Shown: positions 1 to 44,501 of the stretch, in pieces
Layout of the letters: each line of letters begins with the position of its first letter
Numbering within the stretch: the first letter of the stretch is position 1
Origin: Candidatus Poribacteria bacterium
Lineage (GTDB): Bacteria; Poribacteria; WGA-4E; WGA-3G
Direction of reading: 5' to 3'
Length of the DNA: 44,501 nucleotides
NCBI GenBank assembly: GCA_022822085.1
Contig: JAJECK010000115.1
Coordinates: 1-44,501, forward strand
Translations under genes and position numbers: made by a program
The notes under the pieces: model-generated
The model's input: only the letters and a program-made list of their open reading frames with translations
What the model was told of the DNA's origin: nothing
Database searches by the model: none

Positions 1-120
1 TGGCAAGATACCTACCGGAAACTCGCTCTTAGCTACGATAAACTCAAAGAAACTCGTTTAGGGTTTCGATATTTAGCAGGTTCTATGATTAACTTTCGTG
101 TGACTTTCAACGATTCTTAA
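1..120 (+). CDS. C-terminal end of an unidentified protein (partial)
   Basis: The first 39 codons are open in frame 1 from the window edge to a TAA at 118-120. The tail includes the segment LGFRYLAGSMINFRVTFNDS and is too short to assign to a family. The following gene begins 50 bases later in the same direction. The frame is clean and runs into a plausible intergenic gap, which supports a real gene end. The function is unknown. Confidence 0.5.
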   Translation, partial: WQDTYRKLALSYDKLKETRLGFRYLAGSMINFRVTFNDS

Positions 121-170
121 ATCGTACTCGCTATGAGTTCAATCAATATAAATCAAGGATATAAATTTTA

Positions 171-1925
171 ATGAAATTGTTGCTTTATCCATTTATTTTT
201 CTTTTAATTACTACAATTGTGATTGCAGAAGAACCTGATTCCTTTGGCACTCCGCCGTGGCAACCCGTAGGTAAATATACACATTCCGCAATCCGTGAAA
301 GCTCTGGTATTGTAGCGAGTCAACAATTTGAAGGTGTCTATTGGACTTTGAACGATTCCGGCAATCCTACCGTCCTCTACGCAACAAAACAAAATGGAGA
401 ATTAATCCAAGAAATCAAAATACATGGCACACGCAATTTCGACTGGGAAGCACTTGCCATTGACAATAAAGGACAAATTTGGATAGGCGACATCGGAAAC
501 AATAGCAGAATGCGATTTGACTTGAATGTGACTGTTGTGAAAGAACCAGATCCATTTTCTTCAACAGAAACGACGGTTATTGCAAAATATCCATATAAAT
601 ATCCTAATAATAATGTAGATGCGGAAGGTCTTTTTATTGCTAACGGAATACCTTATATTGTTTCTAAAGAACAGTCAACGGCGGTGCTGTATCGTTTCCC
701 CGCATTGAAAGCAGGTGAGAAACAGGTCTTGGAACGGGTTGGTGAATTTGCAGAAGCGAGATTGGTAACAGGTGCTGGTGTCTCAACAGATGGAGAGCGA
801 ATTGCTGTCTGCACCTACAATTCCTTATGGGTATATCACGGTGCTGCTGGGAACTTTGCCCAGATAATAAAAAGCAAACCGTGGGTTCTACCACACGATT
901 TTCAAGGAGAAGCAATCTGTTTTGAAGGATATAATCTCTATTTAACCAACGAAGCACGGGATATTTATGCCCTTCCACAATTTTGGTATGAAAAGCAGTG
1001 GAAATTGCCACCAAAGGACACACAATCGGCTATATCATTGTTAGTTGAACAAAAGTCGAATGGATATAAGTTAGAGAACTATCGTGATGCGGGTATTGAT
1101 ATAGATGGAGGGCATATTGCTTTGAATGTTAAAGCAGTTGGGGCAGAAGTACATCAAAAGATTGTAGTGCCACACCAAAACCTTTATCAAATCAGTGCAG
1201 TTATGACTCGTGGACCTGAATATGGACTTGCTGAACTCACCGTAAATGGAAAAGTTGTCGGACAACCTTATGATTACTACCATCCTGAACTGATTGCTGG
1301 GACGTTGACAGTATTTGGCACAGTCCCGTTGAATCAAGGTGAAAATGAGTTTGTCTTGAAGAATATTGGTAAATCAACCGAGTCGTCCGGCTACAAAATT
1401 GGTGTCGATTCTTATCAGATATTGCATGCTTCTCCGTTTGTGCGGAAATACACGGTTTTAGGTCCATTTCCGAAAGCAGATGCCAATACCCCTGTTTTAT
1501 CGGTGTCTGCGGATACCCCGCTTGATCTAAACGCAACCTACAAAGGAATTGATGACAAAACGATACGGTGGCGTGAAGTAGAAACCAGACGAAGTGGCAT
1601 GCTGGATTTTAGATCGAACATCGGTACGAATACGGGTGTTGTTGGATATGCTGTTACATACATCTATGCACCTAAAGCGATGGACACTGCAATGTTGTTA
1701 GGTAGCGATGAGACGGTTACGGTCTGGCTAAACGGCACAGAGATCCACAGAAAACGGGTTTACCGTCGTCCCACACGGGATGCAGATGTCATTCCGTGCA
1801 AGTTGAAAGCAGGATGGAACGAGGTCCTGTGTAGTGTTGAACAGAACAGCTGGACATGGGCACTGTATCTGCGTTTTACAGATGCTGATGGTGTGCTGAA
1901 ATATAGTCCGTATCCCAACGATTAG
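171..1925 (+). CDS. Secreted beta-propeller-like protein with C-terminal beta-sandwich domains
   Basis: The 584-residue product starts with a signal peptide (hydrophobic residues about 3-19, likely cleaved after the IAEE region). Residues about 35-290 contain an ESSGIV...WTLNDSG segment followed by repeated strand-rich blocks, as in predicted six-bladed propeller proteins of the SMP-30/esterase-like type. The middle (about 300-420) and the end (about 430-584, with LLGSDETVTVWLNGTEIHRK) look like carbohydrate-binding or PA14-like beta-sandwich modules that often accompany glycan-active proteins. No catalytic residues can be assigned. An AAGGA ribosome site lies about 11 bases before the ATG. 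It is probably exported and involved in substrate binding or degradation; that function is an inference. Confidence 0.6.
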   Translation: MKLLLYPFIFLLITTIVIAEEPDSFGTPPWQPVGKYTHSAIRESSGIVASQQFEGVYWTLNDSGNPTVLYATKQNGELIQEIKIHGTRNFDWEALAIDNKGQIWIGDIGNNSRMRFDLNVTVVKEPDPFSSTETTVIAKYPYKYPNNNVDAEGLFIANGIPYIVSKEQSTAVLYRFPALKAGEKQVLERVGEFAEARLVTGAGVSTDGERIAVCTYNSLWVYHGAAGNFAQIIKSKPWVLPHDFQGEAICFEGYNLYLTNEARDIYALPQFWYEKQWKLPPKDTQSAISLLVEQKSNGYKLENYRDAGIDIDGGHIALNVKAVGAEVHQKIVVPHQNLYQISAVMTRGPEYGLAELTVNGKVVGQPYDYYHPELIAGTLTVFGTVPLNQGENEFVLKNIGKSTESSGYKIGVDSYQILHASPFVRKYTVLGPFPKADANTPVLSVSADTPLDLNATYKGIDDKTIRWREVETRRSGMLDFRSNIGTNTGVVGYAVTYIYAPKAMDTAMLLGSDETVTVWLNGTEIHRKRVYRRPTRDADVIPCKLKAGWNEVLCSVEQNSWTWALYLRFTDADGVLKYSPYPND

Positions 1926-2242
1926 TACAAATTCAGCAAATTAGACCTTTTTCCGCATTAATTCTACATAATTCTAATAATTATCAAAATTTTTGACATT
2001 TTTAACTTGATTTTTTTTTTGCATGTTTTAGTATAATCCCGTTATGACATATATTTACACATGCGATTTTAAAATGAAGTTCGCTCATGTAAAAAGTGTG
2101 TGTTATCGTTTTCATGAAATCAATGACCACAAGGGTTAAATTTTTATTCGCAATCATTCTTTACATGAGCCAATGAAGTTTATTGCTTAATGCGATCTAA
2201 TCTCTTCAACAGACATGCCTTTTATAGTAAGGAGGTATAATA
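1926..2242. other. Intergenic region with an inverted repeat and a possible promoter
   Basis: No convincing coding frame is present in these 317 bases. The region is very AT-rich, with a run of ten or more T at about 2010-2020. An 11-bp perfect inverted repeat, GCTCATGTAAA (2083-2093) and TTTACATGAGC (2160-2170), flanks a 66-base spacer and could be an operator or an RNA stem in the leader of the next gene. A promoter-like TATAAT lies at 2032-2037. Confidence 0.5.
2007..2037 (+). promoter_or_regulatory. Possible sigma-70-type promoter for the 2243 gene
   Basis: TTGATT (2007-2012) and TATAAT (2032-2037) are separated by 19 bases, longer than the optimal 17. The -10 box is perfect. If used, transcription would start near 2044 and give a leader of about 200 bases containing the inverted repeat 2083-2170. 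Confidence 0.35.
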
Positions 2243-2998
2243 ATGTATCGTGATTTTTTTACCAATAAGTGGGTTCTTGGCGGATTTACTTTCCTGATAG
2301 TGTTTGGTGTAGGGTGTGTTCTCTGGTATCATTATGATACTGTCCCCTACAAACGAGAGGCTGCTAAAATTGCTGAACTCCTACGGCAAATTTCATCTAA
2401 AAAAGCAGTGCCTAAGTCCAAGACAAAACGAGCATCCGATATACCAAGGCAAAGAACAACGACGACCACAGAGAAACATACAGACGTAGGAGTGTTGGTT
2501 ACAGACACTTCTACCAAGACTCAAGTAAAGAAATACAAAGTAGGTGATATCTATGTTGGTGAAACACCCCCGCCATTGCCAGTTTCTCAAGATCAACTCA
2601 TCTCTCCTTATGGATTTGGCTCCTATCCCGAATTACCAGAAGGATTTGGTCCCATTACTTGGCCTCGCAAAAGTGCAGAATCTGAATTGCGGATACGAGT
2701 TAAGATCAAACTTCTAAAACAAGGAGTGCCTGTTGAAGGTTCTGTTATGAAGAATGGTTTGGTATATCCTATTATTAAAGGGATTCGCTATGTTGAATGG
2801 GGTGAGACATCTTACGGCAGACGGTACCTTCGCCGTTCTACTGGTCATCCCGATGATGGTGATTACATGGAATCTATTGAACAAGAAAAAAGAAAGCAAA
2901 GTGAAAGTGTCGCAGCGGCAGACTTTCCTGGTATCCAACTGATTACCTATGAAGAGGGTGGTATAGACCCGTACACCTTCCTTAATTTACCAGAATAA
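2243..2998 (+). CDS. Membrane-anchored hypothetical protein
   Basis: This 251-residue protein has one N-terminal membrane segment (about residues 10-29, WVLGGFTFLIVFGVGCVLWY), then a charged alpha-helical stretch, a Lys/Thr-rich linker (about 50-95), a Pro-rich segment and a C-terminal soluble part. A single-pass anchor with a periplasmic or extracellular body is the simplest reading. An AAGGAGG ribosome site precedes the ATG by 8 bases. The next gene starts 11 bases after the stop, so the two are likely cotranscribed. I do not recognise the family and propose no function. Confidence 0.6.
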   Translation: MYRDFFTNKWVLGGFTFLIVFGVGCVLWYHYDTVPYKREAAKIAELLRQISSKKAVPKSKTKRASDIPRQRTTTTTEKHTDVGVLVTDTSTKTQVKKYKVGDIYVGETPPPLPVSQDQLISPYGFGSYPELPEGFGPITWPRKSAESELRIRVKIKLLKQGVPVEGSVMKNGLVYPIIKGIRYVEWGETSYGRRYLRRSTGHPDDGDYMESIEQEKRKQSESVAAADFPGIQLITYEEGGIDPYTFLNLPE

Positions 2999-3009
2999 GG
3001 AGAATTACT

Positions 3010-3750
3010 ATGAAACAATTTACTATTTGTACGCTAATTATTGTAATGCTCAGTGGCAACACTATTCCCCTTTTTGCTTACAACGACAAAGCCAAAAAGT
3101 CTGTCAATAAGACTTGGGCAAAATGTCTGGCAGAAGATTCGGATGGACCTTTATTTGCTGAAGCCCACATTGAGGTGGATATAGACTATCCGGACGAAGG
3201 CGAAAATTGGGTTGAGAAAGCAAAGCACAGACTTACGGCTCTCGTTCGTGGCGGTTATGGCATAAAGTATGAGGCGTATGCCAGAGTAAAAGGTGAAGCA
3301 CCTAACGACGATTATGAAGGTGAGTACGACTTATACGCGAGTGTCTGTTTTGATGATGATTCAAAAAATGGTACGTGGGATGGAAAAGTGGATGAGAAGG
3401 CAAAAGCAGATGATTTTGTGTTTTTGGACGAGGAACTCACAAATTGGGAAGCTTTACGCGCGAATAATGAATTATTTATTTATGCATGGGGCAATGTAAA
3501 TGGGGCAAGTCCGGCAAAAAATTGGCGGGAATGGGTAAAAACTGAGAGTTTTAGTCTTTCAACGACAACCCTTGGTACTACATGGACTTTAGTCAACAGA
3601 CACCGTCCTGCATTGTCTCATAATGCTTTTGCAGATGTGTGGAATTTCTCATTTAGTGACGTTCGGGTTCCTCCAAATGAAGAAGCAGAAAAAAAATGGA
3701 ATTGCTTCCAATCGGGCGATACTTCCTGTCCTGAGTGCGCTGGTAATTGA
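3010..3750 (+). CDS. Secreted hypothetical protein with a probably truncated C-terminus
   Basis: The 246-residue product has a signal peptide (residues 1-23, ending near LFAYN) and an acidic, strand-rich body. A Cys pair occurs near the end (SCPECAGN). It follows the 2243 gene with 11 bases between and an AAGGAG ribosome site, so it is probably in the same operon. The reading frame continues after the TGA at 3748-3750 for 29 sense codons to a TAA, then for 31 strongly protein-like codons to a TAA at 3934-3936. The annotated end may therefore be a nonsense-shortened version of a protein of about 308 residues. The function is unknown. Confidence 0.55.
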   Translation: MKQFTICTLIIVMLSGNTIPLFAYNDKAKKSVNKTWAKCLAEDSDGPLFAEAHIEVDIDYPDEGENWVEKAKHRLTALVRGGYGIKYEAYARVKGEAPNDDYEGEYDLYASVCFDDDSKNGTWDGKVDEKAKADDFVFLDEELTNWEALRANNELFIYAWGNVNGASPAKNWREWVKTESFSLSTTTLGTTWTLVNRHRPALSHNAFADVWNFSFSDVRVPPNEEAEKKWNCFQSGDTSCPECAGN

Positions 3751-3936
3751 AACATTGATGGAAGGGACATAGAAATCATTGAGAGTGATGGCCTTCAACT
3801 GAAACACAATTCAGTTATGCATTTCCAAGTGGTGCCATAAATATATATAGGTGGGTTCACAATAACAGCGTATATCTATCGGACAGACCTATCTGTATAC
3901 GAGGAAACCTATACCGTAAATGTAACTTTAGATTAA
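3751..3936 (+). pseudogene. In-frame remnant downstream of the 3010 gene
   Basis: Reading on in the same frame after the TGA gives NIDGRDIEIIESDG... up to a TAA at 3838-3840, then a strand-like segment ending TYTVNVTLD before a TAA at 3934-3936. Alternating hydrophobic and polar residues and an unbroken frame suggest a former C-terminal beta-domain of the preceding protein, separated by two nonsense codons. Both stops lie in one frame, so frameshifts are not needed to explain it. Confidence 0.5.
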
Positions 3937-3960
3937 AAAATGTCTCATTCATTTATGTAG

Positions 3961-4004
3961 ATAAAGAAATGCAGGTAACTTTTGCGTTAGCTGCATTTCT
4001 TTAT
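3961..4004. terminator. Bidirectional terminator-like hairpin
   Basis: A 14-bp perfect inverted repeat (ATAAAGAAATGCAG at 3961-3974 and its complement at 3991-4004) has a loop region that can add a TAAC/GTTA pairing. It lies between the converging 3010 and 4034 genes. T-rich ends occur on the right, and the reverse strand is also U-rich. It fits a shared terminator, although the stem is not GC-rich. Confidence 0.55.
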
Positions 4005-4033
4005 TCTCTATGCCTGATAATACCTTACACACT

Positions 4034-4891
4034 TTATTCCAACCTATCCCTTTTCAGATATCCCCATGTCGTCGTAGATTTTCCTTCGGGTTCAACACTG
4101 AGTGGTTGTGCAATCTTGGCAAAATCTGCGTCATCAAATGCGGAATTATATACGATCACATCGTCAATAATGCCTTCAAACCAACCGACATTGCTTAAGT
4201 CTTCAACGCCATCGTGGTAGACTGTCTTTTGAAAGGTATATCCAATTGAACCGTCATTTGTGTGTGCAAACAGCTGACCACCAGATTCTTTGCCAACAAG
4301 TTTACCATCTAACCACATCTCAAATTTATCTTCTTCAACTTTGTCAACGGTATCGCGTAGGACTACGGCGACATGATGCCAACGGTCTGATTTAATTTTC
4401 TTTGATATCCATGCACCGTCCCAGTTGTATTGTGCGCGATTCCAACCGCCACCGAATACCTCCCCTTTATGGACATATAGGCATAAACCGCGTGTTGCCC
4501 CACCTTCTTGAAAGATGACCTGCTTCTCATCTTTACTTATGTCTCTACAGTTGAATAGTGCTGATACTGTTCGGTTACTATAAGGTCCACCTGTGTTGAT
4601 TAGTGGTGAATCAGGGATTTTAATGCCGTCGTCAACGCCATCAAACTCTAATGCTTTGTTGTAAATACCTTCAACGGATATTGGTTGTCCGACAATTTGT
4701 CCGTTTATACCGTTTCCTGAAATGTCATTTGCAGTTTCATCATCAAAAGTCCAGTTTGCTGCGACTGTTGCTTCATCCCGTTGTGCGTCTGTAGGCATAA
4801 AGGGACTGCATGTCAATGCCAGGGCGATACTAAAAAAGAGAATTGTGAATGGGAACTTATTAATTTGGTGCTTGGTAATTTGATGAATCAT
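4034..4891 (-). CDS. LamG-domain (concanavalin-like) secreted protein
   Basis: The 285-residue protein has an N-terminal signal segment (about residues 13-32) and then a single LamG/concanavalin A-like fold. The sequence WTFDDETANDISGNGINGQIVG near residues 47-70, GVDDGIKIPDSPLIN and RWHHVAVVLRDTV...MWLDGKLVG are typical of LamG-like jellyroll domains. The C-terminus (about 240-262, GIIDDVIVYNSAFDDADFAKIA) matches the usual end of this domain. It likely binds glycans outside the cell; ligand unknown. A Cys occurs in the signal region (LALTC), but the residue before it is not typical of a lipobox. The ribosome site AAAGGAG lies about 8 bases before the ATG. Confidence 0.8.
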   Translation of the reverse strand: MIHQITKHQINKFPFTILFFSIALALTCSPFMPTDAQRDEATVAANWTFDDETANDISGNGINGQIVGQPISVEGIYNKALEFDGVDDGIKIPDSPLINTGGPYSNRTVSALFNCRDISKDEKQVIFQEGGATRGLCLYVHKGEVFGGGWNRAQYNWDGAWISKKIKSDRWHHVAVVLRDTVDKVEEDKFEMWLDGKLVGKESGGQLFAHTNDGSIGYTFQKTVYHDGVEDLSNVGWFEGIIDDVIVYNSAFDDADFAKIAQPLSVEPEGKSTTTWGYLKRDRLE

Positions 4892-4949
4892 GTTTAAATC
4901 TCCTTTAGGACTTGTTCCATATATTTCTGATTCCTGTCTTTATGTGAAT

Positions 4950-4978
4950 ACTCTATCATATACATTGTGTTGAGTCAA
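4950..4978 (-). promoter_or_regulatory. Candidate promoter for the LamG gene
   Basis: On the minus strand TTGACT (4978-4973) is followed after 17 bases by TAGAGT (4955-4950). The -10 box has two mismatches to TATAAT. Predicted transcription begins near 4943, about 50 bases before the LamG start codon. Confidence 0.45.
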
Positions 4979-5063
4979 TAATAGGTGCAAATCGGAGTTA
5001 GAAAATCCTCCAACCAGATAGCTTGCGAACACCTGAATGTATGTGTCTTGAATATATTCTTGC

Positions 5064-5092
5064 TTGACAAAATACTATATATCCATTATACT
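5064..5092 (+). promoter_or_regulatory. Strong sigma-70-type promoter for the helicase gene
   Basis: A perfect TTGACA (5064-5069) is separated by exactly 17 bases from TATACT (5087-5092). The predicted start near 5099 leaves a leader of about 24 bases before the ATG at 5123. Confidence 0.75.
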
Positions 5093-5122
5093 AAATAATA
5101 AATTCATAGAGTAGAGGGTTAG

Positions 5123-7564
5123 ATGCAGTATAAAGGTTTAGAGTTGGATCTGTTTCAAGAGGAAGCGATTGAAGCGATAAATCGTGAACAATCAGTAATT
5201 GTAACAGCACCGACTGGTGCAGGTAAAACAGTTATTGCAGAATACGCTGTTGAGAAATGCCTTCGGACGAACAAGCGCGTTATCTATACTGCACCGATTA
5301 AAGCCTTAAGTAATCAGAAATATAGAGATTTCCAAGCCGAATATGGTGATAAAATCGGTATTGTCACCGGGGACGTAGTCTTAAATCCGTTTGCGCAAGT
5401 GCTATTGATGACTACTGAGATATTCCGTAATACGATTTTTGATGATATTGCCAGACTGCAAGATGTGTCATACCTCATCTTTGACGAGATACACTATATC
5501 AATGATATTGAACGGGGTACTGTCTGGGAAGAGAGTATCATTTTTGCCCCGCAACATATCAAATTTGTCTGTTTGAGTGCAACAATCCCTAATATTACCT
5601 CCTTTGCGGAATGGATGCAGAGTGTGCGCGAAATTGACATAAAGGTTGTTGAAGAGTTAGAACGGCCTGTCCCTTTAGAACACAATATCTATTATCAAGG
5701 GTATGGCATTGGGAAATTAAAACACTTCAATGAACTCCGTCAACTCACAAAACGTGATAAACGACAAAAGGAGAAAACAAAAGAGAAGGACGGTAAAAAT
5801 TCTGCCCGCAATCGGCAAGACAGATCTTCAATACCGAATAGTATTTTAGATACAGAATTAATTCCCTTCCTCAATAAAAAGAAACGACTTCCCTGTCTCT
5901 ATTTCTGTTTTAGCCGGAAGCAATGTGAAGCGAACGCACAGTATTATTCCTCTTTTGATTCACTCAATTTACTTGATACAGAGAAACAGAAACAGATCTT
6001 GGAGATGTTTGATGCGCTTTGCGTCCAGTATGATATTGTTGAGGAGAAGGACATTACCGCATTTCGGAAACACATTGCTTGTGGTATTGCCTATCATCAT
6101 GCGGGTATGTTGCCGACACTAAAAGAGGTGGTAGAGCGGCTGTTTACTTCTGGGTTAATTCAACTTCTATTTACAACCGAGACATTTGCCGTTGGTATCA
6201 ATATGCCTGCATGTACAGTCGTATTTGATAGTTTGGAAAAATTTGATGGTGTAAGTTTCCGTTATCTTCAAGCACGTGAATATCACCAAATGTCAGGTAG
6301 GGCGGGTAGGCGTGGTATTGATACTGTTGGATATGTATATGCTAAAGTTGACCCGATGTATTCTACCTATGTAGATGTACGAAAAGCAGTTTCTGATAAG
6401 ATTGAACCGATCACAAGTCAGTTCAACCTTTCATATTCCAGTATCCTCAATCTTTATGATAAATATGGGGAAGATATTTATGATGTCTACACGATGAGTT
6501 TGAGCAACCACCAAAATAATATGCAGATTCGTGATCTTGATACGCAGCTTGAACTCTTGGATAAAGACCTTAATTCTTTACCGCATCCTGACTGTATCCA
6601 TGACGACATCAATGGTATGAAACAGATAGAAGGTTACCATAGATTCAAAAGGAAAAATCAACAGACCCGTGAACGTATACAGTTAGAGTTGGCGAACCTA
6701 AAATCTCGTACATCACGAGGCAAATCAAGGAAGAAAGAACATAAGAAAAAATTATCATCAATCTATAATAAACTAAAAAGATTGAAAATGGAACTTTCAA
6801 AGAATCTTTGTCACGATTGCGACGAGAGAGGGGAATGCACTCATAGATATCAAGCCATACGAAAACATGAACAGAATATGCAAAAAATCAAAAAACGGCA
6901 GACAACCGTAGAAGATTTCCAACGCGCTCAGATTACTTCCCGTCTAAACGTGCTTGAAACACTCGGATATATTGAGGAACTCACGCTTTTACCCCGTGGC
7001 AACACTGCATCGAATATCTACGGTTATGAACTGCAATTAACACAACTTCTCTTCAGCGGTTTTTTTGAACGGTTGAACGAAGATGAGATCAATTGTCTGA
7101 TTGTAGCAATCGTGTCTGAACCTCGCAAGGATGGTTATTTCAAAAGAATAAAGGATAAGAAATTTTTATCAATACTTGGTACGGCTTGGAATGAAATTTT
7201 AACTATCCAAGAAATAGAAGGTCAATTCAATGTTTCTGATATCACACCGCTATTAGAACCGCGTTTATGTTCTGCAATGCTTGCGTGGAGTCGTGGTTGT
7301 GAATTTGATAAGTTAACTGAATATGCGGATCTGGATGCGGGTGATTTTGTCAGAACATTTCGTCTTGTGATAGATCAACTCCGCCAAATCCGACGGGCAA
7401 TGCCAGCACACACAGCTCTTGTTGATAAGTTAAATCGTTGTATTGGAAAAATAAATCGTGATGTAGTTGATGCTGAACGCCAACTACGAATTGGACAGGA
7501 AACCTCAGTTGAAATGGAAGAAGAAATTCAAATAGAACAGAATGGAGGAGAAATACATGGATAA
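5123..7564 (+). CDS. Ski2/Mtr4-like superfamily 2 RNA helicase
   Basis: This 813-residue ATP-dependent helicase shows all core motifs: Walker A APTGAGKT (29-36), DEIH (121-124), SAT (152-154), HHAGMLP, TTETFAVGINMPA and QMSGRAGRRG (389-398). The segment ELERPVPLEHNIYY, just after the first RecA domain, and a long C-terminal helical region resembling DSHCT are typical of Ski2-like RNA helicases. A basic insertion (about 210-240) and a Cys cluster C563-x2-C566-x5-C572 could bind metal. The likely role is RNA unwinding in degradation or processing; exosome-type partners are not visible here. The ribosome site AGAGGG precedes the ATG. The stop overlaps the start of the next gene by 8 bases, suggesting translational coupling. 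Confidence 0.85.
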   Translation: MQYKGLELDLFQEEAIEAINREQSVIVTAPTGAGKTVIAEYAVEKCLRTNKRVIYTAPIKALSNQKYRDFQAEYGDKIGIVTGDVVLNPFAQVLLMTTEIFRNTIFDDIARLQDVSYLIFDEIHYINDIERGTVWEESIIFAPQHIKFVCLSATIPNITSFAEWMQSVREIDIKVVEELERPVPLEHNIYYQGYGIGKLKHFNELRQLTKRDKRQKEKTKEKDGKNSARNRQDRSSIPNSILDTELIPFLNKKKRLPCLYFCFSRKQCEANAQYYSSFDSLNLLDTEKQKQILEMFDALCVQYDIVEEKDITAFRKHIACGIAYHHAGMLPTLKEVVERLFTSGLIQLLFTTETFAVGINMPACTVVFDSLEKFDGVSFRYLQAREYHQMSGRAGRRGIDTVGYVYAKVDPMYSTYVDVRKAVSDKIEPITSQFNLSYSSILNLYDKYGEDIYDVYTMSLSNHQNNMQIRDLDTQLELLDKDLNSLPHPDCIHDDINGMKQIEGYHRFKRKNQQTRERIQLELANLKSRTSRGKSRKKEHKKKLSSIYNKLKRLKMELSKNLCHDCDERGECTHRYQAIRKHEQNMQKIKKRQTTVEDFQRAQITSRLNVLETLGYIEELTLLPRGNTASNIYGYELQLTQLLFSGFFERLNEDEINCLIVAIVSEPRKDGYFKRIKDKKFLSILGTAWNEILTIQEIEGQFNVSDITPLLEPRLCSAMLAWSRGCEFDKLTEYADLDAGDFVRTFRLVIDQLRQIRRAMPAHTALVDKLNRCIGKINRDVVDAERQLRIGQETSVEMEEEIQIEQNGGEIHG

Positions 7565-8087
7565 TAAGGATTTTGACTTAAAAGGCTCGATCATTGTTCG
7601 AACCGCTAAAGAAGAGGATGCCGAAAGTCTACAAACATATTGCTTCACAGATAAATCTAAAGAAGAGGTAGCAGAAGAACTAAACACGGACTTGGCTGCT
7701 GACAGTCAGACTACCCGACTGGTGGCTGATTCCAGCGGTTATGCGGTCGGTCATATTTCAGTGAAAAAGCACCCTGTGGATGAGGCAGTCGGGCAAATTA
7801 GTGATCTGGCAGTATCAGGCCCTTTTCGTCTGTTAGGTGTTGCGGATCATCTCATTGAAGCTGCAGAAGCAGCAGCTGCTGACAGTGGCTTGGGCATCCT
7901 CGAAATTGAACTCAGTCCCAATGAAAAGTCTGTTATTCAAAGGTATAAGGATTGGGGGTTCTCTGAAAAGCCTGTTGTTACGCTTCAGAAATCTGTCAAT
8001 GCTGAGGCAGAGGAAACGCCTGATGAGGAGACAGAACCAGACGAAACTGATGATGCCTCTGTTGAACAACCACAACTTTTGGAATAG
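7557..8087 (+). CDS. GNAT-family N-acetyltransferase-like protein
   Basis: The 176-residue product carries a GNAT fold: an N-terminal strand IIVRTAKEEDAE, the central GYAVGHISVKK...AVGQISDLAVSGPFRLLGVADHLIEAAEAAA block, and the ending IELSPNEKSVIQRYKDWGF. The acetyl-CoA loop is partly altered (PFRLLGVADHL instead of R/Q-x-x-G-x-G/A). A very acidic tail of about 30 residues follows. The start at 7557 is preferred over an upstream in-frame ATG at 7542 because GGAGGAG lies 5-6 bases ahead of it. It overlaps the end of the helicase gene by 8 bases, so the two are probably coupled. The substrate is unknown. Confidence 0.7.
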   Translation: MDNKDFDLKGSIIVRTAKEEDAESLQTYCFTDKSKEEVAEELNTDLAADSQTTRLVADSSGYAVGHISVKKHPVDEAVGQISDLAVSGPFRLLGVADHLIEAAEAAAADSGLGILEIELSPNEKSVIQRYKDWGFSEKPVVTLQKSVNAEAEETPDEETEPDETDDASVEQPQLLE

Positions 8088-8148
8088 GTTGATAGTTGAA
8101 TAGATAATGTGTCATTAATCACACCACATAATTTTAAGGTATGAATTG

Positions 8149-9048
8149 ATGAAACGGTCCTTGATAAACATTTTTCTTTCTTTAGGCATTGTCTTTTTAA
8201 TTGTCGGTTGCGGGAATCAAAACGAACACCTTGCGAAAGGCAAAGAATTGATCAAATCGGACAAACGGCGTAAAGAAGAACGCGCTGTCCGTGAGTTTAA
8301 ACTTGCTATTCAACAACAGAGGGACAATGCTGAGGCACATTATCTGCTGGGATTCTATGATTCGCAGGAATTTTACGAAAATGATCTACCCGAATGGCAT
8401 CAAGCATCAATCGCGCAAAGAGGACAACACATGTTTAAGGCGTATCAAAATAAGCCGCGGGAATATCTTGAGATACTGGTTTTTGATACCCTCCGAGATG
8501 ATGATATTAATGTGCAAAACGCCGCATTGGAAGCATTGACATTGGTTTATCAACAAGGGGATCGCAAACAGTTGCTCAATCAACTTGAAAAGGCGATCAA
8601 GTCCAAAGATAATCGGGACAGGCATGATGCGCATTGGGTGATGTCAAACATCGGTAGATCCGACCCAACAACTATGGTACCGATTTTGGTTGATCTATTA
8701 GAACACAATCAGATGGGGACACGCCTGAATGCTGTCAAAGCACTTGGTGAAATTGGCAGTGAAAATGCAATTCCTGTTCTGGCAGCATTGATTGAATCGG
8801 GTTCAGCAAAGCGTGAAAGAGATCGTGAGGTGGCTGAAGTCAGACAGATGGCAGTTGCTGCACTTGGGAAAATCGGTGGAAATGCCGTACCAGAACTTGT
8901 TAAAATCACGCAAAACAAAGGATCTTCGCTTCGGGTTGATGCCATCCGGGCATTATCTTCGCTTGGTGACGAAAAGGCAGTTCAGCCGTTATTGGATGCT
9001 TTGAAAGAAAAAAGCAGCAGAGAAATTGTCGTTAATTTGAAAAAATAG
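8149..9048 (+). CDS. HEAT-repeat lipoprotein
   Basis: The 299-residue protein begins with a lipoprotein signal whose lipobox ends at Cys21 (LIVGC). A TPR-like helical segment follows (about 25-75). HEAT/PBS-type repeats cover about residues 105-295, for example GTRLNAVKALGEIGSENAIP, VRQMAVAALGKIGGNAVPEL and RVDAIRALSSLGDEKAVQPL. It is probably a lipid-anchored envelope scaffold for protein contacts. ATG 8149 follows a TTG at 8146 in frame; AAGG 10 bases upstream supports the ATG. The next gene also encodes HEAT repeats, and a MITE has inserted between them. Confidence 0.75.
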   Translation: MKRSLINIFLSLGIVFLIVGCGNQNEHLAKGKELIKSDKRRKEERAVREFKLAIQQQRDNAEAHYLLGFYDSQEFYENDLPEWHQASIAQRGQHMFKAYQNKPREYLEILVFDTLRDDDINVQNAALEALTLVYQQGDRKQLLNQLEKAIKSKDNRDRHDAHWVMSNIGRSDPTTMVPILVDLLEHNQMGTRLNAVKALGEIGSENAIPVLAALIESGSAKRERDREVAEVRQMAVAALGKIGGNAVPELVKITQNKGSSLRVDAIRALSSLGDEKAVQPLLDALKEKSSREIVVNLKK

Positions 9049-9065
9049 TCCTACTATATCTTCTA

Positions 9066-9206
9066 TAGGACAGGACTTACGCATTCCCCCTTGATAAGGG
9101 GGTTAGGAGGTTAAATGGTGCGATATTTCAGTGTTTTTAGTCTTTTTACCCCCCTAAATCCCCTTATCAAGGGGACTTTAAGAGAAAATGCGTAAGTCCT
9201 GTAGGA
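9066..9206. mobile_element. Intact 131-bp MITE (family A, copy 1) with 5-bp target duplication
   Basis: The element spans 9071-9201. Its ends are 14-bp perfect inverted repeats (CAGGACTTACGCAT), flanked on both sides by the direct repeat TAGGA (9066-9070 and 9202-9206). Each half contains a hairpin with a 3-nt loop: CCCCCTT-GAT-AAGGGGG at 9086-9102 and CCCCTT-ATC-AAGGGG at 9160-9174. There is no coding capacity, so it would need a transposase supplied elsewhere. The right-hand target duplication supplies the AGGA of the ribosome site for the next gene. A diverged second copy lies at 30669-31049. Confidence 0.85.
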
Positions 9207-9212
9207 ATGAGA

Positions 9213-10637
9213 ATGACTAAGAATATATTGTTGGTTTTGCTATATATCATTATCCTTATTACACTGGGATGTGATAATGTCTATTACGATGAACACTTAA
9301 AAATGGAAGTGCAACAACTTGATAGTGACCTCGAAAACCGTTGGTCTACTACCGGTGTTGTTGTTAGTTCTATAGACCCTAATGGTCCTGCTGAAAAAGC
9401 GAATCTCTCTGAAGGCGAACTCATTTCTTATGTTATTGGGGAATATTCTATCCAAAACCCGAGTGAATTTAAACAAGCCGTCAAAAAAGCGATGATGAAC
9501 GACAATAATCTGCTACTTTATCTAAAAGATAAGGATCCAATTCGTATCGCAACCCGGAAAATGGGTGACAAAGTCGGTTTGGTGGTAGAGGGGAGCGGTG
9601 CTGTCCGTATTAAGTCTATTATGGCTGGCACACCTGCAGCAAATACCGACATCATTCAAGTTGGTGATATTGTAGAGAAGATTGTTGATGAGCGGAAAAT
9701 TCAGGGATTAGACGACTACAAAAAATCTGTCAATGAGTTTGCAGAATTGAATGCAACACTGACCTTCCGCACAACCGAACTCATCGGTGTGAAAATAGCA
9801 GCAGTTACTGCCCTCGGAAATTTAGGGGATGCGCGGGCAGTTGACTCCTTGATAGAGATTCTAAAGCATAATCGCGAACTCGCGCTACGGAAAGCGGCAG
9901 CACGGAGTTTAGAACGGCTTGTCGCATTGAGCGAACTCAATCCGCTATTTCAGCAGTTCCAACGAGAAAATTTGAATCAACTCCCCGCAGATACACTGGA
10001 TAGCGATCAACTTGTATCAGCAGAGATTCTGGGACTGGTCCTTGTAGACCCTAAATCAAACACAGCAACGCTTGAAGCACCCTTTGGCATTCAATTCCGC
10101 CACCGATCTGAAGCGTTACATCAGAAAGTCAATGAAGGACAACTTGTAGAGCTTGCAGAACAATATATCCAAAAGTTAAATGAACCTGAACAAGAAATTC
10201 GTCGCGCATGTCTCTCTATTCTTGCTAATCTCAAACCTGTTTCCGCTATTGAACCGCTGGTCCAAGTACTTAGAGATCAGGACGAAATTCCTGGTATCCG
10301 ATTCCAAGCGGGATTAGGGCTTAGTCGGATTGGTACACCTGCCACAGATTCATTGATCGCAGCATTCAATGAAGGTGATACCACAGCACAAGACATAGCT
10401 GCATCAGCACTTGGTAATATCGGTGGAACGCAGACCCGTGATTTCCTTATAGATGCTTTGGAAACGACAGACGATCCGGCGACACAATTAACGCTGGTGG
10501 ATGCAATCGCTAAAATTGGGGATGAGCCTTCGTTAAGTGCGCTTGAACAGCAGAGACAACGTTTTCAAGGTGATAATTCCGCTATTCGTATCTTTCTTGA
10601 TGAGGTATTCAGCAGTTTAACGACATCGCAGGAGTAG
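9213..10637 (+). CDS. Lipoprotein with PDZ and HEAT-repeat domains
   Basis: The 474-residue product has a lipoprotein signal with lipobox ITLGC (Cys20). Two PDZ-like segments follow: about residues 40-105 (TTGVVVSSIDPNGPAEKANLSEGELI) and about 115-190 (VRIKSIMAGTPAANTDIIQVGDIVEKI). HEAT repeats follow to the end, such as VKIAAVTALGNLGDARAVDSL and ALGNIGGTQTRDFLIDAL. No protease domain is present, so it is more likely a scaffold than an enzyme. ATG 9213 is preferred to ATG 9207 because AGGA (9203-9206) directly abuts the latter but sits 6 bases before 9213. It is probably a functional partner of the 8149 HEAT lipoprotein. Confidence 0.75.
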   Translation: MTKNILLVLLYIIILITLGCDNVYYDEHLKMEVQQLDSDLENRWSTTGVVVSSIDPNGPAEKANLSEGELISYVIGEYSIQNPSEFKQAVKKAMMNDNNLLLYLKDKDPIRIATRKMGDKVGLVVEGSGAVRIKSIMAGTPAANTDIIQVGDIVEKIVDERKIQGLDDYKKSVNEFAELNATLTFRTTELIGVKIAAVTALGNLGDARAVDSLIEILKHNRELALRKAAARSLERLVALSELNPLFQQFQRENLNQLPADTLDSDQLVSAEILGLVLVDPKSNTATLEAPFGIQFRHRSEALHQKVNEGQLVELAEQYIQKLNEPEQEIRRACLSILANLKPVSAIEPLVQVLRDQDEIPGIRFQAGLGLSRIGTPATDSLIAAFNEGDTTAQDIAASALGNIGGTQTRDFLIDALETTDDPATQLTLVDAIAKIGDEPSLSALEQQRQRFQGDNSAIRIFLDEVFSSLTTSQE

Positions 10638-10737
10638 TTGTCAGTCCTTATTCAGTCAACACCTTAATATACCACCTATATATTCAATTAAATCAGTCAG
10701 AACTCTAAACAACGATATAATCGATCATAAATAATAC

Positions 10738-11586
10738 ATGAAAATTGGGCTGATTTCAGACTTGCATACTGATTCTACCGAAGCAAATAAGGCAATTGTT
10801 CCTCACATTATCAATGCTGTCAGAGATGCTAACCTTGACGTTTTCATTCTTGCAGGTGATGTTACCCCAAAGTTATCCGAATTCTACGAAGTTCTCGGTG
10901 AATTTGCTAATGCAGATTTGACATGTAGGAAGTTGTTCGTTCCGGGGAACCACGATATTTGGGTCGGCAAGAACGCTAACATGACGAGTGAACAGAAATG
11001 TGGTGTGATTTCAGAAATATGTCAAGATCACGGATTTCATCATCTCCAAGGGACTGCCTATACCGTTGATGGGATAGGATTCTGTGGGACAATCGGCTGG
11101 TATGATTATACCTTCGCTTCAGACGAATACGACTTTTCAACTGAGCAGTATTCGGAAAAACAGCTGATGAAATCAGTCTGGAGTGATAAGCATTTTGCAA
11201 AATGGATGGATACAGACCAGAATATCGCACACCAATTTGAGAAAGAACTTGAACAGCAGATCCAGTCGCTAAGGGACAAAGTACATCGTATCATTGTTGT
11301 TACACATCACGTTCCTTTTCGGGAATGTCTACGTTTTCGTGAGGAATTGCCTTGGGACTATTTCCGTGCTTTCATGGGAAGTGAAGGTCTTGGTAGGATA
11401 TGTTTGCAGGAACCGCTTGTGACGCATGTCCTCTTTGGGCACGTGCATTATGCAGTCAATCAAAAAGTCAAGAACGTCAGAGCGATTTGCTCACCCATAG
11501 GTTATTTACATGAAGAACCGATAGATGGTTTACAGGCTTTTGCGGAACAAAGATTGACCTGTTTTTCGTTACCAAACGGCACCTAA
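10738..11586 (+). CDS. Calcineurin-like metallophosphoesterase
   Basis: The 282-residue protein has the complete metallophosphoesterase motif set: SDLH (residues 7-10), AGD (39-41), GNHD (70-73), THHVP near residue 187 and a late GHVHY. These residues bind a two-metal centre that hydrolyses phosphomono- or diesters. There is no signal peptide, so it is cytoplasmic. The substrate cannot be told from sequence; nucleotides, phosphoproteins and cyclic nucleotides are all possible. It precedes the cupin gene by 25 bases and may share its transcript. A TATAAT at 10716-10721 lies just before the ATG, but no good -35 is visible. Confidence 0.85.
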   Translation: MKIGLISDLHTDSTEANKAIVPHIINAVRDANLDVFILAGDVTPKLSEFYEVLGEFANADLTCRKLFVPGNHDIWVGKNANMTSEQKCGVISEICQDHGFHHLQGTAYTVDGIGFCGTIGWYDYTFASDEYDFSTEQYSEKQLMKSVWSDKHFAKWMDTDQNIAHQFEKELEQQIQSLRDKVHRIIVVTHHVPFRECLRFREELPWDYFRAFMGSEGLGRICLQEPLVTHVLFGHVHYAVNQKVKNVRAICSPIGYLHEEPIDGLQAFAEQRLTCFSLPNGT

Positions 11587-11611
11587 AACAAATAATTGAA
11601 AAGGAGAAAAA

Positions 11612-11971
11612 ATGGATATAACGCTAACAAATAGTAACGACGGTGGAGCACTTGAATTTCCGTGGGGTGCTATAAAATGGTTGTGTAATGAGCAAATTGA
11701 TCCGGATGCGGAGATGACATTTGGTGTCGTTTATATCAATGCCGGTGAAGGAAACCCTACGCATTACCATCCGAATTGTGAGGAGTTGATCTATGTGCTG
11801 TCTGGTGAATGTGATCATAAATTAGGAGATGAGATTATTCCTCTCAGGCCTGGGAATATGTTGCGTATTCCGCGCAATGTCAAACACAATGCAGTCAACA
11901 CCGGATGGCAACCCGTGACGATGATTATCTGCTATTCAGATGCTGATAGACAAACCGTCTTTTGTGAATAG
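11612..11971 (+). CDS. Single-domain cupin protein
   Basis: This 119-residue protein is one cupin barrel. Motif 1 is HYHPNCEELIYVLSGE (H51, H53, E57 or E58) and motif 2 is PGNMLRIPRNVKHNAVN (H92), which together give the usual 2-3 His plus Glu metal site. Such small cupins act as isomerases, dioxygenases or sugar/ligand-binding proteins; the substrate is not predictable here. A strong AAAAGGAG ribosome site precedes the ATG. It ends 8 bases before the TrpF-like gene, so the two are likely cotranscribed. Confidence 0.8.
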   Translation: MDITLTNSNDGGALEFPWGAIKWLCNEQIDPDAEMTFGVVYINAGEGNPTHYHPNCEELIYVLSGECDHKLGDEIIPLRPGNMLRIPRNVKHNAVNTGWQPVTMIICYSDADRQTVFCE

Positions 11972-11979
11972 GAAAAACT

Positions 11980-12669
11980 ATGTCAAAAGAAACAACATGT
12001 AAAGTCAAAATCTGCGGCATAACCTCAGTCCACGATGCATGTCTTGCTGCCGATGCTGGTGCGGATTACATCGGTGTATTAGTTGACGTAGCAGCATCAG
12101 AACGGACGATGAAAACTACACAAGCCGTAGAAATCGCCACAGGTAGTCCAATTCCAACGGTGTTGTTGCTCTATAACCGAACAACATCCGACATACAAGA
12201 CGCAGTGTCGCAAATCCAACCTTATGCAGTGCAATTGCTTGGACAGGAGACACCACAACAAGTCGAGGAGATCAAACGGGATGCCTCATGTCAGTTTTGG
12301 AAGTCTGTCTACCTGCCTGCTGGTGAACCTGAAAATGTTGATAAATCGGCAATTCTGACACAAATGCAAGCATACCAAAATGCTGGTGCGGATTTTCTCC
12401 TGTTTGATACAGTTGACATGAGTGTTGATCCACCTCGCTATGGTGGCACTGGTAAAAGATATGATTGGGGGCTTGCTGCAGAACTTATATCGGAGAGTCC
12501 CTTGCCTGTCTACTTAGCAGGTGGGATACGTCCAGACAATGTCAAAACTGCTATAGAAAACATAAATCCTTATGGGATTGATCTCTGTTCAGGTGTAGAG
12601 GCATCAAAAGGAGTAAAAGATAAACAGAAACTGGTGCATCTCATGGAGCAAGTGAGAAATGCTAAATGA
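11980..12669 (+). CDS. trpF: Phosphoribosylanthranilate isomerase-like protein (TrpF family)
   Basis: The 229-residue TIM-barrel protein begins VKICGIT with the catalytic Cys at residue 12, has the acid LLFDTVD (D143), the phosphate motif GGTGKRYDW and the C-terminal LAGGIRPDNV...GIDLCSGVE. These are the hallmarks of TrpF, which converts N-(5-phosphoribosyl)anthranilate to CdRP in tryptophan synthesis. The segment after the first glycine (VLVDVAASERTM) departs from the usual F-x-P-x-SPR pattern. No other trp gene is nearby and the neighbour is a cupin, so a related isomerase role is possible. Confidence 0.75.
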   Translation: MSKETTCKVKICGITSVHDACLAADAGADYIGVLVDVAASERTMKTTQAVEIATGSPIPTVLLLYNRTTSDIQDAVSQIQPYAVQLLGQETPQQVEEIKRDASCQFWKSVYLPAGEPENVDKSAILTQMQAYQNAGADFLLFDTVDMSVDPPRYGGTGKRYDWGLAAELISESPLPVYLAGGIRPDNVKTAIENINPYGIDLCSGVEASKGVKDKQKLVHLMEQVRNAK

Positions 12670-12747
12670 CAGAAATGGTTTTGTTACCAAGCGGTAATTA
12701 TTTCCGAATATTTGTTTCTAATGGGGTAATGTTTTTTAATAGCATCT

Positions 12748-12888
12748 TGTCTATGTCTTTAGTTCCATAGGGACGAAATCTGTATATTAATCCAATACAA
12801 TATAGATATCGTCCGGACGGGACTGAAAAGTTAGACAGAATCCGTTTTCTATAAACATATCGTCCCTACGGGACTAAAGACACGGACA
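12748..12888. repeat. Cluster of three REP-like hairpin units bounded by inverted repeats
   Basis: A 29-bp imperfect inverted repeat (12748-12776 and 12860-12888, four mismatches) encloses a third related unit at about 12806-12830. Each unit contains a short hairpin: GTCCC-TAC-GGGAC at 12862-12874, a variant at 12811-12824, and an inverted variant at 12761-12775. No coding frame is present. The same unit occurs at 35519-35690, interrupted by element B3. The array fills most of the 412-base gap between the TrpF-like and barrel-protein genes. Confidence 0.7.
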
Positions 12889-12974
12889 ATATGCTGAAAT
12901 ATAACATTAACGGAATAGTAAATAATCATTGAAAATATTGAAAACTAAATAACCCTGGTTATTTCATAAAACCC

Positions 12975-13003
12975 TTGAATAAGACAGGATAATTGGATAT
13001 ACT
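12975..13003 (+). promoter_or_regulatory. Sigma-70-type promoter for the first barrel-like gene
   Basis: TTGAAT (12975-12980) and TATACT (12998-13003) are separated by 17 bases. The predicted start near 13010 gives a leader of about 72 bases ending in a TAAGGAG ribosome site before the ATG at 13082. Confidence 0.6.
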
Positions 13004-13081
13004 GTTAGTGTGTTTACGATGTGAAAACGCGAATATCCTGAGTATATTACAAACAATTTCTATAACCTAAGGAGACTATAA

Positions 13082-13849
13082 ATGAAGATTAAGGCATTTC
13101 AGTTTATTTTTATTATTCTAATGATGGGGGTAATTTCCATTTTCGCACCATCTGCGGTCTTTGCGGATGCACACGAGGCGGAGGGTGAGATGTCACCTGA
13201 AGCCGAAGCAATGGAAGAAAAACCGGGTGTTTCAGGATGGTTCCAGATTGATATTGATAGTTTAGGCAGTTATTTCTTGATTGGAGCAAGTCATCCAGTC
13301 GGTGGTATCGCAATCGCTTCTAATATCTATGTAAATGAAAAACACGACTATAATCGTGAAGATGGCAGTCACAGGCACAGATATTTAGGTGAATTTGATC
13401 TCGGCGTGACAGTTCCTGTTATGTCATCAGATAGTTTGTCATTGGCATTGCAGCCGATGGTAGGTATTGGTTTTGATTATACTGGAGCAGATGGACCTCA
13501 TGCACTTTATCCACAGGTTTTTGCTTTCCTTAATGCAAGTGATTTCTTCCTCTTCCACTGGACCATCAGTACGATCTATTCCATATTTGAAGAAGATAGT
13601 ATTAATGAATTATACAATCGAACTTATCTCACCTATTCTTTGAATGATACAATTGCTATTGGACCTCAAGTTGAATCTGTTCTGGGGCTTGGAGAAAATG
13701 GTGATCTGTGGGCATTCAATTTGGGGGCACGGCTCAATATCGCCTACGGTACGGCGAATACGCTTGGTATATATGTCGGTTATGAAACAAAGAAAGGTGA
13801 TGATGAAACAGGACTTACTGGTCGGATGAACTTTACCCGTTTCTGGTAG
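13082..13849 (+). CDS. Putative outer-membrane beta-barrel protein, paralogue of the 15625 product
   Basis: The 255-residue protein has a signal peptide (residues 1-28, cut predicted at VFA/DAHEA), an acidic linker (about 29-48), then an amphipathic strand-rich domain starting GVSGWFQIDIDSLGSYF and ending with Trp (MNFTRFW). That terminal aromatic and the alternating strands suit an outer-membrane barrel or barrel-like porin of 8-12 strands. It closely parallels the product of 15625-16356 (same leader, SGWF-x-x-D-x-DSLG block, same ending). Linkage to amt genes suggests a role in ammonium or small-solute passage, but this is inferred. The mature N-terminus DAH would be an ATCUN metal-binding motif. 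Confidence 0.6.
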   Translation: MKIKAFQFIFIILMMGVISIFAPSAVFADAHEAEGEMSPEAEAMEEKPGVSGWFQIDIDSLGSYFLIGASHPVGGIAIASNIYVNEKHDYNREDGSHRHRYLGEFDLGVTVPVMSSDSLSLALQPMVGIGFDYTGADGPHALYPQVFAFLNASDFFLFHWTISTIYSIFEEDSINELYNRTYLTYSLNDTIAIGPQVESVLGLGENGDLWAFNLGARLNIAYGTANTLGIYVGYETKKGDDETGLTGRMNFTRFW

Positions 13850-13865
13850 AGCAAATTTGAATAGA

Positions 13866-13895
13866 GGCGCGGTAATTATCCGCGCCTTTTTATTT
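13866..13895 (+). terminator. Rho-independent terminator
   Basis: GGCGCGG (13866-13872) pairs with CCGCGCC (13880-13886) around a 7-base loop and is followed by TTTTTATTT. It ends the 13082 transcript. Its downstream edge overlaps the stop of the converging 13890 gene. Confidence 0.85.
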
Positions 13896-15311
13896 CACCA
13901 AATAAACATGTATCGTCCTATCCTTTGCCCGTGAAAAAGTGGGGAATGTTTCAATCATACGTCCTCTCTCACGAATCCATTTGCGGACAGTCTGATCTGC
14001 ATCGAAAACATTAAAACTTGCCACATCAACTATAAACCATAGTCGTTTCATTTCAGTAGATTTCCATTTCTCTTCAAATCCCTCTGCATCGTCTAACAAT
14101 TCTCCGACATAAACTTGTTCCATTTCTGGCAGATAAAATGCCCCCATCCTTGGTTCCGAAAGGACTACTTTGTCTGTTGGTTGCATCTGCAATTGAACAA
14201 AATCGAATGCCTCTCTCCATTTCGGTCTACCCCCGTTTTCATACCGAAAATAGAGATAATTCTGTGATAACAACACAAGAATAAGCAGAACAGGTAAAAA
14301 TGCTTTAAATAACGTGTGTTTGTTCGCATCAATTGCATCCCAAACTTGTTGACAGATAACAGCAGCAAGTATGAAATAGGCGGGTGTTGTCCAAAACAGA
14401 TAGTAACCCGCAACGTTCTGCAATTGAGATGCTATTAATAGTAGTCCCAATGGTACACCCGCCAAACAGATTAAAAAGCGTGTAGAACGGTTATGCCAAT
14501 TTACAATGACAGCAAAAAACGCAGCAACAGCAATTGGGATGCTAACCCCTTGAACGATTGTTAGAATCACATAAATCGGACTACGTCCCCATACATTATG
14601 TCCCCATCCAGATGATATATAAGCGCGCACTTGTGGTAATGCCAACATTAGAATAGGAATGGCAAACGGTAGAAAGAAGATTATGAGATTTATCCACCGT
14701 TTTCTGTTCCGATTTTCTAAGAGTTGAAGGATTGCATAGGCAGCCAAAGCAGGGACAATCGCTGCAGCCAAGAGATGCGATAAGATTAGACAGATACTGA
14801 AAAAAAGCGCACCGATTGTTAATAGTGTTGAGTCGTTTTCAAGACTTCGGTAGAAAAACCATGCTGCCAACGCACCAAACAGAAAAGTGAGGATGTATGA
14901 ACGTGCATTTTGCGACCAGAAAAGATGCCAGTTTGACAAGGCAACAAATGCAGATGCGAATAACCCAACTCTATTGTTGTATAAGGTCTTTCCCAAACTA
15001 AAAACTATCGGTATTGATATGATTCCGGCTATACAGAAAATCAGTCGACTATTCCACTCTCTGCTTCCATCATACAGGAATGACAACTTATCTCCAAAAA
15101 GGACAGAAAACTTCGCTGCGATATAGGGAATTGGATTGATTGGTGAATTGGAGAGAGAGAATTCTTTCGCATCAAGAACGGTGAGGACCTCATCAATCCA
15201 AAAACTCCATGTGCCAAGGTGCCAAAATCTCAGGAATGCACCGATACAGACGATACAGGCAAGCAGTATATGCTTATTTTTTAGGCAATTTTGTGATGAA
15301 AATTTCAGCAT
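13890..15311 (-). CDS. GT39/ArnT-like membrane glycosyltransferase
   Basis: The 473-residue polytopic protein has about ten to twelve hydrophobic segments. The first periplasmic loop contains SFWIDEVLTVLDAKE, carrying the Asp-Glu pair typical of the PMT/ArnT (GT39, GT-C fold) family. Such enzymes transfer sugars from polyprenyl-phosphate donors to lipid or protein acceptors at the outer face of the inner membrane. The C-terminal soluble part (about residues 370-473) is typical in size for the family. Its stop lies next to the terminator of the opposing gene. It interrupts the ammonium cluster on the opposite strand and has no obvious link to it. No clear ribosome site precedes the ATG. Confidence 0.75.
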   Translation of the reverse strand: MLKFSSQNCLKNKHILLACIVCIGAFLRFWHLGTWSFWIDEVLTVLDAKEFSLSNSPINPIPYIAAKFSVLFGDKLSFLYDGSREWNSRLIFCIAGIISIPIVFSLGKTLYNNRVGLFASAFVALSNWHLFWSQNARSYILTFLFGALAAWFFYRSLENDSTLLTIGALFFSICLILSHLLAAAIVPALAAYAILQLLENRNRKRWINLIIFFLPFAIPILMLALPQVRAYISSGWGHNVWGRSPIYVILTIVQGVSIPIAVAAFFAVIVNWHNRSTRFLICLAGVPLGLLLIASQLQNVAGYYLFWTTPAYFILAAVICQQVWDAIDANKHTLFKAFLPVLLILVLLSQNYLYFRYENGGRPKWREAFDFVQLQMQPTDKVVLSEPRMGAFYLPEMEQVYVGELLDDAEGFEEKWKSTEMKRLWFIVDVASFNVFDADQTVRKWIRERGRMIETFPTFSRAKDRTIHVYLVK

Positions 15312-15468
15312 TTTTAGCAGAAACCGTTCTGAATAAACTCAGCAATATCGCTATTTGTTTTTGGTTTAGAAATAAAACCTTATGAAAGGTGTTAAATAAG
15401 GATAAAACTAATGTTCTTTCTTATATACATAATATCTTAACAACTTGAAATGTGCATATAGACATAAT

Positions 15469-15484
15469 TGGCACGCATATTGCT
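15469..15484 (+). promoter_or_regulatory. Sigma-54 (RpoN) promoter upstream of the second barrel gene and amt
   Basis: TGGCACGCATATTGCT matches the -24/-12 consensus TGGCAC-N5-TTGCW at every conserved position, with exactly 10 bases between GG (15470-15471) and GC (15482-15483). It lies 140 bases before the ATG at 15625. Nitrogen-regulated ammonium transport genes are classic sigma-54 targets, which fits the downstream barrel-amt genes. No clear NtrC dyad was found upstream. The rest of the 313-base gap (15312-15624) shows nothing further. Confidence 0.85.
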
Positions 15485-15624
15485 TTAAGATAAGCAGTGC
15501 AACTAAGCACAGATTTTATCACAGGTTGATGCCAGAATCAAGCACAAGACACACAAACTGGCATATATTCTTTTCTTGCATGATGTTTGTTCATGCTGGA
15601 TTCAATAAATCTAAGGAGATTTAA

Positions 15625-16356
15625 ATGAAAATTAATGCGTTTTGGTTATCCCTATTACTGGCAATGGTTGGCATGCTCGCGGTTGGAAGTGTTCCAATGG
15701 TTTATGCGGATGCACACGAAGCGGGTGAAGAGATGGAAATGGAAGAAGAATCAGGTATTTCTGGTTGGTTCCGGACCGACACAGATAGTCTTGGGACGCA
15801 AATCTGGTTTGGTGGCAGTTATCCAGCTGGAAGTGTATCTATAGACAGTGATATCTATGTTGTTGGTACCTTCGCAGAATTTGATCTTGGAATTGGAATA
15901 CCGGTTGTTGATGACGATTCACTCTCACTTACTTTCCTACCGATGGTCGGTATTGGTTTTGACTATGAGTCAGCAAATGGGCCTTCTTCTCTGATCGCGC
16001 CGCAGCTGTTTACTTATCTCACTGCTGGTTCTATCTATTTTGAATCGTGGATACAGTTTTTCTTCAATACACCATTTGACTATGGTGATGATTCACTATA
16101 TACTCGTGATTTTGTCCTCTATTCAGTTACTGACAATATCGCTGTCGGTCCGCAGGTAGAAGTAGGACTCACTTTAAAAGGTATGGAGGAAGATACTGAA
16201 ACAGGTTTAAGTAGTTTGGTTGTTGGTGGGCGGATCAATATGGCTTATGGTGAAAACAACACGCTTGGTCTGTTTGTTGGAGTTGAAACCCAAATGGAAG
16301 AGGATTCGGAAGATACAGGACTTACCGGTAGAATGACATTCGTTCGTACTTGGTAG
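15625..16356 (+). CDS. Putative outer-membrane beta-barrel protein preceding amt
   Basis: The 243-residue protein has a signal peptide (1-28, cut predicted at VYA/DAHEA), an acidic stretch EEMEMEEE, then a strand-rich domain starting GISGWFRTDTDSLG and ending GLTGRMTFVRTW. The final Trp is typical of outer-membrane barrels. It is a paralogue of the 13082 product. A good AAGGAG ribosome site precedes the ATG. It sits under the sigma-54 promoter at 15469 and 180 bases before amt, so nitrogen-controlled expression and a role in outer-membrane entry of ammonium or amines are plausible inferences. Confidence 0.6.
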   Translation: MKINAFWLSLLLAMVGMLAVGSVPMVYADAHEAGEEMEMEEESGISGWFRTDTDSLGTQIWFGGSYPAGSVSIDSDIYVVGTFAEFDLGIGIPVVDDDSLSLTFLPMVGIGFDYESANGPSSLIAPQLFTYLTAGSIYFESWIQFFFNTPFDYGDDSLYTRDFVLYSVTDNIAVGPQVEVGLTLKGMEEDTETGLSSLVVGGRINMAYGENNTLGLFVGVETQMEEDSEDTGLTGRMTFVRTW

Positions 16357-16383
16357 TTCGTTGTATGTATTATGTATAAGGAC

Positions 16384-16456
16384 AGCAACCGTGTTGTTCT
16401 ATCTATGAAATTCATCGCGAATCTATAGCGGACAACACGTTGCTGATTCGCGATGA
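16384..16456 (+). repeat. Interleaved inverted repeats with pseudoknot-like order
   Basis: Two inverted repeats are interleaved as A-B-A'-B'. A is AGCAACCGTGTTGT (16384-16397) and A' ACAACACGTTGCT (16432-16444, one extra base in A). B is TCATCGCGAATC (16412-16423) and B' GATTCGCGATGA (16445-16456). A' and B' abut. In RNA this order allows either of two alternative stems, or an H-type pseudoknot. It lies between the barrel gene and amt, and could control read-through or be a mobile palindromic repeat. Confidence 0.6.
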
Positions 16457-16536
16457 CACAATATATCACTCAAGTATAATCTCTCAGTTCTTCAAAGTAT
16501 TAAAAAGCAGTTTTATTGAAATATAGGAGATATTAA

Positions 16537-17928
16537 ATGACAAAAAAGGTTATAGTAACAATCTTTGTCCTCACCTGCTTGGTAAGTATTAACGTCTTTG
16601 CCCTAAACGGGTTAATGGATGAAGATGGAACACTTACAAAGGTAGAGGATTCAAAGTATATGGCAGACACACTATGGGTGTTGGTCGCTGCATTTCTCGT
16701 TTTCTTTATGCAGGCAGGCTTCGCTATGGTGGAATCGGGTTTTACTCGTGCTAAAAACGCTGTGAATATTCTCATGAAAAACCTGATGGACTTCTCGATG
16801 GGTTCAATGGCATACTGGGCGATCGGCTTTGCGATTATGTTTGGTGCTGGTAATGCCTTCATGGGAACAAGTGGATGGTTTGTTCCTTCTGAAGAACTTA
16901 CTGCTGGCGCAGCAACCAGTTCCAGTGTGTTTAGCGCATTAGAATGGAGTTCTGTACCGACTTATGCGGCGTGGCTTTTCCAGCTCGTTTTTGCCGCAAC
17001 TGCTGCGACTATCGTCTCTGGCGCAATGGCAGAACGCACACAGTTCAAAAGTTATCTGATTTATAGTGTGTTTATCACAGGTATCATCTATCCGATAGTC
17101 GGACACTGGATTTGGGGTGGTGGCTGGTTAGATGGTGGACTGGTAGAATGGTTAGACGTAGATGACTTTGCTGGTTCAACAGTGGTTCATTCAACAGGTG
17201 GTTGGCTTGCATTGACGGGGGCTATTGTATTGGGGCCGCGTATCGGCAAATATGATAGTGAAGGTAAACCGAGACCGATTGCCGGACACAATTTACCACT
17301 TGCCGCACTTGGTGTATTTATTTTATGGTTAGGTTGGTTTGGATTTAATCCGGGTAGTGAAATGGGGGCAAGTTCTGCGACTATATCTGGAATCGCTGTT
17401 ACAACGAACCTTGCTGCAGCTGCCGGTGCCATTACAGCCATGATCACTGCATGGCTTTTTCTTGGAAAACCTGATGCGGGTATGTCACTTAACGGTGCAC
17501 TTGCAGGATTGGTAACAATTACGGCCGGTTGTGCCTCTGTTGAACCTTATGCCGCTGCTATAATGGGAGCATTGGGCGGTATCGTTGTTGTTCTGAGTGT
17601 AATAGCATTAGAAAATATGCGAATTGATGATCCAGTTGGTGCTATTTCTGTTCACGGAACATGTGGTGCCTTAGGTACTCTTCTTGTTGGATTCTTTCAC
17701 AGTTCATCTGGAGTCTTCGCTGGTGGTGGATTTACACTCCTATGGGCACAGTTTATAGGTGTCGTTGCTGTATTGGCATGGTGTCTCGTTACAGGCTTTA
17801 TCCTCTTCTATGCAATCAAGGCAGCAACAGGCTTGCGAGTTACACAAGAAGAAGAACAAGCTGGACTTGACTATGAAGAACACGGTGCAAGTGCATATCC
17901 AGACTTCAATGTCTCTTCAATACGTTAA
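16537..17928 (+). CDS. amt: Ammonium transporter (Amt family), first copy
   Basis: The 463-residue protein has a cleavable signal (1-22) and eleven expected membrane helices. The pore twin histidines are present: H218 in STVVHSTGGW and H373 in GAISVHGTCGALGT. Other family features include MVESGFTRAKN, WLFQLVFAATAATIVSGAMAER and the C-terminal GLRVTQEEEQAGLDYEEHG tail that contacts PII/GlnK in other bacteria. It imports ammonium across the inner membrane. An AGGAGA ribosome site precedes the ATG. It appears to be a different Amt subgroup from the neighbour at 18269 (GHWIWGGGWL and STGGWLAL variants). Sigma-54 control is likely through the 15469 promoter. No glnK/glnB gene is in the window. Confidence 0.93.
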   Translation: MTKKVIVTIFVLTCLVSINVFALNGLMDEDGTLTKVEDSKYMADTLWVLVAAFLVFFMQAGFAMVESGFTRAKNAVNILMKNLMDFSMGSMAYWAIGFAIMFGAGNAFMGTSGWFVPSEELTAGAATSSSVFSALEWSSVPTYAAWLFQLVFAATAATIVSGAMAERTQFKSYLIYSVFITGIIYPIVGHWIWGGGWLDGGLVEWLDVDDFAGSTVVHSTGGWLALTGAIVLGPRIGKYDSEGKPRPIAGHNLPLAALGVFILWLGWFGFNPGSEMGASSATISGIAVTTNLAAAAGAITAMITAWLFLGKPDAGMSLNGALAGLVTITAGCASVEPYAAAIMGALGGIVVVLSVIALENMRIDDPVGAISVHGTCGALGTLLVGFFHSSSGVFAGGGFTLLWAQFIGVVAVLAWCLVTGFILFYAIKAATGLRVTQEEEQAGLDYEEHGASAYPDFNVSSIR

Positions 17929-18199
17929 TAATTTATAAATAACCTTCAATATTAAGGTTTAGGTTACAAATCAATTTAGGATCGTCCACAGGAAGTTTTA
18001 CTTATCCCTGAGTTATACTTCTTGACATGTGGGCGTTCCTAAGTTACTGTTTACAGTATGACGGTTTATCCTATATAATGCAGTTACTTGATACTATCTC
18101 CATATTTTGATAAAATGCTTTACTAATACTTATAGAATTGAAATTTTTGATATACATTAATTGATTGGTTTATATTCTGGAAAAGAATTGGAAGTAAAA

Positions 18200-18219
18200 G
18201 GTAGACGATGTTGTCTACC
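18200..18219 (+). promoter_or_regulatory. Perfect inverted repeat upstream of the second amt
   Basis: GGTAGAC (18200-18206) and GTCTACC (18213-18219) flank 6 bases. A TATAAT follows immediately at 18222-18227, so the dyad overlaps the promoter spacer or -35 region and could be an operator. It is not followed by a T-run, so it is not a terminator. The remaining 340-base gap between the amt genes is AT-rich with no coding frame seen. Confidence 0.5.
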
Positions 18220-18268
18220 GATATAATAAAACAAGTATCAATGCTTGTACCTACAAAGGAGGCTAAAG

Positions 18269-19717
18269 ATGCAACAACGAAGTGCATCGCATTTTTCAAA
18301 CAGGCGTTTTAGTTATACGCTAATAGGGACGCTTGTTATAATATTATTGATATTTAGTGTGTCAAGTCTAATTCCATCACGAGATGTGTTGGCAGACCAA
18401 CATGAGGCAGCCGAAGTTGAGGGGGCAGAAGGTGATGCAGCCGAAGATGAAGCAGCAGAAGATGAGGCAGAATCTTCTATTGATTCTGGTGATACTGCGT
18501 GGATGCTTACTTCAACGGCACTCGTGCTGTTTATGACTATCCCAGGACTTGCCCTTTTCTATGGTGGTCTTGTACGTGTTCAGAATGTACTCTCTGTTTT
18601 GATGCAATGTTTTGCCTTGACAGGGATAATCACGGTCATTTGGATTGTCTGTGGGTATAGTCTCGCTTTCAATACCGCGGGTATGGAAGCTGGGAAAATC
18701 ACATTTAACTCTTTCGTCGGTGGTCTTGGAACGATTTTCCTGAAAGGTGTTACCACAAGTAGTGAAAGCGGATCTATTCCAGAAACCGTATTTATCGTTT
18801 TCCAAATGACATTTGCGATTATCACCCCCGCACTGATTGCTGGTGCATTCGCGGAACGGATGAAGTTCTCTGCTATGCTCATCTTCTCTGCTCTGTGGTC
18901 AATAATCGTTTACGCACCGTTATGTCACATGGCATGGTCAGGAGACGGTTCCTTGTTTGGTGATGTTATAGGAGCACTTGATTTTGCAGGTGGTAATGTC
19001 GTGCATATTAACGCAGGTATCGCAGCGTTGGTGGCTGCAATTTTAGTCGGGAAACGTCTGGGTTATCAGACCACTGCAATGCCACCGCACAGTTTGACGA
19101 TCACCGTCGTCGGTGCGTCAATGCTCTGGGTAGGTTGGTTCGGTTTCAATGCTGGTAGTCAACTTGCTGCTGATGGAGGTGCTGGCATGGCTATGCTTGT
19201 CACGCAAGTTTCAACTGCTACCGCGGCTATAACATGGATGTTCATTGAATGGATCAAACACGGTAAACCGAGTGTTCTCGGTATTGTTACTGGTGCTGTT
19301 GGCGGCCTTGTTGCGATTACGCCTGCTTCAGGCACAGTTGGTCCGATGGGGGCACTGGTTATTGGATTCGCCTCTGGTGCTATCTGTTTCTGGGGTGCTA
19401 CCAGCTTGAAATCGAAACTCGGTTATGACGATTCATTGGATGCGTTCGGCGTTCACGGCATCGGTGGTATTGTCGGAGCACTCTTGACGGGTGTTTTCAC
19501 AGCAAGTGCATTAGGTGGTGCTGGTATGGATGTCGGCATCGGATTGCAGGTTTGGAAGCAGTTCCTAAGCATTGTTATCACTATCGTTTGGAGTGGTGTG
19601 CTTTCGTTTATTATTCTTAAAATCGTTGATGCTATTGTTGGCTTAAGGGTTGAAGAGGATGATGAGCGTATGGGTCTTGACCTGTCGCAACACAATGAAC
19701 GTGGTTACAATCTATAA
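18269..19717 (+). CDS. amt: Ammonium transporter (AmtB-type), second copy
   Basis: The 482-residue protein has a long N-terminus: a basic start, a signal/membrane segment (about 17-38, cut predicted at VLA/DQHEA), an acidic linker rich in AEDEA (about 43-70), and then the eleven-helix Amt core. The twin pore histidines are H246 (GNVVHINAGIAAL) and H396 (DAFGVHGIGG). AFAERMKFSAM and the C-terminal GLRVEEDDERMGLDLSQHNERGY tail are typical of AmtB and its PII contact. It mediates ammonium uptake. ATG 18269 is chosen over an in-frame TTG at 18245 because AAAGGAGG precedes the ATG by 6 bases. The acidic D-x-HEA start resembles the two barrel proteins nearby. Confidence 0.93.
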   Translation: MQQRSASHFSNRRFSYTLIGTLVIILLIFSVSSLIPSRDVLADQHEAAEVEGAEGDAAEDEAAEDEAESSIDSGDTAWMLTSTALVLFMTIPGLALFYGGLVRVQNVLSVLMQCFALTGIITVIWIVCGYSLAFNTAGMEAGKITFNSFVGGLGTIFLKGVTTSSESGSIPETVFIVFQMTFAIITPALIAGAFAERMKFSAMLIFSALWSIIVYAPLCHMAWSGDGSLFGDVIGALDFAGGNVVHINAGIAALVAAILVGKRLGYQTTAMPPHSLTITVVGASMLWVGWFGFNAGSQLAADGGAGMAMLVTQVSTATAAITWMFIEWIKHGKPSVLGIVTGAVGGLVAITPASGTVGPMGALVIGFASGAICFWGATSLKSKLGYDDSLDAFGVHGIGGIVGALLTGVFTASALGGAGMDVGIGLQVWKQFLSIVITIVWSGVLSFIILKIVDAIVGLRVEEDDERMGLDLSQHNERGYNL

Positions 19718-19740
19718 ATGAAGTAAATCGGGAATTTGGA

Positions 19741-19765
19741 TAGGCGCGCTTAGAAAGCGCGCCTA
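19741..19765. terminator. 11-bp hairpin between amt and the converging esterase gene
   Basis: TAGGCGCGCTT (19741-19751) pairs perfectly with AAGCGCGCCTA (19755-19765) around the 3-base loop AGA. It lies between two converging genes, as a shared terminator would, although no T-run follows. It may instead be a REP-like palindrome. Confidence 0.55.
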
Positions 19766-19792
19766 CCGTTTATGGCCTAATTCCTGTTTGAT

Positions 19793-21802
19793 TTATAACT
19801 CAGCTATTCTACCCGCAATTTCAGCATCTGGCATTATCTCCTTCCTAATAAGCAGATTCTGCTCTATACCGAGATTTTGGTATACCTCTTCAATCCCTGA
19901 TGTGTCAAAACCATCACCTGTGTTGTGAATAATTAGATTGCGTGGTGCTAAAAGTGTTCCTGCTGTGCAGAAATCTCCCACTCTACGAAGGCTTGGGATC
20001 GGGAGTGTATGTAAAAAAGCATCATCGTTTGTGTTATCAAATTCTACGGCATCAACGATTACCTTCTTGATATTCGTGAATCCTGCAGCAAGCAGTGCCC
20101 ACAAACCTGCTTCTCCTATTCCGATGAGACCTACCTCAGAAACATCGCCTCTGGTTGTGAAATAGAGTAATGTTGTAACAATGTCCTGTACACGCAATGC
20201 TGCAGTTGTCCGGTTGTAGGTTGTGAAGAAATTCGTCTCCTCTGATCTTTCATATTCTCCGTGTTCTCCTATTCCGAACACATCAATAATTAGAACTTTT
20301 CGGTCAGAATTAATCAACTCTTTGATCATTCGTGAAGGTTGTCCTGTTTCAGGATCGATCAACTTTTCCTTTCCTTCAGGATGCACAACAACAACGACCG
20401 GATCGTGTCCAACCAATGGTTCAGTGCGAAATAGGATAGCAGGAATTGCATCTCCCACTCCCTTCCTACCGATAACAACATGTCGCGCAGAAAAGTCTGG
20501 ATGGTAGGTTGTAGGAAAAGCACCTTCTGGTTCAACGAGCGTGACCTCACTACTATCCGGTAAGTGTAGTCCGAGTGAATGTTGTAAAGCACTTCCCATC
20601 TCTTCTCTGAAATTTTGATGCTGAGTTTTATTCTTAGGTTTACGTAGTTCAAGCGCATCTTGTGAACGTTTTATCCAGGCAGGAAGAATATCCTCCTGTT
20701 TCAATGCATGCATTGGCATATCATGATCAGAGAAAACCAATAGATCCTCATCTGATTCAACCTCATAAGGGACCTCTTTGAACCCAGACGTATCTTCTGC
20801 CCCCAAAAGCCATTTGGCAAACCATTCATAGACTGCCTCACGACTTTCTTTATTGTAGTTGTGTTCTGCGTCTACTTGAACCTGATGGATTTTATCTTCT
20901 GCGTCAAAATGTGCATAGATACTTCGAATAGCAGGATACTCTACAGTTGGTGTTTTTGATGTCCAATCCCCTGTACAAGATACAAGCAGTAGGGGACGTG
21001 GTGCCATCAACGCACCTATTTCAAGGTTGCTTGCTTCCAATCGCAAATTCGGGGCGTTTTCACAGATACAACCGCCTTGCATCGTTGCAGAAATCATATT
21101 CACAGGTGCGGAGACTTTAATGCGATCATCAACTGCGGTTAGGATGAATGTTTGCGTTCCTCCCCCGGATGCGCCTGTACAGCCTATTCGTTCTTTGTCC
21201 ACATCCGGCAGGTCTTGTAAGAAATCAATGGCACGAATACCGTTTTGGAGTTGCAGCCCCATCGCGCTCAGTCCCCACAACGCCTGTTCAGCTTCACCGT
21301 AACGATGTTCAATCTGCTTACCACTATCGTTGTAACCTATCATATCATACGCAAAGATGACATAACCCTGTTTGGCAAAATTAATACATCTGCCAGGAAT
21401 TGAACCGCGTTCAATATCTTCTAACCGTCCACGTCCCCAATGTCCATGCGGACTTACAATACCGGGAAATGGTCCGGTTTTTCCTTTTGGACGATAGAGG
21501 TTGCCAGTTGTGAAGAAACCGGGGAATGGTTCAAAGTGTACCTTTTCAACGGTATAATCTTCTCGTTCAATTTTTCCAAAGATTTGTGCGTTGATAGGTG
21601 TTGATTCATGTTCTGGTACTAAACCGTTTGCAACGCGGATCTGCTGTCGCAGTGATGCAGATTTTTCGGTCCATTCTGCTTTGGTGTAGTCTGGAAAGGT
21701 GTAAGGTGTGTTGAGGTCGCGTGATGCTGCACCTCGTGCGTCGTTGACTGTTTGTGATGGATCGGTGAAAACATGAGCGAGTTCGTGATGTTGTTCAGCC
21801 AC
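19793..21802 (-). CDS. Two-domain alpha/beta-hydrolase, acetyl-xylan-esterase-like
   Basis: The 669-residue protein contains a full N-terminal alpha/beta-hydrolase: SPHGHWGRG, FAYDMIGYNDSG, nucleophile elbow GCTGASGGG (Ser in G-x-S-x-G), an acid in SCTGDWTSKTP and a His in DAEHNYNKESREA. A second hydrolase-like domain (about 400-669) has a GIGEAG elbow with Glu in place of Ser, so it is probably inactive. Such enzymes deacetylate polysaccharides or hydrolyse esters. No signal peptide is seen. The start is GTG with GGAGG 8 bases upstream; that ribosome site lies within the last codons of the 21806 gene, suggesting coupling. A remnant of a second copy of its 5' end lies at 22708-22770. Confidence 0.8.
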   Translation of the reverse strand: MAEQHHELAHVFTDPSQTVNDARGAASRDLNTPYTFPDYTKAEWTEKSASLRQQIRVANGLVPEHESTPINAQIFGKIEREDYTVEKVHFEPFPGFFTTGNLYRPKGKTGPFPGIVSPHGHWGRGRLEDIERGSIPGRCINFAKQGYVIFAYDMIGYNDSGKQIEHRYGEAEQALWGLSAMGLQLQNGIRAIDFLQDLPDVDKERIGCTGASGGGTQTFILTAVDDRIKVSAPVNMISATMQGGCICENAPNLRLEASNLEIGALMAPRPLLLVSCTGDWTSKTPTVEYPAIRSIYAHFDAEDKIHQVQVDAEHNYNKESREAVYEWFAKWLLGAEDTSGFKEVPYEVESDEDLLVFSDHDMPMHALKQEDILPAWIKRSQDALELRKPKNKTQHQNFREEMGSALQHSLGLHLPDSSEVTLVEPEGAFPTTYHPDFSARHVVIGRKGVGDAIPAILFRTEPLVGHDPVVVVVHPEGKEKLIDPETGQPSRMIKELINSDRKVLIIDVFGIGEHGEYERSEETNFFTTYNRTTAALRVQDIVTTLLYFTTRGDVSEVGLIGIGEAGLWALLAAGFTNIKKVIVDAVEFDNTNDDAFLHTLPIPSLRRVGDFCTAGTLLAPRNLIIHNTGDGFDTSGIEEVYQNLGIEQNLLIRKEIMPDAEIAGRIAEL

Positions 21803-21805
21803 TGT

Positions 21806-22462
21806 TTATTCCTCCAAGTGTTTCGCAACGATAAACTTCAGAAGCTGGACGATCTGTTCAGCGTCCCATATTCCGTTGTATACCGGCGAAAATTCAATCG
21901 TGAACATTGGTTTGTCGGTTTCAATGTCGCTGACGACACCGCGCACGAATGTCCAGCTGTCATTGACCGTATAGCAACCAAAAATTTCTTGTTCGGGCTT
22001 AGTTTTTTTTTCCCAATTGAGCCATGCGGCAGCAAGCATTTCACCGTAGAGTTGAAATTGCGGATCGGGTGCATGAATACCGCGTTTCGCTTCATTTACA
22101 ATAAGGTAAGGCGGTTGGATACGTCCACCGATTGCAGGCGCGAGCGCACCATCTGCCTCACCCTCCAATTCAAACGTTAGATATGAAGCTTTCAGTGGCA
22201 CGCCACTCCACGCTTGAATATGCCCATGTTCTGCAAGTACCAACATCGGATAAATCGCGCGCGCCCAGAGGGTAACTTCGTTCATGACGACCAGATGACG
22301 ACGGTACAGGGTCGATTTGATATCTTCAAGCCGTCTGCACTCCTCCGCAGTGAGAGCTATTTGCATTTTCTCCCATGCTTCTGGCGCAATGTGCTTTTCG
22401 TTCAACGTTACAAGTGTCTTAAGTGTTTCTTCTGTGAGTTGTGAAAATGTGTATGTGTGCAT
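21806..22462 (-). CDS. Hypothetical protein with a PD-(D/E)XK-like pattern
   Basis: This 218-residue soluble protein is not a family I can name. The pattern EGEADGALAP followed about 15 residues later by YLIVNEAKRG resembles a PD-(D/E)XK nuclease core (acidic residue, then E-x-K), with a following helix QFQLYGEMLAAAWLNWE. Helical residues occupy the first 80 positions. The start has a GGAGGAGG ribosome site 9 bases upstream. Its stop lies 3 bases before the start of the esterase gene, so the pair is probably translated together. A nuclease-like role is only a weak inference. Confidence 0.5.
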   Translation of the reverse strand: MHTYTFSQLTEETLKTLVTLNEKHIAPEAWEKMQIALTAEECRRLEDIKSTLYRRHLVVMNEVTLWARAIYPMLVLAEHGHIQAWSGVPLKASYLTFELEGEADGALAPAIGGRIQPPYLIVNEAKRGIHAPDPQFQLYGEMLAAAWLNWEKKTKPEQEIFGCYTVNDSWTFVRGVVSDIETDKPMFTIEFSPVYNGIWDAEQIVQLLKFIVAKHLEE

Positions 22463-22481
22463 CGTTCAAAACCTCCTCCGC

Positions 22482-22643
22482 TTAGTCTAAATGAAACCCA
22501 AGGCTGCGCTCAAGATAGATAAGTCGTGCCTCAATTTGGGTTTGTACCCTCTTATTTCGAATTGCGTTAAACCATTCTGTGAAAGGTTCATGCCCGTTTC
22601 GCGTTCGGTAAGTTTCTATTTCTCGCGGCTGTGTGTTACGCAT
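22482..22643 (-). pseudogene. Truncated HigB/Gp49-like toxin remnant
   Basis: A 53-codon frame encodes MRNTQPREIETYRTRNGHEPFTEWFNAI..., continuing with QTQIEARLIYLERSLGF. The pattern E-x-Y-R-T-x-NG-x-EPF-x-EW-x-x-x-(L/I)-R and R-x-x-I-x-ARL matches the N-terminal half of phage-derived Gp49/HigB-family RelE-type toxins. The second half, normally holding the G-x-KPL and E-(L)-R-I motifs, is missing: a stop follows after DL-like residues. No antitoxin is adjacent. It is likely a decayed toxin-antitoxin fragment. Confidence 0.65.
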
Positions 22644-22707
22644 TATCGAATTGATTGTGTAGTGGTGAAAGTGCTTCTATTTGCTGTCTGTAGCAGGTTC
22701 CATCCCG

Positions 22708-22770
22708 TTAATGCTGCAGTCCGTGGTGGATTAGGAAAACATGAGCAAGTTCGTGATGTTGTTTAACCAT
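22708..22770 (-). pseudogene. Remnant of a second esterase 5' end
   Basis: On the minus strand this starts MVKQHHELAHVF, almost the same as the start of the 19793-21802 esterase (MAEQHHELAHVF), and is preceded by the ribosome site AAGGA. The similarity fades after about 12 codons and the frame stops at 22708-22710. The + strand stretch 22734-22770 aligns with 21765-21802. It marks a lost duplicate of the esterase gene. Confidence 0.65.
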
Positions 22771-22807
22771 TTTTATTCCTTCTCTTATAAGGGTGCAAAA
22801 GTATACA

Positions 22808-23674
22808 TTAAGGAACTACATTTCCATCCTTGTAGGTTTTACGTGAAACCTCCTCTCCGTTTTCGTCCCACTCGATCCACAAACCATCTCGCTTTTCGTT
22901 TTTATAGATTCCTTTCTTCCACTTTTGTCCGTTCTCATGCCAAGCGTTCCACAAACCATCTTCCTTACCATTCTTATATGTTCCTTCCTCCCCTATTTGT
23001 CCATTCTCATGCCACACGGTCACCCTGCCATCTTCCTTACCATTCTTATAGGTTCCTTCCACCAATTTTTGACCATTCTCATGCGACACCGTTACTAAAC
23101 CATGCAGCTCACCGTTTTTATAGGTTACTTCCACCGCTTTTTGTCCATTCTTATGCCATCGAGTCCACCTTCCATCTCCCTTACCATTTTTACAGGTTCC
23201 TTCCACCAATTTTTGACCATTCTCATACCAGATCGTTACTAAACCATGCAGCTTACCGTTCAGGAAGGCACCTCTTAGAAAATTCTGCTGATTGCTGTCC
23301 CGCCAGTTAATATAAAAACCATGAAGTTTCCCACGCTGATATTGGACAAGTTCCATATCCCCCGGATGCCCCACGTGCAAATGCGATATTATTCCACTTA
23401 TAGATTCGTTCTCAGAATCATCTATATCATTTATTATATCCTGTGAATCACTCTTTACCCACCCGGTATAAGGCTGTTCCTGATTAGGAGCATAACGCAG
23501 TTCTTCCCCTGATGGTGAGCGGCGAGTCTGCAAATTGTCCCAGTCTATTGCTTCAGCAATAATCTTCTCACGAATTTTTGGGTCATCTAAGTTAGGTTCT
23601 CCACAACCGATTATCAGCAAAAACATTATACAAAAAACTGATAACACTTTCCAAACGCTAACTATATCTACCAT
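22808..23674 (-). CDS. YwqK/MORN-repeat lipoprotein
   Basis: The 288-residue protein has a lipoprotein signal with Cys24 in LIIGC and about seven tandem 24-residue units of the type W-x-x-W-H-ENGQK-x-x-EGTYKNGK-x-DG, with the first and last more diverged. These MORN_2/YwqK-type repeats are thought to form elongated beta-hairpin stacks and are found in some toxin-immunity partners, but the role here is unknown. The start at 23674 is preferred to a longer frame beginning at 23842, because the signal peptide begins there and the longer frame would overlap the upstream membrane-protein gene. It lies 100 bases downstream of that gene, probably in one operon. Confidence 0.75.
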   Translation of the reverse strand: MVDIVSVWKVLSVFCIMFLLIIGCGEPNLDDPKIREKIIAEAIDWDNLQTRRSPSGEELRYAPNQEQPYTGWVKSDSQDIINDIDDSENESISGIISHLHVGHPGDMELVQYQRGKLHGFYINWRDSNQQNFLRGAFLNGKLHGLVTIWYENGQKLVEGTCKNGKGDGRWTRWHKNGQKAVEVTYKNGELHGLVTVSHENGQKLVEGTYKNGKEDGRVTVWHENGQIGEEGTYKNGKEDGLWNAWHENGQKWKKGIYKNEKRDGLWIEWDENGEEVSRKTYKDGNVVP

Positions 23675-23774
23675 AGAACCTATATTATTCTTTCTTTTCA
23701 AAAAAATATGCCTAATCACCAGGCTTTCCTCCGAAATAAGGGTATTAGCAAATTTGCCAACACCCTGTAATTTT

Positions 23775-24443
23775 CTATGAATCTGAAGATGCCTCCTCAG
23801 TTGAATCTGAGGGTGTTTCCTCCGTTGACAAAGTCGTTTCAATCTTTCTTAGGTTTGTTGCCATATCTACGAACAGATTAATTAACTCCGCTATGAAATA
23901 ATGAATAATCAGGATTATAGCACCAGAAAAAACAGAAACCACTGACGAGATAACACCGAAAATAAAACTGACATTTCCGCGTATTGTCAGGTCACTCAGG
24001 ACAATTTCCATTAAATCTGGAATTCCCGATCCGAAGATAGAAGCAACCAGTGCCTGCATACCAAGCGCAACAAAATAAAGGAAACCTAATTCACCGAATA
24101 ATCGGATTAAGATAACTGTAATGGGTAACAAAGCAAAATGTGACTCATTTCCAAGCTCGCTGATTTTTTTGGACCTGTTCCAAAACAGCATGATGAGGAC
24201 TAAACCAACAACGATATTAATACTAAGGGACAGAATAGACCTAATGACAATAAGTGTTCGTGAACCAATCCCCAAAAAGTCGCTCTCGGCAATTGATGCA
24301 ACACAGTTAACAATACCCCATACAATCGCACCTATTAAAGCAAGTACGCCGAGGATTTTGACAAGAATTGCAACCCACTTCCGAAATTGGTTTCCAGATT
24401 CTAATGAAGCAATCCAATTCACAACGCCTCGTAAAAAGCACAT
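23775..24443 (-). CDS. Multi-span membrane protein of unknown function
   Basis: This 222-residue protein has about four or five hydrophobic segments (about 22-50, 62-85, 95-125, 155-185), and a polar tail rich in Ser, Glu and Thr (TEETPSDSTEEASSDS). No catalytic motif is visible. GGAGG lies 6 bases before the ATG. It precedes the YwqK-repeat lipoprotein in the same direction, so the two may act together at the envelope. I do not recognise the family. Confidence 0.55.
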   Translation of the reverse strand: MCFLRGVVNWIASLESGNQFRKWVAILVKILGVLALIGAIVWGIVNCVASIAESDFLGIGSRTLIVIRSILSLSINIVVGLVLIMLFWNRSKKISELGNESHFALLPITVILIRLFGELGFLYFVALGMQALVASIFGSGIPDLMEIVLSDLTIRGNVSFIFGVISSVVSVFSGAIILIIHYFIAELINLFVDMATNLRKIETTLSTEETPSDSTEEASSDS

Positions 24444-24531
24444 AATCTACCTCCTCAATATGCTATAAGTTTGTGCGACTAATATAACAGATTTCAAAGA
24501 CGTTCTCAATAGGTTAAGTGGTCCATAAATC

Positions 24532-26712
24532 CTACATATTCACATAACGCTCACACGGTTCATTTAATTCAACAAGCACTTTTTTGTCAACTTCGAGATA
24601 TCTGCCATTGATCATTACGAATTTGTCCCCACGCAAAAACAGATGTTCTCCTTCAAATTCTATCTTCTTTTCTGAATTTGTAACTGACATCTCGGCATAA
24701 CCATCATCTGAAATCAGGAATGTATCTGTTACACCCTTGGATTTCACCGTAAAACCAGTAGCCAACACATCTGCATCAGCACTAACAGCGATTGAAGAAA
24801 CAGTTGGTCGATGTCCAACATCAACTTTCATCGGAAACAACACAACATTCAGGACAGTTGGCAGTTCACGGCGTGTGGAAAAAGTCAACACCTTGCTGTC
24901 TAAGTGAATAGAAAGAACTTCTGCATCTGCAGCACCGATAAAAATATTACTGTGTCCAGCATCCTGAGTCCATATCTGTCCAGCATTTTGCATAATGTGT
25001 GGTGTGGTAAGCTGAAAAACCTGTTCCAGAGTGTGTTCCCCTTCGCCAAGTACAGTATCATGAAGAATGTAGTATTCGGCACTCTTTACATAAAAAATTG
25101 TCCGTTTGTGATGATAATCTGATGCCTTATACCATCCTTCAACAAAATCAAAAGTAGCTGTTGTAATCCATCGTGTATCTGGGTCAGGAATATATTCAGA
25201 TTCCGATGTTTGACTACGAATTTGCCCTTCACCGTCAATCAAAATACTATTGAATGACTTGCCGGTTTTGGATGGTTCATCATCGCTATTGTCAAGGTTG
25301 TGCGTGATTAGTTGTCGTCCATGTGCATACAGCACAAAACTCAGTTTATCTTCATAATACTGTTTTCCCAACGGACCGCTATCAAAACAGAGATATTGTG
25401 CATCCGATTCATCGCTATTTCTCATTACATAGTAGCCAGAGTCCGGCAAAGCCTGTGAACTAATCTTGGGTTCATTGTCTTTCAAAGGGACATTCCCGGT
25501 ACTGCACTTCTCAATACAATCTGTCCTGTCCCTCACAGAACCAGTAACAAATGGTGGAAATGACAAATCTGGTTGTCGAAGATTCATGCAAGCATTTGTC
25601 TGTTTCTCTAATAATGTTTTCAATTTTTCAACACATTCAGAATAGTCGTTCTGTTGCATTTTTTCGTTAATGTTAAGAAATTTGGAGAAATTACGCATTG
25701 CTTCTGCTTGAGAAGATAACAATAAGTCTTTATGGAAACCGTCAGGATAGAAGAAGGTCTTGATAATCCACTCATAGCGACGACAAGCTAATCTGAGCAG
25801 TTGCTCACTGAAACGAAATTCTGGAAAGATTAGTGCCGCAATACCGATTTCTGTTGTCCCATAAATTGCGGGAGTTGGATGGATGGATAGTTTTAATAGA
25901 CACTCAAGATATGTTTTCGCTGTGCTAAAGGTATCAGTCTTTTCTATATGTGAATTGAGTTCAAAAGCCTCTAACAGATCTATGCGAAATTTTGTATACT
26001 CCGATTTTGCTAAGGTTAAATCTCCTTGTAAATATGCGGATTTAACATTATCTAACCCACTATGTTCCAAATTGAGATAATCAAAGATCATGTTGTCACT
26101 CAATGGAAATTTAACACTATTCTGTTGGATTAATTTACGATTGAGAACCGAATTATATGATTGAACTGCGGTGTCGAGAATCGATAGATTGCGTGTATTT
26201 GCGAATTGAAATGCTGCATCAATCGGTTGTATTATATGGGTATATGATGGCTTGGGAGAAACTTCATTTAGATTTACCGAAGTACGACCAAATCCTGCAA
26301 GTCGCCACAGTTCAGCTTGCGGTAACACTTCACACACACAACTTGCCAATGCCAATGCACTGCCAGCAGCCAATCTTTCTCGTGCTGTTGGGGCATCAGA
26401 ATATGTATAGAGATATTCTATATGTTCTAAAAGTATTTTTGCTAACGGTTCCCACTCTGTTTTGTCAAACGTTTCATGTGCTGCGATTCCGATTGCCTCA
26501 ATCACACGTGCTGCCACAGATTCAAGACACCATGCAGGACTCTGTTCAGCATATTCAATTGGTGTGGGGTTTGATTCAGCAAAAGTAAGTAGTTCTTCAA
26601 AGTCTGCGATTGGCTCAAATTGATCAATGACAGGTATATCCTGTTTGACAAGTTCTGATGCTAACAACGCAATATGATTGGATTGTACTGTCGTATATTT
26701 ATCTAAAAGCAT
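24532..26712 (-). CDS. Heparinase II/III-like protein with altered catalytic segment
   Basis: The 726-residue protein follows the heparinase II/III layout: an N-terminal alpha-toroid (about 1-380) and a beta-sandwich C-terminal half. The junction PDSGYYVMRNSDESDAQYLCFDSGPLG...EDKLSFVLYAHGRQLITH is a clear family marker. In most relatives this stretch contains a GHxHxDxLSF motif whose His is catalytic; here it reads GKQYYEDKLSF, with both His missing. The later AHN-type segment is SFNSILIDGEG. The fold is kept, but eliminase activity is doubtful. No signal peptide is obvious. It is driven by the minus-strand promoter at 26749-26777. Confidence 0.75.
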   Translation of the reverse strand: MLLDKYTTVQSNHIALLASELVKQDIPVIDQFEPIADFEELLTFAESNPTPIEYAEQSPAWCLESVAARVIEAIGIAAHETFDKTEWEPLAKILLEHIEYLYTYSDAPTARERLAAGSALALASCVCEVLPQAELWRLAGFGRTSVNLNEVSPKPSYTHIIQPIDAAFQFANTRNLSILDTAVQSYNSVLNRKLIQQNSVKFPLSDNMIFDYLNLEHSGLDNVKSAYLQGDLTLAKSEYTKFRIDLLEAFELNSHIEKTDTFSTAKTYLECLLKLSIHPTPAIYGTTEIGIAALIFPEFRFSEQLLRLACRRYEWIIKTFFYPDGFHKDLLLSSQAEAMRNFSKFLNINEKMQQNDYSECVEKLKTLLEKQTNACMNLRQPDLSFPPFVTGSVRDRTDCIEKCSTGNVPLKDNEPKISSQALPDSGYYVMRNSDESDAQYLCFDSGPLGKQYYEDKLSFVLYAHGRQLITHNLDNSDDEPSKTGKSFNSILIDGEGQIRSQTSESEYIPDPDTRWITTATFDFVEGWYKASDYHHKRTIFYVKSAEYYILHDTVLGEGEHTLEQVFQLTTPHIMQNAGQIWTQDAGHSNIFIGAADAEVLSIHLDSKVLTFSTRRELPTVLNVVLFPMKVDVGHRPTVSSIAVSADADVLATGFTVKSKGVTDTFLISDDGYAEMSVTNSEKKIEFEGEHLFLRGDKFVMINGRYLEVDKKVLVELNEPCERYVNM

Positions 26713-26724
26713 ATTGCTACTCTC

Positions 26725-26753
26725 TTGACTACATATATTCTATGTGATATAAT
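26725..26753 (+). promoter_or_regulatory. Promoter for the VOC gene (right arm of a bidirectional promoter)
   Basis: TTGACT (26725-26730) is followed after 17 bases by a perfect TATAAT (26748-26753). The start would lie near 26760, 66 bases before the ATG at 26826. Its -10 box overlaps the minus-strand -10 at 26749-26754. Confidence 0.75.
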
Positions 26754-26777
26754 AACAACTGTATTCATATATGTCAA
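26749..26777 (-). promoter_or_regulatory. Promoter for the heparinase-like gene (left arm of a bidirectional promoter)
   Basis: On the minus strand a perfect TTGACA (26777-26772) is followed after 17 bases by TATTAT (26754-26749). The start would lie near 26742, 30 bases before the heparinase-like start codon. Confidence 0.7.
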
Positions 26778-26825
26778 ACTGTTGTTAGTTGATGGAGCGT
26801 ATTATATTATTGAAATGGAGGACTT

Positions 26826-27197
26826 ATGGCATTTACTTTTCATCATATACATCTCAGATGTGAAGACCTCGACGGAGCCATTGAATATTATGAAAATATG
26901 TTTGATGGAGAGGTTACTGATACCGTTGAAGTGCGCGGTTTAAAGATAGTACGGATGGAAATCGGTGGTGAACGTATTTTTCTATCACCCAAATTTGGTG
27001 ATATGGATGTTGAACCGACAAGTGGTAACCCGCGTTGGGGTGTCTATCAACTCGCTTTTACAGTTGAAGACCTTGACGCTGCGGTTGCTGATCTACAAGA
27101 AAAAGGTGCAGAACTTGAAGACCTAAAACCATCAGGACTGATGATGGCATTCTTCAAGGGACCAGATAACGTGCAGATTGAACTCATAGAAGCCTAA
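26826..27197 (+). CDS. VOC/glyoxalase-superfamily protein
   Basis: The 123-residue protein is one vicinal-oxygen-chelate module: FTFHHIHLRCEDLDGAIEYYENMFDGEV at the start and VYQLAFTVEDLDAAVADLQEKGAEL...FKGPDNVQIELIEA at the end. H7 and E119 occupy the usual metal-binding positions. Family members include glyoxalase I, dioxygenases and resistance proteins; the substrate cannot be assigned. The ribosome site is a TGGAGG 6-7 bases before the ATG. queE follows after 54 bases in the same direction. Confidence 0.85.
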   Translation: MAFTFHHIHLRCEDLDGAIEYYENMFDGEVTDTVEVRGLKIVRMEIGGERIFLSPKFGDMDVEPTSGNPRWGVYQLAFTVEDLDAAVADLQEKGAELEDLKPSGLMMAFFKGPDNVQIELIEA

Positions 27198-27251
27198 GTG
27201 TTTTACAGGAATGTGAATCCTTGTTCCGATACCTAAACAGTGAGGTATCCC

Positions 27252-27932
27252 ATGAAATACAGTGAGCTGTTCTATACAATTCAAGGGGAAGGACAACTCA
27301 TTGGAGTTCCATCTGTTTTTTTTCGAACAAGTTATTGTAATCTTAGATGTATTTGGTGCGACACACCGTATACATCTTGGCATCCTGAAAACAAGGATAT
27401 TTCAGTGGAAGAAACTGTGGCTGCAATTGCCAAATTTGGCTGTAGACATATCGTCATCACTGGTGGTGAACCATTTATTCAAACTGATGAATTAATAGAA
27501 CTATGCCAAGAATTAGATAAACAGGGACATCATATCACGATTGAAACGAATGCGACACTATTCGCTGAAGTTGCAGCACACTTAATATCAATGAGTCCGA
27601 AGTTACGCAATTCCAATCCACCCGAAGATAATCGTTTTTTCGGTCGTCATGAACGGGAACGTATCCAACCCGATGTCATTCGTAAGTTTTTGGATGCTTA
27701 TCTATGCCAAGTGAAGTTTGTGGTAGATACACCAGACGATCTGGCAGAAATTCGATCTTTGCAGACAGAAATCGGGATCCCATCTGAAACTATCATGTTG
27801 ATGCCTCAAGGTAAAACTCCGCAGGTACTGAATCAGAAGCAGGAATGGTTGGTTGAACTCTGCAAAGAAAACGGGTATCGTTATTCACCACGTGTGCATG
27901 TTGACATTTGGGGTGAAAAACGTGGTGTATAA
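27252..27932 (+). CDS. queE: 7-carboxy-7-deazaguanine synthase (QueE)
   Basis: This 226-residue radical SAM enzyme converts CPH4 to 7-carboxy-7-deazaguanine in queuosine precursor synthesis. It opens YSELFYTIQGEGQLIG, a QueE hallmark, and binds a 4Fe-4S cluster through C29-x3-C33-x2-C36 (CNLRCIWC, then DTPYTSW). ITGGEP provides the SAM-binding GGE motif. The C-terminal MPQG and SPRVHVDIWG are also characteristic. ATG 27252 is chosen over GTG 27240 because GAGG lies 6 bases upstream and the family starts here. The other queuosine genes are not in this window. It is followed by the amidohydrolase gene after 3 bases. Confidence 0.9.
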   Translation: MKYSELFYTIQGEGQLIGVPSVFFRTSYCNLRCIWCDTPYTSWHPENKDISVEETVAAIAKFGCRHIVITGGEPFIQTDELIELCQELDKQGHHITIETNATLFAEVAAHLISMSPKLRNSNPPEDNRFFGRHERERIQPDVIRKFLDAYLCQVKFVVDTPDDLAEIRSLQTEIGIPSETIMLMPQGKTPQVLNQKQEWLVELCKENGYRYSPRVHVDIWGEKRGV

Positions 27933-27935
27933 CGT

Positions 27936-28949
27936 ATGAACTATGATATTTTACTTAAGGGCGGTACTGTCGTTGATCCCGCTCAAAATTTGAATGCAAA
28001 TCGTGATGTTGCAATCGCAGACGGTGCTATTGCTGCAATTGATACGGATATTCCCAAAGATGCTGCTAAACAGACCATCTCTGCCAAGAATCAATACGTC
28101 ACACCAGGGTTAATAGACATCCATACGCATGTCTACTACGGTGTCACAACATGGGGTATCAAAGCCGATGACATCTGTCCTATTTCAGGTACAACTACGT
28201 TTGTTGATGCTGGTAGCGCAAGTTGGGCAACATTTCCCGGTTTCCGTGAATTTATCGTTGAACCTGCACAAACGCACATTTTAAACTATGTTCACATCTC
28301 TGGTATTGGACTTGTTTATGGTCCTGTTGGAGAGATGCATGACCTCTCCTATGCCGATCCAGACCTTGTTGCTGACACGTTAAAATCAAACCGAGATATT
28401 ACTGTCGGTGTAAAGGTACGACAAGGTAAGATGCAGGTAGGTAATAACGGTGTGGAACCATTGAAACTTGCTATCCAAGCAGCTGAACAAGCGAACATGC
28501 CTGTAATGTGTCATATCGGGGAGGGTGTCCCACTTCCTGATGTCTTGGAATTGATGAGACCGGGTGATGTGATTACACACTGCTTTCAAGGAAATGGAGA
28601 CAATATCATTGACGAAAAAGGTAAGATTATCCCAGAAGCTTGGCAAGCACAACAGAACAGTGTTATCTTTGATGTCGGTCACGGTGCAGGTAGTTTTCGG
28701 TATGAAGTTGCACAACGAGCAATGGAACAAGGCTTCATTTCTGATGTTATCAGTACTGACCTACATACAGGCAATATCAACGGTCCTGTCTATGATTTAC
28801 CGACCACGTTATCAAAATTGGTGCATCTGGGGTTAACATTGGAAGAAGTAATTGAAAAATCCACTATCAATGCTGCTAAAACCATCAAACGTGAAAATCA
28901 ACTCGGTCATCTGAAAATTGGAACTTACAGCAGATGTTGCAGTTCTTGA
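27936..28949 (+). CDS. Amidohydrolase-family metallohydrolase, frameshifted near its end
   Basis: The frame begins with the usual N-terminal sandwich (YDILLKGGTVVDPAQN) and has metal ligands DIHTH, a Lys in GVKVRQGK, CHIGE, THCFQG and STDLHT. This matches the amidohydrolase/deacetylase (dihydroorotase/D-aminoacylase-like) family acting on cyclic amides or N-acyl groups. After KIGT the frame turns into YSRCCSS and stops at 28947-28949. A single extra T near 28925-28926 explains this: the family ending continues in another frame to 29055. It may be a real mutation, a sequencing error, or rarely a recoding site. The start follows queE by 3 bases. Confidence 0.8.
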   Translation: MNYDILLKGGTVVDPAQNLNANRDVAIADGAIAAIDTDIPKDAAKQTISAKNQYVTPGLIDIHTHVYYGVTTWGIKADDICPISGTTTFVDAGSASWATFPGFREFIVEPAQTHILNYVHISGIGLVYGPVGEMHDLSYADPDLVADTLKSNRDITVGVKVRQGKMQVGNNGVEPLKLAIQAAEQANMPVMCHIGEGVPLPDVLELMRPGDVITHCFQGNGDNIIDEKGKIIPEAWQAQQNSVIFDVGHGAGSFRYEVAQRAMEQGFISDVISTDLHTGNINGPVYDLPTTLSKLVHLGLTLEEVIEKSTINAAKTIKRENQLGHLKIGTYSRCCSS

Positions 28950-29055
28950 GGTGCTTGATGGAGAGTTTGAATTCTCCGATGCACACAACACAAAGTTTAT
29001 TGGAAGCCAGAAAATCAAGGCGGTTTTAACAATCCGTGAAGGGAAAATACTATAG
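28927..29055 (+). pseudogene. Out-of-frame C-terminal tail of the amidohydrolase
   Basis: From ACA at 28927 the frame reads TADVAVLEVLDGEFEFSDA and on to VLTIREGKIL, then stops at 29053-29055. This is the normal ending of the amidohydrolase family (ADVAVL near the metal-site barrel end). It joins the 27936 frame if one T at 28925-28926 is removed. It abuts the next start codon (29056) without a gap. Confidence 0.8.
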
Positions 29056-29463
29056 ATGTCACTCATAGCACAAAAGATCAGCGGTTGTTACCGACGAGTT
29101 CTAATCTTTCTATTTGCGGCTATTATTATATGTGCTGGACTTGGGGTCTTAGCCTACAACCTCGTTGGTGGTGCTGAGGGCTTACGTTACTGGACAGCAA
29201 CGCAAGCATTAAATGGGACGAAAAAGCATCTATTGACACACCGTCCTGACGGTGTTCGGCAAGAGACTATAACAGGACAATTTGAAGTGATGGAACAGGC
29301 AGTCCAGAGTCGACAGATTGACTTAGAAGCCCTATATCAGGTAATTAGAGCTTATCAGGAAAAATTCTATTTACCAGGATTGTCAGTAAAAATAAAACCC
29401 TCTACACCAGAGGTTGAGGAGTTTTTTTCACAATTAAATCAGACTATAATCTCTGATGAATAG
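29056..29463 (+). CDS. Small single-pass membrane protein of unknown function
   Basis: The 135-residue protein has one membrane segment (about residues 15-37, VLIFLFAAIIICAGLGVLAYNLVGG) after a basic N-terminus, then a soluble helical domain (EAL...VIRAYQEKFYLPG). The family is not recognised. The ATG directly follows the stop of the intact amidohydrolase frame (29053-29055), and the gene would be translated from the same transcript. It is likely inner-membrane anchored with a periplasmic tail. Confidence 0.5.
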   Translation: MSLIAQKISGCYRRVLIFLFAAIIICAGLGVLAYNLVGGAEGLRYWTATQALNGTKKHLLTHRPDGVRQETITGQFEVMEQAVQSRQIDLEALYQVIRAYQEKFYLPGLSVKIKPSTPEVEEFFSQLNQTIISDE

Positions 29464-29488
29464 ATGTAGTGTATAATATATTCTGTTG

Positions 29489-30559
29489 TTAATTGCCCGC
29501 TCGAAAATCACGAATCATTTCTCGAATTAGATTTGTTGCTGCATCACCACTTAAATCTGTGTTAATAATGATCGAAATTGCGCGTTGAAATCTTGCGCGT
29601 AGATCACCCCACGCTTGTTCCAAAAACTGATTTTCTTTCAATTCGGGTCTGGCAGTGGCTTCTAAAATCCTATGGATAATAGATAGATAAAAAAGTAGAT
29701 GATGTGCATCAACACGTGCTGTGACATCAGCAACTGAACAGTTTTCTCGATGGTGAACTACCCAGTCGGCATAAGTTTCAACCAGTTCACGATTCAATAG
29801 TGAAATAAAATTTGTCCCATCCTGATATGCACCAATACTGTTAAAATACTGAACTAACCGTCGTTCTTGCCAATCCCAACCGATACTCCCAAAGTCAATA
29901 AAGTAAGGAAGTTCACTCTCAATTACGATATTTCGGGCCTGATAGTCAAGACTGTCCAATGTAAGGGGAGCATCAAGTAGTCGATTAGAAAGAGATGTCC
30001 AAGCAACATCAAGCGGCTCATTTTGTGATGAAGTGGGTGGAGTTTTACATAGTTCTTGTAGATAACCGATGGTCTTTCTTCCCTGATTAAGTAGATTATG
30101 CAAAGTTTCTTTGACGTTAAATTGGAATATGTAAGGTTCGAAAAGGTCGCAATTTTCAGAAAACACTGCTTCAATTCTACAAAGAATATTTAAGATAGTG
30201 TTTAACTCAGACTGTATACTTGATGCTGAGCTGCGCTGCACTATTGAATCGAGTGTATGTTCGCCACGCCACTCTAATAATAGGACATGATGTTTTTCAG
30301 ATTCCCAAATCACATTTGGTACAAGACATCCTGCCTTATATAGTGTTGATAATGTGAACTTCTCAATCTGAAATGGTGTGTAGCCTGTTTCGGTCACCGG
30401 AACAGTAATCTCATGTTGTTTGAGAAGATAACGCTTTCCTCTGATTTTCAAACAGCATACATTCTGCTTTTCTCTATTTCCGTGTCGTATCTTCGCAACC
30501 CTAATTTCAGATGGATTGATTTGAAAATGTGAAGCTATTTTGTTCAACAGATTTTGCAT
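29489..30559 (-). CDS. APH-like phosphotransferase (protein-kinase fold)
   Basis: The 356-residue protein resembles the aminoglycoside phosphotransferase/CotS/HtrA-type kinases: a glycine-poor N-lobe with LKIRGKRYLLKQHE (possible Lys of the ATP site), a hinge VLLLEWRGEHTL, then a C-lobe with LDSLDYQARNIVIES (catalytic D and N in place of HGD-x-x-x-x-N) and IDFGSIGWD (DFG-like metal site). A small-molecule kinase role is likely; the substrate is unknown. It points away from the 29056 gene and is flanked by the repeat-rich gap 30560-31371. No ribosome site stands out. Confidence 0.7.
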   Translation of the reverse strand: MQNLLNKIASHFQINPSEIRVAKIRHGNREKQNVCCLKIRGKRYLLKQHEITVPVTETGYTPFQIEKFTLSTLYKAGCLVPNVIWESEKHHVLLLEWRGEHTLDSIVQRSSASSIQSELNTILNILCRIEAVFSENCDLFEPYIFQFNVKETLHNLLNQGRKTIGYLQELCKTPPTSSQNEPLDVAWTSLSNRLLDAPLTLDSLDYQARNIVIESELPYFIDFGSIGWDWQERRLVQYFNSIGAYQDGTNFISLLNRELVETYADWVVHHRENCSVADVTARVDAHHLLFYLSIIHRILEATARPELKENQFLEQAWGDLRARFQRAISIIINTDLSGDAATNLIREMIRDFRAGN

Positions 30560-30692
30560 ACTTGACTCCTGGTGATATACAATAGACGTTCTATACAGAT
30601 GTTACGTTGATATGGTTCTGTCCTTTCTATAAATATAACGCCAGTTTGATAAAAGAATTCAATTTTGATAGGACAGACGCATTCCCCCTTGA

Positions 30693-30843
30693 ATGAAGAT
30701 AAACTTATTAATTGGGTCCTTTTTCTTCTGGGCGGGGGCAGTTGTCACTGCTGCTGGCAAGGCGGGGAATGACTAAATGTCATTCATACCGTTGATTTCT
30801 TCCTAACCTCGCCACATTACCGAAATTATTTTTTAATCTTCAT
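30693..30843 (+). mobile_element. Nested palindromic element B, copy 1 (151 bp)
   Basis: The element starts ATGAAGATAAACT and ends TTAATCTTCAT. It is flanked by A (30692) and A (30844), where the MITE copy at 9093-9095 has a single central A in the loop GAT of the CCCCTT/AAGGGG hairpin. An inner palindrome GAATGAC-TAAAT-GTCATTC lies at 30767-30785. It is non-coding. Confidence 0.75.
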
Positions 30844-30901
30844 ATAAGGGATAGGGGTTAGAAGTCGCTATTTCAGTGTTTAACCTCTAAGTCCCCCTTA
30901 T

Positions 30902-31015
30902 ATGACCATTAAGTTATTAATTCGGTCCTTTCCTATTCACATGAGGTGGGTGTTCCACCTGCTGGCGAGGTTTCCTAACCTCGCCACATTACCGATTTAT
31001 TTTCTTAATCTTCAT
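30902..31015 (+). mobile_element. Nested palindromic element B, copy 2 (114 bp)
   Basis: The element starts ATGACCATTAAGTT and ends TTAATCTTCAT, flanked by T (30901) and T (31016). The empty loop in the 9066 MITE is ATC, so the insertion duplicates the central T. It contains an AGGTGG/CCACCT hairpin and a GGCGAGGTT/AACCTCGCC hairpin (30964-30985), and lacks the inner insertion found in copies 1 and 3. It is non-coding. Confidence 0.75.
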
Positions 31016-31229
31016 TCAAGGGGACTTTAAGAGGAATGCATCCATCCTGCCTTATTATCAAACTCACGTTAAATATAGGTGGAATGGAATAGTAATTTGG
31101 GTAGGTTTTAGTCTGTAATTCATAAACCTCCGGCAGGGCGGAGTACCAATGCCGCTCTATACTGCTGAGGCTCTATGTTACTCACGCCTTATGTTTTAAA
31201 TACATTCCGCCGCAAATAAAGTTAAATAT

Positions 31230-31258
31230 TTGATATACAGGGTGAAATGTGTTATAAT
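31230..31258 (+). promoter_or_regulatory. Promoter of the rpsF-ssb-rpsR-rplI operon
   Basis: TTGATA (31230-31235) and a perfect TATAAT (31253-31258) are separated by 17 bases. The start near 31265 gives a leader of about 107 bases containing stem-loops, in front of the first ribosomal gene. Confidence 0.8.
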
Positions 31259-31287
31259 TACATAGGTAAAACTATTTAAATAGGAGT

Positions 31288-31371
31288 CTATCCAAAGTGA
31301 TAGAACTATAGAAAACTAATCTCTGCTCCCGATTTTGCGGTGGAGCCGTGAGTCCATAGAGAGGAAATACA
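31288..31371 (+). promoter_or_regulatory. Structured leader of the rpsF operon, possible S6:S18 autoregulatory site
   Basis: A small hairpin CTATC/GATAG (31288-31303) is followed by a GCTCC (31325-31329) / GGAGC (31342-31346) stem with an inner CG/CG pair and an asymmetric GT bulge, then CCG. Leaders of rpsF operons in many phyla carry an S6:S18-binding stem with a CCG element. The match here was judged by eye only, so the assignment is tentative. Confidence 0.35.
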
Positions 31372-31821
31372 TTGAAATTATACGAACTTATGATTATCAT
31401 CACCCCTGACTATGAGGAGAACGAGGCAGAAGCACTCATTGAGAACGTCAGGAGTATTGTTGAAGATGGCGGAAACCTAATTCATCTTGATGTTTGGGGA
31501 AAGAGACGACTTGCATACCCAATTCAGAAGCGCAGCGAAGGCTATTACGCAGTATATGTATTCGAATGTGACCCCAGTTTCGTGGCGCAAGTGAACCAAG
31601 CACTCCGTGTTATTGAAGCAATTTTACGACACATGATTGTGCTCTACGAAGACGACATAGAAAAATTAAAAGCAGCTCAAGAAGAGGAAACTCCCCCTGA
31701 AACCACGGATGACAGTTCAGAAGATACAACCGAATCCGCAATTGATACATCCGCAAATGATACAGTAGATAGTGATGAAGATCCAGCATCCGATGAAAAC
31801 AATACTGAAGAATCGGAATAA
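31372..31821 (+). CDS. rpsF: 30S ribosomal protein S6
   Basis: The 149-residue protein matches S6: YELMIIITPDYEENEAEALIENVRSIVEDGGNLIHLDVWGKRRLAYPIQKRSEGYYAVYVFEC, which binds S18 and 16S rRNA in the small subunit platform. A natural acidic, Thr/Ser/Asp-rich tail of about 45 residues extends beyond the usual ~95-residue core. The start is TTG with AGAGGA 8 bases upstream; the family alignment begins here. It is the first gene of the rpsF-ssb-rpsR-rplI order and is served by the promoter at 31230. Confidence 0.93.
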   Translation: MKLYELMIIITPDYEENEAEALIENVRSIVEDGGNLIHLDVWGKRRLAYPIQKRSEGYYAVYVFECDPSFVAQVNQALRVIEAILRHMIVLYEDDIEKLKAAQEEETPPETTDDSSEDTTESAIDTSANDTVDSDEDPASDENNTEESE

Positions 31822-31888
31822 TTACACACAATAATTGCGAAATAGATTATATATGATCTTATGACGCGATACAACAAAGGAGCAAATC

Positions 31889-32365
31889 ATGGCAAGTTAT
31901 AATAAGGTCATTCTAATGGGTAATCTCACACGAGACCCTGAAATGAAATATCTGCCAAGTGGAACCGCCGTTGCGAATTTTGGAATCGCTATGAACGAAC
32001 GTTATACTGACAGGCAAACTGGTGAACAGAAAGAAGTAGCTTGTTTTGTTGATGTAGAAGCATGGGATAGGCAAGCTGAAGTTGTTAATGAATATCTTAG
32101 CAAGGGAAGCCCTATATTCCTTGAAGGATCGCTCAAATTTGATTCTTGGGAAACACCTGAAGGCGAAAAACGTAGCAGACTCAAAGTTCGCCTCCTAAGG
32201 TTCCAATTTATTGGTAGTAGAGAAGGTGGTGATGAAACAGAGGGTGGATACACACAAGCTACACCACAAGATTCCTCTCCTACGCAAGGGCAACCTGATC
32301 AGGGTTCCGCACCACCGACAGGAGAGAACGACTCCTCCTCAACAGATGATGATATACCATTCTAA
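31889..32365 (+). CDS. ssb: Single-stranded DNA-binding protein
   Basis: The 158-residue protein has the OB-fold start SYNKVILMGNLTRDPEMKYLPSGTAVANFGIAMNE and the ending DDDIPF, the conserved acidic tip that recruits replication and repair partners. A Gln/Pro/Ser-rich linker (about 110-150) joins them. It coats single-stranded DNA during replication, recombination and repair. AAAGGAG precedes the ATG by 7 bases. Its place between rpsF and rpsR is conserved across bacteria. Confidence 0.96.
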   Translation: MASYNKVILMGNLTRDPEMKYLPSGTAVANFGIAMNERYTDRQTGEQKEVACFVDVEAWDRQAEVVNEYLSKGSPIFLEGSLKFDSWETPEGEKRSRLKVRLLRFQFIGSREGGDETEGGYTQATPQDSSPTQGQPDQGSAPPTGENDSSSTDDDIPF

Positions 32366-32440
32366 TAACGCAGCGGAAATTGAGCAACACTAATACCCGG
32401 TTTGGCAATTTTGTGTTTTCAGATAAAGGAGTAGAAAACT

Positions 32441-32641
32441 ATGGCATATCGTCGGAGATCCCGTTTCAGTAAGTTGGAATCCGTTGATTACAAAGATATA
32501 GATACGTTAAGGAAGTTTGTCAACGAACGCGGAAAAATAGTCAGCCGCCGAGTTTCTGGACTTTCAGCAAAACAACAACGAATGGTAACCCGCGCAATCA
32601 AACGGGCGCGGAATATGGCACTATTGCCATTTACGCGGTAA
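32441..32641 (+). CDS. rpsR: 30S ribosomal protein S18
   Basis: The 66-residue basic protein contains [49 protein letters not shown], the S18 core, which binds S6 and rRNA in the 30S platform. The N-terminal extension before VDYKD is short. No Cys zinc-binding variant residues are seen. AAAGGAG precedes the ATG. It lies between ssb and rplI. Confidence 0.95.
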
Positions 32642-32728
32642 TTTTAGAAAGAATTATAACTTTGTAGCACATTTTTCTGAGGAGACAACTATCATCTCAT
32701 CGGTTATTGTGCTATTCGGATGGAAAAT

Positions 32729-33178
32729 ATGGAAGTCATACTTAAAAAAAGGATTGATGGATTAGGAGCCCCTGGGGATGTATTGAAAGTCGCGGACGGT
32801 TATGCGCGGAACTACTTGCTTCCCATGGATTTGGCAGTGCATGCAACAGAACGAAATCGTAGTTTTCTTGAGCATCAGAAACGAGTCATTGACCAGCAAG
32901 AATCCAAGGATAGAGAACGTGCACAAGAAATTGCCTCACAGATCGTTGATGTTACATGTCATCTCACCAGACGGGCAGGCGAAAATGATCGTTTATTCGG
33001 TTCCGTAACCCCTGCAGACATTGTAGACGCATTGCGTGAGACCTCAAACATTGAAGTCGATCGGCGGGTTATTGAACTTTCAGAACCGATTAGGGAACTC
33101 GGGGCATTTACTGTTACAGCAAAACTACACGCGGATGTATCTGCAGAATTACGTGTCGTTGTGGAGAGGGAAGAATAG
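32729..33178 (+). CDS. rplI: 50S ribosomal protein L9
   Basis: The 149-residue protein has the N-terminal L9 domain MEVILKKRIDGLGAPGDVLKVADGYARNYLLPMDLA, the long connecting helix (about 45-75) and the C-terminal domain with RAGENDRLFGSVTPADIVDAL. It binds 23S rRNA. An upstream in-frame ATG at 32720 would add three residues (MEN). The later start is preferred because the family begins M-(x)-VIL and the length of 149 matches E. coli; neither start has a strong ribosome site. Confidence 0.93.
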   Translation: MEVILKKRIDGLGAPGDVLKVADGYARNYLLPMDLAVHATERNRSFLEHQKRVIDQQESKDRERAQEIASQIVDVTCHLTRRAGENDRLFGSVTPADIVDALRETSNIEVDRRVIELSEPIRELGAFTVTAKLHADVSAELRVVVEREE

Positions 33179-33232
33179 CAATTCTACTTATTTTATAGAC
33201 ATAGGTTCTGTCTGATCGGTGGAGGAATAGTC

Positions 33233-34573
33233 GTGCAAACACCAGCAGTTGATTCCCTTATGGATAAACAAGCTGAACAAGCTGTACTTGGATCGATGAT
33301 GACAGAAAAGTCTATTATTCCCCGTATAGAGACATTACTCGGTTCTACGTCCGATGCTTTTTTCACAACCGATCATCAACTTATCTATACAGCGATTCTT
33401 TCTGTATATAATCGCGTCAATGATGCTGATCCTATACTGGTAGCGAATGAATTGAATCGGACTGAGCAGTTAAACCGTGTCGGTGGTTCAGACTATTTAT
33501 ATGAACTACAAGCCCCGATCGTTGAAACTGAAAGTGCCGAGTTCTACGCAGAAATATTACGAGAGAAAGCAACACGGCGCCGTCTTATCCAAGCGTCTAC
33601 ACAAATTCGCGAACTTGCACACGATGAGAATTTAGAAATTGGTGATGTCCTTGATCAGTCGCAGGAATCTGTATTTGAACTTGGGCAAAATGGTAATAAA
33701 CGCGGGTTTGAACACATTCGTGTTTTGCTCAAAGAGAACATAAATACCATAGAAAAACTCTATCATCGTGAAGATCATCGATATCTGGGAGTTCCAACAG
33801 GTTTCATAGATTTTGATAATCTGACATCTGGTTTACAACCGGGGAATTTTATTATTATAGCTGCTCGACCGAGTATGGGAAAAACGACATTAGTGCTGAA
33901 TATGGCACAAAACATAGCTATAGAACAAAAACTCCCAGTTGCAATCTTTAGCCTTGAAATGCCCTCACAAGATATCGCGCTACGTATGCTCTCAGCTGAG
34001 TCACGAATTGATTTCGGACGTTTACGCACTGGACAGATTAGCGATGAATATTGGGCACCTTTAGGAAGTTGTGCTAGTCGGCTCGGTGAAACCCAAATTT
34101 TAATTAATGACAACCGTGGACTGACGGTACAGGGACTTCGGGCAGAAGCACGGCGTTTGAAAGGAGAATATGACGACCTGGCATTGATAATCATTGACTA
34201 CTTACAACTACTGCGAGGTAGCGGCCGTTACAATGTCCGTGAACAAGAGATTTCTGATATTTCTCGTTCTTTGAAAATACTTGCCTGGGAATTAAATGTC
34301 CCTGTTCTTGCATGCTCACAACTTAACAGAGAGGTAGAACGACGTCCTAACAAACAACCGCAACTCTCAGACTTACGAGAATCCGGGGCGATAGAACAAG
34401 ATGCCGACCTTGTCGCTTTTTTATTCAGAGAAGATTTCTACGAAGAGCAAGAGACTTACACTGACGATTTGGTCGAAGCGTTATTATCTATAAAAAAACA
34501 ACGGAACGGTCCTACTGGAGATGTCCCACTGCATTTTTGCAAAAAACAGATGCGTTTTGAAAATGTAAAATAA
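33233..34573 (+). CDS. dnaB: Replicative DNA helicase DnaB
   Basis: The 446-residue protein has the N-terminal DnaB domain (DKQAEQAVLGSMM...), a linker, and a RecA-type core with Walker A ARPSMGKT (211-218), Walker B LIIIDYLQLL, and SQLNREVERR...DLRESGAIEQDADLV. It unwinds DNA at the replication fork as a hexamer. The start is GTG with GGAGGA 7-8 bases upstream. The rplI-dnaB order is common in bacteria. No intein or split is seen. Confidence 0.95.
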   Translation: MQTPAVDSLMDKQAEQAVLGSMMTEKSIIPRIETLLGSTSDAFFTTDHQLIYTAILSVYNRVNDADPILVANELNRTEQLNRVGGSDYLYELQAPIVETESAEFYAEILREKATRRRLIQASTQIRELAHDENLEIGDVLDQSQESVFELGQNGNKRGFEHIRVLLKENINTIEKLYHREDHRYLGVPTGFIDFDNLTSGLQPGNFIIIAARPSMGKTTLVLNMAQNIAIEQKLPVAIFSLEMPSQDIALRMLSAESRIDFGRLRTGQISDEYWAPLGSCASRLGETQILINDNRGLTVQGLRAEARRLKGEYDDLALIIIDYLQLLRGSGRYNVREQEISDISRSLKILAWELNVPVLACSQLNREVERRPNKQPQLSDLRESGAIEQDADLVAFLFREDFYEEQETYTDDLVEALLSIKKQRNGPTGDVPLHFCKKQMRFENVK

Positions 34574-34599
34574 TTGTCTCCTCTGTTTGGAAGATTTTT

Positions 34600-35424
34600 A
34601 TGTCTCCTCCTAATTCTACGCCAGCACCTTCAAATGGGTTGGCGTTCTTAATAAAAAAACGGATATTTCATTCACTCTCTGAATTAGGTGATGCTTTTCG
34701 TCTGCTTGCCGAAACAATCTTCCAAATCTTTAGACCACCCCTTCAATTTGACTTGTTGATGAAGCAACTGCTACTCATCGGTGTTAATTCATTGGCAGTC
34801 GTCTTGTTATCTGGTTTCTTTACAGGCATGGTATTGGGGGTTCAGGGGTACGTCCAATTGAAACCATACGCAGTTGAAGGATCGGTCGCTCAATTTGTCA
34901 GTGTTTCAGTTGTTAAAGAACTAGGACCCATGATAACAGCTTTTGTTCTTTCTGGACGTATCGGTGCCTCTATAACAGCAGAACTTTCAACTATGAAGGT
35001 TACTGAACAGATTGATGCATTGGAAGTGATGGGCACAAATCCTGTCAAATATCTCGTTGTGCCACGTTTTCTCGCCTGTTCCTTTATGCTCCCAACCCTT
35101 ACAATTTTTTCTACTTTTGCTGGTATTTTCGGTGGATATGTTGCAGTCGTTACGCTCTTCGGTTTCAATGGAGACTTTTACATTCTGCAGGTACAGCGGC
35201 ATCTGTATGTCGGTAGCGTGTTAATTAGTTTAATTAAAGCAACTTCATTTGGGATGGCAATTGCAGCAGTCGGGTGCTACAAAGGTTTCAGCATTTCAAC
35301 CGCTGGAGGGGCAGAAGGTGTTGGAACAGCAACTACAGGTTCTGCAGTCATCTCTCTGATTACGATTTTGATTTTAGACTTTGTTCTAAACCATATACTA
35401 TTTAATGTCTTGGGAATGATCTAA
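34600..35424 (+). CDS. mlaE: MlaE-family ABC transporter permease
   Basis: The 274-residue protein is the membrane subunit of a lipid-transport ABC complex. It has five to six hydrophobic segments and the family stretch VKELGPMITAFVLSGRIGASITAELSTMKVTEQIDALEVMGTNPVKYLVVPR, with the conserved GRxGA and EQIDAL motifs. It works with MlaF and an MCE protein to move phospholipids between the two membranes. The mlaF gene follows after 365 bases, an unusual gap caused by the B3 element. Confidence 0.9.
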   Translation: MSPPNSTPAPSNGLAFLIKKRIFHSLSELGDAFRLLAETIFQIFRPPLQFDLLMKQLLLIGVNSLAVVLLSGFFTGMVLGVQGYVQLKPYAVEGSVAQFVSVSVVKELGPMITAFVLSGRIGASITAELSTMKVTEQIDALEVMGTNPVKYLVVPRFLACSFMLPTLTIFSTFAGIFGGYVAVVTLFGFNGDFYILQVQRHLYVGSVLISLIKATSFGMAIAAVGCYKGFSISTAGGAEGVGTATTGSAVISLITILILDFVLNHILFNVLGMI

Positions 35425-35518
35425 CAATTGATTGACAGGAACAACTAACGATAAAGACTTATGGTAGTTTACTGTGAGTCCGTATTATTATTACAAATAT
35501 TGAATCAAAAATAGCCAG

Positions 35519-35690
35519 ATATCGTCCCTAATGAAGATTAACTTATTAATTGGGTAAGTTTCCTACTAGGCGAGGGCAGTTGTACTCCTGCTAGCGAGGC
35601 GGGGAATGACTAAATGTCATTCATACCGTTGATTTCTTCCTAACCTCGCCACAGGACCAAAATTATTTTTTAATCTTCATACAGGACTAA
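35519..35690 (+). repeat. REP-like unit split by element B3
   Basis: GATATCGTCCCTA (35518-35530) and ACAGGACTAAGAG (35681-35693) rejoin to a copy of the REP-like unit at 12859-12881, with one mismatch in the hairpin arm. The unit is broken in the middle of its loop TAC by B3. The rest of the mlaE-mlaF gap (35425-35789) has no further coding frame or clear promoter. Confidence 0.65.
35531..35680 (+). mobile_element. Nested palindromic element B, copy 3 (150 bp)
   Basis: The element starts ATGAAGATTAACTT and ends TTAATCTTCAT, flanked by A (35530) and A (35681). The empty hairpin at 12862-12874 has the loop TAC, so the central A is duplicated. It shares the inner GAATGAC/GTCATTC palindrome (35604-35622) with copy 1. 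It separates mlaE from mlaF. It is non-coding. Confidence 0.75.
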
Positions 35691-35789
35691 GAGTAGATTA
35701 TCCAATGAGGGGCTTCACAATACAAATCGGCAATGTGAAACTATGTTTAGCGAACAGTTATTTAGCACAACTCGTAAGATATATATACT

Positions 35790-36578
35790 ATGATATCAGT
35801 TAAGAACGTCAAAAAAGCTTTCGGTGAAAAAAAAGTCCTAAATGGTTTAGACCTTGATATCCCTATAGGGGAGACACTTGTAATCATGGGACGAAGCGGT
35901 TGTGGGAAAAGTGTATTACTCAAAATTATCGCTGGACTACTCACAATAGATGAAGGAGAAGTTTGGGTTGATGGAACAGAAATTACGAATCTTAAAAGGA
36001 AACCTTTGAATCAGATTCGTCAAAAAATTGGAATGTTATTTCAGTCGGCAGCGTTATTTGATTCAATGACCGTAGCCGAAAATATAGCATTTATGCTTGA
36101 CCAACATACCGATCTATCACAGCAGGACATGCGGAAGGTCGTTGATGAAAAGTTAAAATTAGTTGATTTAGATGGTGTACAGGAACTACGACCAGCACAA
36201 CTTAGCGGTGGTATGCGAAAACGGGTTGGATTAGCACGGGCACTTGCTTTCAATCCTGAGATCATTTTATACGATGAACCCACAACCGGACTCGACCCAG
36301 TTACCTGTACCGAGATTAATCAGCTGATCCGAGACCTAAATCAGAAACTGCAAGTAACCTCTGTCGTAGTAACACACGATATGCATAGCGCTTTTAGTGT
36401 TGGGACGCTTATGGTGATGCTCCATGAAGGTAAAAAACTGGCATACGGCACTCCTGAGGAAATGATAAATGAAGACAACCCTATTTTACAACAGTTCATC
36501 CTGTTTGGCGCACCAGATCAGATCCTCAACATAGACGACCCAACTTTGAGAAAATATACAGGGAGAGATACTCAATGA
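35790..36578 (+). CDS. mlaF: MlaF-family ABC transporter ATPase
   Basis: The 262-residue ATPase has Walker A GRSGCGKS (34-41), a Q-loop in GMLFQSAALFDSMTVAEN, signature LSGGMRKRVGLARAL, Walker B ILYDEPTTGLDPV and a switch His in VVTHDMHSAF. It powers lipid transport through MlaE. The stop overlaps the start of the next gene (ATGA), indicating tight coupling with the MCE gene. The start follows a long gap that contains element B3. Confidence 0.93.
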   Translation: MISVKNVKKAFGEKKVLNGLDLDIPIGETLVIMGRSGCGKSVLLKIIAGLLTIDEGEVWVDGTEITNLKRKPLNQIRQKIGMLFQSAALFDSMTVAENIAFMLDQHTDLSQQDMRKVVDEKLKLVDLDGVQELRPAQLSGGMRKRVGLARALAFNPEIILYDEPTTGLDPVTCTEINQLIRDLNQKLQVTSVVVTHDMHSAFSVGTLMVMLHEGKKLAYGTPEEMINEDNPILQQFILFGAPDQILNIDDPTLRKYTGRDTQ

Positions 36579-38146
36579 AGCTTTGGAGTCCATCTGTAAA
36601 AGTAGGCCTAATGGTTATTGTAGCTTTTATCCTACTTTCTATACTCCTCATCAATTCTGGAAATTTACCTTGGGGAACACCTGGAGACGAAGTAACTTTT
36701 CAATTTCGTACTGTTAACGGACTATATGTCGGTTCTGGCGTTTTACTATCTGGTGTCTCTATCGGCAAGGTGACCCACATTATACTTCAACCTGAAACAA
36801 ATACTGTTGAAATTAGAGCGCGTGTCAAAAACGCTTTCCAATGGCTTAGAAAAGGCTGCGAGGCACACATTTCAATGAGCGGATTTGTTGGTGAGATATT
36901 TATCTCACTGAAAAATGGTGAGGTAAATAATGAACCACTCCAACCATCCGATCTACCGATTGTCGGTATTGACCCTGTAAATCCGCTGGAATTGCTTGAG
37001 CAAACCAGTTCAGGATTGGGGAAAGCCATAGATTTAACCTCCGCAGCAAACGAACTCCTACAAGCAAATCAGGAAGAAATTCAGCAGGGAATTAAAGAGA
37101 CGAGGGGTTTGGTTGCGCAGACAGGTGAAACACTAAAAAATTTCAATCAGAATATGGACGAAACTGTCAGAATCTTATTGGATCTGGCAGCGAAAAACGA
37201 CAAACGGGTTGGAGATACACTTAATAATATGAACCAACTCTTAACCCAACTCGGAAATGACTCTTTAATCCTTAGCAGCCAAATCAGCGATATAAGTCGT
37301 TCATTGCTCACACTCGTAGACCAAAATTTTCCAAGAGTTAATAGGATATTATCAGATCTACAGCAAGGCACTAACGATTTTCGGCGATTAGCAACACAAT
37401 CCCGACAGGATCTCAGCACAATAAAAACCGATATTACTAACCTGATTGCACAAGGCAGTGCTTTCATTGAAGAGGGTAGTACCGAAATCAAACCTATTAT
37501 CAAAAACCTGCAGACAGCAACAGAGTCACTTTCTACTTTAAATACTAATGTCAACGAAATTTTAGTTGCCATCAAAGAGGGTAAAGGCACAGTCTCACAA
37601 CTCCTGAACAATCCAGAACCGCTTGCTGATGCAAAAGAAACTTTCAATAATCTGAATGAACTTCTGGTAGGACTGACGGATTTCTATGAACAAACAGACC
37701 AACAATTAAAAGGATTTAAATTTCCCGATTTTTCGTGGGATACTGAACTTCAATACCTTAGTCTTGAAGAAAATCTACATACTGAATTTGGATTTTCGCT
37801 TATACCGTTGCCACCATCAAAGAACAGTTACCGTTTTGGGCTCGGTATTCGAGAGGAAAAAATTGGAGTGGAATTCCAATATGCTTACAAATTCACAAAC
37901 TATTTCCGTGGGAGATTCGGATTTATACGTTCTAATGTCGGAGCAGGGGTGGACTTATCAATGTGGCAGCAGAGGTTAGTTCTCGGAATTGAAAGTGTCG
38001 GATTAACACGAGACAGACCTGAACTGAACGCGGAAATGAGTTTCCGATTTTTTCGAGGGAGCCATGTCCTTTTCGGTGTTGAAAATTGGTGGAGTCAGGA
38101 TAGACGTTGGACAGCAGGGCTTAAGCTGATCACAAGTGATTGGTAG
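36575..38146 (+). CDS. mlaD: MCE-domain protein with C-terminal barrel-like region (long MlaD)
   Basis: The 523-residue protein begins with a membrane anchor (about residues 10-30), then an MCE domain (about 40-125, TVNGLYVGSGVLLSGVSIGKVTHI), a long helical, heptad-like region (about 140-350) with repeated Asn/Gln/Leu patterns, and a final 120 residues of strand-rich sequence starting LHTEFGFSLIPLPPS and ending with a Trp. The last region looks like an outer-membrane beta-barrel. A long MlaD joining inner membrane, periplasm and a C-terminal barrel has been reported in diderm Firmicutes such as Veillonella. MlaA, MlaB and MlaC partners are not seen here. Confidence 0.85.
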   Translation: MKLWSPSVKVGLMVIVAFILLSILLINSGNLPWGTPGDEVTFQFRTVNGLYVGSGVLLSGVSIGKVTHIILQPETNTVEIRARVKNAFQWLRKGCEAHISMSGFVGEIFISLKNGEVNNEPLQPSDLPIVGIDPVNPLELLEQTSSGLGKAIDLTSAANELLQANQEEIQQGIKETRGLVAQTGETLKNFNQNMDETVRILLDLAAKNDKRVGDTLNNMNQLLTQLGNDSLILSSQISDISRSLLTLVDQNFPRVNRILSDLQQGTNDFRRLATQSRQDLSTIKTDITNLIAQGSAFIEEGSTEIKPIIKNLQTATESLSTLNTNVNEILVAIKEGKGTVSQLLNNPEPLADAKETFNNLNELLVGLTDFYEQTDQQLKGFKFPDFSWDTELQYLSLEENLHTEFGFSLIPLPPSKNSYRFGLGIREEKIGVEFQYAYKFTNYFRGRFGFIRSNVGAGVDLSMWQQRLVLGIESVGLTRDRPELNAEMSFRFFRGSHVLFGVENWWSQDRRWTAGLKLITSDW

Positions 38147-38181
38147 TAATATGTTCACTGCAGCATAACAGTCCGTTCGGT

Positions 38182-38209
38182 TTGTAAATTCAAGCGTGTT
38201 TGATATAAT
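38182..38209 (+). promoter_or_regulatory. Possible promoter upstream of radA
   Basis: A perfect TATAAT (38204-38209) has TTGTAA (38182-38187) 16 bases upstream, a weak -35 match. The predicted start is at the beginning of the palindromic leader 38216-38310. Confidence 0.4.
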
Positions 38210-38215
38210 CCTTAT

Positions 38216-38310
38216 ACCATTTCTAAATGGTTATGTAGCATTATTTGTCCGTCGGGTTTCGTTCCTCAACCCGACCTACAGTTTATTATTGCAATATGTC
38301 ATTTAGAAAT
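38216..38310. repeat. Palindromic element in the radA leader
   Basis: The outer 11-bp inverted repeats ATTTCTAAATG (38219-38229) and CATTTAGAAAT (38300-38310) enclose a strong GTCGGGTT (38251-38258) / AACCCGAC (38268-38275) hairpin. A local ACCATTT/AAATGGT dyad occurs at 38216-38231. It lies between the promoter-like sequence and radA, so it would be transcribed into the leader. It could be a MITE or an RNA structure. Confidence 0.55.
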
Positions 38311-38336
38311 CGTATTAATAGGGATAAACAGATGTT

Positions 38337-39698
38337 ATGGCACAGTCAAAACATAAATTCGTTTGTCAAGAATGTGGGTATACAACGCCGAGAGGACTTG
38401 GAAAATGTCCCGGATGTCAGTCTTGGAAAAGTTTCGTTGAAGAGACAGAAATCGTTGCCACATCACCTTTACATAGAAGTATCGGTCAACTTTCAAATAA
38501 ACCTGAAGCAATTTCTGACGTTAAAACAGAAGACATAGAACGACAACTCACTGGGATGCCAGAGTTTGACAGGGTATTAGGAGGCGGTATTGTCCAAGGA
38601 TCTGTAATTCTTATCGGAGGTGACCCTGGAATCGGTAAATCAACGCTATTGCTACAAGCAAGCGATGCTCTAAGCCGTAAATACGGAAACGTACTCTATG
38701 TTACTGGCGAGGAATCGATAAATCAAACGAAAATACGATCAAACAGACTTGAGGTGGCTTCCGATAACCTCTATGTTCTCTGTGAAAATAATTTAGAACT
38801 CATTGAGAAGCAGATTGTAAAACTTCAACCGAAAGCAGTTGTGATTGACTCCATCCAATCAGTCTATCTTACGGAATTTCAATCTGCGCCAGGGAGCATA
38901 ACACAGATACGTGAATGTGCTGCCCAACTATTGATATGTGCTAAAAATCATAATATACCGATTTTCCTCGTCGGACATGTTACAAAAGAGGGAACATTAG
39001 CCGGTCCACGTGTTTTGGAACACATAGTGGATACTGTGCTATATTTTGAAGGAGAACGACACCATATATACCGTGTCCTCCGTGCGATAAAAAACCGATT
39101 CGGTTCAACAAATGAACTCGGAATCTTTGAAATGCAGAACAAGGGACTCGTAGATGTCAAAAATCCCTCACAACTCTTTTTAAGCGATAGAGAGGAAGAA
39201 ATCTCTGGTTCTGTTGTCGTGCCAAGTATGGAAGGGACACGTCCACTGCTATTGGAAGTACAGGCATTGGTTTCCCCAACTCACTATGGAACACCACGAA
39301 ACACAGCAACAGGAATTGATCGAAACCGTGTCGCACTCCTGATTGCAGTGTTGAACAAACGAATCGGATTGGACATTGGGGACGCAGATGTTTTTGTGAA
39401 CATTACGGGCGGATTACGAGTTGATGAACCTGCAATAGACCTCGGTGTGTTGATGGCTATTGTCTCTAACCACCGAAACATTCCTATTGACCCTCACACG
39501 GTTGTCATCGGTGAAGTCGGTTTAGGTGGAGAAATTAGACCGGTACCGCATCTTGACACACGCATACGAGAAGCAGCGAAATTGGGATTCAATCGTGCCA
39601 TTTTTCCTGAATACCATCAGAAAGGATTAGAAATCAATGAGAAAATTGAACTCATTGGCGTGAAGAATATTTATGACAGTTTAAGTAATTTATTGTGA
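38337..39698 (+). CDS. radA: DNA repair protein RadA
   Basis: The 453-residue protein has the N-terminal zinc finger CQECGYTTPRGLGKCPGC, a RecA-like core with Walker A GGDPGIGKST, the RadA-specific KNRFGS motif, and a Lon-like C-terminal domain (GIDRNRVALLIAVLNKRIG and GEVGLGGEIRPVPH). It promotes branch migration during recombinational repair. The start lies downstream of the palindrome 38216-38310; no strong ribosome site is seen. Its position before a yacL-like gene recalls radA-disA-yacL in Bacillus; disA is absent. Confidence 0.95.
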   Translation: MAQSKHKFVCQECGYTTPRGLGKCPGCQSWKSFVEETEIVATSPLHRSIGQLSNKPEAISDVKTEDIERQLTGMPEFDRVLGGGIVQGSVILIGGDPGIGKSTLLLQASDALSRKYGNVLYVTGEESINQTKIRSNRLEVASDNLYVLCENNLELIEKQIVKLQPKAVVIDSIQSVYLTEFQSAPGSITQIRECAAQLLICAKNHNIPIFLVGHVTKEGTLAGPRVLEHIVDTVLYFEGERHHIYRVLRAIKNRFGSTNELGIFEMQNKGLVDVKNPSQLFLSDREEEISGSVVVPSMEGTRPLLLEVQALVSPTHYGTPRNTATGIDRNRVALLIAVLNKRIGLDIGDADVFVNITGGLRVDEPAIDLGVLMAIVSNHRNIPIDPHTVVIGEVGLGGEIRPVPHLDTRIREAAKLGFNRAIFPEYHQKGLEINEKIELIGVKNIYDSLSNLL

Positions 39699-39950
39699 CT
39701 CTAACTCATACAGCAGCAAATTCCGTTTGCACACAGTTCAAACAATCTTACATGTGTTATTAGTCTTAATCGTGATCCAGAATACAATGCCAGAAACTGA
39801 GATAGACGATTAAAACCAAAATTGTTCCGTAGATCAATGTGTAAGATTTGATCAGATATCCTCTTGCGTATATAATACCGAGAAGATTATGGAACAATCA
39901 TCTAAAGCGATGAAAACATTTCACCGCTGCATCCAGTAGAATAAAGAACT
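39699..39950. other. Gap between radA and the yacL-like gene
   Basis: No coding frame or repeat is apparent in these 252 bases apart from the promoter at 39848-39876. Confidence 0.5.
39848..39876 (+). promoter_or_regulatory. Promoter upstream of the yacL-like gene
   Basis: TTGATC (39848-39853) and a perfect TATAAT (39871-39876) are separated by 17 bases. The start near 39883 lies 68 bases before the ATG at 39951. Confidence 0.6.
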
Positions 39951-40985
39951 ATGCAAATTTGGGTAATTCGTATCATATTTGTAGTTGGTAGTACTGTCAC
40001 CTGTTATTTAATAACAAAAGACTTAATAGATGGTTTTGTTGGCTTTATTATTGCATTTATACTTGTTATTATTGAAGGACTTCTCCATGTATCTAAAGCC
40101 CGAAAATATGTTGCAAGTGTCGTTGGATTGGTATTCGGACTGTTAATTTCTTGGGGCGGGTTGTATCTCCTCAAACAAACCGATTCAATCCTCATTCAAA
40201 ATGAACTTACATTGTCTGGTCTTATACAGGTTTCAATTATTCTCGGATTTGGCTATATTGGCATGGTAGGTGGATACTACATCTCTGAGAGTGTGCCTAT
40301 TGTCCGATTGTTCAATTCTTATCGTTACACACAGATGGGAACACCTTATGCAACTAATGATTCAAACGGCTTTAAACTATTGGATACAAGCGTTATCATT
40401 GATGGACGTATCCTTGAGATCTGTGAGACACAATTTATTGATGGGACCTTGTTGATCCCACGGTTTGTTCTAAATGAACTTCAACATATTGCGGATTCTA
40501 CTGATATATTACGGAGAAATAAGGGACGACGAGGTTTTGATATTCTCCGTTCCCTTCAAAACAGTCCATCTATCGCAGTAGAAATCATAGAAGAAGATGT
40601 GCCACACGTTGAGGAAGTGGACGCGAAACTTGTACACCTTGCACGGAAACACTATGCCAAAATTATCACGAATGATCTGAACCTAAACAAAGTCGCTGAG
40701 TTGCAGGGTGTTACTGTACTAAACATTAACGAGTTAGCAAATGCGATCCGTCCAATTGTGGTTGCCGGTGAAATCATACAGGTCCATCTACAGAAAGTTG
40801 GTAAAGAACCAAACCAGGGTGTAGGTTATCTTGATGATGGAACAATGGTTATCGTTGAAGATGGAAAGTCTTATATCGGACAAACAATTGACGTAGTCGT
40901 CACACAGATGTTGCGAACCAGCACTGGACAGATGATTTTTGCTCGAAATGCTGACGAATCGTCGTCTGAGAAAGGGTTCCGATGA
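39951..40985 (+). CDS. YacL-like integral membrane PIN/TRAM-domain protein
   Basis: The 344-residue protein has three to four N-terminal membrane helices (about 1-115), a PIN nuclease-like domain (about 145-255, [24 protein letters not shown], acidic [16 protein letters not shown] and [11 protein letters not shown]) and a C-terminal TRAM domain (about 270-340, [16 protein letters not shown]). The PIN acidic residues D and E are kept, so nuclease activity is possible. This is the layout of Bacillus YacL. Its neighbours radA and ispD are the same as there. The stop overlaps the ispD start (ATGA). Confidence 0.88.
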
Positions 40986-41692
40986 GATGGCAGCAGATGA
41001 ACAACAAAATCTCTGTCCTAATTCCGGCTGCCGGTCAAGGCAAGCGGATGGAAACGTCTGTAAAAAAACCGTATCTAATGTTAGGCGATAAACCGATCTT
41101 ATCTCATACAATTGAGCACTTTGAGCAGAACAGTGTCATTGACGAGATCATTGTTATTGTAGACGAATCCGATTTCACAATCTGCAACGAACATGTGATT
41201 GTTCCTTTTCGATTTAAGAAGACACGAGAATTGATTTCAGGTGGCGAGACGCGTCAAGCTTCTGTATTCAACGGACTTCAGACACTATCAGACGATGTTG
41301 ATTATGTTGTCATCCATGATGGCGTACGTCCGTTTATAAATGACGATATTATATTCCGATGTCTTGAAGCCACATCGGAATGCGGGGCAAGTGTTGCTGC
41401 CGTGCCGGTAAAAGAAACTATTAAAGTCGCAAACAAGAATCAATACATAAACTATACACCTGAACGTGAACTGTTGTGGCGAGTTCAGACACCGCAAGTT
41501 TTTCGGAAATCGTTACTTGTCGAAGCACATAATAAAGCTATACAGGATGGAATAAATGCACCCGACGATGCAACATTAGTAGAAAAACTTGGTGTCCCGG
41601 TAAAACTCGTCATGGGGAGTTACAAGAATGTGAAACTTACAACTCCAGAGGATTTGAGATTTGCCGAAACTTTGCTAAATGACAGAAGATAA
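40982..41692 (+). CDS. ispD: 2-C-methyl-D-erythritol 4-phosphate cytidylyltransferase
   Basis: The 236-residue enzyme joins MEP with CTP in the MEP isoprenoid pathway. It has the nucleotide-binding PAAGQGKRM, the VIHDGVRPF loop, VPVKETIKV and WRVQTPQVF...[10 protein letters not shown], all typical of IspD. AAAGGG lies 5-6 bases before ATG 40982; a later ATG at 40997 has no ribosome site. It overlaps the upstream gene by 4 bases and is followed by ispF after 22 bases. Confidence 0.94.
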
Positions 41693-41714
41693 GGTATAAT
41701 AAATTGGACAAAAG

Positions 41715-42224
41715 ATGCGGATAGGGATAGGATACGACGTTCATCAACTTGTTGAAAATCGAAAATTGATTTTGGGTGGTGTAGAAATCCCATATCACTT
41801 AGGTCTATTTGGACATTCGGATGCAGATGTGTTGACGCACGCGATCTGTGATGCGATTTTAGGGGCAGCTGCATTAGGAGATATTGGCACACACTTTCCC
41901 GATACAGACGACAGTTATGCAGGAATGGACAGCCAATTTTTCCTACGATCCATCGCAGCAAAAGTCAGGGCACTAAATTACAAAATTGAAAATGTTGATA
42001 GCACAGTGATCGCACAAAAACCTAAACTCGCACCGTATATCTTACAAATGCGACAGATTCTCGCAAAAACATTAGGTATATCGGAAGTACAAGTCAACGT
42101 AAAAGCAACTACTACAGAGGGGTTAGGGGTCGTTGGAAAAGGTAAAGCAATAGTCGCACAAGCTACTGTTTGTCTTACGAAAGATAAATTGTCAACACGG
42201 TTTTTATCATATACAAAGGAATAG
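41715..42224 (+). CDS. ispF: 2-C-methyl-D-erythritol 2,4-cyclodiphosphate synthase
   Basis: The 169-residue protein has GIGYDVHQL (zinc ligands D and H), [31 protein letters not shown], and the C-terminal [15 protein letters not shown]. These are the hallmarks of IspF, which cyclises CDP-ME2P in the MEP pathway. The C-terminus is about ten residues longer than the usual ~158. It follows ispD directly and precedes cysS by 3 bases. Confidence 0.95.
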
Positions 42225-42227
42225 TGA

Positions 42228-43691
42228 ATGGGAGTAAAGATATATAATTCCCTTAGCAGACAACTTGAGGAATTTTCACCTCAAATAGAAGGGCAAGTCT
42301 CAATGTATAGTTGTGGTCCCACCGTCTATGACTATATACATATCGGTAATGCCCGAACAGCACTTGTTACTGATATAATACGAAGGTATCTTGAATACAG
42401 AGGGTATGCAGTAAAGTTAGTTCAGAACTTGACAGATATTGACGACAAAATAATCACACGGGCACAAACACTTGGTGTCAGTTCCAGCCAACTTGCAGAT
42501 ACAAACGGGCAGGCATATTTTGAAGACACACAACGGCTCGGAATCCAACCCGCTGATGTGCACCCGAAAGCAACAGAGCACATTCCGGAGATGATAGACC
42601 TTATCAAAACACTCATAGCGAAAAATGCAGCCTATGTGATTGAGGGTAGTGTCTATTATCGTGTCAATTCTTTCAAGGAATACGGGAAATTATCGCGACG
42701 TAAACCGGAGGATTTATTAGCAGGAGCACGTGTTGAAGTGGATCCACGCAAAGAGGACCCACGCGATTTTGATATGTGGAAAGCCGCAAAACCCGGTGAA
42801 CCGTTTTGGGATAGTCCATGGGGACCCGGAAGACCCGGATGGCACATTGAATGTTCGTCTATGGCGATGAAGCACCTCGGTGAAACGATTGATATACACG
42901 CTGGAGGTGAAGACCTTCTTTTTCCACACCACGAAAACGAGATCGCACAGAGTGAATTGGCAACAGGTAAACCATTCGCACGTTACTGGGTACATGTTGC
43001 TTTTCTTAAAATAGATGGTAAGCGAATGGGAAAGTCTGAACAAAACTTTATTTTTTTGAGAGAAGCATTAGACAAATATTCTGCGGAGATAATCCGTCAT
43101 TTTCTCATTTCAGCACATTACCGACATCCACTTGATTATAGTTTGGAAAGCCTACAAAAATCTGAATCCGCACTCAAACGTTTGAATAACTGTGTGGATT
43201 CATTGCAAAAGTATTATGAGGCAACACCAGAAATTGAAGAAAATAATAGCACGGCATCAGTAGACACATCACACGAAGATTCTGAACTTCTTGAAATGAT
43301 TAAAACCTTGCAAATACAGTTTACTGATGCGATGGATAACGATTTCAATACAGCTAAAGCAATAGGAACAATATTCTCATTTGTCAGTCATGTCAATAAA
43401 TCTCTCAGGTCGTCAAATGAGGTTTCTTCTTACACCTTAGCAAATGCCTACAAAGTGTTATTAGAAACATGCCAAGTTCTCGGTATTTATACGATGGATG
43501 AACAGGACAAGGACACCGAAAACACCGCTGCGTCCCTCGATCCTCTGGTTGAACTACTCTTAGAGATCAGACAAGATGCCAGAGAGCAGAAAGATTGGGA
43601 TACGTCCGATAAAATTCGTGATAGATTAAAAGAAATTGATATTGAAATCCAAGATACACGCGAGGGCACGTCTTGGAAATTTGTATCATAA
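42228..43691 (+). CDS. cysS: Cysteinyl-tRNA synthetase
   Basis: The 487-residue class I synthetase charges tRNA-Cys. It shows the zinc-linked MYSCGPTVYD, the HIGH-type HIGNAR, the DIDDKII segment, the zinc/active-site GWHIECSSMAMKHLGETIDIHAGGEDLLFPHHENEIAQSE, and the KMSKS-type KRMGKS. A C-terminal helical DALR-like domain (about 315-487) completes it. It is the last gene of the ispD-ispF-cysS run, with a 3-base gap from ispF. Confidence 0.96.
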   Translation: MGVKIYNSLSRQLEEFSPQIEGQVSMYSCGPTVYDYIHIGNARTALVTDIIRRYLEYRGYAVKLVQNLTDIDDKIITRAQTLGVSSSQLADTNGQAYFEDTQRLGIQPADVHPKATEHIPEMIDLIKTLIAKNAAYVIEGSVYYRVNSFKEYGKLSRRKPEDLLAGARVEVDPRKEDPRDFDMWKAAKPGEPFWDSPWGPGRPGWHIECSSMAMKHLGETIDIHAGGEDLLFPHHENEIAQSELATGKPFARYWVHVAFLKIDGKRMGKSEQNFIFLREALDKYSAEIIRHFLISAHYRHPLDYSLESLQKSESALKRLNNCVDSLQKYYEATPEIEENNSTASVDTSHEDSELLEMIKTLQIQFTDAMDNDFNTAKAIGTIFSFVSHVNKSLRSSNEVSSYTLANAYKVLLETCQVLGIYTMDEQDKDTENTAASLDPLVELLLEIRQDAREQKDWDTSDKIRDRLKEIDIEIQDTREGTSWKFVS

Positions 43692-43728
43692 CTAATAGGA
43701 TTTACATAAGAACGGTGGGCACGTTTTG

Positions 43729-43844
43729 ATGAAGATTAATTTATTAATTCGGTAATTTTTTATCCGTACGAGGCAGGTTTCGCTCCTCCGCTGGCGAGGT
43801 TTCCTAACCTCGCCACATTACCAAAATTATTTTTTAATCTTCAT
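43729..43844 (+). mobile_element. Nested palindromic element B, copy 4 (116 bp)
   Basis: The element starts ATGAAGATTAATTT and ends TTAATCTTCAT, flanked by G (43728) and G (43845). Removing it rejoins an 8-bp hairpin, GCACGTTT (43719-43726) with AAACGTGC (43847-43854), whose 3-base loop TGT has the duplicated G at its centre. It contains the GGCGAGGTT/AACCTCGCC hairpin (43793-43814). It occupies the gap after cysS; the remainder to 43994 has no coding frame. Confidence 0.75.
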
Positions 43845-43994
43845 GTAAACGTGCTGTCAACTCAGATTCCTAAGACAAAATATACCAGTTTAGTCATATT
43901 TAATGAATGAGTGGAATTGAGTAACCTAAACTAAAACCCGACATATTACTTTACCGTAATTGTCAGAATAATAAGTATACAAAGGAGTTATAAA

Positions 43995-44501
43995 ATGTTG
44001 ATCAGAACAACTTTGGCTTTTACATTTTTTTGTTTTTCAGTTATTCTCATAGGATGTGGAGCTCTATTTTCAGTTCAGGAGTGGAGTGAAAACTACGCCT
44101 TGATGGAAGGTTCACAATCAACTACACCACAAGCGATTGATGGCAATTTAAACACTATCGGCGATGCAATCTTCCCCGGAGATGTAGTCGGAATGAGTCC
44201 AGCGTCTGAGGTAATAATTACGTTACCCGAAAAAAAGAATATCCGTCGCATTGTTGTCCGTTCCGATAATGTCATTGAATTTGATGTGTTTGTGGAAAAA
44301 GAGAGTCATACGACTGAAAGAAACTGGACTTTGATTAAAGAAATAAAAAAAGCAAGTAACCCTGAAACTGTATCTGTTTTAGTACCATACCCTACAGACA
44401 GGGTTCGCCTTAGGGTAAGGAGAACAAGAGATGATGCATCTAAGAGTCGGGAATTTGGCGCGCGTAATGTCGGCTATATAAGGGCATCTAATCGCCGCGC
44501 A
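43995..44501 (+). CDS. Lipoprotein with discoidin-like domain (partial, runs off the window)
   Basis: The 169 visible codons begin with a lipoprotein signal with lipobox ILIGC (Cys21). The following part, LMEGSQSTTPQAIDGNLNTIGDA...VIITLPEKKNIRRIVVRSDN, resembles the start of an F5/8 type C (discoidin-like) carbohydrate-binding domain (DGN-x-x-T then I-x-L-x-x-x-x-x-I-x-R-I-V). AAAGGAG precedes the ATG by 7 bases. The gene continues beyond the window end. It is likely a surface or periplasmic binding protein. Confidence 0.65.
   Translation, partial: MLIRTTLAFTFFCFSVILIGCGALFSVQEWSENYALMEGSQSTTPQAIDGNLNTIGDAIFPGDVVGMSPASEVIITLPEKKNIRRIVVRSDNVIEFDVFVEKESHTTERNWTLIKEIKKASNPETVSVLVPYPTDRVRLRVRRTRDDASKSREFGARNVGYIRASNRRA

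Follow-up and report, generated by a model that had tools for sequence, protein, structure and literature searches.

A non-coding repeat nested in hairpin tips of a Poribacteria genome, a probable MITE of an IS630-related insertion sequence

The repeat B, a short, non-coding element of 110 to 151 bp, is very probably a MITE of an IS630-related insertion sequence (IS) whose transposase targets the dyad centers of hairpins largely regardless of stem sequence. B sits at the dyad center of a DNA hairpin, usually within a loop of three bases, the middle one of which is duplicated, so that X-Y-Z becomes X-Y-[ATGAAG...CTTCAT]-Y-Z. The host stem is kept and is lengthened by B, which is a hairpin too, giving a Russian-doll nesting of hairpins. 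The window analyzed here, a stretch of 44,501 nucleotides, lies on contig C28 of a 5.63-Mb draft genome (158 contigs), and it holds four such insertions, two of them in a single host repeat, A' (Table 1). The nearest named matches of the S6 gene of this genome, at up to 80% identity, were in Candidatus Poribacteria. No IS630 element aimed at hairpins was found in the open-licence literature searched.

About 180 copies of B were counted genome-wide, this and other counts from draft genomes being lower bounds. The element ends gave 360 matches versus 4 for a reversed control pattern, and the repeat is therefore not a product of chance. B has the properties of a MITE, being short, non-coding and present in many copies, with terminal inverted repeats (ATGAAGATTAA...TTAATCTTCAT) shared with a coding, IS630-type element. 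Rfam was searched and gave no match. The dinucleotide outside the GAAG of the ends was AT in approximately 90% and CC in approximately 8%, the latter nearly always as GTCC, and inside B, GGTAA and GGTCC alternated in the same manner. A hairpin that seems to be REP-like, D, was present in nearly every copy of B, and a further segment, C, was found inside D in long B and not in short B. Both inserts in A' are real, as the first-pass annotation had stated, but B itself is composite, with D in both inserts and C inside the D of the left one. Genomes of the genus differed in D, with 0 to 241 matches each, and also in B, which went undetected in some and had many copies in others, consistent with recent mobility. 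Another repeat, AACAACAATCCCCACAC...AATGTCCAGGTAATTGTGGTTTTTACTATAAT, also holds D, at times with the C insert of long B (C11:49350, C148:29168, C153:11622 and others), which suggests that D has been exchanged between repeat families.

The positions of B were examined in a sample of 1.15 Mb of the same genome chosen by place, in which 22 of 37 full copies had at least five contiguous flank pairs starting exactly 4 bases from GAAG and CTTC. The extended set covered 1.46 Mb of stretches of this genome and nine other genomes, with 97 B copies in ten genomes; the 97 sites represent fewer than 97 events, since host repeats that already contained B may in some cases have been copied together with it. 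The rule of at least five contiguous host pairs, the first of them exactly 4 nt away from GAAG on one flank and from CTTC on the other, held for 73/97 copies (44/58 in the own genome and 29/39 in other species), and at these 73 sites the host stem was kept. Random positions satisfied it in 0.125% of cases, and there was almost no pairing off the symmetric diagonal of the 97 copies. The loop pattern was X-Y-[B]-Y-Z, with the central base Y duplicated at 63/74 sites against 22.8 expected. TA was present in the loop at 16 of the 74 sites and absent from the other 58. Duplication of a TA target was considered and rejected: the T-host sites agree with it on a single side, and sites in A', AAACT and GTAG hosts do not agree with it. 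Among 69 strong sites, nine looked like complete palindromes that had neither an odd loop nor a duplicated base, and several of these fit ordinary TA insertion.

The hosts were diverse, with at least 17 distinct stems. They included A', the AGTCCC-GTA-GGGAC, CAAACT/AGTTTG and GAATGCC/GGCATTC repeats, single hairpins, and GTAG-tagged REP-like hairpins (L184, L187, L196 and L199). In one genome (G005), B copies of 99 to 100% identity were found in three unrelated hairpins (L183, L196 and L209). Host stems were biased to CT or CC beside the loop, and sequence therefore plays some part in targeting.

Elements of the IS630/Tc1-mariner group are described as inserting exclusively at TA, where their transposases transfer the two 3' ends with a spacing of 2 bp (PMC2170065). 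For Mos1 the TA rule is explained by bending and base flipping, its target being bent by 147 degrees with flipped adenines (PMC5481204). In the mechanism proposed for B, the two 3' ends would attack immediately 5' of the middle loop base, one on each strand, the target being an extruded hairpin or a sharply bent palindrome; a hairpin tip would already offer bent, unpaired bases, and the stagger would be 1 nt, where IS630/mariner has 2 nt at TA. The attack may be on extruded cruciforms. That an IS630/mariner-type transposase has swapped TA recognition for DNA shape, placing its ends one nucleotide apart in the unpaired tips of hairpins that have extruded, is quite possible, if short of probable.

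The main alternative to attack on extruded hairpins is that the transposase recognizes double-stranded palindromes as symmetric, bendable DNA, the ability to form a hairpin being incidental, a reading that we place somewhat below even. A stagger of 1 bp agrees with symmetry around a single base pair, perfect palindromes served as targets in some cases, and, besides the bent Mos1 target, mariner/Tc1 elements favor palindromic AT-rich sites (PMC5481204). However, GC-rich stems (GTCCC, CGTTT and CCCTT) were used as well as AT-rich ones. Moreover, hairpins with 4-nt loops, the commonest short-loop class and one that includes the abundant D, yielded no identified B host, although perfect stems in the sample numbered 195 with 4-nt loops versus 152 with 3-nt loops.

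By seeking longer elements with B ends in hairpin tips, an element of 1,240 bp was found (C14:43851-45090), which sits in the hairpin GGGGAATGCC TA[..]AT GGCATTG. It encodes a transposase of 384 aa, matching the IS630 model NF033545 at 181.7 bits (cutoff 100) and PF13358 (DDE_3), and the left end of B equals its end over 28 nt (ATGAAGATTAATTTATTAATTCGGTAAT). Other species hold homologues that share these ends, and D191, D273 and E334, invariant in five homologues, are assigned by motif as the putative DDE catalytic residues. Full hairpins were present at the junctions of three IS copies, from the own genome, G015 and G010, with stems of 6, 8 and 6 bp, respectively. Judged by sequence, this element is the likely parent of B, and we infer that a transposase of this type may move B. 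The putative parent has the family assignment and DDE residues of IS630/Tc1-mariner but does not show TA insertion with TA duplication, and it is therefore classed as IS630-related with noncanonical targeting rather than as a canonical member. The own genome holds one intact transposase copy; other IS630 fragments in it, sought as a TA control, had no clear inverted repeats, and a search of solved structures by sequence gave no match. No such copy was detected in G005, a metagenome-assembled genome (94% complete) rich in near-identical B. G010, a one-contig assembly of the same genus, holds several IS630-type transposase copies, with no B detected at an E value of 1e-6, so that the putative parent occurs there apart from its MITE.

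Some junctions were chimeric. At least six B copies in the own genome were flanked by halves of two different host hairpins (C117:40181, C102:46783, C50:12352, C22:135381, C99:48274 and C117:8622). IS copies in G010 (L222, L226 and L229) likewise had halves of two different host hairpins on their flanks, and G010 copies other than the one with a full hairpin had half a hairpin on one side. Since G010 is a single contig, such junctions are not just assembly errors. Pairs of half-hairpins from two hosts are not explained by simple insertion, and they suggest that copies have recombined with one another or that the process was one-ended.

The presence of a REP-like hairpin in B raises a second alternative, namely, that B is moved by the RAYT/HUH transposase of the genome, whose gene at C138:18708 (NF047646, 112.5 bits, cutoff 80) lies within a cluster of D-type hairpins. 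D lies inside nearly every B and resembles the REPs at this gene, and it is probably the REP of the C138 RAYT. However, the outer ends of B are not REPs: the GTAG/CGTC tag of REPs and REPINs is absent from the hairpin foot, where B has ATGAAG (AT, rarely CC), and the match is instead to the IS630-type element, which shows hairpin-tip insertion without having D. HUH transposition is also not expected to duplicate a base. A RAYT as the mobilizer of B is therefore improbable. The RAYT gene encodes 159 aa, and the D-type hairpins densely clustered around it are preceded by GTAG (G000:C138:17208-20501; L131:1050-2025).

Compared with known systems, B as a derivative of an IS630-related element resembles IS630/Tc1-mariner elements and their MITEs (ISY100, RUP with IS630-Spn1, and NEMIS/Correia) in transposase family and DDE residues, in short shared terminal inverted repeats, and in high-copy, non-coding derivatives of 100 to 150 bp (PMC2170065, PMC2229807). 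Whereas the known members target and duplicate TA, B enters the hairpin center and duplicates one base, mostly without TA in the loop. IS1272, of the IS1182 family, also targets inverted repeats of varied sequence, with structure over sequence (PMC5678879). IS1272 has a transposase of another family, however, and deletes the target stem-loop, and no such removal was seen for B, which keeps the stem and duplicates the loop center alone, an outcome close to the hypothetical "pathway c" of the IS1272 authors (PMC5678879). Like B, the REP-targeting elements IS1397, ISKpn1, IS621, ISPsy8 and ISRm22 enter short repetitive palindromes (PMC1525189). They use particular REP families and are listed under IS3, IS110, IS4, IS256 and IS5 rather than IS630; B does insert into REP palindromes, yet other hairpins serve too, among its 17 or more stems. 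REP dimers (GTAG-15 of A. variabilis, GTAG-23 of T. roseum and CGTC-1 of H. neapolitanus) are palindromes nested in palindromes, as B is, but no transposase, triloop rule or base duplication is reported for them in PMC3733652.

The targeting of B would explain in a simple way how palindromes come to be deeply nested in bacterial genomes. The small dispersed repeats of Nostoc are hairpin repeats of 21 to 27 nt that are nested in one another, like B, and they are not known to have a DDE parent. A member of the IS630/mariner group that enters hairpin tips and duplicates one base would be a test of how the TA rule can change. Cruciform extrusion in living bacteria, an old question, would become testable through insertion maps; if the proposal is true, the insertions are a natural record of palindromes extruding in living cells, and a structure-directed DNA integrase is on offer.

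Table 1. Features of the window (positions in the window)
Feature	Position	Strand	Basis or remark
Intact A MITE	9071..9202	+	Young relative of the host; ~30 close copies
Host A' including both inserts	30637..31070	.	19 other complete copies in genome (13 intact, 6 interrupted)
Left host hairpin, 5' half CCCCCTT-GA (stem plus loop bases X, Y)	30684..30692	+	Partner AT-AAGGG
Left B, long form, 151 bp, ATGAAGATAAAC...TTAATCTTCAT	30693..30843	+	Full-length nhmmer match
Hairpin D within left B (GGCAAGG...CCTCGCC), interrupted by C	30756..30813	+	Alignment, D family
Segment C, a hairpin (CGGGGAATGACTAAATGTCATTCATACCGTTGATTTC), within the D of left B	30763..30799	+	In long B, absent from short B
Left host hairpin, 3' half AT-AAGGG	30844..30850	+	Loop GAT to GA[B]AT
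Right host hairpin, 5' half CCCCCTT-AT	30893..30901	+	Sequence
Right B, short form, 114 bp, ATGACCATTAAG...TTAATCTTCAT	30902..31015	+	nhmmer match
D hairpin GGCGAGGTTTCCTAACCTCGCC of right B	30964..30985	+	241 D matches in genome
Right host hairpin, 3' half TC-AAGGGG	31016..31023	+	Loop ATC to AT[B]TC
Third B, T-type hairpin CGTCCC TA[B]AC AGGAC	35531..35680	+	One host-stem mismatch
Fourth B, hairpin GCACGTTT TG[B]GT AAACGTGC, 8-bp stem	43729..43844	+	B match and flank pairing

The doubly filled A' of the window had been described in the first-pass annotation as a MITE with B at equivalent loop positions of both hairpins, and this was borne out in place and in lengths: the inserts fall in the GAT and ATC triloops of the two host arms, with one base duplicated. 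When B was taken out in silico, both host hairpins re-formed (left, CCCCCTT-GA/AT-AAGGG; right, CCCCTT-AT/TC-AAGGGG). The triloops of intact arms were GAT in 16/35 and ATC in 15/35 (together 31/35), and each insertion in the window is therefore at the loop center with one base duplicated. Both inserts are in direct orientation, although the host arms that hold them are inverted, and they are 74% identical over shared columns, while the nearest relatives of the left copy are at C148:35193 (94.5%) and L003 (93.8%) and those of the right copy at C54:36202 and L009 (94.5%). This combination indicates two independent insertions, as the annotation had favored over duplication. Duplication of a B-containing arm, or an assembly error, might be suspected in a draft of 158 contigs with short repeats; the former was rejected on the orientation and divergence of the inserts, the host segments run continuously and in order across the double insert (q1-56, 56-113 and 113-176), and we consider either origin very unlikely.

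A census of the family, which the annotation had proposed, was run on A'. Among 20 complete copies, 13 had no B, four had B in the left arm only (C138, C58, C99 and C104:75513, the last two complex), two in the right arm only (C11:1978 and C104:98048), and one, the copy in the window, in both. The result that the annotation had named as refuting its reading, the same two inserts in every copy, was thus not obtained. The annotation had not noted that nearly every B copy lies in a triloop of some host hairpin, or that there is a candidate autonomous parent. Intact copies elsewhere in the genome were 81 to 93% identical. With occupancies of 5/20 on the left and 3/20 on the right, approximately 0.75 double copies are expected by chance, so the doubly filled A' requires no special cause. 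A filled and an empty state were also found in a duplicated stretch with flanks 97.8% identical over 493 bp, where C103 has two empty AGTCCCGTAGGGAC hairpins and C105 has B in each (AGTCCCGT[ATGAAG...CTTCAT]TAGGGAC). Although some hosts often carry B, the AAACT/AGTTT repeat accounting for 34 of the 74 clear sites, the reading of B and the host arms as a single composite repeat, to which the inserts belonged from the start, is contradicted by the empty A' copies and the C103/C105 pair, and the six copies with B in one arm only, the many empty T and A hairpins, and the same B in unrelated hosts leave it next to no credit.

One part of the annotation was corrected. The host had been said to keep the ends and core of the MITE at 9071-9201, but it is A', whose outer inverted ends are AACGCCAGTTTGATAA/TTATCAAACTCACGTT and which has an extra outer shell, AACGCCAGTTTGATAAAAGAATTC...TTATCAAACTCACGTT. 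AAATAT occurs on both sides of A' (30631-30636 and 31071-31076) and is a probable target duplication. A' is an older relative of the A MITE at 9071, which is a related element rather than the host in uninterrupted form. The young A MITE has the ends CAGGACTTACGC, and none of its approximately 30 close copies was found to hold B. It shows apparent 5-bp target duplications, e.g., ATTAA, AAATT and AATGT (L034, L039, L040 and L041), and therefore belongs to a transposase system other than that of B.
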